This document shows, piece after piece, positions 1 to 45,753 of a DNA stretch of 45,753 nt; within the stretch, counting starts at the first letter, position 1; each line of letters starts with the position of its first letter. Where the stretch lies: contig CACABC010000007.1 of assembly GCA_902530635.1 (NCBI GenBank), positions 1 through 45,753 on the forward strand, in the 5' to 3' direction. Position numbers and translations under genes: made by a program. This DNA is from an uncultured Pelagibacteraceae bacterium (GTDB taxonomy: Bacteria; Pseudomonadota; Alphaproteobacteria; Pelagibacterales; Pelagibacteraceae). The notes under the pieces are model-generated. The model saw only the letters and a program-made list of their open reading frames with translations, was not told the DNA's origin and ran no database searches.

Positions 1-744
1 TGAAGAGTCATGCTCTTCATCAACAACTATTAAACCAAGATTTTTAAATGGCAAAAATAGAGATGATCTCGCTCCAACTACCAATTTTATTTTTCCATTA
101 ATAATATTCTTCCAAATTATTCTTCTATTTTTTTTAGTAATTTTTGAATGCCATATGGCAGGCTTAAATCCAAAAAAATCTTCAAATCTTTGGTTAAATT
201 GATCCGTTAAAAATATTTCAGGTAATAAAACTAACGATTGTTTTTCTTTTATCAGATTTTCTTTAATTTTTTCAAAATAAACAATAGTTTTACCAGATCC
301 AGTGACACCCTGTAGCAATGTTACGTTAAAGTTATTTCCGATTTTTTTTATTTCATTTAAACATTTTTTTTGTTCTAAGTTTAATTTAAATTTAATAGAT
401 TTGCCTTCTATTTTGTTTATGAAAGGCTCTACTTCTTTTGATAAAAAGGTTTTGTCGCCAAGACACATTCTCAAAACCATTCCCTTAGAAACTAAATTAT
501 AAATTGAGAACCAATTAATAAATTTAATTAAATTTTTGTTTAAAGTATGTGTTTTTTTTTCAATAATAGTTTTAAGCTGGAATTTTTTTTCAGTCTCTTC
601 TATCTTATCCCAAACTACTCCTAATTCATTTTCTCTTCCAAAAGGAACCACAACTATAGAGCCTGGTTCTAACTTTCCTAGCTTTCCAGATAAATATGTA
701 TGCGGGTGATCGAAAATTCTTGGAATAAGAACTGGTACTTTCAT
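1..744 (-). CDS. priA: Primosomal protein N' (PriA helicase), N-terminal 248 residues; runs off the left edge
   Basis: PriA is the superfamily-2 DNA helicase that restarts stalled replication forks. The frame opens with ATG at 744 and stays open to base 1. The start fits an N-terminal PriA 3'-DNA-binding domain (residues 1-70, with VVVPFGREN). Walker A is GVTGSGKT at residues 146-153, and the DEEH box (residues 242-245) is followed by DSS, a PriA hallmark. The stretch between the DNA-binding domain and the helicase lobe is only about 40 residues, so the winged-helix domain found at about residues 110-180 of the E. coli protein appears to be missing. The zinc-binding and C-terminal parts lie outside the window. 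It is separated from lpdA by 21 nt on the same strand and may be the last gene of the TCA run. Identification is firm; completeness cannot be judged. Confidence 0.93.
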   Translation of the reverse strand, partial: MKVPVLIPRIFDHPHTYLSGKLGKLEPGSIVVVPFGRENELGVVWDKIEETEKKFQLKTIIEKKTHTLNKNLIKFINWFSIYNLVSKGMVLRMCLGDKTFLSKEVEPFINKIEGKSIKFKLNLEQKKCLNEIKKIGNNFNVTLLQGVTGSGKTIVYFEKIKENLIKEKQSLVLLPEIFLTDQFNQRFEDFFGFKPAIWHSKITKKNRRIIWKNIINGKIKLVVGARSSLFLPFKNLGLIVVDEEHDSS

Positions 745-765
745 GAATTGTAAAAATCAACTTAT

Positions 766-2169
766 TTAAAAATGAATAGGTCTTTTTTCTACTGCTAGAG
801 CTGCTTCCTTTATTGCTTCTGTATGAGTAGGGTGAGCATGACATGTTCTAGCAATGTCTTCGGAACTAGCACCAAATTCCATCGCTATAGCCATTTCTGC
901 GATCATGTCTCCGCTATGTGGACCTATTATGTGTACTCCCAAAACTTTATCTGTTTTTGAATCTGCTAAAATTTTTACAAATCCCTCTGTTTCATTGTTA
1001 ACTTTTGCTCTAGAATTTGCCATGAATGGGAATTTTCCAACCTTATAATTTATGTTTATTTTTTTTAGCTCTTCCTCTGTTTTTCCTACTGCAGCTACCT
1101 CGGGAGAAGTATATATAACTCCTGGAATAACATCGTAATTTACATGGCCAGATTGACCTGCAATAATTTCAGCAACAGCAATGCCTTCTTCCTCTGCTTT
1201 ATGTGCCAACATTGGGCCTCTAATAACATCACCAATTGCAAAAATATTCTTCACTGAAGTTCTAAATTCTTTGTCAATTTCAATTCTTCCACCTTTATCT
1301 TTGCTTATTCCAATTTTTGATAAGTTTAATCCCTCGGTGTAAGGTTTTCTTCCTACTGAAACAAGTACTTTATCAAACTCCATCTTGTTATTTTTTTTAC
1401 TTAAATTGTCTACAAATTCAACAGAAACTTTATTTTTTTCGTTTTTAACTCTTGTTACTTTATTATTTAATAAAAATTTTATACCTTGCTTAGACAAAAT
1501 TTTTTGAAACTCTTTTGAAACTTCTCTATCCATACCGGGAATTATGTGATCTAAATATTCAATTACAGTGACGTTTGATCCTAATCTTGACCACACTGAC
1601 CCCATTTCTAAACCAATATAACCTCCGCCGATAACAAGTAAGTTCTTAGGCACTTGGCTCAATGTCAAAGCCCCTGTTGAAGAAATTATATTTTTTTCGT
1701 CGATTTCAATTCCTGGTAACGAACTTGACGATGATCCTGTTGCAATAACAATATTTTTTGATTTATATGATGTTTTTTTTCCGTTTTCGTACACAACAAC
1801 ATCATTTTTTGAAAATAAAACCCCTTTTCCCTTAATATAAGAAACTTTATTTTTTTTAAATAAAAATTCTACACCTTTAGTTAAAACTTGAACTGATTTA
1901 CTTTTATTTGCCATTATTTTGTTTAGATTTAATTTAACATTTGAAACTTCGATACCTAAATTATTGTAATCTTTTTGTGCTTTGTAATAGATCTCCGATA
2001 AATTCAAAAGACTTTTAGACGGTATGCAACCAACATTAAGACAAGTGCCTCCTAATGTCCCTCTAGCTTCTATACATCCGGTTTTTAGTCCAAGCTGTGC
2101 AGCACGGATAGCACAAACGTAACCTCCAGGGCCTCCTCCGATAACTAAAAGATCAAAATCTTCTTTCAT
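766..2169 (-). CDS. lpdA: Dihydrolipoyl dehydrogenase (E3), 467 aa
   Basis: This FAD flavoprotein reoxidises the dihydrolipoyl group of 2-oxoacid dehydrogenase complexes and passes electrons to NAD+. The N-terminal FAD fold starts with VIGGGPGGYVCAIRAAQ. The redox disulfide lies in GGTCLNVGCIPSK (residues about 41-53). A second dinucleotide fold for NAD (LLVIGGGYIGLEMGS) sits near residue 180, and the dimerisation domain ends with CHAHPTHTEA, which carries the catalytic His-Glu pair. Length matches the family (about 465-475). It follows sucB by 2 nt, so it is probably the E3 of the 2-oxoglutarate dehydrogenase complex, and it may also serve pyruvate dehydrogenase. No N-terminal lipoyl domain is fused. 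Confidence 0.96.
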   Translation of the reverse strand: MKEDFDLLVIGGGPGGYVCAIRAAQLGLKTGCIEARGTLGGTCLNVGCIPSKSLLNLSEIYYKAQKDYNNLGIEVSNVKLNLNKIMANKSKSVQVLTKGVEFLFKKNKVSYIKGKGVLFSKNDVVVYENGKKTSYKSKNIVIATGSSSSSLPGIEIDEKNIISSTGALTLSQVPKNLLVIGGGYIGLEMGSVWSRLGSNVTVIEYLDHIIPGMDREVSKEFQKILSKQGIKFLLNNKVTRVKNEKNKVSVEFVDNLSKKNNKMEFDKVLVSVGRKPYTEGLNLSKIGISKDKGGRIEIDKEFRTSVKNIFAIGDVIRGPMLAHKAEEEGIAVAEIIAGQSGHVNYDVIPGVIYTSPEVAAVGKTEEELKKININYKVGKFPFMANSRAKVNNETEGFVKILADSKTDKVLGVHIIGPHSGDMIAEMAIAMEFGASSEDIARTCHAHPTHTEAIKEAALAVEKRPIHF

Positions 2170-2171
2170 GT

Positions 2172-3491
2172 CTATAAGTTCAGAAAGAGCCTTTTAGGCT
2201 CTTCAAGAGTATCTTTAATATTTTTTAAAAAGGAAACTGCTTCTTTACCATCAACAATTCTATGATCATATGATAAAGCCAAATACATCATTGGACGAAT
2301 AATTATTTCACTGTTTTTAACTATTGGTCTTTCAATTATATTGTGCATTCCTAATACTCCAGATTGCGGTGGATTTAAAATTGGTGTTGAAAGCATTGAT
2401 CCGTAGATACCTCCATTAGTGATTGTAAAAGTGCCTCCCTGTAAATCTTCTATACTAATTTTACCATCTCTAGCTTTTTGACCCAAGTCAGCAATATTTT
2501 TTTCAATTTCTGCAAAAGACATCTCGTCAGGGTTTCTTAATACAGGAACTACTAATCCCCTATCTGTTCCTACTGCAAAACTGATATTATAATAATTTTT
2601 ATATACTATTGTTTCATTTTGAATTTCAGCATTTATCGCTGGATAATTTTTTAGTGAAGCTATACATGCCTTAACAAAAAAAGACATGAATCCTAATTTA
2701 GTTAAATATTTCTTTTTAAACTCATCTTTATAATTATTTTTCATTTGTATTACTTCATGCATATCAACTTCATTAAAAGTTGTTAGCATAGCTGCATTAT
2801 TTTGAGCCTCTTTTAACCTTTTGGCAATTGTCATTCTTAATCTGGTCATTTTAATTCTTTCTTCGGGACCATGAGTTGCTTTTCTTTTATTCAAAGATGG
2901 TTTTGACCCCATCAAGCTAAGTAAATCTTCTTTTAATATAACACCATTTTTTCCACTACCTCTTATCTCATTGAGGTTAATATTTTTTTCATTTGCGATC
3001 TTTCTAGCAGATGGAGAGGCCATTTTTTTACTTTTTTCTTTTTTCTCAGGAGCTTTATATATTTCATTTAAAACTAAAGGAGCCTCTTGTGACTTTGGTT
3101 GTTCTAATGTTTCGGTTGTTTCGGTTAAAACTAAACTCGCCTCGCCATTTTTTTCTTTTTCTAAAGATTGATCCTCAAAAACTTCTATTTCTTCTTCTAT
3201 TTTTTTCTGTGGTGGTTTGTATTTTTTTTCTTTTTTTTCAGGAGTTTTACTCGTACTTGCGCCAATACTTCCTAGTAAAGCACCTACCTCAACAGTATCA
3301 CCTTCTTTTACTGATATATTTTCCAGTACACCATTAGACGGCGAAGGTACTTCAACGTTAACTTTGTCAGTTTCAAGTTCAACAATAGGTTCATCAGAGT
3401 CTACTTTCTCCCCAATATTTTTTAACCATTTCGATACAGTAGCCTCTGTTACTGACTCACCTAAAGCTGGAACAACTATTTTTTCTGACAT
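2172..3491 (-). CDS. sucB: 2-oxoglutarate dehydrogenase E2, dihydrolipoyl succinyltransferase, 439 aa
   Basis: This is the core subunit that moves succinyl from lipoate to CoA. A single lipoyl domain covers residues 1-77, with the lipoylated lysine in [14 protein letters not shown] Lys/Glu/Pro-rich linker of about 75 residues follows. The peripheral subunit-binding domain is [15 protein letters not shown]...[13 protein letters not shown] (about 160-195). The catalytic acyltransferase domain runs from about 205 to the end and ends with the active-site motif SYDHRIVDG. The acidic and lysine-rich linker replaces the Ala/Pro-rich linker of GC-rich relatives, as expected for this base composition. 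It lies 5 nt after sucA and 2 nt before lpdA, so the three complex subunits form one unit. Confidence 0.96.
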
Positions 3492-3496
3492 TTATT

Positions 3497-6388
3497 CTAA
3501 TTAAATTTACCTACAACCTTTTCTAATATTTCTTTTTGTTCTGCAAGGTGTTTATTAAGATTTCCTGTAGCAGGTGATGCCGCAGCATTTCTACCAATAT
3601 ACTTAACTTTTTCGCCTTTTACTTGAATGATTTCAAGTGTTCGGTCTATATAATACTTCGAAGTATTCCATGCACCCATATTCATAGGCTCTTCCTGACA
3701 CCAATAAAATTTAGCGTTTTTATATCTGCTAAGTTCTTTTGCCAAGTGTTTTGCTGGGAATGGGTATAACTGCTCTATTCTTATGAAAACTACCGAATCA
3801 TCTTTAGATTTTTCTCTTGCCTCCAGTAAATCAAAATAAATTTTTCCTGAACACATAATAACTTTTTTTATTTTATTATCTATTTTTAATTTGATAAACT
3901 TGCTCTCAAATAAATAGGAATGGTCTATTAAAATTCTATGGAAACGCGTTTTTTTTGTAAAGTCATCTAAATTTGAAACACATTTTTTATGTCTCAACAA
4001 AGATTTAGGAGTCATAATTATCAATGGCTTTCTAAAATCTCTTCTCATTTGACGTCTAAGTAAATGAAAATAATTTGCAGGCGTTGTACAATTGACAACT
4101 TGTAAATTTTCTTGAGCACACAATTGTAAAAATCTTTCTAATCTTGCTGAAGAGTGTTCTGGTCCTTGTCCCTCATATCCATGAGGCAAAAGCATTACAA
4201 GACCACTTGCTCTGGACCATTTAGACTCAGCAGATGAAATAAATTGATCAATAACAACCTGGGCCCCATTTGCAAAATCTCCAAATTGTGCCTCCCATAG
4301 AACTAATGTTTCAGGCTCAGATAAAGAATATCCAAATTCAAAACCTAAAACTCCAAGCTCAGATAATAAACTATCAATAACTTCAAATTTTTTTTGATTT
4401 TTTGCTAGATGTTGTAAAGGAACGTATCTGTCATGATTGTCTTGGTTTCTTAACACAGCATGCCTTTGACTAAAAGTACCTCTTCCAGAGTCTTGTCCTG
4501 AAAGTCTTACGGAAAAACCTTCGTTTAAAAGTGTACCAAAAGCTAAAGACTCTGCAGTTGCCCAATCTATTTGTTTTCCATCAGTAAACATTTTTCTTTT
4601 GTTTTCAAAAATTTTCATTAAAGTTTTATGTAAACTAAAGTTTTTTGGTATTTCTGTAATTTTTTTTCCAATATTTATAAGTTCTTTTTTTTCTACACCT
4701 GTAATTCCTCTTTTGTCTTTACCTATTTCTGGTTTAAATCGAGACCATACTCCATCAAACCAAGTCATTTTTTCTTTATAACTTCTAGCGTTAGTAAATT
4801 CTTTGCCTAAAAAATCCTTAAATTTTCTTTGTTGCGATTCTATTTCTTGTTGTGAAATTAAACCTTGGGCATTAAGTTTTTTTCCATAAATTTGAAGAGT
4901 AGATGGATGTGTTCGAATTTTTTTATACATCAATGGCTGTGTGAATGATGGTTCGTCACCTTCGTTGTGTCCAAAGCGACGATAACAAACCATATCTATA
5001 ACCACATCTCTATTAAATTTTTGTCTAAATTCCGTTGCAATTTTTGCACAATGAACGACTGCTTCAGGATCGTCTCCATTAACATGTAAAATTGGAGCTT
5101 CAACCATTTTTGCTAAATCAGATGGGTAAGGAGAAGATCTTGCAAATCTTGGTGCTGTTGTAAAACCAATTTGATTATTTACTATAATGTGAATTGTTCC
5201 TCCAGTATTGTGTCCTGGTAATCCTGACATTGCAAAACATTCGGCAACCACACCCTGTCCGGCAAAAGCAGCATCTCCATGTATTAAAACTGGAATAACC
5301 TTTTTTCTTTCTTTGTCTTTATGAAAGTATTGTTTAGCCCGAACTTGTCCTAAAACTATTGGATTTACAGCTTCTAAATGTGACGGGTTATCTGTAAGAC
5401 TAATATGAACTAAATTTCCATCAAATTCACGGTTTGCCGAAGCACCTAAGTGGTATTTTACATCCCCCTCAAAATCTTTTTTGGAGTCAATTTTTTCACC
5501 AAAAAATTCCTTAAATATTACCCTAAAAGGTTTTTGCATCATATTTGCTAGAACATTTAATCTTCCTCTGTGTGGCATACCAATTTTTACTTCTTTCACA
5601 CCTAAGTGCCCACCTCGTTTTATAATTTGTTCTAAAGCAGGTATAAGTGACTCGGCACCATCAAGACCAAATCTCTTAGTTCCAACAAATTTTATGTGTA
5701 AAAATTTTTCAAAACCTTCTGCCTCTATTAATTTATTGAGTATTGCTCTCTTTCCATTTTCCGTAAATTTAATACCTTTTTCTTTTCCTTCTATTCTCTC
5801 TCTAATCCAAGATCTTTCCTTTGGATCAGCCATATGCATAAATTCATAACCGATATTTCCACAATAAATTTCTTTTAAAGATTTTATGATTTCCTTTAAA
5901 TTTGAAGTTTCCATTCCTAACGTTCCATCTAAAAATATTTTTTTATTTTCATCTTTTTTGCTTAACCCATAGGTCTCGGGCTTGAGTTCGGAGTGTTCTT
6001 CACGTTTTAATAAGGAAAGAGGATCTAAATTGGCTATCATGTGTCCCCTTATTCTGTAAGCTCTTGTTAGCGTACTAACTCTTATCGAATTTTTTGCATT
6101 TTCCTTAATTCCAGAAATATCTACATTATCAACGAATTGATCATTTATTTTTTCTCCATTTATCCTTGTGAATTTTTTCTTTTTTTTTGGAGACCAGCTT
6201 GGTCCATTAACTGTATTTATGATTAGTTCTTTATTATCTTGAAGCCCTTTAAAAAATTCTTTCCATTCTTCAGTCAAGCCTTGCGGATTTGTGATATATT
6301 GAGCATAAAGTTCTTCGATAAATTCAGAGCTATTATTGCCTAAAAAAGATGTTTTTTCGAAAATATTATTATTTTTAATTATAGACAT
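3497..6388 (-). CDS. sucA: 2-oxoglutarate dehydrogenase E1 (thiamin diphosphate dependent), 963 aa
   Basis: It decarboxylates 2-oxoglutarate and reductively succinylates the lipoyl group of SucB in the TCA cycle. The N-terminal E2-binding segment has FLGNNSSEFIEELYAQY (from about residue 15). Landmarks include RHRIRG-like RAYRIRGHMIANLDPL (about 108-123), the ThDP/active-site region with GMPHRGRLNVLANM, HGDAAFAGQGVVAE, and the transketolase-like C-terminal half with LPHGYEGQGPEHSSAR. Full length for the family (900-1000 aa). ATG at 6388 is the only start that keeps the E2-binding tail. A 59-nt gap separates it from sucD, the largest gap in this TCA block, so a promoter may lie there. No Shine-Dalgarno sequence is visible. 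Confidence 0.97.
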   Translation of the reverse strand: MSIIKNNNIFEKTSFLGNNSSEFIEELYAQYITNPQGLTEEWKEFFKGLQDNKELIINTVNGPSWSPKKKKKFTRINGEKINDQFVDNVDISGIKENAKNSIRVSTLTRAYRIRGHMIANLDPLSLLKREEHSELKPETYGLSKKDENKKIFLDGTLGMETSNLKEIIKSLKEIYCGNIGYEFMHMADPKERSWIRERIEGKEKGIKFTENGKRAILNKLIEAEGFEKFLHIKFVGTKRFGLDGAESLIPALEQIIKRGGHLGVKEVKIGMPHRGRLNVLANMMQKPFRVIFKEFFGEKIDSKKDFEGDVKYHLGASANREFDGNLVHISLTDNPSHLEAVNPIVLGQVRAKQYFHKDKERKKVIPVLIHGDAAFAGQGVVAECFAMSGLPGHNTGGTIHIIVNNQIGFTTAPRFARSSPYPSDLAKMVEAPILHVNGDDPEAVVHCAKIATEFRQKFNRDVVIDMVCYRRFGHNEGDEPSFTQPLMYKKIRTHPSTLQIYGKKLNAQGLISQQEIESQQRKFKDFLGKEFTNARSYKEKMTWFDGVWSRFKPEIGKDKRGITGVEKKELINIGKKITEIPKNFSLHKTLMKIFENKRKMFTDGKQIDWATAESLAFGTLLNEGFSVRLSGQDSGRGTFSQRHAVLRNQDNHDRYVPLQHLAKNQKKFEVIDSLLSELGVLGFEFGYSLSEPETLVLWEAQFGDFANGAQVVIDQFISSAESKWSRASGLVMLLPHGYEGQGPEHSSARLERFLQLCAQENLQVVNCTTPANYFHLLRRQMRRDFRKPLIIMTPKSLLRHKKCVSNLDDFTKKTRFHRILIDHSYLFESKFIKLKIDNKIKKVIMCSGKIYFDLLEAREKSKDDSVVFIRIEQLYPFPAKHLAKELSRYKNAKFYWCQEEPMNMGAWNTSKYYIDRTLEIIQVKGEKVKYIGRNAAASPATGNLNKHLAEQKEILEKVVGKFN

Positions 6389-6399
6389 TATTTTATAGA

Positions 6400-6429
6400 A
6401 CTATATTAACACAAAAATCACATATTCAA
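6400..6429 (-). promoter_or_regulatory. Possible sigma-70-type promoter ahead of sucA
   Basis: On the minus strand the sucD-sucA gap carries TTGAAT (6429-6424) and TATAGT (6405-6400) separated by 18 nt. Transcription would begin near 6393, giving a leader of only about five bases before the sucA ATG at 6388. In such AT-rich DNA this match may be fortuitous, and read-through from sucCD is also likely. Confidence 0.3.
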
Positions 6430-6447
6430 CTTTTAAGTTTTAAATAT

Positions 6448-7323
6448 TTAATTTTTAAGTTTTTTATAAAGTGTTTTGCCAATATCAGCAGGAGATTTTG
6501 ATATAGTAATACCTGCAGATTTCATGAGCTCAATCTTGTCTTCTGCTCCACCCATGCCGCCTGATATAATTGCACCTGCATGTCCCATTCTTCTGCCTGG
6601 AGGTGCTGTTAATCCTGCGACAAAACCTACGGTAGGTTTTTTTATTTTGGACTTTTTTAAAAACTCTGCCGCTTCCTCTTCTGCTGAACCACCGATTTCG
6701 CCAATCATTACAATGGAATGAGTATCATTATCTTTTAGAAAAAGTTCTAAACAATCAATAAAGTTTGTACCATTAATTGGGTCACCACCAATACCAATAC
6801 AGGTTGATTGTCCAAGACCATTTTGCGATGTTTGAGCAACCGCTTCATAAGTAAGCGTACCCGATCTCGACACAATTCCCACAGATCCCTTTTTGTGAAT
6901 GTTACCCGGCATGATTCCAATCTTACATTCATCGGGCGTAATTATGCCAGGACAGTTAGGTCCTATTAATCTACTTTTACTTTTTGATAATGCCTGTTTA
7001 ACCCTCATCATATCAATAACTGGGATTCCCTCGGTTATGCAAACTACTAACTCTAAATTTGCATCAATTGCTTCTAATATAGCTTCAGCTGCAAACTTTG
7101 GTGGAACATAAATCATTGTTGCGTTTGCTCCTGTTTTTTCCTTTGCATCTATTACAGTGTTAAAAACTGGAAGACCCAGATGTATTTGACCACCTTTTTT
7201 AGGAGTAACACCACCAACTAATTGCGTACCATATTTTATTGATTGTTCAGAGTGAAAGGTTCCGTGTGTTCCGGTAAATCCTTGACATATTAATTTAGTA
7301 TTTTTATTTACAAGAACTGACAT
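6448..7323 (-). CDS. sucD: Succinyl-CoA synthetase alpha subunit, 291 aa
   Basis: With SucC it interconverts succinyl-CoA and succinate with substrate-level phosphorylation. The N-terminal CoA-binding Rossmann fold has [16 protein letters not shown] (about residues 13-28). The central segment has [10 protein letters not shown], followed by the SRSGTLTYE phosphohistidine loop partner. The catalytic phospho-histidine is in [14 protein letters not shown] (about residues 244-257). Length is normal for the family (about 290). It follows sucC directly, with no intergenic base between the SucC stop and this ATG, so the two subunits are very likely made in equal amounts. Confidence 0.97.
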
Positions 7324-8481
7324 TTATTTTATTTCTCCAACAATTTTATTTGCTGCATCATTTAAATCAGACGCGGATAAAATTTTTAATCCAGATTTTT
7401 CCAAAATTTCTTTTCCTTTCTCAAAATTTGTACCTGCAAGTCTAACTACTAAAGGGACTTTAATATTGGTCTCCTTTGCTGCCTCGACAACTCCTTCTGC
7501 AAGAACATCACAACGCATTATCCCCCCAAAAATATTTATTAGTATGCCTTTTACTTTTTTATCTGATAAAATTAATTTAAAAGCTGCTGAAACTTGCTCT
7601 TTTGAGGCTCCTCCTCCAACGTCAAGAAAGTTTGCAGGTTCCTGCCCATACAATTTAATTATATCCATTGTTGCCATTGCTAGTCCTGCACCATTAACCA
7701 TGCAACCTATAGAGCCGTCTAACTTTATATAAGCAAGACCAAACTTGCTTGCTTCGATCTCTGTATTCTCCTCTTCGTTTAAATCTCTAAGTTTTAAGAT
7801 TTCGGGCCTTCTGTACATAGCGTTATCATCAAAATTCATTTTAGCATCCAAGCAAATAAGTTTTTTTTGCTTTGTAATTACTAGGGGATTGATTTCAATT
7901 AACGAAGCATCCTTTTGAATTAAAATGTTATACATAGCACTCAATAATTTTATAGCATCTTTTTTTTGATTATCTTCTAATGAAAATATTTTAATAATTT
8001 TTTCTATTTCTTCTGCTGAAAGATTCTTCTTAAGATCAACTTTAGTAGTTAAAATTTTTTCTGGATTTTTTTTTGCTACTGACTCAATGTCTATACCTCC
8101 CTCAGTACTACTTATAAAAGCAATTTTTGAAGATCCTCTATCAATCAAACATGAGAGGTATAGTTCTTTTTCTATATCATATGCTTCTTGTATATAAACT
8201 CTTTTGACTTTTTTACCTTCTGGTCCTGTTTGATGTGTTACAAGAGTTTTACCAAACATTTTTTCTGTTTCAGTTTTAATTTTCGATCTATCTACAAGTT
8301 TAACACCACCTGCTTTTCCTCTTCCACCTGCATGAATTTGAGCTTTAACTACTAATTTATCTGAAGTAAGGCTTTCAATTTTTTTTTCTACTTCTTTAGC
8401 ATCAAAAACGACAACTCCATTTGAGACTGGTGCTTCAAACTCTTTTAATAGGTCTTTGGCTTGATGTTCGTGAATATTCAT
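7324..8481 (-). CDS. sucC: Succinyl-CoA synthetase beta subunit, 385 aa
   Basis: The ATP-grasp subunit binds nucleotide and succinate. It opens with [15 protein letters not shown], the usual family start, and has the nucleotide-binding loop [16 protein letters not shown] (about residues 47-62). The C-terminal flavodoxin-like lobe contains [14 protein letters not shown] and [20 protein letters not shown]. Length is typical (about 388). The specificity for ADP or GDP cannot be read with confidence. It lies 2 nt after the membrane-protein gene at 8484-10061 and abuts sucD. Confidence 0.97.
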
Positions 8482-8483
8482 TT

Positions 8484-10061
8484 TTATCTTTTACTTTTTA
8501 AATCTTTACAATTTTTTATCTCATAACTATTAAGTTTTTCAAAAATTAAACTTTCATTTAAACAACTTTGGTCTAAATAGTCATAAATACTGTCTTTATT
8601 CAACGGGTCAATAATATAAATAACTTCAAGATTATTTTTAGTGATAACATCGATAATCAAATCTTTATATCGTTTTGAATACCTACTGTTTCTCAAAGGA
8701 TAAGTGGTACCATCTAGAGTATAAACCATACTTGGTGAAAAAAGTTTTTCATTTAAAATTATTGAAAAGAAAGAATAATTAGTAACAACCATTTTTTTTC
8801 TTTTATCAGATTTTAAATGATTTTTTATATTATTGATTAAATTAATTTCTTGTTCAACATTATTTTTGTATTCTGGGGAAATCCATTGTAATCCATTGAG
8901 TTTTGCGTGAATTTTGGTTGCTGGTACTGATTTTGATAAATCTACTGATGAGAGTTCGTGAAACTTTCTACCTTCATTAAACCGTAAATGATATTTAGCT
9001 GTTACAAGAATACAAAAAACAACCAGAAATAAAAATAACATGTTTTTCTTTTTTAATTTTGTTTCCTCAATAGCTATGTGTGAAAAGGCAACCAATAGTG
9101 GTACAAGAAAAAAAATAAATGTTTGATTTTTTGTAAGTATCTGGTGAAATATTAGAGATAATGTAAAGAACAAAATGATAATGAAATAAAAAAAGTTTTT
9201 TTTCTTTAAATAATTATTTTCATTAGTAATTTTTTTTAAATTAATCAAAAATAATGGTATTAATGATAAGTACACAAATTTGAAATGACCTACAGTTCCT
9301 CTTATTGTTAGATTTAGATTGTCAATTCTTGATCCGCCAATTTCTTGAGGATAAAAAATATATTGTTGAATAAAGTTTTCAAATTTTATACCTGCAAAAA
9401 AACCAAAGATAAACATAAACAAAATAAAAATTAAGGATCCTGCCAAAATATATTTAATAATTTCTTTTTTATTATTAACAAAAGCATATAGCAAAGCTAC
9501 TATAGTAATACAGAATGTAATATAAGAAGTCGGTACCTGTTTTGACAAAAAACCAAAACCAAAAAATATTGGTAATATAATCCAAAATATTTTTTTTTCT
9601 TTTTTAATTGCTAAAAGTGAAGAATAAACACCTAATAAAGAAAAGAAAGCTGAGTGGTGATCAACAAAAGGTGTGCCGCTTGAAGTATACGCTAGTACTG
9701 AAAACAATATAGAATAAATAAAACAATAGTTAATGTTTAGTTTAAATTCTTTGAGTATAAAATACGTGGCAATTGAAATTAAACCATTCATTAAAGATGC
9801 ATGAAGAACATAAGTATTCCAATTTATTCCAAGAATGAAAAAGAAAAGTGCTTGAATATAATTGATCAAAACGCCCGATACCATCCATATATCAGTAAAA
9901 GGAATTTCGCCCTGAAGTATTCTAAATCCTAAGTCGAAATGGTAAAAAGTATCTAAAGGAAAGACTCCTAAGTTTGCATAATATCGATTTATAAATACTG
10001 AGAATACAAAAATCGATAAAATGAAAAGATAGTTTCTGTTTAACAAAGTTTTTAAACTCAT
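8484..10061 (-). CDS. Polytopic membrane protein, probable GT-C-fold glycosyltransferase, 525 aa
   Basis: I do not recognise a named gene. About 10-11 hydrophobic helices fill residues 10-370, followed by a soluble C-terminal part of about 150 residues. The first extracytoplasmic loop contains [18 protein letters not shown] (about 34-51), with acidic residues where GT-C enzymes (ArnT/RgtA/mannosyltransferase-like, lipid-linked sugar donors) keep their catalytic Asp. [10 protein letters not shown] motif follows near residue 135. These features suggest transfer of sugars from a polyprenyl-phosphate donor to cell-surface material, which is an inference. It sits between mdh and sucC, 27 nt after mdh and 2 nt before sucC, all on one strand, although it has no evident link to the TCA cycle. 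An O-antigen-type enzyme or another membrane protein are alternatives. Confidence 0.6.
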
Positions 10062-10088
10062 AATATTTAATAGAATAACTGTTTAAAG

Positions 10089-11051
10089 TTATTTTGTTAA
10101 AGTCGGGTCAATCTTAACTGCTGATTGAAATAATTCTTTTACAGCTTTAATTGAAGTATCAAAATTTAATTTTTCACTCTTATCTAGTTCTATTTCAACT
10201 ATTTTCTCTACTCCTTTTTTACTAATAACAACTGGCACACCTGCATAAATATTTTTGTAGCCATATTCTCCGTTTAAATATGCTGCGCAAGGTAGTGTTT
10301 TTTTTAAATCTTTTAGATAGGACTCGGCCATTTCAACGCCAGAGGCTGCTGGGGCATAAAAGGCTGACCCTTTTTCCAATAACTTGACTATTTCTGCTCC
10401 ACCTTTTCTTGTTCTAGCGATGATTTCTTCCAACTTACTCTTTGATATTTTGTTTTCATTAACTAATTCTATAAGAGTTTTGTTATTTATTTTTGTTTGT
10501 TTTGGCATAGGTACCATGGTGTCTCCATGTCCTCCTAGAACTAAAGACTCGATGTTTTTTACTGGCTCCTTTAATTCCCTAGATAAAAAATATTTAAATC
10601 TAGAAGAATCTAAAATTCCTGCCATACCAACTACTTTATTGGTTGAAAATTTAGAATATTTTTGGAGTGCCATCACAATTACATCTAATGGGTTAGTAAT
10701 ACAAATCACAAAAGCGTTAGGTGATGTATCTTTAATTCCGTCTGAAACCTGTTTTATAATTTTGAGATTAGTGCCTAATAAATCATCACGCGACATCCCA
10801 GGTTTTCTTGGAACTCCTGCAGTTATAATTATAACGTCAGAATTTTTAGTATCATTATAGTTGCTTGTGCCAGTTATATTAACATTAAACCCACTGACAC
10901 CCGAAGATTGAGCAATATCCAAAGCTTTACCCTTGGCTAATCCTTCGGCAACATCAAATAAAACTACATCACCAAGCTCTTTAATTGCAATCAGATGCGC
11001 CAAAGTTCCACCGATTTGACCAGCACCTATAAGTGATATTTTTTTATTCAT
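10089..11051 (-). CDS. mdh: Malate dehydrogenase (NAD+), LDH-like type, 320 aa
   Basis: It oxidises malate to oxaloacetate in the TCA cycle. The NAD-binding start is [16 protein letters not shown] (residues 5-20) with an Asp at the end of strand 2 (VVLFDVAEG), consistent with NAD over NADP. Substrate loop and active-site residues appear in [16 protein letters not shown] (about residues 90-105) and the catalytic His in [13 protein letters not shown] (about residues 170-182). Length fits the alphaproteobacterial MDH of 320 residues. It lies 1 nt after mmsA, so the two are probably cotranscribed. Confidence 0.96.
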
Positions 11052-11052
11052 T

Positions 11053-12546
11053 TTATTTCATAGTTGGCATCACAAATTCTGGATCTGATTTAATTCCAGA
11101 TGGCCATCTCGATGTTATTGTTTTTAATTTAGTATAAAATCTTACACCTTCAGGTCCATGTATACTTTGATCTCCAAATAAAGATCTTTTCCATCCACCA
11201 AAGCTATGGAATGCCATTGGAACAGGTATTGGTATATTTATTCCTACCATGCCAATTTTTACATTACTTGCGAAGGATCTGCCAGTATCTCCATCCCTTG
11301 TAAATATACTTGTACCATTCCCAAATTCATGATCGTTAACTAATGATAATGCTTCGGTGTAATCCTTTGCTCTTACAACTGAAAGGACAGGACCAAATAT
11401 TTCTTCTTTATAAATTCTCATGTCTTTTTTAACATGATCAAATAGACATCCCCCCATATAAAAACCATTTTCGTAACCCTGAAGCTTTAAATTCCTTCCG
11501 TCTACTACAAGCTTTGCACCCTCTTTTACTCCCACATCAACATAACCTTTGACTTTTTCTAAGTGCTCTTTGGTAACTAGTGGACCCATTTGAGATTTTT
11601 TATCTAATCCTGGACCGATTTTTAAAGACTCTACTTTTTTTGATAAACTTTTTACAAGAGGATCGGCAATTTTACCAACCGCTACTGCAACTGATTGTGC
11701 CATACATCTTTCTCCGGCAGAACCATATGCTGCTCCCATCAAACCATTTACTGCTTGCTCTAAATCACAGTCTGGCATTATTACACAGTGATTTTTTGCT
11801 CCCCCCAAAGCTTGGACTCTTTTTTCATTTTTTGCACAATTTTCATAAATGTATTTAGCAATTGGAGTTGAGCCAACAAAGCTAACTGCAGCAATATCTT
11901 TATTGTTAATAATTGCATCAACAGCCTCTTTATCTCCATTTACAACATTAAACACGCCTGGGGGTAGACCGGACTCTAAAAATAATTCTGCTAATTTCAT
12001 CGAACAAGATGGATCTTTCTCGGATGGTTTTAAAACAAATGTATTTCCACAAGCTATTGCCATTGGAAACATCCACATAGGGACCATTGCCGGAAAATTA
12101 AAGGGAGTAATTCCCGCACAAACACCAAGCGGTTGTCTCATTGACCAGCTATCAACATTAGTTCCTACATTTTCTGTGAATTCTCCTTTTAATAATTGTG
12201 GTATACCACAAGCAAACTCTACAACTTCCAAACCTCTTGTCAAAGATCCTTTGGCATCTTCGTAGACTTTTCCGTGTTCAGAAACAATAATTTTTGTTAG
12301 TTCATCGTAGTTTTTTTCGATCAATTCTTTAAATTTAAAAAGGACTCTGGCTCTAAACAATGGAGTTTTTTCTGACCAACTTGGAAAAGCTTTTTTTGCA
12401 GATTCAACAGCTTTGTTTAAATCAGCGCTGCTTGCAAGATTTACATTAGAACTTGCCTCCCCAGTAGCAGGATTAAAAACCTTTGCTGTTCTTTTAGACG
12501 AACCTTTTAATATTTTGCCGTCAATAAAATGCTCTATTGAATTCAT
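11053..12546 (-). CDS. mmsA: Methylmalonate-semialdehyde dehydrogenase (CoA-acylating), 497 aa
   Basis: It belongs to the aldehyde dehydrogenase superfamily. Family members convert methylmalonate or malonate semialdehyde to propionyl- or acetyl-CoA in valine, inositol and beta-alanine breakdown. The start [30 protein letters not shown] is characteristic of MmsA. The catalytic Cys is in [11 protein letters not shown] (about residues 276-286). CoA-acylating members lack the usual general-base Glu, and here the segment reads [14 protein letters not shown], as in MmsA. The end has [15 protein letters not shown], another MmsA signature. It lies 26 nt after sdhB and 1 nt before mdh, linking propionyl-CoA or acetyl-CoA supply to the TCA block. 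Confidence 0.93.
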
Positions 12547-12572
12547 TTTGTTATTAATGATTAATTAAGCTT

Positions 12573-13349
12573 TTAGCTCGTTGCAAGCATTTTTTTAATA
12601 GATCCAATTGCTTTAGCAGGATTTAAACCTTTTGGGCAAGAATTAGTGCAATTCATAATCGTATGACATCTATACAGTTTAAGCTCATCTGCAACTTTTT
12701 TTAATCTTTCTTTTCTCTCTTCGTCTCTGCTGTCAGTTATCCAACGATATGCTTGCAATAAAACTGCTGGTCCTAAATATTTGTCTCCATTCCACCAATA
12801 GCTAGGGCAAGAAGTTGAGCAACATGCACAAAGTATACACTCATAATAACCATCAAGTTTTGCTCTGTCTTCTTGCGATTGTTTGATTTCTGCAGATGTT
12901 TTTTCTCCAACTTTTGCTTTTAACCAAGGTTCTACTGACTCGTATTGTTTATAAAGCGTAGTCAAATCACCAACTAAATCCTTGATCACTTTTAAATGGG
13001 GTAATGGATAAATATTTAATTCACCTTTAATATCTGAGTGAGATTTTATACAAGATAATGTGTTTACCCCGTCAACGTTCATAGCGCATGAACCACAAAC
13101 ACCGTGTGCACAAGATCTTCTAAAAGTTAAAGTTGAATCAATTTCATTCTTAATTTTAAAAAGAATATCCAATACTTTAGGTCCGCACTCATTTAAATCT
13201 ACTTCGAATGTATCTATTCTTGGATTTTCATTGCTAGATGGGTTCCACCTGTAAACATTAACTTTTTTTAAATTATTTGATCCAGTTTTGTCTTCGTAGT
13301 ATTTGCCTTTTAAAATTTTAGAGTTTTGTGGAAGGCTAAATTGAACCAT
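12573..13349 (-). CDS. sdhB: Succinate dehydrogenase iron-sulfur subunit, 258 aa
   Basis: It carries electrons from the SdhA flavin to the membrane quinone site. The [2Fe-2S] ligands are C80, C85, C88 and C100 ([13 protein letters not shown]...LSC). The [4Fe-4S] and [3Fe-4S] ligands are in [17 protein letters not shown] (C171, C174, C177, C181) and [17 protein letters not shown]. All three cluster sets are complete, in contrast to the altered anchor subunits. The ATG shares one base with the sdhA stop (TAATG), which suggests translational coupling. Length is normal (about 260). Confidence 0.97.
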
Positions 13350-15124
13350 TAATATATTCGCTCCCTCGGTGGAAAGTATTGCACATCATTTGTTAGCGTT
13401 TTAGCATGAACGGGCCTGTAGGCAACTTTAACATCATTTCCTTTTTGCCAAGCTAAAGTATGAGTCATATATTTCTTATCGTCTCTATTTTTGTAGTCCT
13501 CTCTTGCGTGAGCTCCTCGACTTTCTTTTCTGTGATAAGCTGAGTCTATTGTTGTCATTGCTTGTCTTATAAGATTATCAAATTCAAGAGTTTCAACTAG
13601 ATCTGTATTAAATAATAATGATTTGTCTGATACTGAGATATCCTGCATACCCTCAAAAGGTTTTCTAATTTGATCCATACCTTCTTTTAATGTTTTTTCT
13701 GTTCTGAAAACTGCACATTTAGATTGCATGGTTTTCTGCATTGAAAGTCTTAGTTCAGAAGTTTTTGTTGAACCAGATGAGTTACGAAGTTTATCAAATC
13801 TAGTTAAACATTTATCTGTTTCACTTTGTGGTATCTCTTCGTGCGGAGTTCCAGGTTTAATAAGCTCTGCTGCTCTGTTTGCTGCAGATTTTCCAAAAAC
13901 TACTAAATCTATTAAAGAGTTTGACCCTAACCTGTTAGCGCCGTGAACAGATACACATGCGGCCTCTCCTATAGCCATCAATCCTGGTACTGTGGACTCT
14001 TTTCCATTTAAAGTTAAAACTTCAGCTTTATAGTTTGTCGGAATTCCTCCCATATTATAATGAACTGTAGGTACAACTGGAATAGGATCTTTTCTAACAT
14101 CAACCTCACAAAAAGTTTTTGCAGACTCCGCAATTCCAGGTAGTCTTTCTTCAATTACTTTTGGATCTAAATGATTTAAATGTAAATTTACGTAATCTTT
14201 ATTTTTGCCAACTCCTCTTCCTTCATTAATTTCAACTGCTATCGATCTACTTACAACGTCCCTTGAAGCTAAATCTTTAGCTTTTGGAGCATATTTTTCC
14301 ATAAATCTTTCACCCTTCGAGTTTAAAAGATAACCACCTTCACCTCTTACACCTTCTGATATTAAAGTTCCCACTCCATAAATTCCCGTTGGATGAAACT
14401 GAACGAATTCCATATCCTGCAATGGCAATCCTGCTCTTAGTGCCATACCGTTTCCATCTCCAGTACATGTATGTGCTGAGGTTGCTGTATAATAAACTTT
14501 ACCATAACCTCCTGTAGCTAAAATTGTTATATGTGACCTAAATCTATGTATTGTTCCGTCATTTAAGTTCCAAGCAATAAGACCCTTACACTCACCATTT
14601 TTCATTAAAAGGTCTAAAGCAAAATATTCTATAAAAAATTCTGTATTATGTTTAAGTGCTTGACCATATAAAGTGTGTAATATTGCATGACCAGTTCTAT
14701 CTGCAGCTGCGCAGGTTCTTTGTACGGACTCATTTCCATAATTTTTTGTCATTCCTCCAAATGCTCTTTGATAGATTTTTCCTTCTTTTGTTCTACTAAA
14801 TGGAACGCCATATTTTTCTAGTTCGATTACAGCTTTTGGTGCTTCTTTGCATAAGTGCTCAATTGCATCCTGGTCACCCAACCAGTCTGATCCTTTGACT
14901 GTATCGTACATATGCCATCTCCAATCATCTTCGCCCATATTTCCGAGAGCAGCAGAAATTCCTCCTTGAGCAGCAGATGTATGGCTTCTAGTAGGAAATA
15001 CTTTTGATATGCATGCAGTCTTTAGGCCTGCTTCGGATAGTCCAACAGCTGCTCTCAAACCTGATCCTCCAGCCCCAAGAACTACTACATCGTATTCATG
15101 ATCTATAATTTTATAAGCTTTCAT
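13349..15124 (-). CDS. sdhA: Succinate dehydrogenase flavoprotein subunit, 591 aa
   Basis: This catalytic subunit oxidises succinate to fumarate. The FAD fold begins [17 protein letters not shown] (residues 13-29), and the histidine that binds FAD covalently is H48 in [10 protein letters not shown]. Substrate-site motifs HPTGIYG, the GEGGYLLN segment with neighbouring Arg, and [11 protein letters not shown] are present. The C-terminal domain has the [14 protein letters not shown] segment typical of SdhA. Length is typical (about 590-600). It lies between sdhD (5 nt upstream) and sdhB (1-base overlap), the standard order C-D-A-B. Confidence 0.97.
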
Positions 15125-15129
15125 AATAT

Positions 15130-15453
15130 TTATAATTTAATTAAATATATAATTATTAATAATGTCATTACTATACTAAATAAAACAAGCAATCTGTTTG
15201 CGGCATTTTTGAATTTTATGTCACTAATATAGTCCTCAAATACCTCACTAATAGTGAGAGTATAAAAAGTAAAAGCCAATATTGTGAATAAAGAAAATAG
15301 AATTTTGGTTAATATACTAGAGAAAAACAATGTTAATTGAGAATTATTACCATCAAATAATGTTACGAAACTAATTACAAACCAAATTAAAAATGGAATT
15401 AATAAGCCTGAAGAAATTTTGATTGTTAACCATTTTGTAGTAGCTCTGATCAT
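15130..15453 (-). CDS. sdhD: Succinate dehydrogenase membrane anchor, 107 aa; contains no histidine
   Basis: Small anchor subunit with three hydrophobic helices (about residues 14-34, 44-66, 83-105). Position between sdhC and sdhA plus the EDYI motif identify it. D74 and Y75 align with E. coli SdhD D82 and Y83, the quinone-binding tyrosine. The E. coli haem b ligand H71 aligns by spacing (11 residues before the Asp) with F63, and the protein has no His or Cys at all. This subunit therefore cannot supply a usual axial haem ligand. It lies 1 nt after sdhC. Identification is good from context; the alignment was made by eye against remembered E. coli sequence. Confidence 0.88.
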
Positions 15454-15454
15454 T

Positions 15455-15832
15455 CTAAATAATATTCCTTCCTAAAAGGTATAGTAAAATTGCTAAGACA
15501 AAGGATGCTATTATGGAAATTATACCTGTTATCTGAGATACTTTTAAATCAAAACCATATCCTATGTCCCATGCTAAATGTCTGATCTCATTTACAATTT
15601 GAAAGCTGAATGACCAACACAAAGATATTATTAAAAACTTTCCAAAAAAAGATTGTGAAATTATTTGAAAAATTTGTGAATTAAAACTGCTAAAAAGTAA
15701 TACAGATGAAATAAAAATAAAGCCGATAAAATTAATTACACCAACAATTCTATGAGCGATAGAGAGAAGTGATGATATGTGCCATCTATAAACTTGGAGG
15801 TGTGGTGACAATGGTTTGTCTTTATTTTCCAT
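15455..15832 (-). CDS. sdhC: Succinate dehydrogenase cytochrome b556-type subunit, 125 aa; haem-ligand His replaced by Gln
   Basis: Anchor subunit with three transmembrane helices. The start KPLSPHLQVYRWHISSLLS and the motif SIAHRIVG are typical of proteobacterial SdhC; S24 and R28 correspond to the E. coli quinone-site residues S27 and R31. The segment FQIVNEIRHLAWDIGYG matches YHVVVGIRHMMMDFGY in E. coli, but the haem ligand H84 is Q78 here, and the following Gly is Glu. The second His of that motif (H85) is kept. Its 3' end (stop) lies next to sdhD, and its first 11 nt overlap the 3' end of asd. Confidence 0.92.
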   Translation of the reverse strand: MENKDKPLSPHLQVYRWHISSLLSIAHRIVGVINFIGFIFISSVLLFSSFNSQIFQIISQSFFGKFLIISLCWSFSFQIVNEIRHLAWDIGYGFDLKVSQITGIISIIASFVLAILLYLLGRNII

Positions 15833-16829
15833 AATATTTTTTTATTAATTCTTCTGCAATTTGCACTGTATTCAATGCAGCCCCTTTAAGTAAATTATCA
15901 GAAACGACCCACATATTAAGTGCTTTATCATTGGAGCTATCTTGTCGAATTCTAGAAATAAAAGTTAAATAGCTATTTTCTGCTTCCAGAGGGGTTATAT
16001 AACCTCCATCTTTTCTTTCATCTAAAACTTTGCATCCATCAGATTTAATTAAAATATCTTTTACATCTTTGATGTCGAAGGATTTTTCAAATTCAACATT
16101 AATTGACTCGGAATGAGATACTAAAACAGGTACTCTAACACAAGTAGCTGTTATTTTAATTTTATTATCTAAAATTTTTTGTGTTTCCTTTATCATTTTC
16201 TGCTCTTCTTTTGTATATCCTTCATCAACAAATTCATCTATATGAGGTATCAAATTAAAAGCAATTTGCTTAGTGAAGTTTTTGGAGTTAATTTTTTTAC
16301 CAGATAAAAAATCTTTTGATTGATTAACCAACTCATCCATTGGAGCTTTTCCTGCTCCAGATACAGATTGATATGTAGAAACAATAACCCTTTTAATTTT
16401 AAATTGATCATGCAATGGCTTTAGAGCTACTACCATTTGAATAGTAGAGCAATTAGGGTTAGCAATTATATTTTTCTTTTTGTACGTTACTAATTTATCC
16501 AAGTTAACCTCAGGAACTATTAAAGGTACATCTTTATCCATTCTAAAAAATTTTGAATTATCAATTACAACTGTTTTTTTGCTTGCTTTCGGAACCCATT
16601 TTTCAGCTATCTTGCTTCCAGCGGCAAAAAAAGTTATTTGAGAATTTGAAAAATCATATTTTTCAAGACTTTGAATTTGAATTTCATTTCCTCTAAATTT
16701 AATTTTTTTTCCTTCACTCTTTTCAGATGCAACTAAAAATAACTCAGAGATTTTAATTTTAGATTTCTCTAAAATTTCAATAGTTTTTCTTCCAACGTTG
16801 CCGGTGGCACCAATTATAGCTAAGTTCAT
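15822..16829 (-). CDS. asd: Aspartate-semialdehyde dehydrogenase, 335 aa
   Basis: It reduces aspartyl phosphate to aspartate semialdehyde with NADPH, the branch point for lysine/diaminopimelate, threonine and methionine. The nucleotide fold starts MNLAIIGATGNVGRKT. The catalytic Cys lies in IIANPNCSTIQMV (about residue 127). The substrate-binding Arg and His are in SVSGAGKAPMDEL and FNLIPHIDEF downstream, and CVRVPVLVSHSESINVEF matches the family's C-terminal part. It is 13 nt after leuB and overlaps sdhC by 11 nt. dapF, a later enzyme of the diaminopimelate branch, lies on the opposite strand in the same window. Confidence 0.95.
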   Translation of the reverse strand: MNLAIIGATGNVGRKTIEILEKSKIKISELFLVASEKSEGKKIKFRGNEIQIQSLEKYDFSNSQITFFAAGSKIAEKWVPKASKKTVVIDNSKFFRMDKDVPLIVPEVNLDKLVTYKKKNIIANPNCSTIQMVVALKPLHDQFKIKRVIVSTYQSVSGAGKAPMDELVNQSKDFLSGKKINSKNFTKQIAFNLIPHIDEFVDEGYTKEEQKMIKETQKILDNKIKITATCVRVPVLVSHSESINVEFEKSFDIKDVKDILIKSDGCKVLDERKDGGYITPLEAENSYLTFISRIRQDSSNDKALNMWVVSDNLLKGAALNTVQIAEELIKKYYGK

Positions 16830-16842
16830 TTTTGAGACTATT

Positions 16843-17946
16843 TTAATTTAAATTTGATATAATTGCATCACCCATATCTGAGGTGGATACCTTTTTCTTT
16901 CCTTTTGACATTATATCAGGGGTTCTTAAACCATCTTCCAAGGTCTTTTCAACAGCTTTGTCTAACATGGCAGACTCTTTTTCTAAACCAAGAGAATATT
17001 TTAATGCCATAGAAAAACTTAATATAGTTGCAATTGGGTTAGATATATTTTTTCCAGCGATATCAGGTGCTGAACCATGAACTGGCTCATACAAAGATCT
17101 TGTTCTACCATTCTTGTCTTTGTCACCTAAAGATGCTGAGGGTAATAATCCTAGAGATCCTGTTAGCATTGCTGCTTCATCTGACAACATGTCTCCAAAT
17201 AAATTATCTGCTAGTATTACATCAAATTGTTTTGGATTTCTTAAAAGTTGCATAGCACAATTGTCTGCGAGCATATGATTTAATTCTATTTTTTTATACT
17301 CTTTGTCCTTTAGAATTTGAACTTCTTCTCTCCATAAAACTCCTGCCTCCATAACATTGGATTTTTCGCAGGATGTTACTTTGTTTTTTCTTTTTGCTGC
17401 TAATTCAAAAGCTACCTTAGCAATTCTTCTTATTTCTTTGGTTGTATAAACGTGTGTGTTAACACCTCTCCGTTCTCCATTTTCTATAGGTTTTACTCCT
17501 CTTGGTTCTCCAAAATAAATCCCTCCTGTTAACTCTCTTACTATTAAAATATCAAGACCTGAAACCACTTCTGGTTTTAATGTAGAGGAGTCAACAAGTT
17601 GTTTAAAACATATTGCTGGCCTTAAATTTGCAAATAATTTTAATTCTTTTCTTAATTTGAGAAGAGCTCTTTCAGGTTTTTTTGAAAATTCTAATTTGTC
17701 GTACTGTGGTCCACCACAGGCACCAACTATAACTGCATCACTTTCCACCGCTCTATAAAACACTTCGTCTGTTATAGGCACACCATGTTTGTCTATGGCT
17801 GCTCCACCGATCAAATCTTGATCAATTTTAAAATCTAATGATTTTTTTTTATTAAACCAATCGATAACTTTTTTTGTCTCACCAACAACTTCTGGACCTA
17901 TTCCGTCACCGGGAAGTAACAATATTTTTTTTTGATTTATAGCCAT
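16843..17946 (-). CDS. leuB: 3-isopropylmalate dehydrogenase, 367 aa
   Basis: It oxidises and decarboxylates 3-isopropylmalate in leucine synthesis. I place the start at the ATG at 17946 ([20 protein letters not shown]), because the family starts here and the leuD stop is only one base upstream; an in-frame extension to 18003 would lie inside leuD. The characteristic [10 protein letters not shown] motif, the [10 protein letters not shown] helix and [13 protein letters not shown] are present, with NAD specificity residues in this segment. Length about 367 is typical. It forms a tight leuC-leuD-leuB run with one-base gaps. Confidence 0.95.
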
Positions 17947-17947
17947 C

Positions 17948-18544
17948 TTATAACCAAGGTTTACTTTGAGACATTTTACTCTCAAAATTATTAATGTTTT
18001 CAACTTTTTTTAATGACAGCGCAATGTCATCTAAACCTTCTAATAAACATTTCTTTTTAAAAGAGTCTAATTTAAATTTAAATGACTTATTTCCATAAAC
18101 GACTTCTTGCTCCTGAAGTTTCACTTCAATACTTTCTTTTCTTGAAGAATATTCTTTTAATTCATTGACAATATCTTCACTTACAATAACGGGGAGTATC
18201 CCGTTTTTGAAACAATTGTTATAGAATATATCTGCAAAGCTCTCACTTATTATGACTTTAATACCAAAATCTAGTAAAGCCCATGGTGCATGTTCTCTCG
18301 ATGATCCACAGCCAAAATTTTTTCCAGTAATTAATATTTTAGAACTTTTAAATGGCTCATTATCTAAAATAAAACCTTTGATTGGATTTCCTTTTTCATC
18401 AAACCTCATTTCATAAAATAAGCTTTTACCTAAACCAGATCTCTTTATAGTTTTTAAAAATTGTTTAGGTATGATTTTATCAGTATCTATATTCATTAAA
18501 GGAATATATGCCGGAATACTTTTAATTTTAGAAAACTTTTCCAT
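17948..18544 (-). CDS. leuD: 3-isopropylmalate dehydratase small subunit, 198 aa
   Basis: With LeuC it isomerises 2-isopropylmalate to 3-isopropylmalate. The swivelling domain has [15 protein letters not shown] (about residues 18-32) and the family signature [18 protein letters not shown], where the GSSREH loop contacts substrate. The ATG at 18544 lies one base after the leuC stop and is preferred over an in-frame TTG at 18556 that would overlap leuC. Length is typical (about 200). The run leuC-leuD-leuB downstream of rplS is a known alphaproteobacterial arrangement. Confidence 0.95.
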
Positions 18545-18545
18545 T

Positions 18546-19949
18546 TTAATTATCAAACTTTCTTACATCTGATAGATGTCCTTCGATCGCAGCAGCTGCA
18601 GCCATTGCTGGAGAAACTAGGTGAGTTCTTCCTCCACGTCCTTGTCTTCCTTCAAAATTTCTGTTTGAAGTTGATGCACATCTTTCTCTTGGTTTTAATT
18701 GATCTTCATTCATTCCAAGGCACATTGAACATCCAGGCTCTCTCCATTCAAAACCTGAGTTTTTAAAAATTTTATCTAAACCTTCTTGCTCTGCTTGATT
18801 TTTAACAAGTCCAGATCCAGGAACGACCATCGCATTTACATGTCCTGCTATTTTCTTATTTTTAAGAAGTTTTGCTGCTTCTCTTAAATCCTGAATTCGT
18901 CCATTAGTACAACTTCCAATAAAAACTTTATCAATTTTTATCTCAGTCATCTTTGTATTCGGTTTCAAACCCATATAATCAAGAGATCTTTCCATTGCAA
19001 TACGTCTATCATTATCTTTTTCTTTTGTTGGATCTGGTACTGATCCATTTACTGGAACAACATCTTGAGGAGAAGTTCCCCAGGTTACTTGTGGAACAAC
19101 GTCGTTTCCATTAATTAATATTTCTTTATCAAACTTACAATCATTGTCAGATTTTAGTTGGTTCCAATAATCTAATGCTTTCTTCCAGTTATCATTTTTG
19201 GGTGACATGGGTTTGTTTTCTAAGTATTTAAAGGTCTTTTCATCTGGCTGTATTAATCCTGCTCTTGCACCACCCTCAATAGTCATATTACAAACTGTCA
19301 TCCTTTCTTCTATACTAAAATTTTTTATAACATCACCAGAGTATTCAATAACAAAACCTGTTCCACCAGCAGTTCCAATCGTTCCGATAATTTTCAAAAT
19401 AACATCCTTAGCTGTTACACCAACTGATAATTTTCCATCAACTTTCAGAAGTAAATTTTTAGATTTTTTTTGAATAAGTGTTTGAGTTGCCAAAACATGT
19501 TCTACCTCAGAGGTTCCTATTCCGAAAGCCAGAGATCCGAAGGCTCCATGAGTAGCTGTGTGGCTATCTCCACATACTATTATTGTGCCTGGTTGAGTAA
19601 ATCCTTGCTCAGGACCAATTATATGCACTATACCTTGTCTTTTATCATTCATATCAAAAAGAGGCACTCCAAATTCTTTGCAATTCTTTCTTAGTGTATC
19701 TACTTGAATTTTTGATTGTTGATCACTAATTCCTTTTGATCGATCTGTGGTAGGAACGTTATGATCAGCTACCGCTAAAGTAAAATTTGGCTTTCTAACT
19801 TTTCTTTTATTCATTCTTAAACCTTCAAAAGCCTGAGGACTTGTTACCTCATGCACCAAGTGTCTATCTACATACAGAAGCGATGTTCCATCATCTTGCT
19901 CATAAACAAGATGATCATCCCAAATTTTATCGTATAAAGTTTTTGGCAT
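18546..19949 (-). CDS. leuC: 3-isopropylmalate dehydratase large subunit, 467 aa
   Basis: This aconitase-family subunit holds the [4Fe-4S] cluster. Cluster cysteines are in [17 protein letters not shown] (about residue 350) and [15 protein letters not shown] (about 410-425). The start [41 protein letters not shown] is a very typical LeuC N-terminus. The end has [26 protein letters not shown]. Full length for the family (about 466). It lies 6 nt after rplS and is the first gene of the leucine segment. Confidence 0.97.
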
Positions 19950-19955
19950 TATAAA

Positions 19956-20489
19956 TTATTTTTTTAAGTTTTCTGGTTTTTTATTTTCTTTTTTTTCTGA
20001 AACTTTTTTGGGTAACTCTGATTTTTCTTTTTGATTTTCTAAGTTACTTACTTTTGAAGCATCAGATTTAACAACTTCTGTTGGACTAGTTTTAATCTGA
20101 TCCTTAACTTCAACTTCTATTCCAATATTTTTTTTCATTTTTTCTGCGATTCTTGCAGATTTACCTTTTCTATCTCTTAAATAGTAAAGTTTTGCTCTTC
20201 TTACTTTTCCAGATCTAATAACTTTTATTGAGCTTACAATAGGACTATAAAGTGCAAATGTTCTCTCAACACCTTCACCAAAAGAAATTTTTCTTACTTT
20301 AAAAGAAGAATTAAGACTCCTATTTTTTTTAGCAATGCAAACCCCTTCAAAATTTTGAATTCTTTCTCTTTTTCCCTCAACGATTCTTACACCTACTCGA
20401 ATAGTGTCGCCTGGAAAAAATTCAGTTATTTTCTTCTTAGAGATTAGTTTTTCTAGGTTCGCTTTATTTATATCTTCAATGTTTTTCAT
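19956..20489 (-). CDS. rplS: Ribosomal protein L19 with a charged C-terminal extension, 177 aa
   Basis: L19 sits at the 30S-50S interface. Residues about 1-120 are the conserved protein: [30 protein letters not shown], then [19 protein letters not shown] and [21 protein letters not shown]. Bacterial L19 is usually 115-130 residues long; here a further 50 or so Lys/Glu/Ser-rich residues follow and look disordered. S16 in the same operon has a similar tail. The first 14 nt overlap the end of trmD, the usual neighbour. Confidence 0.96.
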
Positions 20490-21180
20490 TTTTTTTACTT
20501 TTTAAATATTTTTCCCAAAGATCTGGTCTCTGGCGACGTGTTATATCCTTAGATTGTGACAAACGCCAGTCCTTAATTTTAGCATGATCCCCGGACAATA
20601 GTACATCTGGAACACTTTTTTTTTCCCAAATTTGAGGTTTTGTATATTGTGGATATTCTAAAAGTCCATTTTCAAAACTTTCATCATTTTTAGATTTCTC
20701 ATTGCCTAATATACCTGGTAATAATCTTAGTACAGCATCAATTACTACAAAAGAGGCTGACTCTCCCCCAGATAAAATGTAATCACCAATGCTAACCTCC
20801 TCTATGTTTCTTGTACCTAAAACACGCTCATCAATACCTTCGAAATGACCACAAATTATATTGATGGTCTTCTCTTTTGTTAAGTTTTTAGCAAAATTTT
20901 GATCGAATTTTTTCCCTTTCGGAGAAAGATAAAAAATTTTCTCATTTTTTTTTATTTTACTATCTAAAGACTTTCCTAGGATGTCTGGTTTTAAAAGCAT
21001 TCCATTTCCACCACCAAAAGGTTTATCATCAACCGTTTTGTGTTTATCTTCTGCTGCGTCTCGAATATTTATAATCTCTAAGCTCCATATTTTTTTTTCT
21101 AAAGCTTTTCCGTACAGCCCTTTATTTAGTGGACCTGGAAAAATTTCTGGATACAAAGTAAATACTCGAGCCTTCCACAT
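20476..21180 (-). CDS. trmD: tRNA (guanine-37-N1) methyltransferase, 234 aa
   Basis: It methylates G37 of tRNAs reading CNN codons using S-adenosylmethionine, preventing +1 frameshifts. The start [19 protein letters not shown] and the motifs [29 protein letters not shown] and [29 protein letters not shown] form the trefoil-knot SPOUT fold and AdoMet site. The end has the [15 protein letters not shown] segment typical of TrmD. Length is normal (about 230-250). It sits between the SnoaL-like gene (11 nt upstream) and rplS (14-nt overlap). Confidence 0.96.
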
Positions 21181-21191
21181 TGTTTTTTTTT

Positions 21192-21512
21192 CTATTTAGG
21201 TAACTTAGTTGCACCGGTTTCTTGGTGTACTATTTTTCCATCTTTAAACTTGTAATAAGACATAACTGCTTCTTTGTTACCATCCTTAAAACTTGCAATA
21301 GCATGCATAAAACCAACTTCATTATTTTCAAAAAGAATTCTCTCTTTGTCTAATTGAACATCTTTCATTCCAATCCATTTAACCACATCATCTTTAGATA
21401 ATGTTTTTCCAGATGCATGCATTAGAAATTTAAAATCATCGTGCATGATTTCTTTTGCACTATTTGAATCACCTTCGTTTACTGCTTTTACTAATTTTTG
21501 TATTATAGACAT
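21192..21512 (-). CDS. SnoaL/NTF2-like small protein in the rimM position, 106 aa
   Basis: The sequence MSIIQKLVKAVNEGD followed by IMHDDFKFLMHASGKTLSKDDVVKWIG and a C-terminal set of strands (AIASFKDGNKEAVMSYYKFKDGKIVHQETG) fits a cone-shaped NTF2/SnoaL fold, in which an N-terminal helix is followed by a curved sheet. No catalytic set can be assigned. In most proteobacteria rimM stands between rpsP and trmD; here this gene takes that place. It is about 60 residues shorter than RimM and has no RimM motif. Its ATG shares two bases with the probable ancestral rpsP stop codon (TAATG), suggesting coupling to S16 translation. Function unknown. Confidence 0.72.
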   Translation of the reverse strand: MSIIQKLVKAVNEGDSNSAKEIMHDDFKFLMHASGKTLSKDDVVKWIGMKDVQLDKERILFENNEVGFMHAIASFKDGNKEAVMSYYKFKDGKIVHQETGATKLPK

Positions 21513-21532
21513 TATTTTTTCTCCTCTTTTTT

Positions 21533-21758
21533 TTCTTCTTTCTTAGCTTCCTGTTTAGGAGCTTCTTTTTTTGGTTATTCTTTATTAGCTTCATGTTTAG
21601 GAGCTTCTTTTTTTGGTTGTTCTTTCTTAGCTTCCTGTTTAGGAGCTTCTTTTTTTGGTTCTTCTTTCTTAGCTTCCTGTTTAGGAGCTTCTTTTTTTGG
21701 TTCTTCTTTCTTAGCTTCCTGTTTAGGAGCTTCACCTTTTGGTGTTTCTTTTTTTGGT
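21533..21758 (-). repeat. 42-nt tandem repeat coding the S16 tail
   Basis: Units begin at 21561, 21603, 21645 and 21687, exactly 42 nt apart, with a degenerate unit at 21729 and a partial one below 21561. Each encodes 14 residues of the type [14 protein letters not shown]. The unit at 21561-21602 has three C-to-A changes on the plus strand against the consensus (21577, 21584, 21593); the first makes the in-frame stop that ends rpsP. Being in frame and lying within a coding tail, the array is a protein repeat rather than a CRISPR. Confidence 0.9.
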
Positions 21759-22078
21759 TCTTCTTTGCCTTCTTTTTTTCTATCTTTTTTTGGAATTGCT
21801 TTCTGAGGATTGTTACGTGGTTTAGGCATTGGCATAATTTGGGCCTCCCCAAGAATTCTGGATACTCTTAAAGTTGGCTTTGCTCCTTTACTTAGCCAAT
21901 GTTTTATTCTTTCCGCCTCTATTTTAATTCTTTCCTTTTTTTCTTTTGGTAAAAGAGGATTGAATAGTCCTACCTTTTCAATAAATCTTCCATCTCTTGG
22001 AAATCTACTGTCTGCAATAACTATTTTATATATTGGTCTCTTTTTTGCACCAATCATCGATAGTCTTATTTTTAACAT
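21575..22078 (-). CDS. rpsP: Ribosomal protein S16 with repetitive charged tail, 167 aa, probably shortened by a nonsense codon
   Basis: Residues 1-80 are S16: [41 protein letters not shown] and the following [12 protein letters not shown]. Typical S16 has 80-110 residues. Here a Lys/Glu/Ala/Pro tail of about 75 residues follows, built of 14-residue repeats. The reading frame stops at a TAA at 21575-21577. That codon corresponds to GAA in the neighbouring repeats. Beyond it the frame stays open for 20 more codons of the same composition, ending at a TAA (21512-21514) that overlaps the next gene's ATG. The ancestral protein was therefore probably about 188 residues. Loss of the tail end is unlikely to affect the ribosomal core. 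A sequencing error is also possible. Confidence 0.93.
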
Positions 22079-22091
22079 TTTTTCCTTTCTT

Positions 22092-23441
22092 TCATTTTAG
22101 TTGATTAAAAAGTTCTGGAGGTACACCATCTTTGGGTACTCCACCCTTAGACATTTTTTTCATCATTTTTGACATCATTTTAAATTGTTTCAGCAATTTA
22201 TTTATCATCTGCACATCAGTTCCTGATCCTAAAGAAATTCTTTTTCTTCTTGAACCACTTATAATATCTGGATTTTCTCTTTCTCTTTTGGTCATTGATA
22301 AAATTATAGCTTCATTCATTGATAGTAATTTTTCATCAATATTTGCATTTTGCATTTGCTCTTTTACTTTGCCTACTCCAGGTAAAAGTGAAAGTACACC
22401 TTCCATACCTCCCATTTTTTTCATTTGTTTTAGTTGCATAAGATAGTCATCAAAAGTAAAAGAACCTTTTTTAATTTTTTCTTCAGTTAATCTTATTTTT
22501 TCTTCATCAAGATCTTGTGAAGCTTTTTCAACTAAGGAAACAATATCTCCCATACCAAGAATTCTGTTTGCCAACCTGTCAGGATGGAACGCTTCAAGAT
22601 CATCTATTTTTTCACCTACTCCTATAAACTTAATTGGTTTGCCAGTGGTCTGTTTCATGCTGAGGGCTGCCCCACCTCTTCCATCTCCATCGACTCTTGT
22701 TAAAATAATGCTAGTTAATTCTACAGCTTTATCAAATTCAGAAGCTAATTTGACTGCAATTTGTCCAGTTAAAGAATCAGCAACGAGTATGGTCTCAACA
22801 GGATTGGCTTCGGCTTTAATATTTTTTATTTCGCTCATCATATTTAAATCGACTTGAGTACGACCTGCTGTATCAAAAATTATAACATCTGATCCGCTGA
22901 GTGTTGCAGCATTATTTGCTCTTTTAGTAATATCAATTGGGATTTGGTCTTTTATAATTGGAAGAACATTTAAATTGTTCTTTTCACATAAAATCTTTAA
23001 TTGTTCCTGTGCGGCCGGTCTATAAACGTCCAAGCTTACTAATAAAATTTTTTTTTTAAAGTTTTTTTCTATATTTTTTGCTAGCTTAACTGCTGTAGTT
23101 GTTTTTCCAGATCCTTGCAGGCCAACTAATAATAGAGAAGCTGGCGGAACGGCTTTTAGGTTTATTTCCTCTACTTTGCTACCTAATACTTCAACCAACT
23201 GATCATAGACGATCTTAACAAGCATTTGTCCTGGTGAAGTAGATCGAATAATTTCTTGGCCAATAGCTTTAGGTTTAATATCTTCTATAAATTTCTTTAC
23301 TACGGGCAAAGCAACATCGGCAGCTATTAATGCCTGCCTGATTTCTTTTAAGCCTGTCTCTACCTGGCTTTCATTGAGCGAAGGTGCTTTTTTTAACTTG
23401 CTAAATATTCCTTCTAATTTATTTGTTAAATTTTCAAACAT
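22092..23441 (-). CDS. ffh: Signal recognition particle protein Ffh, 449 aa
   Basis: The SRP GTPase binds signal peptides and the 4.5S RNA and directs ribosomes to FtsY. The N domain occupies residues 1-90; the G domain has the P loop [15 protein letters not shown] (about 106-120), [20 protein letters not shown] and [13 protein letters not shown]. The methionine-rich M domain follows from about 300, with [16 protein letters not shown] and the RNA-binding SGSRRKRIS(L)GSG motif near 385-397, ending in [13 protein letters not shown]. Full length. It is preceded by a structured leader (see the ncRNA entry) and followed 13 nt later by rpsP, so SRP and ribosomal proteins share an operon. ftsY lies divergently nearby. 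Confidence 0.97.
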
Positions 23442-23545
23442 TTTTTATTTTTCCAACACCAATCGCACTAGTGGGCGAACCCTCGCTGACTAGTGTCGAT
23501 CCCTTTATTTCTAAAGGCACCGCAAAAACTATTATTTGCGGAAGT
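23442..23545 (-). ncRNA. Structured leader RNA of ffh, three hairpins; probable cis-regulatory element
   Basis: The transcript strand folds into three hairpins. Hairpin 1: CCGCAAA/TTTGCGG, 7 bp, at 23541-23520. Hairpin 2: CCTTTA/TAAAGG with a GAAA tetraloop at 23517-23502. Hairpin 3: CACTAGT/ACTAGTG, 7 bp, with inner GCGA/TCGC and two outer CG pairs across a bulge, at 23498-23464. This is the most GC-rich intergenic stretch here. Published comparative work on Pelagibacter reported a candidate cis-regulatory RNA before ffh (from memory); I take this to be that element but cannot check the match. The 4.5S RNA signature is absent, so it is not the SRP RNA itself. The ligand or regulator is unknown. 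Ends are approximate. Confidence 0.75.
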
Positions 23546-23551
23546 GACGAG

Positions 23552-23580
23552 AAGCTACAATTAAGGGTTTTAAAAGTCAA
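23552..23580 (-). promoter_or_regulatory. Probable ffh operon promoter
   Basis: On the minus strand TTGACT (23580-23575) and TAGCTT (23557-23552) are separated by 17 nt. Transcription would start near 23545, immediately before the first leader hairpin (stem from 23541), which supports both calls. The -35 hexamer overlaps the first codon of dapF on the other strand. Confidence 0.42.
23556..23561 (+). promoter_or_regulatory. Possible -10 box for dapF-ftsY-HPP
   Basis: TACAAT, one base off the consensus, lies about 19 nt before the dapF ATG on the plus strand. A -35 box at the right distance is not convincing. It overlaps the minus-strand -10 box of ffh, so the two directions could compete for polymerase. 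Confidence 0.28.
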
Positions 23581-24416
23581 TGAATAAAGATACTAATCAA
23601 ATTATGGCACTTATTAACGCTTACAAAATGGATGGTCTTGGAAATAATTTCGTAATTATTGATAGGAGAAAAAATACCTTAGAGATAAGCAAAGATAAAA
23701 TAGTGAGCATAGCAAATAAAAAAATAGTTCCTTTTGATCAACTAATTATTTTGGAAAAGGAAGAAAAAAATACTTTTCCAATAAAAATTTATAATCCAGA
23801 TGGAATTGAGGCAACAGCATGTGGAAATGGTGCTAGATGTGTTGCGTATTTAATTTTTCAAGAAAATAAACAAAAAAATATTTTAATAAAAACAAAAGAA
23901 AGAGTTTTAAGTGCTGAAGTAGTCGACAAAAAAAATGTCGAAATAAATATGGGCAAACCAAAATTTAGCTGGGAAGAAGTACCACTTAGTGAAAACATGG
24001 ATACTAAACAAGTTACTATAGATTTTTTAGATAAAGAACTTGGTAAAGGATTTTGCTTAAATGTTGGAAATCCTCATATTATTTTTTTTGTAAAAGATTC
24101 TTCTAAAATTGACATTAAAAAAATAGGACCAAAAATTGAAAATTACAGATTCTTTCCTGAAAGAATTAATGTGACCTTTGCTCAAGTTTTGGACAAAAAA
24201 AATATCAAAGTCAATGTTTGGGAAAGAGGAGCTGGCCAAACAAAAGCGTGCGGTACTGCAGCCTGTGCTGTTGCAGTTTCTGCTTCTATAAAAGGCTTAA
24301 CAGATAAAAATTTAGAGATTCATTTTAAGGAAGGGAATCTTAAAATTAACTACAAAGAAGAAATATTTATGGCCGGAAGTGTTTCTGATGTTAAGAAGAT
24401 CAACTTAGATATCTAA
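23580..24416 (+). CDS. dapF: Diaminopimelate epimerase, 278 aa
   Basis: It interconverts LL- and meso-diaminopimelate for lysine and peptidoglycan synthesis by a two-base, cofactor-free mechanism. The family start is NAYKMDGLGNNFVIIDRR. The two active-site cysteines are in TACGNGARC (about residue 81) and KACGTAACA (about residue 224). Length is close to the usual 270-280. I use the ATG at 23580; an ATG at 23604 (MALINAYKMDG) would also fit, and neither has a clear Shine-Dalgarno sequence. The stop overlaps the ftsY start by one base (TAATG). Confidence 0.93.
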   Translation: MNKDTNQIMALINAYKMDGLGNNFVIIDRRKNTLEISKDKIVSIANKKIVPFDQLIILEKEEKNTFPIKIYNPDGIEATACGNGARCVAYLIFQENKQKNILIKTKERVLSAEVVDKKNVEINMGKPKFSWEEVPLSENMDTKQVTIDFLDKELGKGFCLNVGNPHIIFFVKDSSKIDIKKIGPKIENYRFFPERINVTFAQVLDKKNIKVNVWERGAGQTKACGTAACAVAVSASIKGLTDKNLEIHFKEGNLKINYKEEIFMAGSVSDVKKINLDI

Positions 24417-25291
24417 TGAATTTCTTTGAAAATTTTAAGTTTAGTAATTTGTTTAGTAAAAAAAAAATAGATGAAGATTTACTTAATAAATTTGAGGAAC
24501 TTCTAATAGAATCTGATGTTGGTACTCAAATAGCTTCAGATCTAAAAGAGAAATTTAAAAAAGAAAAAATAGGAAAAGAAATTAAAAACGAAAAAGAAAT
24601 ATTTGATTTTCTTGGTGAACAAATATCAAAAATACTTATCCCTTACGAAAAAAAACTTGATACACTTTATAAGAATTCACCTTCTATAATAGTTGTTGCA
24701 GGAGTAAACGGTGTAGGAAAAACTACTACAATAGGTAAGTTAGGAAAATTATTTAAAAATAATGGAAAAAAAATAGTCTTTGGAGCTGCCGATACTTTTA
24801 GAGCAGCTGCTATTGATCAACTAGAACTTTGGTCTAAAAAAATTGGCGCTGATTTTGTCAAGTCAGATCTGGGAACTGATCCAGCTTCTGTTGGATACAA
24901 AACTGCAAAATTTGCAGAGGAAAACAAATCTGATCTAGCTTTTATTGATACAGCAGGGAGATTACAAAATAAAAAAAATCTCATGGATGAATACAAAAAA
25001 ATATTCACTGTCCTCAAAAAAATAAATCCAGAATATCCTCATGAAACTATTTTGGTATTGGACGCTACAACAGGCCAAAATGCTTTAAATCAAGTGGAAG
25101 AATTTAAAAAAATTTCTAATTTAACCGGTTTAATAATTACAAAATTAGATACTACGGCAAAAGGAGGGATACTATTAGCTATTTGTAAAAAACATGGTTT
25201 ACCCGTAATTGCAGTTGGTATGGGAGAAAAGGAAAGTGATTTACACTCCTTTAATTCAGTAGATTTTTCTAAAATGTTAGTTAAAAATTAA
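24416..25291 (+). CDS. ftsY: SRP receptor GTPase FtsY, 291 aa
   Basis: FtsY docks SRP-ribosome complexes at the membrane. It has the N domain (residues 1-85), P loop GVNGVGKTTTIGKLGKL (about 99-115), DTFRAAAIDQLELW, DTAGRLQNKKNLMDE and TKLDTTAKGGILLA, then GMGEKESDLHSF, the FtsY-type ending. The large acidic A domain of E. coli FtsY is absent; only a short N-terminal lead with FFENFKFSNLFSKKK could contact membrane lipids. Reduced forms like this are common in Alphaproteobacteria. It lies divergent from its partner ffh across a 138-nt region and is coupled to dapF by a one-base overlap. Confidence 0.96.
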   Translation: MNFFENFKFSNLFSKKKIDEDLLNKFEELLIESDVGTQIASDLKEKFKKEKIGKEIKNEKEIFDFLGEQISKILIPYEKKLDTLYKNSPSIIVVAGVNGVGKTTTIGKLGKLFKNNGKKIVFGAADTFRAAAIDQLELWSKKIGADFVKSDLGTDPASVGYKTAKFAEENKSDLAFIDTAGRLQNKKNLMDEYKKIFTVLKKINPEYPHETILVLDATTGQNALNQVEEFKKISNLTGLIITKLDTTAKGGILLAICKKHGLPVIAVGMGEKESDLHSFNSVDFSKMLVKN

Positions 25292-25293
25292 AA

Positions 25294-25764
25294 ATGAAAA
25301 TACCCAAAAAAATAGAACCAGTTATATCAGGAATATCTGCAGCAGCAGTTATAGGAGTTCTTGCCTTTTTAACTTTAAGAACTTCTGCTGGAATATGGTT
25401 AATGTTTTCTTTTGGGGCGACTGTTTTTTTAGTTTTTGCCCTTCATAATTTAGAGACGGCACAACCAAAAAATATTTTTTTTGGACATTTAGTCTCAATT
25501 ATAGTTGGAATTATTTTTAATGAAACGATTGGATTTTCTTTTTACTCTCTCGGTTTATCAGTTGGGGTGGCTGTAACATTAATGGTCTATTTGAAAGTAA
25601 TGCACCCACCTGCAGCTTCAAATCCTTTGGTAGTATTGTTTACAGATGTATCTTTTGATTTTATTTTATTTCCAGTTATAACAGGAACTATTCTAATAAT
25701 CTTAATGTCTTTTTTAATAAATAAAATTATTCTTAAACGTAATTACCCTACAAAATGGTTTTGA
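25294..25764 (+). CDS. HPP family integral membrane protein, 156 aa
   Basis: Four hydrophobic helices (about residues 12-32, 34-52, 63-82, 88-102, with a further one at 118-142) and the motif MHPPAASNPL (about residues 101-110) identify the HPP family, named after this His-Pro-Pro. Some members have been linked to nitrite transport in plastids and cyanobacteria; the role in SAR11 is unknown. It follows ftsY by 2 nt and probably uses the same transcript. Its last 17 nt overlap, tail to tail, with the alpha/beta hydrolase gene on the minus strand. Confidence 0.82.
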   Translation: MKIPKKIEPVISGISAAAVIGVLAFLTLRTSAGIWLMFSFGATVFLVFALHNLETAQPKNIFFGHLVSIIVGIIFNETIGFSFYSLGLSVGVAVTLMVYLKVMHPPAASNPLVVLFTDVSFDFILFPVITGTILIILMSFLINKIILKRNYPTKWF

Positions 25765-26542
25765 AGAACATACTTAAAGTTTTTAAAAGATCTTGATTGT
25801 AATCCATCATGTGGTCATCGTTATCTGGGAAATAAGAAAATTTTGGCTCTTTGGCTTTTTCAAAAACTTGTTTACCCATATTAAATGGAACTATTTTATC
25901 TTTTTTTCCATGCATAACTAGAATAGGACTATTTATATTTTTTAATTTCTTTATAGTTTCGTATCGATCTTTCAATAAAAGAGAAACCGGCAAATAAGGA
26001 TAGTAGAATTTTCCTGCATCAACCATTGATGTAAATGGAGATTCTAAAATAATCCCAGCAAAATTTTTATTTTGTGCTAATTCAATTGAAACACCAGTTC
26101 CTAAAGACTCACCGTAAATTATAATTTGGTTCTCATTAATATTTTTTTGCTTTAACCAGTTTAAGGTATTTTTAGCATCCTCGTACAAACCTTTTTCTGA
26201 TGGCTTTCCTTTATTTCCGCTAAAACCTCTATAGGCAATAATAAGAAAATTAATATCAAAATCTTTTATGAGATTAAGTTTGTAAATCCTATTTTCTAAA
26301 TTGCCTGCATTTCCATGAAAAAAAACCAAGGTTTTCTTATTATTTAGATCTTTAATGTGAAACCATCCTTTCAAGTTAATTTCATTTGATACAGGTATAG
26401 AAACTTCTTCATAAGGAAAGTTTGCCAAGTCGATTGAATAATTATTTTCAAAAGGATGATATAAAAGATTTCTCTGATAGAAAAAAATACCAACAACTAG
26501 GAACAAATAACATAAAATTATTATTCCTATAGTTGTATACAT
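25748..26542 (-). CDS. Membrane-anchored alpha/beta hydrolase (BEM46/FrsA-like), about 264 aa
   Basis: An N-terminal hydrophobic anchor (YTTIGIIILCYLFLVVGIFFYQ) is followed by an alpha/beta hydrolase domain. The oxyanion region is VFFHGNAGNLENR, the nucleophile elbow IYGESLGTGVSIELA (Ser in GESLG), the acid in MHGKKDKIVPF, and the catalytic His in DDHMMDY near the end. The catalytic triad is therefore complete. Substrate unknown; relatives are esterases or thioesterases. I prefer the ATG at 26542, which starts 5 nt beyond the EamA stop; an in-frame GTG at 26572 would overlap EamA by 26 nt. It is the last gene of a long minus-strand run. Confidence 0.82.
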   Translation of the reverse strand: MYTTIGIIILCYLFLVVGIFFYQRNLLYHPFENNYSIDLANFPYEEVSIPVSNEINLKGWFHIKDLNNKKTLVFFHGNAGNLENRIYKLNLIKDFDINFLIIAYRGFSGNKGKPSEKGLYEDAKNTLNWLKQKNINENQIIIYGESLGTGVSIELAQNKNFAGIILESPFTSMVDAGKFYYPYLPVSLLLKDRYETIKKLKNINSPILVMHGKKDKIVPFNMGKQVFEKAKEPKFSYFPDNDDHMMDYNQDLLKTLSMFFKTIL

Positions 26543-26546
26543 AAAT

Positions 26547-27449
26547 TTAATTTTTTTTCGCAAGATAAACACCGCTAAAAACCAAAAAGGCTCCTAATAA
26601 ATGAAAATATTTCAAAGTTTCACCAAAAAAAACCAGGCCATAAAAAGCACCATAAACAGTAAATAAATAAAGCGTAAAGCCTGTTATTGATGCACCCAAA
26701 TATCTCTGTACTTTAGCGTAAAGAGTAAAAGCTATTATTGCCGGAGAAATTGCTGCAAATAATACCCAAAAAATAAAATGTAAATCAAAAGTAGTACTTT
26801 GACTTTGAAACTCTTCAAATAAATAAAACGGAAATAATGAAATTGAGCCAAACATTGCAATTAGAACAAATCTAGTGATTAAATCAAATTTTGATTTCCA
26901 GTTTAGTAAATATACAGAATATAGAGCCCAACTTATTGCTGCTCCTAACATCCAAATATCTCCAACAGTAAAGTCCAGATTTGATAAAATAGAAATATTT
27001 CCTTTTGAGATAATTGAAAAAACACCAAATAAGCAAAGTATCAAACCAAGGATTTGGGTTAAATTAATTTTTTCTTTATAAATAAAACTTGATAATAAAA
27101 TTATAAATATTGGAGATGATGTATAAATCACAGCCATATTTACAACTGTTGTTGTCTGGCCTGCGATAAATGGGAATGCTCCACATATTCCACATCCTGT
27201 TAAACCAAGAAAAAAAAGTTTAAAAAATTCACCCTTAAATATTTTAATTTTTTTTAATATTGGTTTGTAGAAAAAAGGAATTAATAAAACAAATACTGTC
27301 GTCCATCTCCAAAAAGCCAAAGATACTGGGGGAACAAACTCTACACCTCCTCTAGCAACAATTAAGTTGCTAGCCATAAATACTGGCTGCAAAAACAATA
27401 AAAAGTATGGAAAAATTAGATTTTTATTTTTTTTGGATGAAGGCTTCAT
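26547..27449 (-). CDS. EamA/DMT-superfamily transporter, 300 aa
   Basis: Ten hydrophobic helices arranged as two EamA repeats (about residues 12-150 and 160-295) fit a drug/metabolite transporter of the inner membrane. Typical stretches are MASNLIVARGG near the first helix and AVIYTSSPIFIILLSSFIYKEKI at the end of repeat 1, with WALYSVYLLNW early in repeat 2. Members export or import amino acids, nucleotide sugars and other metabolites; the substrate cannot be read. The 5' end overlaps a 58-codon membrane-protein gene by 26 nt. It follows an amidase and TRAP genes. Confidence 0.86.
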   Translation of the reverse strand: MKPSSKKNKNLIFPYFLLFLQPVFMASNLIVARGGVEFVPPVSLAFWRWTTVFVLLIPFFYKPILKKIKIFKGEFFKLFFLGLTGCGICGAFPFIAGQTTTVVNMAVIYTSSPIFIILLSSFIYKEKINLTQILGLILCLFGVFSIISKGNISILSNLDFTVGDIWMLGAAISWALYSVYLLNWKSKFDLITRFVLIAMFGSISLFPFYLFEEFQSQSTTFDLHFIFWVLFAAISPAIIAFTLYAKVQRYLGASITGFTLYLFTVYGAFYGLVFFGETLKYFHLLGAFLVFSGVYLAKKN

Positions 27450-27600
27450 AAATCATCATACAAATTACCAAACCCATAAGTATGTAAACTGGAAGAACAT
27501 CAGTAAAACTAATCATCATGGATCTAGTTAATGTAGTAGCTAATCCAATTAAAAAAGCTATTGTTAAAGAGCACCCAATTATACTTGTTAATTTATTCAT
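27424..27600 (-). CDS. Small two-helix membrane protein, 58 aa
   Basis: The gap between the amidase and EamA genes holds an ATG (27600) to TAA (27424) frame of 58 codons. It encodes MNKLTSIIGCSLTIAFLIG..., with two hydrophobic helices (about residues 4-24 and 36-53), a positive residue between them (R26), and a lysine tail. Its ATG overlaps the amidase stop codon, and its end overlaps the EamA start by 26 nt. This stop/start overlap is the pattern of translated genes in this genome and is the main reason to believe it. No homologue is recognised; an accessory subunit of the neighbouring transporter or a degraded gene are possible. Confidence 0.6.
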   Translation of the reverse strand: MNKLTSIIGCSLTIAFLIGLATTLTRSMMISFTDVLPVYILMGLVICMMIYEAFIQKK

Positions 27601-28927
27601 CATCCTTACATTTTTTTTCTAACCAATTTGCAACGCCTAAAAATCTTAAATCATCAAGTTTGTTACCAACTAGCTGAACTCCTAATGGTAAGTTATTTTC
27701 TCCTGTAAGTAAAGGCAGTGATATAGATGGCAAACCCATATAGGTCCATACTGTACAAAATTCTGGGCTACCAGTAAATTTCAATCCTTTATCAGCAACA
27801 CCAGTTGATGCGGGTGTAATTACTCCATGATAATCTTCGAAAACTTCACTGTATGATCTGTAGCTCTGTTCTATAAAATCTTTAGCCTCAGTATACTGAC
27901 TTGCAGAGTATTTAAGTCCACGTTCTATAGCTTCTATAAGTTTTTTGCCAAGCTTATTTTTAGAATTTTTGTAATATTTTTGAAAACTATTAGCCATATC
28001 TGTCTCATGTAAAATTTGTTGGTGTTTATGTATATCTTTAAAGTAAGAAGGTTCATCAAAAACTTCTATATTTTTTTTTAATTTTTTTATTAAAAATTCA
28101 AAGGCCTTTTGGGATTCTCGGTCTACATTTTTCCAGTTCCCTGTTTTATAAAATATAAATTTAGGATCAAAATGTGGGCCCTTTCTGCATTCTTCTAGCA
28201 TTTTATCTGCAGAGTAATGAACTGTGTCTTTGTCATATAAATCTTTTTTTATAAGACATTTTGCTATCAGAGCAACATCTTCGACATTTTTTCCAAACAC
28301 ACCAACGTGATCGAGTTTGGATGATTGTTTTAACACTCCATTTCTTGATATTAAACCAAAAGAAGGTTTGTACCCTACTACTCCACAATAAGATGCGGGA
28401 CGAATGATTGATCCTTTAGTTTGAGTTCCAACCGATAATGGAGTCATGTATGCTGCAACGGCAGCTGCTGAACCACTTGATGATCCTCCGGGAGTCCTTG
28501 TTTTATCATGTGGATTGGTCGTCTTTCCAGGATCAAAATAAGCGAGTTCAGTTGTCACTGTCTTTCCCATTATTATTGCGCCTGAAATTTTTAAAAGGTT
28601 CACTACCTCTGCATCTGCACTCTCTGAAATACCTTTTCTCAATACTGTCCCACATTCTGTTGGCATGTCTTGAGTTCCGATAATATCTTTTATACCAATA
28701 GGTAGACCATGTAATGGTCCAAGAGGTTTACCTGATTTTCTATATTCATCCTTCTCTTCAGCCTTTTCTAATAAAAGTTTTTTATCAAAAAAAGCCCAAG
28801 CTTTAATATCTTTGTCAAATTTATCTATCCTTTTAATATACTCTTTACACGCATCAACACATGATATCTCACCACTTTTTAATTTCTCAACTAATTCAAT
28901 AGCTGAAATTGAGAGTATATTGCTCAT
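27593..28927 (-). CDS. Amidase-signature family hydrolase, 444 aa
   Basis: It hydrolyses an amide bond by a Ser-cisSer-Lys triad. Visible residues: K80 (in LPIGIKDII), S149 (in TPGGSSSGSAAAVA) and S173 (in GTQTKGSIIRPASYCG). Length fits free-standing amidases rather than GatA, and the GTQTxGSxxRPA variant belongs to amidases of unknown substrate in Alphaproteobacteria. It lies 9 nt after the TRAP large permease gene, so a carboxamide taken up by or related to the TRAP substrate is plausible but unproven. Confidence 0.88.
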   Translation of the reverse strand: MSNILSISAIELVEKLKSGEISCVDACKEYIKRIDKFDKDIKAWAFFDKKLLLEKAEEKDEYRKSGKPLGPLHGLPIGIKDIIGTQDMPTECGTVLRKGISESADAEVVNLLKISGAIIMGKTVTTELAYFDPGKTTNPHDKTRTPGGSSSGSAAAVAAYMTPLSVGTQTKGSIIRPASYCGVVGYKPSFGLISRNGVLKQSSKLDHVGVFGKNVEDVALIAKCLIKKDLYDKDTVHYSADKMLEECRKGPHFDPKFIFYKTGNWKNVDRESQKAFEFLIKKLKKNIEVFDEPSYFKDIHKHQQILHETDMANSFQKYYKNSKNKLGKKLIEAIERGLKYSASQYTEAKDFIEQSYRSYSEVFEDYHGVITPASTGVADKGLKFTGSPEFCTVWTYMGLPSISLPLLTGENNLPLGVQLVGNKLDDLRFLGVANWLEKKCKDDE

Positions 28928-28936
28928 AATTTAATT

Positions 28937-30298
28937 TTAGTTAGCAAAAAGTAGATCAGGTAACCAAAGTGCTATTCCAGGAAACATATACATTAAAAAC
29001 ATTGCAAAAATAACAATTAACAAAAATGGCATTATACCGCTGAAAATTTCTAGAAGTTCAACATTTTTAGTTTGCACTCCCTTTAAATAATATGCGGACA
29101 TGGCCATTGGCGGCGTTAGAAATGATGTTTGTAAATTTAATGCTATTAACATTGCAAAAAAATATGGGTTTACTCCAAAAAATTCAACAAGAGGTAAAAA
29201 TATTGGTACAAATATTATTAGTATCTCTGTCCATTCCAAAGGCCAGCCAAGAAGAAATATAATTATCTGGGTAATAACTAAAAATTGCCAAGGCTGTAAA
29301 TTCATGGATTTAAAAAAATGTTCAAATACTTCATGTCCGCCTAAATAAGAGAACACAGATGCGAAAGTCCATGATCCAATAAATAACCACATAATCATCG
29401 CAGTTGTTTTTGCTGTAAGAAATACAGACTCTTTAAAGTTTTTCCATTTAAGCGTTTTATAAAAATAAGATAAAACTAAAGCACCAAACGCTCCTACTGC
29501 TGCTGCTTCAGCTGGTGTTGCTAATCCTCCTAGAATGGTTCCCAACACTAGAATTATTAGTGAAAATAATGGTAAAAATGAAACTATAACTTCTTTAAGA
29601 ATTACTGATCGAGGTGGAATTTCTTCAGCTGGTGGCTTCGGTGCAATTGAAGGATTAAAGTAAGCTCTTGTAACTGCATAAAGAATATATAATCCAGCCA
29701 ACATTATTCCTGGAAGAATAGCTGCCGCAAATAATCTCAGAGGTGATAACTGAGCAATTACAGAATATACAATTAACATGATGCTAGGTGGTATTAGTAT
29801 TCCTAAGCATCCTCCTGAACAAATTACTCCAGAAGCAAATTTTTTGTCATATCCTGCTTTAATCATTGCTGGCCAAGCTAGTAATCCCATTAATGTTACA
29901 ACAGCACCTATTATACCTGTTGCCGTTGAAAACAAAGCACAAGTTATTAAAGCTGCAACTGCCATAGATGCAGGTAATCCATGAGATGCTAAACGTATAG
30001 CGAAGAATAATCTTGAAACTATTCCTGCTCTTTCGACTAGATAACCCATAAATAAAAATAAAGGTACGGCGGTAAGAACTGTATTATCCATTACAGTGTA
30101 TGTATTTTGTACAAATAATTGGAATATCCTATTATCAAGTAGGTGTTCCATTCTAGTTGGGTCATAATATGCGTAGTAACCAAAACCCACTCCCATTGCC
30201 ATTAATGTAAAGGCTATAGGAAAACCTAAAAGAACTGCAAGAAGGAATATTCCCATCATCATAATTGCAATTTCTGGATTGGTTAAACTAAATAACAT
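28937..30298 (-). CDS. dctM: TRAP transporter large permease (DctM family), 453 aa
   Basis: This is the inner-membrane translocation subunit of a Na+-coupled tripartite ATP-independent periplasmic transporter. About 12 hydrophobic helices fill the sequence. Typical motifs are LGFPIAFTLMAMGVGFGY near the start, TAVPLFLFMGYLVERAG, the GSSGGCLGILIPPSIMLIVY-like segment CSGGCLGILIPPSIML, and TPAEAAAVGAFGAL. A near-C-terminal TSFLTPPMAMSAYYLKGV is also typical of the family. It overlaps dctQ by 11 nt and is the sister of the binding protein 660 nt upstream. Confidence 0.92.
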   Translation of the reverse strand: MLFSLTNPEIAIMMMGIFLLAVLLGFPIAFTLMAMGVGFGYYAYYDPTRMEHLLDNRIFQLFVQNTYTVMDNTVLTAVPLFLFMGYLVERAGIVSRLFFAIRLASHGLPASMAVAALITCALFSTATGIIGAVVTLMGLLAWPAMIKAGYDKKFASGVICSGGCLGILIPPSIMLIVYSVIAQLSPLRLFAAAILPGIMLAGLYILYAVTRAYFNPSIAPKPPAEEIPPRSVILKEVIVSFLPLFSLIILVLGTILGGLATPAEAAAVGAFGALVLSYFYKTLKWKNFKESVFLTAKTTAMIMWLFIGSWTFASVFSYLGGHEVFEHFFKSMNLQPWQFLVITQIIIFLLGWPLEWTEILIIFVPIFLPLVEFFGVNPYFFAMLIALNLQTSFLTPPMAMSAYYLKGVQTKNVELLEIFSGIMPFLLIVIFAMFLMYMFPGIALWLPDLLFAN

Positions 30299-30872
30299 CT
30301 TTTTGATCCTCGTCTTGAGAAGTTCTCATTAATATTTTCTCTGTTTCTTCTGCAACAACCATTCTTGCAGGCCAGTGACCAGTTTGAATACAAATTATAG
30401 ATCTAAAAACTTCACTTATACCTTGAATTATAAGTAATATTCCTGCGGCAGGTATTAATGATTTCGCCATATAAATTTGTATTTGAGCTGGACTGTTCCA
30501 GCTAGTTTCTTTTATTTTCCAAGCTAGAGCTGCATATTCATATCCATAAAATGCTAATGCAATTACGCCTGGAAAGAAAAAAATAAAATACAAGACTAAA
30601 TCAATATAACCTTGTATTTTAGGTTTAAATAATCTGTAAAGTACATCTCCCCTTACATGAGCCTCGGTTGAGAGAGTATAGGCTCCTGCCATCATGAATA
30701 TTGCACCGTACATTTGTAAACTGAAATCAAAATTCCATAAAGTTGGAGCATTAAATGCATAAGCCATTACAACTTCATAACAAGTTCCACCCATTAGTAT
30801 CACTATGCACCAAGAAAAAGCTTTTCCAACTGAAGTGCTTAGATGATCTGCAAAACCTATAAATCCCCGCAT
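30288..30872 (-). CDS. dctQ: TRAP transporter small permease (DctQ family), 194 aa
   Basis: Four hydrophobic helices (about 18-40, 50-68, 88-115, 135-160) and the segment GAIFMMAGAYTLSTEAHVRGDVLYRL are typical of DctQ subunits. It forms the membrane complex with DctM. The gene overlaps dctM by 11 nt and lies 84 nt downstream of the binding-protein gene, from which it is separated by a strong hairpin. Length is in the family range (160-200). Confidence 0.88.
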   Translation of the reverse strand: MRGFIGFADHLSTSVGKAFSWCIVILMGGTCYEVVMAYAFNAPTLWNFDFSLQMYGAIFMMAGAYTLSTEAHVRGDVLYRLFKPKIQGYIDLVLYFIFFFPGVIALAFYGYEYAALAWKIKETSWNSPAQIQIYMAKSLIPAAGILLIIQGISEVFRSIICIQTGHWPARMVVAEETEKILMRTSQDEDQKDVI

Positions 30873-30908
30873 AAATATAATTTATTATAATTTTTTTGTT
30901 ATTACCAT

Positions 30909-30939
30909 AAAAAAAAGGGGGCTACAAAAAGCCCCCTTT
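30909..30939 (-). terminator. Strong hairpin with U-tract between the TRAP binding protein and its permeases
   Basis: A 10-bp stem, AAAGGGGGCT pairing with AGCCCCCTTT (30939-30930 and 30923-30914), surrounds a 6-nt loop and is followed on the minus strand by five Ts, making eight in a row with the stem end. It is a textbook intrinsic terminator or attenuator. The reverse strand also has As before it. Its position after dctP and before dctQ-dctM suggests that most transcripts end here, giving more binding protein than permease. Confidence 0.8.
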
Positions 30940-30956
30940 AATTTTTAAAAAAGCTA

Positions 30957-32114
30957 TTAAATTTTAACTTTTGCTAAAGCACCGAACTCATTTTCATAAG
31001 CTAGTCTGTAATTAGGCTGATTCATCAGCAAGTACTTCATTACTCTTTTAGCGTAAGCTTTTTGTGAGTCTACAATTTTCTTAAAGAATGCATCTTTCTT
31101 CACAAAGTCACCTATAACTTTGTCCCATCCTTTTAATTGTTGAGCTAAGATCTCATCTGAAGTTTGATAAACATTTACTTTATGTTGATTCATTAACTTA
31201 GATAAGTCAGCTGAATATCTCACTAATGCTTTGAAGTAGTTATCTGTATTCGCAGCATAAGCAGCATTTTTTAGAATAGCCTGATGTTGAGGGCTTAATC
31301 CATTAAATGTTTTCTTATTAACTGGAATTTCAAACATCTCCTGAGATTGGTGGAAGCTACCTAAGTGATAATGCTTAGATACATCTTGCATACCAAACTG
31401 TGAGTCTGATGTTGGGTTGTTAAACTCCGCAGCTTCGATCAAACCAGTTTTCATAGCTGGTTGAATTTCTCCGCCTGGAAGTTGTCTTACAACCATTCCC
31501 ATAGCTGTTAAAACGTTAGTCGCTAAACCAACAGTTCTATACTTCATACCTTTAACGTCAGACACTTTAGTTACGTTCTTTTTAAACCAACCAAATGGCT
31601 GAGCAGGCATTGGCATATGGAAGAAACCTACATAATCAAAACCTACTTTTGATAAAGTTTCGTTATAAAGTTTTCTACCTCCGCCGTACTCCATCCATCC
31701 CATAACTTCTTGAGATGACATTCCGTACGAAGGTCCTGTTCCAAACAATGATGCTGCTGGATTTTTTCCGTACCAGTATGCAGTTACCCAGTGTCCCATA
31801 TCTAGAACTCCAGAACTTACTGCCTGACCGATTTCAGATGTTTTAACAACAGCGCCAACTGGTTGAAGATCAATCTTCAATTCTCCACCTGACATGTCGC
31901 CAACCATTTTTGCATAGTCGCCAGCCATTTCGAAGAATATATTTGCTCCAGAAGGCCAAGCTGCTTGCATCTTTAAAGTTTTAGGAGCACCAAATGCTAC
32001 ATTCGGCATTGCAATAGTTGCTGCCGCTGCTGCACCAGTTGCTGCTGCTGCTTTAAAGAACTTACGTCTTGAAGGAGTTTTAACTCTCTTCAGCGTTTTT
32101 TCTTTTTTAGACAT
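30957..32114 (-). CDS. dctP: TRAP transporter substrate-binding protein (DctP family) with Tat-like signal, 385 aa
   Basis: This is the periplasmic receptor of the transporter. A twin-arginine signal, SRRKFFKAAAATGAAAAAT, ends near residue 42 (NVAFGA). The mature part has a DctP fold. The conserved arginine that binds the substrate carboxylate is in MKYRTVGLATNVLTAMG, and the TakP/LctP-type segment is LPGGEIQPAMKTGLIEAAEFNNPTS (in two halves). That subfamily binds 2-oxo or 2-hydroxy monocarboxylates such as pyruvate and lactate, so such a substrate is inferred. It has an unusually strong Shine-Dalgarno sequence, in line with abundant expression. Neighbouring oxidases support the assignment. 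Confidence 0.93.
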   Translation of the reverse strand: MSKKEKTLKRVKTPSRRKFFKAAAATGAAAAATIAMPNVAFGAPKTLKMQAAWPSGANIFFEMAGDYAKMVGDMSGGELKIDLQPVGAVVKTSEIGQAVSSGVLDMGHWVTAYWYGKNPAASLFGTGPSYGMSSQEVMGWMEYGGGRKLYNETLSKVGFDYVGFFHMPMPAQPFGWFKKNVTKVSDVKGMKYRTVGLATNVLTAMGMVVRQLPGGEIQPAMKTGLIEAAEFNNPTSDSQFGMQDVSKHYHLGSFHQSQEMFEIPVNKKTFNGLSPQHQAILKNAAYAANTDNYFKALVRYSADLSKLMNQHKVNVYQTSDEILAQQLKGWDKVIGDFVKKDAFFKKIVDSQKAYAKRVMKYLLMNQPNYRLAYENEFGALAKVKI

Positions 32115-32120
32115 ATTTGT

Positions 32121-32128
32121 CTCCCTTT
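32121..32128 (-). promoter_or_regulatory. Strong ribosome-binding site of the TRAP binding-protein gene
   Basis: The minus-strand sequence AAAGGGAG lies 6 nt before the ATG at 32114. Most genes in this window have no clear Shine-Dalgarno sequence, so a near-perfect one suggests high translation of the binding protein. Confidence 0.75.
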
Positions 32129-32222
32129 AGTTAATTAACTAGACAAATTATTTAAGCATAAATAGGGGGTAGAGTCTCGATCAGATTTTAAAAAATGATT
32201 TAATATTCAATTATAGATTGTA
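32129..32222 (-). promoter_or_regulatory. 94-nt leader/intergenic stretch before the TRAP binding protein
   Basis: A gap of 108 nt separates the 2-hydroxyacid dehydrogenase stop (32223) from the dctP ATG and includes the ribosome-binding site. TATAAT occurs on the minus strand at 32215-32210 but lacks a good -35 box, so a promoter here is only possible. No convincing terminator was seen in it. Confidence 0.3.
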
Positions 32223-33176
32223 TTAATTAATTATATTTTTGCATTTTCCTGTACTAAAATACTCATCAATATTGTCGATTGCTAGATCGGCCATCGCAGT
32301 CCGAGTTTTTTTCGTCGCACTCCCAAGATGAGGCAAAATAAATGCGGTCGGTTGTTTTAAGTATTCAGAATGAATTCTTGGCTCTCCTTTATATACATCC
32401 AGTCCAATAGCATATATTTTTCTACTATTTAAAGCTTGAACCATTGCTTCATCATCAATCATGTCTCCTCTAGCAACATTTGTAATTATTGCTCCGGTTG
32501 GAAAATATTCTAATGTGTCTTTATTTATAATATCTTTAGTTTCTTTTGTTGCTGGACAACAAATAGAAAGTACATCAGAAACTGAGAATAGACTTTTAAT
32601 ACTCTCGTGAAATTTGGCACCTTCCTCAATTTCTGGCTTTAATCTTGATCTATTTCTGTAATGTATTTCCATTCCAAAACTTTTGGCTAATTTAGCTACA
32701 GCTCTTCCAATTCTACCCATACCTAAAATACCAAGTCTTGAACCAGTTAGTTGTTTTCCAATCAAAAAATCTGAAGACCATTTCCAATTTTCTTTTTTTA
32801 CCCAGTTAATGCCTTCATTAGCCCGTCTACATGCTCCTAAAATTAATAACATTGCTATTTCTGCGGTAGCATCTGTTAAAACATCTGGAGTATTTGTAAC
32901 AGCTATGTTTCTTTTCCTGGCTGCCTCTACATCAATGTTTCCAAAACCGACTGCAAAATTTGATATAATTTTGATTGTATCGGGAAGTTTTTTAATTGTT
33001 TCTTCATCAATTTTATCTGTTAATGATGATAAAATTCCATCACAACCTTCACTTAATTTCAAAAGTTTGTTTTGAGAATATAGCTCGTCATTTGAATTAA
33101 GATTTGCATCAAATAATTTTGAAGCTTTATCCTCACAAGATCTTAATAATTTTCTAGTTACAAGTACTTTTTTCAT
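32223..33176 (-). CDS. NAD(P)-dependent D-2-hydroxyacid dehydrogenase, 317 aa
   Basis: It belongs to the glyoxylate/hydroxypyruvate reductase-type D-isomer-specific family. The nucleotide fold is GILGMGRIGRAVAKLAK (about residues 153-169), followed by HYRNRSR, where Arg residues suggest NADPH preference. Catalytic Arg, Glu and His are in TNVARGDMIDD, GLDVYKGEPRIHSEY and ILPHLGSATKKTR. Length is typical. It may reduce glyoxylate, hydroxypyruvate or another 2-oxoacid, or run in the oxidative direction. It is 7 nt after the LDHD-type gene. Confidence 0.88.
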   Translation of the reverse strand: MKKVLVTRKLLRSCEDKASKLFDANLNSNDELYSQNKLLKLSEGCDGILSSLTDKIDEETIKKLPDTIKIISNFAVGFGNIDVEAARKRNIAVTNTPDVLTDATAEIAMLLILGACRRANEGINWVKKENWKWSSDFLIGKQLTGSRLGILGMGRIGRAVAKLAKSFGMEIHYRNRSRLKPEIEEGAKFHESIKSLFSVSDVLSICCPATKETKDIINKDTLEYFPTGAIITNVARGDMIDDEAMVQALNSRKIYAIGLDVYKGEPRIHSEYLKQPTAFILPHLGSATKKTRTAMADLAIDNIDEYFSTGKCKNIIN

Positions 33177-33183
33177 TTGGAAT

Positions 33184-34557
33184 TTAATTCAGATCGAAAA
33201 TTTTTCCAGGGTTCATGATATTATTTGGATCAAGAGTTCTTTTTATAGATTTCATTACCGGAATATTATCTCCATGCTCTTTAAGAAGATATTCTTTTTT
33301 ATGGAGTCCTATTCCATGTTCACCCGTAATTGTTCCGTTTAATTCTAGTGTTTTTTTAATAAGTAAATCGCTAAACTCTCTTATCTTATTGTATGTTTCT
33401 TTTTTTTGGGGATCGTATGGTAAAACAACGTGAAAATTACCGTCACCTAAATGACCAACCATTGGAGCTCTAAGTCCAAATTTTTTTGTAACCTCCTCTG
33501 CAAAATTTACACATTCAGTTATTTTAGAGATAGGAAGACATACATCTGTTGAATAAACTCTCCCATTTTTAATTAATGCTTTTACAGAATAATAAATATC
33601 CCAACGGGCCTGCCATAATTTATTCCTTTCCTCTAAATCTTTTGCCCATTTAAAAGAGCTTCCCCTATTTTCTTTGGATATTTCTTCAACTATTTTAATA
33701 TTTTCTTTATTAGATAATTCTGATCCATGAAATTCAAAAAATAATGTAGGTAAAACTTTAAGATCTTTTAACTTTGAATAATTTATACTTATATCCATCT
33801 GATCTTTATTAAGCATTTCGATTCTTGCGATCGGTACACCATATTGAATTATTTGTTGTGCTGTTAAAACAGCGCTTTCTAGAGACGGAAAATGACAAAC
33901 TGCACTCATAATACTTTCTGGAATAGGAGATAATCTTAATTGTATTTCTGTAATTATTCCTAGTGTTCCTTCTGAACCAATGAATAGATTTGTTAAATTA
34001 TAACCAGCAGATGTTTTTTTGGTTCTGCTACCAGTGTTTATAATATCGCCATTAGGAAGAACTACGGTAAGACCAGTAATTACGGTCTTCATAGTTCCGT
34101 ATTTTACTGCCATTGTTCCTGAAGCAGATGTTGATGCCATTCCTCCTATTGCTGCATTCGCTCCAGGATCGATTGGAAAAAAAACTCCGTCTTCTCTTAA
34201 ATAATCATTTAGCTGCTCTTTTGTTACGCAAGCTTGAACTCTACAATCAAAGTCTTCAACGTTCACACTCAAAACTTTATTCATTTTTTCTAATGAAATT
34301 GTTATTCCATTTTCGTTACCCACAACATTACCCTCCAACGAAGTTCCAGTTCCAAATGGGACAACAGGAACCTTGTGTTCATTACAAAGTTTTAAAATTT
34401 TGGAAACTTCGTCGTTAGTTTCAGGAAAAACTACAGCTTTTGATAATACTGGATCGTAAGTATCCTCACCTCTGGCATAATTTGTTCTAGTAGATACCGA
34501 GGTAGAAAATCTACTGTTAAAAATTTTTTTTAATTCTGATTGTATTTGATCATTCAT
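33184..34557 (-). CDS. FAD-dependent D-2-hydroxyacid dehydrogenase (GlcD/LDHD family), 457 aa
   Basis: A vanillyl-alcohol-oxidase-type flavoprotein. The FAD domain has VPFGTGTSLEGNVVG (about 68-82), DPGANAAIGGMASTSASGTMAVKYGTM (in segments), and LFIGSEGTLGIITE. The C-terminal cap has HLGDGNFHVVLPY and GEHGIGLHK, and ends with LDPNNIMNPGKIF, a signature of D-lactate dehydrogenase (cytochrome) and GlcD subunits. No GlcE or GlcF partners are adjacent, which favours a stand-alone LDHD-like enzyme acting on D-lactate or another D-2-hydroxyacid. It lies 49 nt downstream of an aminotransferase gene, with AT-rich promoter-like sequence in that gap. Confidence 0.87.
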   Translation of the reverse strand: MNDQIQSELKKIFNSRFSTSVSTRTNYARGEDTYDPVLSKAVVFPETNDEVSKILKLCNEHKVPVVPFGTGTSLEGNVVGNENGITISLEKMNKVLSVNVEDFDCRVQACVTKEQLNDYLREDGVFFPIDPGANAAIGGMASTSASGTMAVKYGTMKTVITGLTVVLPNGDIINTGSRTKKTSAGYNLTNLFIGSEGTLGIITEIQLRLSPIPESIMSAVCHFPSLESAVLTAQQIIQYGVPIARIEMLNKDQMDISINYSKLKDLKVLPTLFFEFHGSELSNKENIKIVEEISKENRGSSFKWAKDLEERNKLWQARWDIYYSVKALIKNGRVYSTDVCLPISKITECVNFAEEVTKKFGLRAPMVGHLGDGNFHVVLPYDPQKKETYNKIREFSDLLIKKTLELNGTITGEHGIGLHKKEYLLKEHGDNIPVMKSIKRTLDPNNIMNPGKIFDLN

Positions 34558-34581
34558 TCTTTTTTTCTATAATGTTATTAA

Positions 34582-34587
34582 ATTATA
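34582..34587 (-). promoter_or_regulatory. Possible -10 box ahead of the LDHD-type gene
   Basis: TATAAT is present on the minus strand, about 25 nt before the ATG at 34557 and inside the 49-nt gap after the aminotransferase gene. The sequence 17 nt upstream (TTAATT) is a weak -35 match. Confidence 0.25.
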
Positions 34588-34606
34588 TAGAAAAAATATA
34601 CTATAA

Positions 34607-35770
34607 TTAACCAAGCATCTTTTTGATTTTTTCTAATGCTTGCGAGATATTATCGCTAGATGCAGCAAAACTAAATCTAACATAATCAATAGATGTCTTT
34701 CCAAACGCAGTTCCAGGCACAATTGCTACACCTGCTTCATGCATACATTTTTTTGCGAACTCAGCACCATTCATTCCTGTTCCAATAACTTTTGGAAAAG
34801 CATAAAATGCTCCTCCTGGTAAACTACATTCTACGCCTGGTAAACTATTCAAGCCTTCGTGTATGAGTTTTCTTCTAATTGAAAATTTTCTCATCATTTC
34901 GATAATAGAGTCGTCAGGACCGTCTAAAGCTGCTATTCCCGCAAACTGAGCAGCTGCATTTACACATGATACACTGTTAATTAATAATTTATTTACATGT
35001 TCGACTAAATTTTTTGGCCAGAAACTCCATCCTAATCTCCAACCTGTCATTGAATAAGCTTTACTCCAACCCTCAAGAACGATCAGCCTTTCCCTCAATT
35101 CTGGATAGTTAAAAAATGTTGGCATCTCTTTTCCATCAAATATTTGCCTACTATAAATCTCATCACTTAAAATTGTAACATGCGGATGCTTCTTAAGCCC
35201 TTCTGCTAATACATCAATATCTGATTTTTCAACAAAACTACCTGTTGGATTATTTGGATTTATTAAAATTAATAATCTGGTCTTATCTGTGATTAAAGAT
35301 AAGATTTTCTCTGGATTAAATTTTAAGTCCTTATCCTCTGTTAGATCATATGGAACTGAGGTTGAGCCAGTAAAATTAATCATAGACTCATAAATTGGGA
35401 ACGCAGGAGTAGGATGAATTATTTCTACACCTGGCTCACCAAAACACTGAATTGCATAGCTCATTGTTGGTTTTCCACCTGGCATTATAATTATTCTTTC
35501 AGGATCAACGTCTTGATTATAAAGTTTTTTAATTTTTCGAGTTACTGCTTGCCTACACTCAAGAATTCCATTTGACAAAACATAACCGTGGTGACCATCA
35601 TCTAAAGCTTTTTTTGCAGCATCAACAATATGTTTTGGTGTTTTAAAATCAGGTTGACCTAATCCAAGATGAATCATTGGCTTTCCTGCAGCCTCTAGCT
35701 TTTTTGCTTCTGCAAGAACGCTAAAAGCAGTTTCCGTTCCTAATCTATTTAAACTTTTTGCTAGTTTCAT
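34607..35770 (-). CDS. Class I pyridoxal-phosphate aminotransferase (AspC/AlaT-like), 387 aa
   Basis: Fold-type I aminotransferase. The PLP Schiff-base lysine is in EGWSKAYSMTGWRLGW (about residue 235). Other family motifs are LGQPDFKTPKHI near the N-terminus, NPNNPTGS, SDEIYSRQIFD and the C-terminal RFSFA with substrate carboxylate-binding Arg. It likely converts an amino acid and 2-oxoacid, for example aspartate, alanine or an amino acid derived from the module's oxo product; the substrate cannot be read. It follows the FMN dehydrogenases by 16 nt and precedes the LDHD-like gene by 49 nt. Confidence 0.9.
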   Translation of the reverse strand: MKLAKSLNRLGTETAFSVLAEAKKLEAAGKPMIHLGLGQPDFKTPKHIVDAAKKALDDGHHGYVLSNGILECRQAVTRKIKKLYNQDVDPERIIIMPGGKPTMSYAIQCFGEPGVEIIHPTPAFPIYESMINFTGSTSVPYDLTEDKDLKFNPEKILSLITDKTRLLILINPNNPTGSFVEKSDIDVLAEGLKKHPHVTILSDEIYSRQIFDGKEMPTFFNYPELRERLIVLEGWSKAYSMTGWRLGWSFWPKNLVEHVNKLLINSVSCVNAAAQFAGIAALDGPDDSIIEMMRKFSIRRKLIHEGLNSLPGVECSLPGGAFYAFPKVIGTGMNGAEFAKKCMHEAGVAIVPGTAFGKTSIDYVRFSFAASSDNISQALEKIKKMLG

Positions 35771-35786
35771 AATTTGAGTTTTCTCT

Positions 35787-36944
35787 TTATTTTCTATTTC
35801 TATAAATTAATTTAGAACTATTCAACTCTTTTAAATCTTTACAACCCATCAAAACCATGTTTCTATTAATTTCGTCATGCATATTTTGCAATAGACGTTC
35901 AACACCTTGTTGGCCTCCTGCAGCTAAAGAAAATAAAAACATTTTACCAAAACTACAAGCCTTAGCGCCTGCAGCAATAGCTTTTAATACGTGTGTCCCT
36001 CTTCTAACACCTCCGTCTAAAATAATCTCCAGCTTATCGCCAACGGCATCTGAGATTGCTTTAACTTGATCGAAGGGAGATCTGGATCCATCAAGTTGAC
36101 GTCCTCCATGATTAGATATCATTACGGCCGTACATCCAATATCAATAGCCCTTTTTGCATCTTCAACAGACATAACTCCCTTCAATGCAAAAGGTCCATT
36201 CCATTTTTTTGCGCAATACTCTGCGTCTTTCCAGCCCATAGCTGGGTCGTATTGTTCATTAATATATTCAATTACAGATTTTGCTATATTTGTTCCTTTG
36301 TCAGTTTTCTTTTTAACATTTGCTAGTTCAAATTTTTTACCAGTTAAATAATTAAAAACCCACTGAGGTCTCATTGCAAAACTAATTAAACTTTCAAGCG
36401 TAAGTTTTGGTGGAGTTGTAAATCCTGTTCTATGATCTTTCTCTCTATTTCCTGCTACTAAAGTATCTACTGTTAAGCACATTGCATCAAACCCAGATCT
36501 TCTTGATCTTTCAATTAAATCATCTGATATTGATCTATCTTTGTGAACATAAAGTTGAAATAGCTTTGGTCCACCAGAAATATTTGATACCTCTTCTATA
36601 GTATTATTGCCCATAGAAGACATGCTATAGAAAGTATTAAATTTTTCTGCTGCTCTTGCTGAAGCTCTGTCTCCATCTGGATGATAGAGTCTCTGCATCG
36701 CTGCAGGTGAAAGAAAAATTGGCATATCAATTTTTCTTCCAAATAAAGTAGTTGATAGGTCAGGTTTTCCAACGCTAGCAAGCACATTGGGAACTAAATC
36801 GCAATCATTAAAAGAATCAGTATTTCTTCTTAAAGTAGACTCATCGTCAGCTCCGCCATCAATGTAGTGAAAAATTGGTGAAGGTAATTTTTTTTTAGCG
36901 AGTTTTCTAAAATCCTCGAAATTATAGCAATTTTTTAGATTCAT
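35787..36944 (-). CDS. FMN-dependent 2-hydroxyacid dehydrogenase/oxidase, copy A, 385 aa
   Basis: A TIM-barrel flavoprotein related to glycolate oxidase, L-lactate dehydrogenase and mandelate dehydrogenase. All catalytic residues are present: Y27 (HYIDGGADDE), Y132 (FQLYVHKD), D160 (LTVDT), K255 (FALKGVMS), H279 and R282 (ISNHGGRQLDG). It oxidises an L-2-hydroxyacid to the 2-oxoacid; the acceptor may be O2 or the respiratory chain. The loop insertion near residues 190-230 is the part that differs most from copy B. Its ATG overlaps the stop of copy B by 4 nt (ATGA). Compare copy B at 36941-38095. Confidence 0.92.
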   Translation of the reverse strand: MNLKNCYNFEDFRKLAKKKLPSPIFHYIDGGADDESTLRRNTDSFNDCDLVPNVLASVGKPDLSTTLFGRKIDMPIFLSPAAMQRLYHPDGDRASARAAEKFNTFYSMSSMGNNTIEEVSNISGGPKLFQLYVHKDRSISDDLIERSRRSGFDAMCLTVDTLVAGNREKDHRTGFTTPPKLTLESLISFAMRPQWVFNYLTGKKFELANVKKKTDKGTNIAKSVIEYINEQYDPAMGWKDAEYCAKKWNGPFALKGVMSVEDAKRAIDIGCTAVMISNHGGRQLDGSRSPFDQVKAISDAVGDKLEIILDGGVRRGTHVLKAIAAGAKACSFGKMFLFSLAAGGQQGVERLLQNMHDEINRNMVLMGCKDLKELNSSKLIYRNRK

Positions 36945-38095
36945 GTTTTTCTAAATCTTAAATTTTTTCTATTTAAATCACTGATTTTTGTACATCCCAT
37001 AAGTTTCATATCTCGTTCTAATTCTACTCTGTACTGATTAAGAGCTCTCTCAACACCAGCTTGTCCAGCAGCAGCTAATGCATAAAGATACAATCTGCCA
37101 CCAGCACATGCTTTTGCTCCTAAGGATAAGGCTTTCAGCATGTGGGTTCCTCTTTGGATCCCGCCTTCACAAATTACATCAACTTTATCACCTACTGCAT
37201 CTACAATTTCAGCTAACTGATCAAAGGGAGATCTTGCTCCATCAAGTTGTCTACCTCCGTGGTTAGAAACCATTATTCCAGAACAACCAATATCAACTGC
37301 ACGTTTTGCGTCTTCAACACTCATAATACCTTTAAGCGCAAAGTGTCCTCCCCACTTAGAACAAAGGTTTTCTGCATCTTTCCAATTCATTGATTGATCT
37401 AACATTTTAGTAAAATAATTTCCTATTGAAGTTGCTGTGCTGGTTCCTTCTTTTACGTGATCCTGAAGATGAGGTAATTCAAATTTTCCTCTGGTTACGT
37501 AATTTATCCCCCACATTGGCTTAGTAGCAAAACTGAATAAGCTAGCTAGTGTAAGTTTAGGAGGAGAAGTAAAACCAGTTCTTAGATCTCTCTCGCGATT
37601 TCCGCCAGTTATTGTATCAACCGTTAACGCCATTACGTCAAATTTTGCAGCCTTTACTCTTTCAAGTATGGCATTGTTTAATCCTTTATCTTTATGGTAA
37701 TAAAATTGAAAAAGTTTTGGAGTATCAATCATTGAAGATATTTCCTCCACACTTACCGTTGCAAGAGATGATACCCCGAACATAGTATTAAATTTTTGGG
37801 CTGCTTTTCCTACTGCTCTTTCACCTTGATAATGAAACAATCTTTGAAGAGCTGTAGGAGAGCAATAAAAGGGTAAATCTAGTTTTTTACCAAAGATGGT
37901 TGTTGAAAGATCTACGTTCTCAACACCTCTCAAAACATTTGGTACCAAATCAACTTCGTTAAATGCACTTGTATTCCTTTGGTATGTGACCTCGTCGTCT
38001 GCAGCTCCATCAATATAGTGAAATATTGGTGATGGTAATTTTTTTTTTGCTAATTTTCTGAAGTCATTGAAATTTATACAATCTTTCAAATTCAT
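36941..38095 (-). CDS. FMN-dependent 2-hydroxyacid dehydrogenase/oxidase, copy B, 384 aa
   Basis: Tandem paralogue of the preceding entry, aligning with almost no gaps over the whole length and nearly identical in residues 8-35. The catalytic set is conserved at the same numbering: Y27, Y132 (FQFYYHKD), D160 (LTVDT), K255 (FALKGIMS), H279 and R282 (VSNHGGRQLDGA). Substrate-loop residues differ (for example YHKD versus VHKD around 133-136). Both copies keep a full active site, so neither is a decayed duplicate, and different substrates are possible. It lies 14 nt after the PagL-like gene. Confidence 0.92.
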   Translation of the reverse strand: MNLKDCINFNDFRKLAKKKLPSPIFHYIDGAADDEVTYQRNTSAFNEVDLVPNVLRGVENVDLSTTIFGKKLDLPFYCSPTALQRLFHYQGERAVGKAAQKFNTMFGVSSLATVSVEEISSMIDTPKLFQFYYHKDKGLNNAILERVKAAKFDVMALTVDTITGGNRERDLRTGFTSPPKLTLASLFSFATKPMWGINYVTRGKFELPHLQDHVKEGTSTATSIGNYFTKMLDQSMNWKDAENLCSKWGGHFALKGIMSVEDAKRAVDIGCSGIMVSNHGGRQLDGARSPFDQLAEIVDAVGDKVDVICEGGIQRGTHMLKALSLGAKACAGGRLYLYALAAAGQAGVERALNQYRVELERDMKLMGCTKISDLNRKNLRFRKT

Positions 38096-38109
38096 GATAG
38101 TTTTTAAAT

Positions 38110-38610
38110 TTAAAACTCTTTAAGAAAATTAAACATGTAACTGTTTGCCCCAGGGTTTTCATCCCCCAAACTAGCATTCGACACATGGTTGTAAGACATT
38201 CCGAAATTTGTACTTTCACCTAAATCCATTGATAATTGGACTTCACTTTTAAACTCTACTGGATGTCCCAAGTCTTTTCCTTCTCCCTGACTATAAATTC
38301 CTGGTGTGAAACTTGGAGTAAGTTTAAATGGACCTAAATCAAGATTAGCCTCTATACCGGTATAAAAATATGCAGCATTATCTGCTGTTATCATCATTCC
38401 AGTCACAGGAGATACTCTACCTAAAAATGTATCTCTGTATAAATTTTCGTCCTGATGTTCAATACCGAATAACGTAGATCTTTTTTTATCATCACTGAAA
38501 TCAAACATTCCAGTATAAAAATTTATACCTGATTTTGCTTCGTCAGCGTTTGAATAATTTTGACCATTAACCATTATTAAAAGAGTAATGATAAAAGCTT
38601 TTAATCTCAT
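38110..38610 (-). CDS. PagL-like outer-membrane protein (lipid A deacylase family), 166 aa
   Basis: A probable signal peptide (MRLKAFIITLLIMVNGQNYSNA) is followed by a beta-barrel-like sequence of alternating strands. The C-terminus NHVSNASLGDENPGANS matches the PagL-type acyloxyacyl hydrolase region, where His and Ser (H142 and S144 here) are catalytic. The third triad residue, Glu, would fall at N156 by spacing, so activity is in doubt. Family members remove a 3-O-acyl chain from lipid A. The end in Phe is usual for outer-membrane proteins. It lies 44 nt after ccmH. Moderate confidence in the family. Confidence 0.65.
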   Translation of the reverse strand: MRLKAFIITLLIMVNGQNYSNADEAKSGINFYTGMFDFSDDKKRSTLFGIEHQDENLYRDTFLGRVSPVTGMMITADNAAYFYTGIEANLDLGPFKLTPSFTPGIYSQGEGKDLGHPVEFKSEVQLSMDLGESTNFGMSYNHVSNASLGDENPGANSYMFNFLKEF

Positions 38611-38640
38611 ATATGTATAAAGTTACAATTTAAAAAAAGG

Positions 38641-38652
38641 ATTGTATACAAT
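38641..38652. promoter_or_regulatory. Perfect 12-bp palindrome in the ccmH-pagL gap
   Basis: The sequence ATTGTATACAAT is its own reverse complement and lies 31 nt before the ATG of the PagL-like gene, just after the ccmH stop. It could be a regulator's operator or part of a promoter, but AT-rich palindromes of this length arise by chance. Confidence 0.22.
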
Positions 38653-38653
38653 T

Positions 38654-39025
38654 TTATTCTTTAGGTCTAATTTTTGGTTTTTTAAGTAGAAAAAATAAAA
38701 AGATAACGCCTAAAATAAATAGTAAATATGGCAAAAACCATAACAGATAGCTATTTTTCTTAAGTGGAGGATTTAATAAGATCCAATCTCCATACTTTTC
38801 AGATAAAAATTTATAAATTTCTTTTTCATTATTTCCCTCTTTTATTTTGTCTTTTACAACACTCTTTATGATTAAAGCAAATTCTGAGTTAGAGTCCTGA
38901 ACTGTCTGACCTTGACAAACTAAACATCTTAAATTTTTTAAAATCTGATTATTTAAATTCTCATTACTATAACTACTCGAAGTAATTAAAAAAAATATAA
39001 TTATAATATTGATTATATTTTTCAT
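38654..39025 (-). CDS. ccmH: Cytochrome c maturation protein CcmH, 123 aa
   Basis: This thiol-redox component keeps apocytochrome c haem-binding cysteines reduced. A signal peptide or N-terminal anchor covers residues 1-20. The redox motif LRCLVCQG has C34 and C37. A second hydrophobic helix follows near residues 96-116 (LLWFLPYLLFILGVIFLFFLL). It is a short, single-domain CcmH without a fused CcmI/TPR part, and no separate ccmI follows. The start overlaps ccmG by 4 nt. Confidence 0.92.
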   Translation of the reverse strand: MKNIINIIIIFFLITSSSYSNENLNNQILKNLRCLVCQGQTVQDSNSEFALIIKSVVKDKIKEGNNEKEIYKFLSEKYGDWILLNPPLKKNSYLLWFLPYLLFILGVIFLFFLLKKPKIRPKE

Positions 39026-39540
39026 TTTTTTACTATTTTTCTTATTTCGTTTACTTCTTTTATATTTAACGGTCCAATATATTTTTTCAAAATTTTCAAT
39101 TCTGAGTCAATCAAAATTGTTTCTGGGATACCGTAAACACCAAAATTCACAGAATTTTTACCATCTTTATCTTCTGTTAGAATATCGAAAGGATTACCGT
39201 TTTCTTTTAAAAAACTTTTTGCATTCTCTTTGTCATCTTTGAAATTAATACCGATTATTTTTAGATTTTTAATTTTACTTAACCTAACTAAATTTGGGTG
39301 TTCTTTCCTACAGGGGCCACACCAGGATGCCCAAAAATTTATAATTGTAAATTCATTTTTTATAAATTCTTTTGTATTGATAGTCCCACTAGATTGAAAT
39401 AAATTTATTTCTACTTCGGATATTTTTTTTCCAATTAAATCTTTAGTATCATAAACTCTCTGGTTTCCTAGACTAAAGTAAAGAATAATAAAAAGAATAG
39501 AAAATAATATAGATATAAGAATATAATTAATTTTTTTCAT
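39022..39540 (-). CDS. ccmG: Thiol:disulfide interchange protein CcmG (DsbE), 172 aa
   Basis: A membrane-anchored thioredoxin-fold protein that supplies reductant for cytochrome c assembly. The N-terminal anchor is residues 5-24. The active site is WASWCGPCRKEHP with C74 and C77, and the cis-Pro loop is GVYGIPETILID, as in DsbE. Length fits the family. It overlaps ccmF by 14 nt and ccmH by 4 nt. Confidence 0.94.
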   Translation of the reverse strand: MKKINYILISILFSILFIILYFSLGNQRVYDTKDLIGKKISEVEINLFQSSGTINTKEFIKNEFTIINFWASWCGPCRKEHPNLVRLSKIKNLKIIGINFKDDKENAKSFLKENGNPFDILTEDKDGKNSVNFGVYGIPETILIDSELKILKKYIGPLNIKEVNEIRKIVKK

Positions 39541-41410
39541 ATTTTTTTCTATTAAAAAAATTTAATATTCCCCCTGATGACAATAATAATACTGAAAACC
39601 AAATAAAATTCATAAAAGGTTTTACTTGAAATTTTATATTAAAAATATCGGTGTCAGATATATTGCTCATAGTTAAATATGTATCAGAGAACAAGCCTGA
39701 TTTTATAGAGGCCTCATATGTAATAGTAATAGGCTTATCATAAATTCTTATTTCAGGATTAAGTTCTTCTGATTTTGAAGTTTTTTTATCTAAAATATTG
39801 AAATAGCCAACGATAGATTTATAATTTTTTACAGATTGTTGCTCTAAATTATTAAATTTTATTGTGTAGTTGTCCATCTTTTTTGTTTCTCCTAATTTTA
39901 AATTAAAATTATTTTCTATTGAAAATATGTGGTTTACATAAATAAAAAATATCAGTAATCCAAAACCCAAATGAGATATTATTCTTGAAATATTAATATT
40001 TTTTTTTTTAGAACTTTCATAGAAATCAAAAAGTGTTTGGGTAATTAGATAAATAGAAAAAAATAATATTAAATTTAATAAAAAACTATTTTCTTCAATT
40101 ATAAAAAAGGTAATTATAAAGAATACGATTGATAAAAGTAAAACTATATTAAAAAACGATTTTGCTTCATTTGATACCCATTTATAATTAGGTCCTGATG
40201 TCATCAAAAATAATAGAGGTATCAAAAAAGGTGCTAAAACTAAATTATAATAAGGAGGTCCAACTGATATCTTTGATCCCGTAATAGTATCTAAAAACAC
40301 GGGATAAAGTGTTCCGATTAATACTACTGCTAAGAAAAAGATCATAAACCAGTTGTTAGCAATAATAAAAGATTCTTTTGAAAATATTGTATATTTTTTA
40401 TTTTCATTTGGTGCGAATTTAAAAAAAATAAATATTGAAGAGAACACCATTAATATTAAAAAACTTAGAATAAAAAGACCTCTTGATGGATCACTCGCAA
40501 ATGTGTGGACAGAGTTAAGGATACCTGATCTGACCAAAAATGTTCCGGATACACTCATAGTAAAAGTTAAAATGCTTAACACAATTACCCACGAGTAAAG
40601 TCCTATTCTTCTCTCTAAAACAAGTATTGAATGTAAGAGAGCTGTCATTACAAACCATGGCATCAGGGATGAATTTTCTACGGGATCCCAAAACCAAAAT
40701 CCTCCCCAGCCCAACTCATAATAAGCCCATATAGAACCAACCAATATTCCAACAGTTTGAAAAAACCAAGAAACTAAAACCCATGGCTTTATGGATATTG
40801 CTAATGATTGCGAGTCAATTTTTGAAATTAAAGCTGCGAGAGCAGCTGAAAAGTAAATTGATGAACCAACAAAACCTACATAAAGTAAAGGAGGGTGTAT
40901 GGCCAATGCTGGATCTTGTAAAATTGGATTCAAACCGAGACCCTCTAAAGGAACTGGAAATAATTTAGAAAATGGATTCGAATTACTTAATAAAAAAACA
41001 AGGAAAATTATAATTAACAAATTTTGAAACAATAAAGTTAAAATTTTGAATTTTTTATCTCTATTTTTGTTAATAAATAGGAACAATGAAGAGAATAAAA
41101 CCAATATGTTTATCCATAATAATAAACTGCCCTCATGATTTCCCCATGTGCCGGATATTTTATAAAATAATGGTTTATTTGTGTGAGAATTCTCATAGAC
41201 ATTTACTAGAGTAAAATCAGAAAAAATATAAGCTAATAAAAGAACAAAAAAACTTGAGATAGTAAAAAATAATTGGAATAAAGAAAGTTTATAAATTTTT
41301 TTTGGAACTAGGTTGTTGGAAATTTTTAATTCTTTAAATGAAAAATAAATTATTGAAAAACTAGTTAATAATGCTCCATTAATAAATAGTGTACCTAAAT
41401 CACTTAGCAT
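39527..41410 (-). CDS. ccmF: Haem lyase subunit CcmF, 627 aa
   Basis: This large polytopic protein takes haem from CcmE and attaches it to apocytochrome. It has about 14 helices. The tryptophan-rich WWD haem-handling motif is WGGFWFWDPVENSSLMPW (about residues 230-250). Conserved His residues occur in the periplasmic loops, including IHPPLLYVG near 165-175 and the GNHEGSLLLW segment near 88-97. Length is typical (about 640). It overlaps ccmE by 11 nt and ccmG by 14 nt, in the usual order. Confidence 0.95.
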   Translation of the reverse strand: MLSDLGTLFINGALLTSFSIIYFSFKELKISNNLVPKKIYKLSLFQLFFTISSFFVLLLAYIFSDFTLVNVYENSHTNKPLFYKISGTWGNHEGSLLLWINILVLFSSLFLFINKNRDKKFKILTLLFQNLLIIIFLVFLLSNSNPFSKLFPVPLEGLGLNPILQDPALAIHPPLLYVGFVGSSIYFSAALAALISKIDSQSLAISIKPWVLVSWFFQTVGILVGSIWAYYELGWGGFWFWDPVENSSLMPWFVMTALLHSILVLERRIGLYSWVIVLSILTFTMSVSGTFLVRSGILNSVHTFASDPSRGLFILSFLILMVFSSIFIFFKFAPNENKKYTIFSKESFIIANNWFMIFFLAVVLIGTLYPVFLDTITGSKISVGPPYYNLVLAPFLIPLLFLMTSGPNYKWVSNEAKSFFNIVLLLSIVFFIITFFIIEENSFLLNLILFFSIYLITQTLFDFYESSKKKNINISRIISHLGFGLLIFFIYVNHIFSIENNFNLKLGETKKMDNYTIKFNNLEQQSVKNYKSIVGYFNILDKKTSKSEELNPEIRIYDKPITITYEASIKSGLFSDTYLTMSNISDTDIFNIKFQVKPFMNFIWFSVLLLSSGGILNFFNRKKYEKN

Positions 41411-41828
41411 CTTTGCTTAAACTTTCTTTTAGTTCAGGAGGCATATAATTTTCATCATGTTTTGCCAAAATTCTCTTTGCAATAAAAAATTTCTTATCTT
41501 TTAAATTGCCTTCAGCTACAACACCTTTCCCTTCTGCAAAAAGCGCTGGTACTGTTCCTGAATAACTTACTATTATTTCATTATTTAAATCTGTAACTAT
41601 AAATTTTATTTCGCTTTTATTACTCTGAATAGAACCTTTTTTAACCATACCACCTATTCTCATTTTTTTTTTTAAATTTATATTATTACTATTTTTTATC
41701 TCTGAAGGAGAATAGAAATACAGCACATTATCCTCTAAAACTTTAAGTATTAAAAAAATAGTAAATATGCTTATGAGCGATAAAGTTATTAAAATTGATA
41801 ATCGGTTTTTTACCTTTTTTAAGAGCAT
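41400..41828 (-). CDS. ccmE: Haem chaperone CcmE, 142 aa
   Basis: A membrane-anchored OB-fold protein that carries haem to CcmF. The N-terminal anchor is at residues 10-30. The covalent haem-binding motif is KHDENYMPPEL, with H124 and Y128. The motif YFYSPSEI near residue 37 and VLYF are also usual. Length is normal. It follows ccmD by 15 nt and overlaps ccmF by 11 nt. Confidence 0.95.
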   Translation of the reverse strand: MLLKKVKNRLSILITLSLISIFTIFLILKVLEDNVLYFYSPSEIKNSNNINLKKKMRIGGMVKKGSIQSNKSEIKFIVTDLNNEIIVSYSGTVPALFAEGKGVVAEGNLKDKKFFIAKRILAKHDENYMPPELKESLSKDAK

Positions 41829-41843
41829 TTCAGGAATGCTATA

Positions 41844-42071
41844 TTAACTTCTTGATTGCGAAATTAAAATTTCTTTAGCAATTTTCTGCCTTTTAACATC
41901 TTCAAATTGTTTCTCAGGAAGATTTTGAGCTTCTTTAACGAAATCTTTTTCTAACTTTTTTAAAGTTTTTTTTGTTTTAAGGTATAGGAACAAGCAGATG
42001 AAAAATGTAAATGCGAAGGAAGACCATACATAAATTCCATACCCGTTCATTATAAAAATTTCTAAATTCAT
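41844..42071 (-). CDS. ccmD: Haem exporter accessory protein CcmD, 75 aa
   Basis: A very small membrane protein with one helix (about residues 10-33, GIYVWSSFAFTFFICLFLYL) preceded by a short outer part and followed by a Lys/Glu-rich tail. Position between ccmC and ccmE and the YGIYVWSSF start fit CcmD, which helps release holo-CcmE from CcmC. Sequence conservation in the family is low, so context carries most of the weight. It overlaps ccmC by 4 nt. Confidence 0.85.
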   Translation of the reverse strand: MNLEIFIMNGYGIYVWSSFAFTFFICLFLYLKTKKTLKKLEKDFVKEAQNLPEKQFEDVKRQKIAKEILISQSRS

Positions 42072-42775
42072 ATTTTTTTAATACTTTTTTTTTTAATTCT
42101 AATTGTTTCTATCCTATATTTCATTAGAAAAATTACCGCAACATACATAAAAAGCGCAAATACCATTAATCCCAGAGGCACTAACATTGAAAAATGTACA
42201 GTTGTTTCGTTTGTGAGACTAATACTTGAGGGTTGATGCAAAGTTGACCACCATTCAACAGAATATTTTATAATTATTACGTTAATCAAGCCCAGCACAG
42301 AAATAAACGCACAAGCTTTAATTGATCTCTCTGAATTAGTTATAAATTTGTAGGAAAAAATAAAAGCTATGTAAAAAAACATTAGAACTAGCATTGAAGT
42401 CAATCTGGCATCCCACGCCCACCAAGTTCCCCAGGTAGGCTGTCCCCAGAGAGATCCAGTTATAATTGCAATTATGTTAAAAGTCAGTCCAATAGGTGCG
42501 AGACTTTTGTAAATCAAAGTTACATTTTTCAATTTAAATAAAAAGTTAAGGATACAAAAAAAACTAATCGCAACAAAACTTATTAAAGATATCCAGGCAG
42601 AGGGTACATGAACGTACATAATTCTTACCGAATCTCCTTGAATATAATCCTTAGGTGATAAAAACAGGGAAAAAATTAATCCAACAATCACCAGGGGTGG
42701 TAGGAAAGTTTTAAAAATGTTTAAAAGTTTACCTGAAAGTTTAAAAACATAACTAGGATTTAAAAATTTAATCAT
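42068..42775 (-). CDS. ccmC: Haem transport protein CcmC, 235 aa
   Basis: CcmC loads haem onto CcmE. Six hydrophobic helices surround the WWD motif WGQPTWGTWWAWDARLTS (about residues 112-130). The start region has KTFLPPLVIVGLIFSLFLSPKDYIQGDSVRIMYVHVPSAWIS, typical of the family, and the periplasmic HQPSSISL segment near 185 supplies a haem-ligand His. Length is normal. It is the first gene of the ccm run. ccmA and ccmB do not lie upstream; the next gene is hspQ. Confidence 0.94.
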   Translation of the reverse strand: MIKFLNPSYVFKLSGKLLNIFKTFLPPLVIVGLIFSLFLSPKDYIQGDSVRIMYVHVPSAWISLISFVAISFFCILNFLFKLKNVTLIYKSLAPIGLTFNIIAIITGSLWGQPTWGTWWAWDARLTSMLVLMFFYIAFIFSYKFITNSERSIKACAFISVLGLINVIIIKYSVEWWSTLHQPSSISLTNETTVHFSMLVPLGLMVFALFMYVAVIFLMKYRIETIRIKKKSIKKI

Positions 42776-42955
42776 AGTTTTGTTTAACTGATTTTGAGTA
42801 CTTTTTGAATGGGATATTTTGTTGGTCTAATTGGAGACTTTGAGGGAGATAAGGAAGTATGTGTAAATCCCCAACTAGACACTAACTTTAATAATCTAGT
42901 TATAATTTTAGACAGAGTTTTGAGCTAATTTTGTTAAATTTGTGGCAAAGTGAAA
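42776..42955. other. 180-nt gap between ccmC and hspQ
   Basis: The longest gene-free stretch besides the ffh leader. It may hold the promoter of ccmCDEFGH on the minus strand. A 39-codon plus-strand frame (42809-42928) and a 7-bp stem AACTAGA/TCTAGTT are visible, but neither is convincing. A 10-nt direct repeat CTAATTGGAG occurs at 42827-42836 and again at 42956-42965, the end of hspQ. Confidence 0.5.
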
Positions 42956-43276
42956 CTAATTGGAGGGCTTATAATAAACTGAGCCTTTTTTTCCAGAAAA
43001 CATTTCATTAACTAAAGGATGCCTAATTGGTTCCTTAGACTGATCCACAATTAAATTTTGTTCTGAAACGTAAGCTTCATAGGTAATTTCATTATTTTCA
43101 GCCAACAAATGATAGAACGGTTGATCTTTTCTTGGTCTTACATCTTTTGGTATAGATTGATACCAGTCTTCCGAATTATTAAATTCAAAATCAACATCGT
43201 AAATTACACCTCTAAAATTAAAGTGTCTGTGTTTAACTACATCACCAATTGAAAATTTAGCTTTTTTTGAATTCAT
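42956..43276 (-). CDS. hspQ: Heat shock protein HspQ (YccV family), 106 aa
   Basis: The sequence FSIGDVVKHRHFNFRGVIYDVDFEF and YQSIPKDVRPRKDQPFYHLLAE matches the HspQ/YccV domain, which also appears in hemimethylated-DNA-binding proteins. In E. coli HspQ is a specificity factor for Lon protease that aids degradation of some proteins. The C-terminal LVNEMFSGKKGSVYYK is also typical. It stands alone on the minus strand, with the yciB gene divergent and the ccm genes downstream. Confidence 0.9.
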   Translation of the reverse strand: MNSKKAKFSIGDVVKHRHFNFRGVIYDVDFEFNNSEDWYQSIPKDVRPRKDQPFYHLLAENNEITYEAYVSEQNLIVDQSKEPIRHPLVNEMFSGKKGSVYYKPSN

Positions 43277-43356
43277 ATAATAATTAAGATAGTAATATTT
43301 CTTATAAAATCAATAAAAAAATATAAATTAAATTTATTTTATGATAACTTTTTCCT

Positions 43357-43911
43357 GTGAATAAATCTTTTATTAAGTTTTTGACTGACTTTGGGCCACT
43401 ATTAATTTTTTTTGTTGTGTATTATAGAGGTGGAAAAGACTTGATTATTGCTATACCCCCTTTAATTCTAGCAACTCTAATTGCAGTCGTAATTGTATAT
43501 TACCTTGAAAAAAAAATACCTTACATTCCATTAACGGGTGCGATTTTAATTTCTGTCTTTGGTGGACTAACGATTTTTTTTAATAATCCAATATTTATAT
43601 ATTTAAAACCTACTGTTATTAACATCTTATTTGCAATAGGATTATTAATGGGGAAATTAGTTTTTCACAAAAACTATCTTAAATTATTTTTTAAAGGATC
43701 TCTTCAACTGGAAGATTATGGTTGGGATAAACTGATGTACAGATGGGTATCATTCTTTATTTTTCTTGCTATAATTAATGAAATTGTGTGGAGGACACAA
43801 TCTGAGGAGATTTGGATTAATTTTAAAGTTTGGGGAATACTGCCGTTGACCTTCATATTCACAGCTTTTCAAATACCTTTAATCCAGAAGTATAAAAAAA
43901 ATGAGAAGTAA
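43357..43911 (+). CDS. yciB: Septation protein A / YciB family membrane protein, 184 aa, GTG start
   Basis: An inner-membrane protein linked to cell envelope synthesis and division. About five hydrophobic helices are seen. Family motifs include LTDFGPLLIFFVVYYRGG near the start, IPLTGAILISVFGGLTIFF, and INEIVWRTQSEEIWINFKVWGILPLTFIF in the last third. The frame begins with GTG at 43357, and no in-frame ATG is nearby; the ATG at 43341 is out of frame. It overlaps the DUF2794 gene by 11 nt. Confidence 0.9.
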   Translation: MNKSFIKFLTDFGPLLIFFVVYYRGGKDLIIAIPPLILATLIAVVIVYYLEKKIPYIPLTGAILISVFGGLTIFFNNPIFIYLKPTVINILFAIGLLMGKLVFHKNYLKLFFKGSLQLEDYGWDKLMYRWVSFFIFLAIINEIVWRTQSEEIWINFKVWGILPLTFIFTAFQIPLIQKYKKNEK

Positions 43912-44245
43912 ATTCAGGTTAATAGTAAATAATAAATTTTATAAAAAAGAAAAATTCTTTGTTAAAAAAGAATTACAAACCATACTAGACTTATATGCAA
44001 AAAAAGTTTCTTCTGGGGATTGGAAAGACTATGGACTTTCTGTTAATAAGAAAGAAATTACATTTGATGTTTATCAAAGGACATCTGAGAAGCCTATATA
44101 TAGAATATCTAAAAATCTAAATCCAAAAAATAAAACAGAAAAATTTTATGTTTTAGACAAAAATGGTAAAATTATTAAAGGATCTGAAAACCTGGATAGC
44201 TTAATTAAGAAAATTGAATGGTCTAACTTAAAATTGGTAAAATAA
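43901..44245 (+). CDS. DUF2794-family protein, 114 aa
   Basis: A small cytosolic protein of unknown function. The core TILDLYAKKVSSGDWKDYGLS and VYQRTSEKPIYRISKN match DUF2794, a family found mainly in Alphaproteobacteria, which shows LxLYGRxVAxGEWRDY and RRASExPLYRIEK-like segments. The N-terminal extension is Lys-rich. It overlaps yciB by 11 nt and lies tail to tail with the BI-1 gene, 5 nt apart. Confidence 0.8.
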   Translation: MRSKFRLIVNNKFYKKEKFFVKKELQTILDLYAKKVSSGDWKDYGLSVNKKEITFDVYQRTSEKPIYRISKNLNPKNKTEKFYVLDKNGKIIKGSENLDSLIKKIEWSNLKLVK

Positions 44246-44250
44246 ATATT

Positions 44251-45015
44251 TTATCTTCTTTGGCCAAAAAGTCTCAAAAGCATTATAAACAAATTTATAA
44301 AGTCTAAGTACAATGTTAAGGCGCCCATAACGGCTTTCTTGCCAGAAATTTCACTATTGTCACTTTCGAGATACATGTTTTTAATCTTTTGAGTATCATA
44401 TGCAGTAAGTCCAACAAAGATTAAAACACCTAAAATTGAGATTACAAAATACATCATATTTGATTTCATAAAAATATTTACTATTGAAGCTATAATAATT
44501 CCAATAAGACCCATCATTAAAAATGATCCTAATTTAGTTAAATCTCTTTTTGTTGTGTAGCCATAAATACTCATTGCACCAAAAGTACCTGCTGTAATGA
44601 AAAAAACACGAGTTATACTTGCGCCGGTATAAACTAAAAATATAGATGCAAGAGATGCGCCCATTAGAGCTGCAAAAACCCAAAAAGTAGTTTGAGCTTT
44701 AGCTACGCTCATTTTTCTAATCCCAAAACTCATATACAAAACTATACCTAGGGGAGCTAACATTACGATCCACATTAGTGGAGAAGCGAATAAAGCTTGT
44801 CCTATTCCCGTTAGTCCAGTAATTCCTGTTGAAGAAATTTGAATATCGTATCCTCCAGATAATCTGAATAACACTAACGATACAATACCAGTTAGAAAAA
44901 CTCCAGAAGCCATATAGTTATATACCTTAAGCATGTAACTTCTAAGACCTTGGTCAATAATATGTGTATCAGCTACTGAAGATTTTGTAGTAGTATTTTG
45001 ACGATTAAATTCCAT
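44251..45015 (-). CDS. Bax inhibitor-1/YccA family membrane protein, 254 aa
   Basis: Seven hydrophobic helices (about residues 35-55, 78-100, 107-127, 135-152, 160-180, 187-205, 228-248). The motif LTAYDTQKIKNMY (about 205-217), with the pH-sensing Asp of BI-1 proteins, and the C-terminal ALTLYLDFINLFIMLLRLFG are family hallmarks. The start TTTKSSVADTHIIDQGLRSYMLKVYNYMASG is also common in alphaproteobacterial members. Relatives are calcium channels or FtsH protease modulators. The upstream region is shared with the divergent aldo/keto reductase gene, 68 nt away. Confidence 0.92.
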   Translation of the reverse strand: MEFNRQNTTTKSSVADTHIIDQGLRSYMLKVYNYMASGVFLTGIVSLVLFRLSGGYDIQISSTGITGLTGIGQALFASPLMWIVMLAPLGIVLYMSFGIRKMSVAKAQTTFWVFAALMGASLASIFLVYTGASITRVFFITAGTFGAMSIYGYTTKRDLTKLGSFLMMGLIGIIIASIVNIFMKSNMMYFVISILGVLIFVGLTAYDTQKIKNMYLESDNSEISGKKAVMGALTLYLDFINLFIMLLRLFGQRR

Positions 45016-45083
45016 ACAATATATATATTCATTTTTTTTATGTTTTCAATGCCTCATATATCGCCTAGTAATATTATATTTTT

Positions 45084-45753
45084 ATGAAATTTAAGAAATT
45101 AGGCAATACTAGCTTAAATGTAAGTCTTATTTGTCTGGGAACTATGACCTGGGGAGAGCAAAATACTCAGGAAGAAGGTTTTCAACAAATGGATTATGCA
45201 TTAGATAGAGGTATAAATTTTTTTGATACAGCTGAACTTTATGCCATACCCCCCAAAGAAAAGACCTATGGCAAAACTGAAGAGATAATAGGCAATTGGT
45301 TTAAGCTTAGAAATAATAGAGAAAAAGTGATACTCGCGAGTAAAATTGCTGGTCCAGGATTAAAGTGGATAAGGGGAGGAGGTTCTCAATATTCCTCTGA
45401 TAGTATTGAAAAAGCCTTAAACGACAGCTTAAAAAGATTAAAGACTGATTACATTGATCTTTATCAACTTCATTGGCCAGAAAGAAATACAAATTACTTT
45501 GGTGACTTAGATTATGAACATGATGAAAAAGAAAAAAATTGGAATAGCTTTGAAAGTATTTTAGAAACTTTTAAAAAATTTATCGATAAAGGGAAAATTA
45601 GATATATTGGATTGTCAAACGAAACTCCCTGGGGATTTTCAAAGTTTCTACAAATCGCCAGAGAAAAGAAATTACCTCAAATAGTATCAGTTCAAAATCC
45701 TTATAACTTGGTTAATAGAACTTATGAGGTTGGTATGGCAGAAATTTCAATGA
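45084..45753 (+). CDS. Aldo/keto reductase (Tas-like), first 223 residues; runs off the right edge
   Basis: NADPH-dependent carbonyl reductase family with a TIM barrel. The start KFKKLGNTSLNVSLICLGTMTWGEQNT is typical of Tas-type members. The catalytic Asp, Tyr and Lys are in NFFDTAELYA and VILASKIAG, and His in YIDLYQLHWPERNT. The later segment GKIRYIGLSNETPWG follows. The frame is open to the last base, and the remainder (about 120 residues) lies beyond the window. Substrate unknown. Starts at an ATG 68 nt from the BI-1 gene on the opposite strand. Confidence 0.92.
   Translation, partial: MKFKKLGNTSLNVSLICLGTMTWGEQNTQEEGFQQMDYALDRGINFFDTAELYAIPPKEKTYGKTEEIIGNWFKLRNNREKVILASKIAGPGLKWIRGGGSQYSSDSIEKALNDSLKRLKTDYIDLYQLHWPERNTNYFGDLDYEHDEKEKNWNSFESILETFKKFIDKGKIRYIGLSNETPWGFSKFLQIAREKKLPQIVSVQNPYNLVNRTYEVGMAEISM

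Follow-up and report, generated by a model that had tools for sequence, protein, structure and literature searches.

The ffh motif, the closest described relative of the RNA considered here, goes back to a 2009 paper, which took it from the ffh/dapF gap of Pelagibacter HTCC1062 and presented it as "a single bulged hairpin" (Meyer et al., available part of PMC2704228). In that part of the paper the motif is said not to resemble the portion of 4.5S RNA that binds Ffh, and a role for it in regulating ffh is also left open. Leaders of ribosomal protein genes are the other systems to be compared: an S16 leader candidate has been placed before rpsP-rimM in Flavobacteria, and L19 leaders have been named for Firmicutes and Flavobacteria (available part of PMC7247131). 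Regarding the ffh-rpsP-trmD-rplS operon itself, the accessible text of a review states that nothing is known about its regulation (PMC10931766), and among titles and the accessible portions of PMC2704228, PMC5596092, PMC7717549, PMC10931766, and PMC7247131 we found no proposal of S16 control for the ffh motif.

The RNA described below shares some features with these systems and differs from them in others. Compared with the published motif (Rfam RF01793), it stands in the same gap and has the same hairpin, P3, with the same conserved internal-loop cytosines; to this single bulged hairpin are added here a covarying second stem (P2), a one-nucleotide linker, and a 13-nt tail, and in the window's order also a further hairpin, P1. 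The S16 leader candidate of Flavobacteria is likewise structured and located before rpsP, in an rpsP-rimM neighborhood, but it comes from another phylum and is likened to our RNA by gene context, whereas the alphaproteobacterial operon starts with ffh (available part of PMC7247131). The L19 leaders have as their target a ribosomal protein that is also encoded in the ffh operon; no such match was listed in the window. Overall, the element belongs to a known family, but one that is larger and more widespread than recorded and probably named after the wrong gene.

In the window, that is, the whole stretch of 45,753 nucleotides that was analyzed, the operon reads as follows:

22092 to 23441, minus strand: ffh (SRP54), the first operon gene; Pfam PF00448, PF02978, and PF02881
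21575 to 22078, minus strand: rpsP (ribosomal protein S16), the second operon gene; Pfam PF00886
21192 to 21512, minus strand: SnoaL-like/DUF4440 open reading frame of 106 aa, between rpsP and trmD
20476 to 21180, minus strand: trmD; Pfam PF01746
19956 to 20489, minus strand: rplS (ribosomal protein L19); Pfam PF01245

The SnoaL-like frame occupies the rpsP-trmD gap, which is the usual site of rimM, and S16 of the window carries a repetitive Lys/Glu/Pro/Ala-rich C-terminal tail (approximately 21575 to 21760, minus strand). Both dapF and ftsY are divergent from the ffh operon. The first ATG of dapF (23580, plus strand) overlaps the -35 element of ffh; if dapF instead starts at 23604 (plus strand), the gap is 162 bp long, which is closer to the 159 bp reported for HTCC1062 (PMC2704228, available part). 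The initial annotation had described this gap as unusually GC-rich, which is fair, if not extreme: its GC content is 40.6% (23442 to 23579) versus 31.5% for the window, and 6% of 104-nt windows match or exceed the GC content of the 104-nt leader. The same annotation had pointed to an ffh-associated RNA described in Pelagibacter and suggested a covariance-model search; the leader matches the full-length RF01793 ("ffh") model at 54.5 bits, against a gathering threshold of 35, and the Pelagibacter RNA is this same element from the same ffh/dapF gap (PMC2704228, available part). The leader is an ffh-associated, probably cis-regulatory RNA. Its features, all on the minus strand, are as follows:

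23575 to 23580, minus strand: -35 element TTGACT, from the sequence; TTGAC is found upstream of P3 in 132 of 136 loci
23552 to 23557, minus strand: -10 element TAGCTT, from the sequence, at a 17-nt spacer; TAGGTT stands at a 17-nt spacer in several other loci
23442 to 23545, minus strand: predicted leader RNA, from an inferred start (A at 23545, 7 nt past the -10 element) to the base before the ffh start codon; promoter conserved, fold z -4.7
23520 to 23541, minus strand: hairpin 1 (P1), 7 bp; in 53 leaders from the window's family, 98.4% of the cells are paired
23497 to 23522, minus strand: hairpin 2 (P2) in its extended form, CGGU/AUCG, a G.G mismatch, and the GAAA-capped 6 bp; from covariation
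23502 to 23517, minus strand: GAAA-capped 6-bp hairpin (inner P2); from sequence and fold
23496, minus strand: single-nucleotide linker between P2 and P3, A in the window and A or C elsewhere; from position frequencies
23466 to 23495, minus strand: hairpin 3 (P3), the known ffh motif stem, with 7 bp, a conserved C.C mismatch, 4 bp, and a tetraloop; RF01793 at 54.5 bits
23453 to 23465, minus strand: conserved 13-nt tail C-G-A-U-U-n-n-U-G-U-U-G-G; from position frequencies in 159 and 137 loci
23458 to 23510, minus strand: stretch matched by RF01793, whose structure line pairs P3 alone

The three hairpins predicted in the initial annotation are all present on the minus strand (7 bp; GAAA-capped 6 bp; and a two-part stem of 7 bp, internal loop, and 4 bp), and the region from 23436 to 23553 folds at -38.9 kcal/mol, a value equaled by none of 200 shuffles (z -4.7). 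The promoter proposed there, TTGACT-17-TAGCTT, draws its support from comparison of loci rather than from the consensus: a simple sigma-70 scan of 23300 to 23700 did not list the site, but the position of TTGAC is conserved. In 132 of 136 loci, TTGAC is located no more than 160 nt upstream of P3, where shuffles would give about 16 such loci, and 122 of its 139 occurrences are located 71 to 100 nt upstream of P3. This distance places the transcript start just before P1 in the window, and its conservation argues against a start downstream of the hairpins. At the other end of the leader, the GG of the tail together with A at 23452 would form a GGA resembling a Shine-Dalgarno sequence, 10 nt ahead of the ATG of ffh.

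Two further helices in the predicted fold of the window were discarded as general features. In the minimum-energy fold, GAUCG pairs with CGAUU of the tail, which would extend P3 to 23461 to 23501; as a conserved stem this extension is rejected, since the second base of the tail varies (mostly G or A) against a constant C. A helix that would close the leader by pairing its 5' end with the tail is, judged by eye and uncounted, apparently present in only some leaders.

The GAUCG that Rfam leaves unpaired is, in the window, the 3' arm of P2. Elsewhere this stem is formed by other bases, including CAGUCC/GGAUUG, CACUC/GAGUG, GCGCC/GGUGC, and GCCCC/GGGGC, with CAAUCC/GGAUUG in locus L176. In a plain MAFFT alignment of 14 loci drawn from 19 with a short P2, four of the five modeled pairs of P2 and five of the 11 pairs of P3 have changed on both sides; for these loci, the covariation score of P2 and P3 together is 0.518, compared with 0.213 when shuffled (0 of 500 shuffles as high) and at most 0.113 when slid. 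A larger alignment fitted to the model has 97 rows from 96 of 97 loci (a weak second match in L159 is included and L042 is missed), and 15 of 16 pairs in it show changes on both sides, although such an alignment leans toward the structure. Within the 53 leaders of the window's family, seven of 10 pairs of the extended P2 covary, and two of the seven P1 pairs have changed on both sides. The covariation looked for among relatives, whose absence would have counted against the initial annotation, is therefore present in the hairpins.

Copies were left out of the 97 loci if their flanks were short, if they contained N, or if their identity was 85% or more. P2 was located in them by folding the sequence just upstream of P3, a procedure that favors finding a stem; mean energies were -8.3 kcal/mol versus -3.1 kcal/mol with shuffled upstream sequence, and a simple P2 below -3 kcal/mol was obtained in 70 of 97. 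Under a strict rule of one nucleotide between the stems, folding did not find P2 in 20 of the 97 loci. The linker itself is A in 92 of 159 loci and C in the other 67, and the C.C mismatch of P3 is present in all 159 loci found by Rfam and in all 40 found by R1 (a model described below), the stem finder having given some weight to both cytosines. The core of the element is P2 and P3 one nucleotide apart, followed by a conserved single-stranded tail. G-U pairs are common, occurring at the third pair of P2 in 49 of 70 loci and at the third pair of P3 in 26 of 97, as would be expected for an RNA and not for a DNA operator. An operator was excluded on these grounds, and because the same single strand is kept in the copies examined.

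A covariance model containing P2, P3, and the tail, designated R1, finds more copies than RF01793. The Rfam model was positive in 125 of 149 and in 106 of 385 genomes in two scans (224 distinct genomes), and 159 of the copies were retrieved. With R1, the RNA is detected in 208 of the same 385 genomes of the class, the model recovering 95 of the 106 Rfam-positive genomes and adding 113, a gain that may stem from its other seed lineages and from the tail besides P2; the 11 that it misses are G146, G260, G281, G330, G379, G423, G459, G462, G470, G500, and G501. Across 398 genomes from the phylum, 54 were positive, all from the own, same-family, or same-class groups, the out-of-class share of the 398 not being given. 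For gene context, 40 copies found by R1 alone were used, namely, those of 39 of the 113 added genomes and a second copy in G149.

The gene downstream of the motif is nearly always ffh, with rpsP close behind. Among the 159 Rfam-found loci, 124 have ffh followed by rpsP, 30 have ffh alone, four have rpsP directly, and one is a stub; the 30 are mostly stretches too short to reach rpsP, one being a broken contig (L114), and all 14 longer stretches show ffh and then rpsP. All 40 copies found by R1 alone stand before ffh, with rpsP next. Thus rpsP is near the motif in every sufficiently long locus except the one broken contig, and it is the nearer of the two ribosomal protein genes sought (rpsP and rplS) in every checked locus. 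The gene rplS was found downstream in 32 of the 40 R1-found loci at the first search, in L322 with closer queries, and in L318, L321, and L338 in longer stretches. Closer queries did not find rplS beyond trmD in G423 (within 19 kb) or G459 (4.4 kb), nor, in G155, trmD or rplS within the 2.3 kb that follow rpsP. Across Alphaproteobacteria, the RNA keeps both its strand and its position as the first element of the ffh-rpsP-(rimM)-trmD-rplS operon. A conserved, covarying RNA at the 5' end of an operon with ribosomal protein genes, as seen here, is one mark of a ribosomal protein leader.

The contig behind L114 (G370; also L355) was considered as a separation of ffh from rpsP and set aside, as it is broken and looks chimeric: its ffh frame ceases to resemble Ffh after some 155 codons and continues into other genes, by eye dnaN and dnaA.

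Placement upstream of ffh, for which RF01793 is named, holds in the window (ffh from 23441, motif down to 23458) and in 154 of 159 loci, but not in order f51, which may be the HIMB59 group. This order was traced from the four loci with rpsP directly after the motif and comprises 18 genomes of 0.9 to 1.4 Mb (G191, G315, G410, G486, and G523 to G536; loci L164 to L177). PF00448, which covers Ffh and FtsY, was over its cut-off in none of the 18, whereas 14 of 14 controls were positive; one genome, G525, had a single sub-threshold match (20.5 versus 22.7 bits). The Ffh protein of the window, used as a query, found nothing in the four f51 genomes tried and gave matches in G294 and G163. RF00169 (4.5S RNA) likewise had no match up to E 10 in any of the 18 genomes. 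Control genomes were taken from the window's order, with completeness of 98% or more; RF00169 matched in 14 of 14 but exceeded the cut-off in only nine, and thus a diverged 4.5S RNA of f51 could be missed. SecY was found in 14 of the 18 genomes and in all six of the more complete ones. Order f51 has apparently lost the whole signal recognition particle (SRP); the one accessible passage from the literature on the HIMB59/PS1 clade and the SRP does not concern such a loss.

RF01793 was nevertheless found in 14 of the 18 f51 genomes, and in all 14 loci the rpsP match starts 27 to 34 nt past the modeled end of the RNA, with no ffh match. Covariation in this order is weak: two pairs of P3 and two of P2 have changed on both sides, a count equaled by 110 of 500 shuffles, while the covariation score is 0.262 versus 0.165 when shuffled and was equaled by none of 500. 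Retention of the RNA before rpsP in genomes without detectable SRP suggests that the RNA does not depend on the SRP, and its lasting association is with rpsP despite the family being named after ffh. In some f51 genomes (L164 to L166) there is no room for rimM between rpsP and trmD, which, together with the unrelated frame at this site in the window, speaks against RimM as the partner. It should be noted that 4.5S RNA is elusive also in the window's genus: the window's own genome (G000, 86% complete) and G030 of the same genus had no match up to E 10, and G027, also of that genus, had a match of 25 bits only, which raises the possibility that the SRP RNA has diverged strongly in this genus.

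We consider the best explanation, with a probability of roughly 0.45 and on the basis of sequence comparison, to be that the leader is a cis-acting 5' leader of the ffh-rpsP-(rimM)-trmD-rplS operon through which an operon product, S16 in the first place, regulates its own synthesis. An operon product, most likely S16, would bind P2-P3 when in excess over its rRNA site, and binding would lower expression of the operon, such that the supply of Ffh would follow ribosome assembly. S16 is put first for three reasons: rpsP is near the motif in every sufficiently long locus but the broken contig; a candidate S16 leader is on record from Flavobacteria (available part of PMC7247131); and rplS is absent from the stretches of G423 and G459 and both trmD and rplS from that of G155. 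No S16 or L19 leader family was among the five Rfam matches of the leader up to E 10, the coverage of such leaders in Rfam 15 being uncertain. The element probably controls ribosome-linked genes rather than sensing the SRP, and the family named after ffh would then be filed under the wrong gene. If the leader senses an operon product, it would offer a small RNA target of about 60 nt, and if the S16 reading is true, SRP supply would be slaved to ribosome assembly and not sensed by the SRP.

L19 or TrmD would fit the gene order almost as well as S16, and a leader of the same kind with one of these as its ligand is an unlikely alternative. In f51, trmD and rplS follow rpsP wherever the sequence reaches, rplS lies downstream in most R1-found loci (32 of 40 at the first search), and L19 leaders have been named in two other phyla, as mentioned above. 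L19 leaders of Firmicutes and Flavobacteria stand before rplS itself. However, rpsP is nearer than rplS in every checked locus, and rplS is missing from G423 (19 kb) and G459, and trmD and rplS from G155, within the limits set by these assemblies and stretch lengths.

The output of such a leader is probably lineage-specific. Of 115 loci from orders other than the window's, 55 have four or more consecutive U after P3, compared with 10% when shuffled, and in many Alphaproteobacteria an output resembling a transcription attenuator may be inferred. In the window's order, the U-run is present in two of 22 loci, the same as when shuffled, and no terminator was found in this region of the window; because the U-run is not enriched there and the tail lies over the ribosome-binding region, blocked translation is the likelier output in that order. 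The U-run also fits an attenuator or mRNA-stability element that has no dedicated protein ligand, in which P3 and the U-run would fix the level of read-through or P1 to P3 would protect the 5' end. However, an invariant C.C mismatch and a tail conserved beyond the U-run exceed what a terminator needs, and the window's order keeps these other features without enrichment of the U-run, and we regard this explanation as rather improbable.

Rfam classifies RF01793 as type "sRNA", and a small RNA made from the ffh promoter and acting in trans would agree with the transcripts in marine metatranscriptomes cited in PMC2704228, with a transcript in Mesorhizobium huakuii (PMC5596092), and with the "ffH leader RNA" of Bartonella (PMC7717549), as far as the available parts of these papers go. 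We consider this improbable, as the examined copies keep the same operon head on the same strand, and short leader fragments are equally expected from attenuation. Feedback by SRP components, the idea offered in the initial annotation, would have Ffh, FtsY, or 4.5S RNA bind the leader and adjust ffh expression, and although Ffh is an RNA-binding protein and ffh is the next gene in 154 of 159 Rfam-found and 40 of 40 R1-found loci, this is highly improbable, given that 4.5S RNA is, like the leader, a hairpin RNA tied to Ffh by name but the leader had no match to RF00169 in an Rfam search up to E 10, in line with the dissimilarity reported by Meyer et al. (available part of PMC2704228), and that 14 of the 18 f51 genomes keep the RNA directly before rpsP with no detectable Ffh, FtsY, or 4.5S RNA.

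Returning to regulation by an operon product, P1 and P2 might provide a switch in the window's family. There, P1 ends in CGG, and these three bases also begin the 5' arm of the extended P2. In the alignment of the 53 leaders, the P1 partner of column 36 is column 14 (GC in 38, AU in 14, and GU in one), and its P2 partner is column 61 (CG in 38, UA in 14, and another combination in one). A tree of Ffh shows three changes at column 36: two are accompanied by matching changes in both partners, whereas in the third (L077) column 61 changes to a non-pairing base; only two independent pairs remain on well-supported branches of the tree. In the free RNA of the window, the fold without the extended P2 is predicted to be preferred (-35.2 versus -27.1 kcal/mol). 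One base covarying with its partners in two exclusive stems hints at a switch, on the strength of two concordant evolutionary events, and because the predicted free fold favors P1, the class-conserved extended P2 could be the bound state. P1 would then represent the free state and extended P2 the bound state, each precluding the other.

Beyond this family, the 5' segment is more complementary to the P2 arm of its own locus than to permuted arms, both within the window's order (21 loci; 0 of 200 permutations) and among other loci with CGG or UGG arms (22 loci; 0 of 200), kinship being uncontrolled in both comparisons. As a rule for all Alphaproteobacteria, the P1/P2 overlap was rejected, the remaining 63 loci being unclear (5 of 200 permutations, kinship again uncontrolled). 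A more far-reaching reading is that of a class-wide leader in which S16 would bind the tandem P2-P3 with its C.C mismatch and set S16, TrmD, L19, and Ffh together, acting as a two-state switch in the window's family, perhaps also in further groups whose arm is CGG or UGG, and having been passed to rpsP upon loss of the SRP. We hold it to be tentative and somewhat doubtful as a whole.

Finally, a few genomes show more than the single copy. G149 and G493 have two R1 matches each; the second copy in G149 (L313) also heads ffh-rpsP, and this assembly, with 7% contamination, is perhaps mixed. In L153 (G478, at about 150 to 240), the 3' arm of P3 and the U-run tail are duplicated in tandem before ffh.
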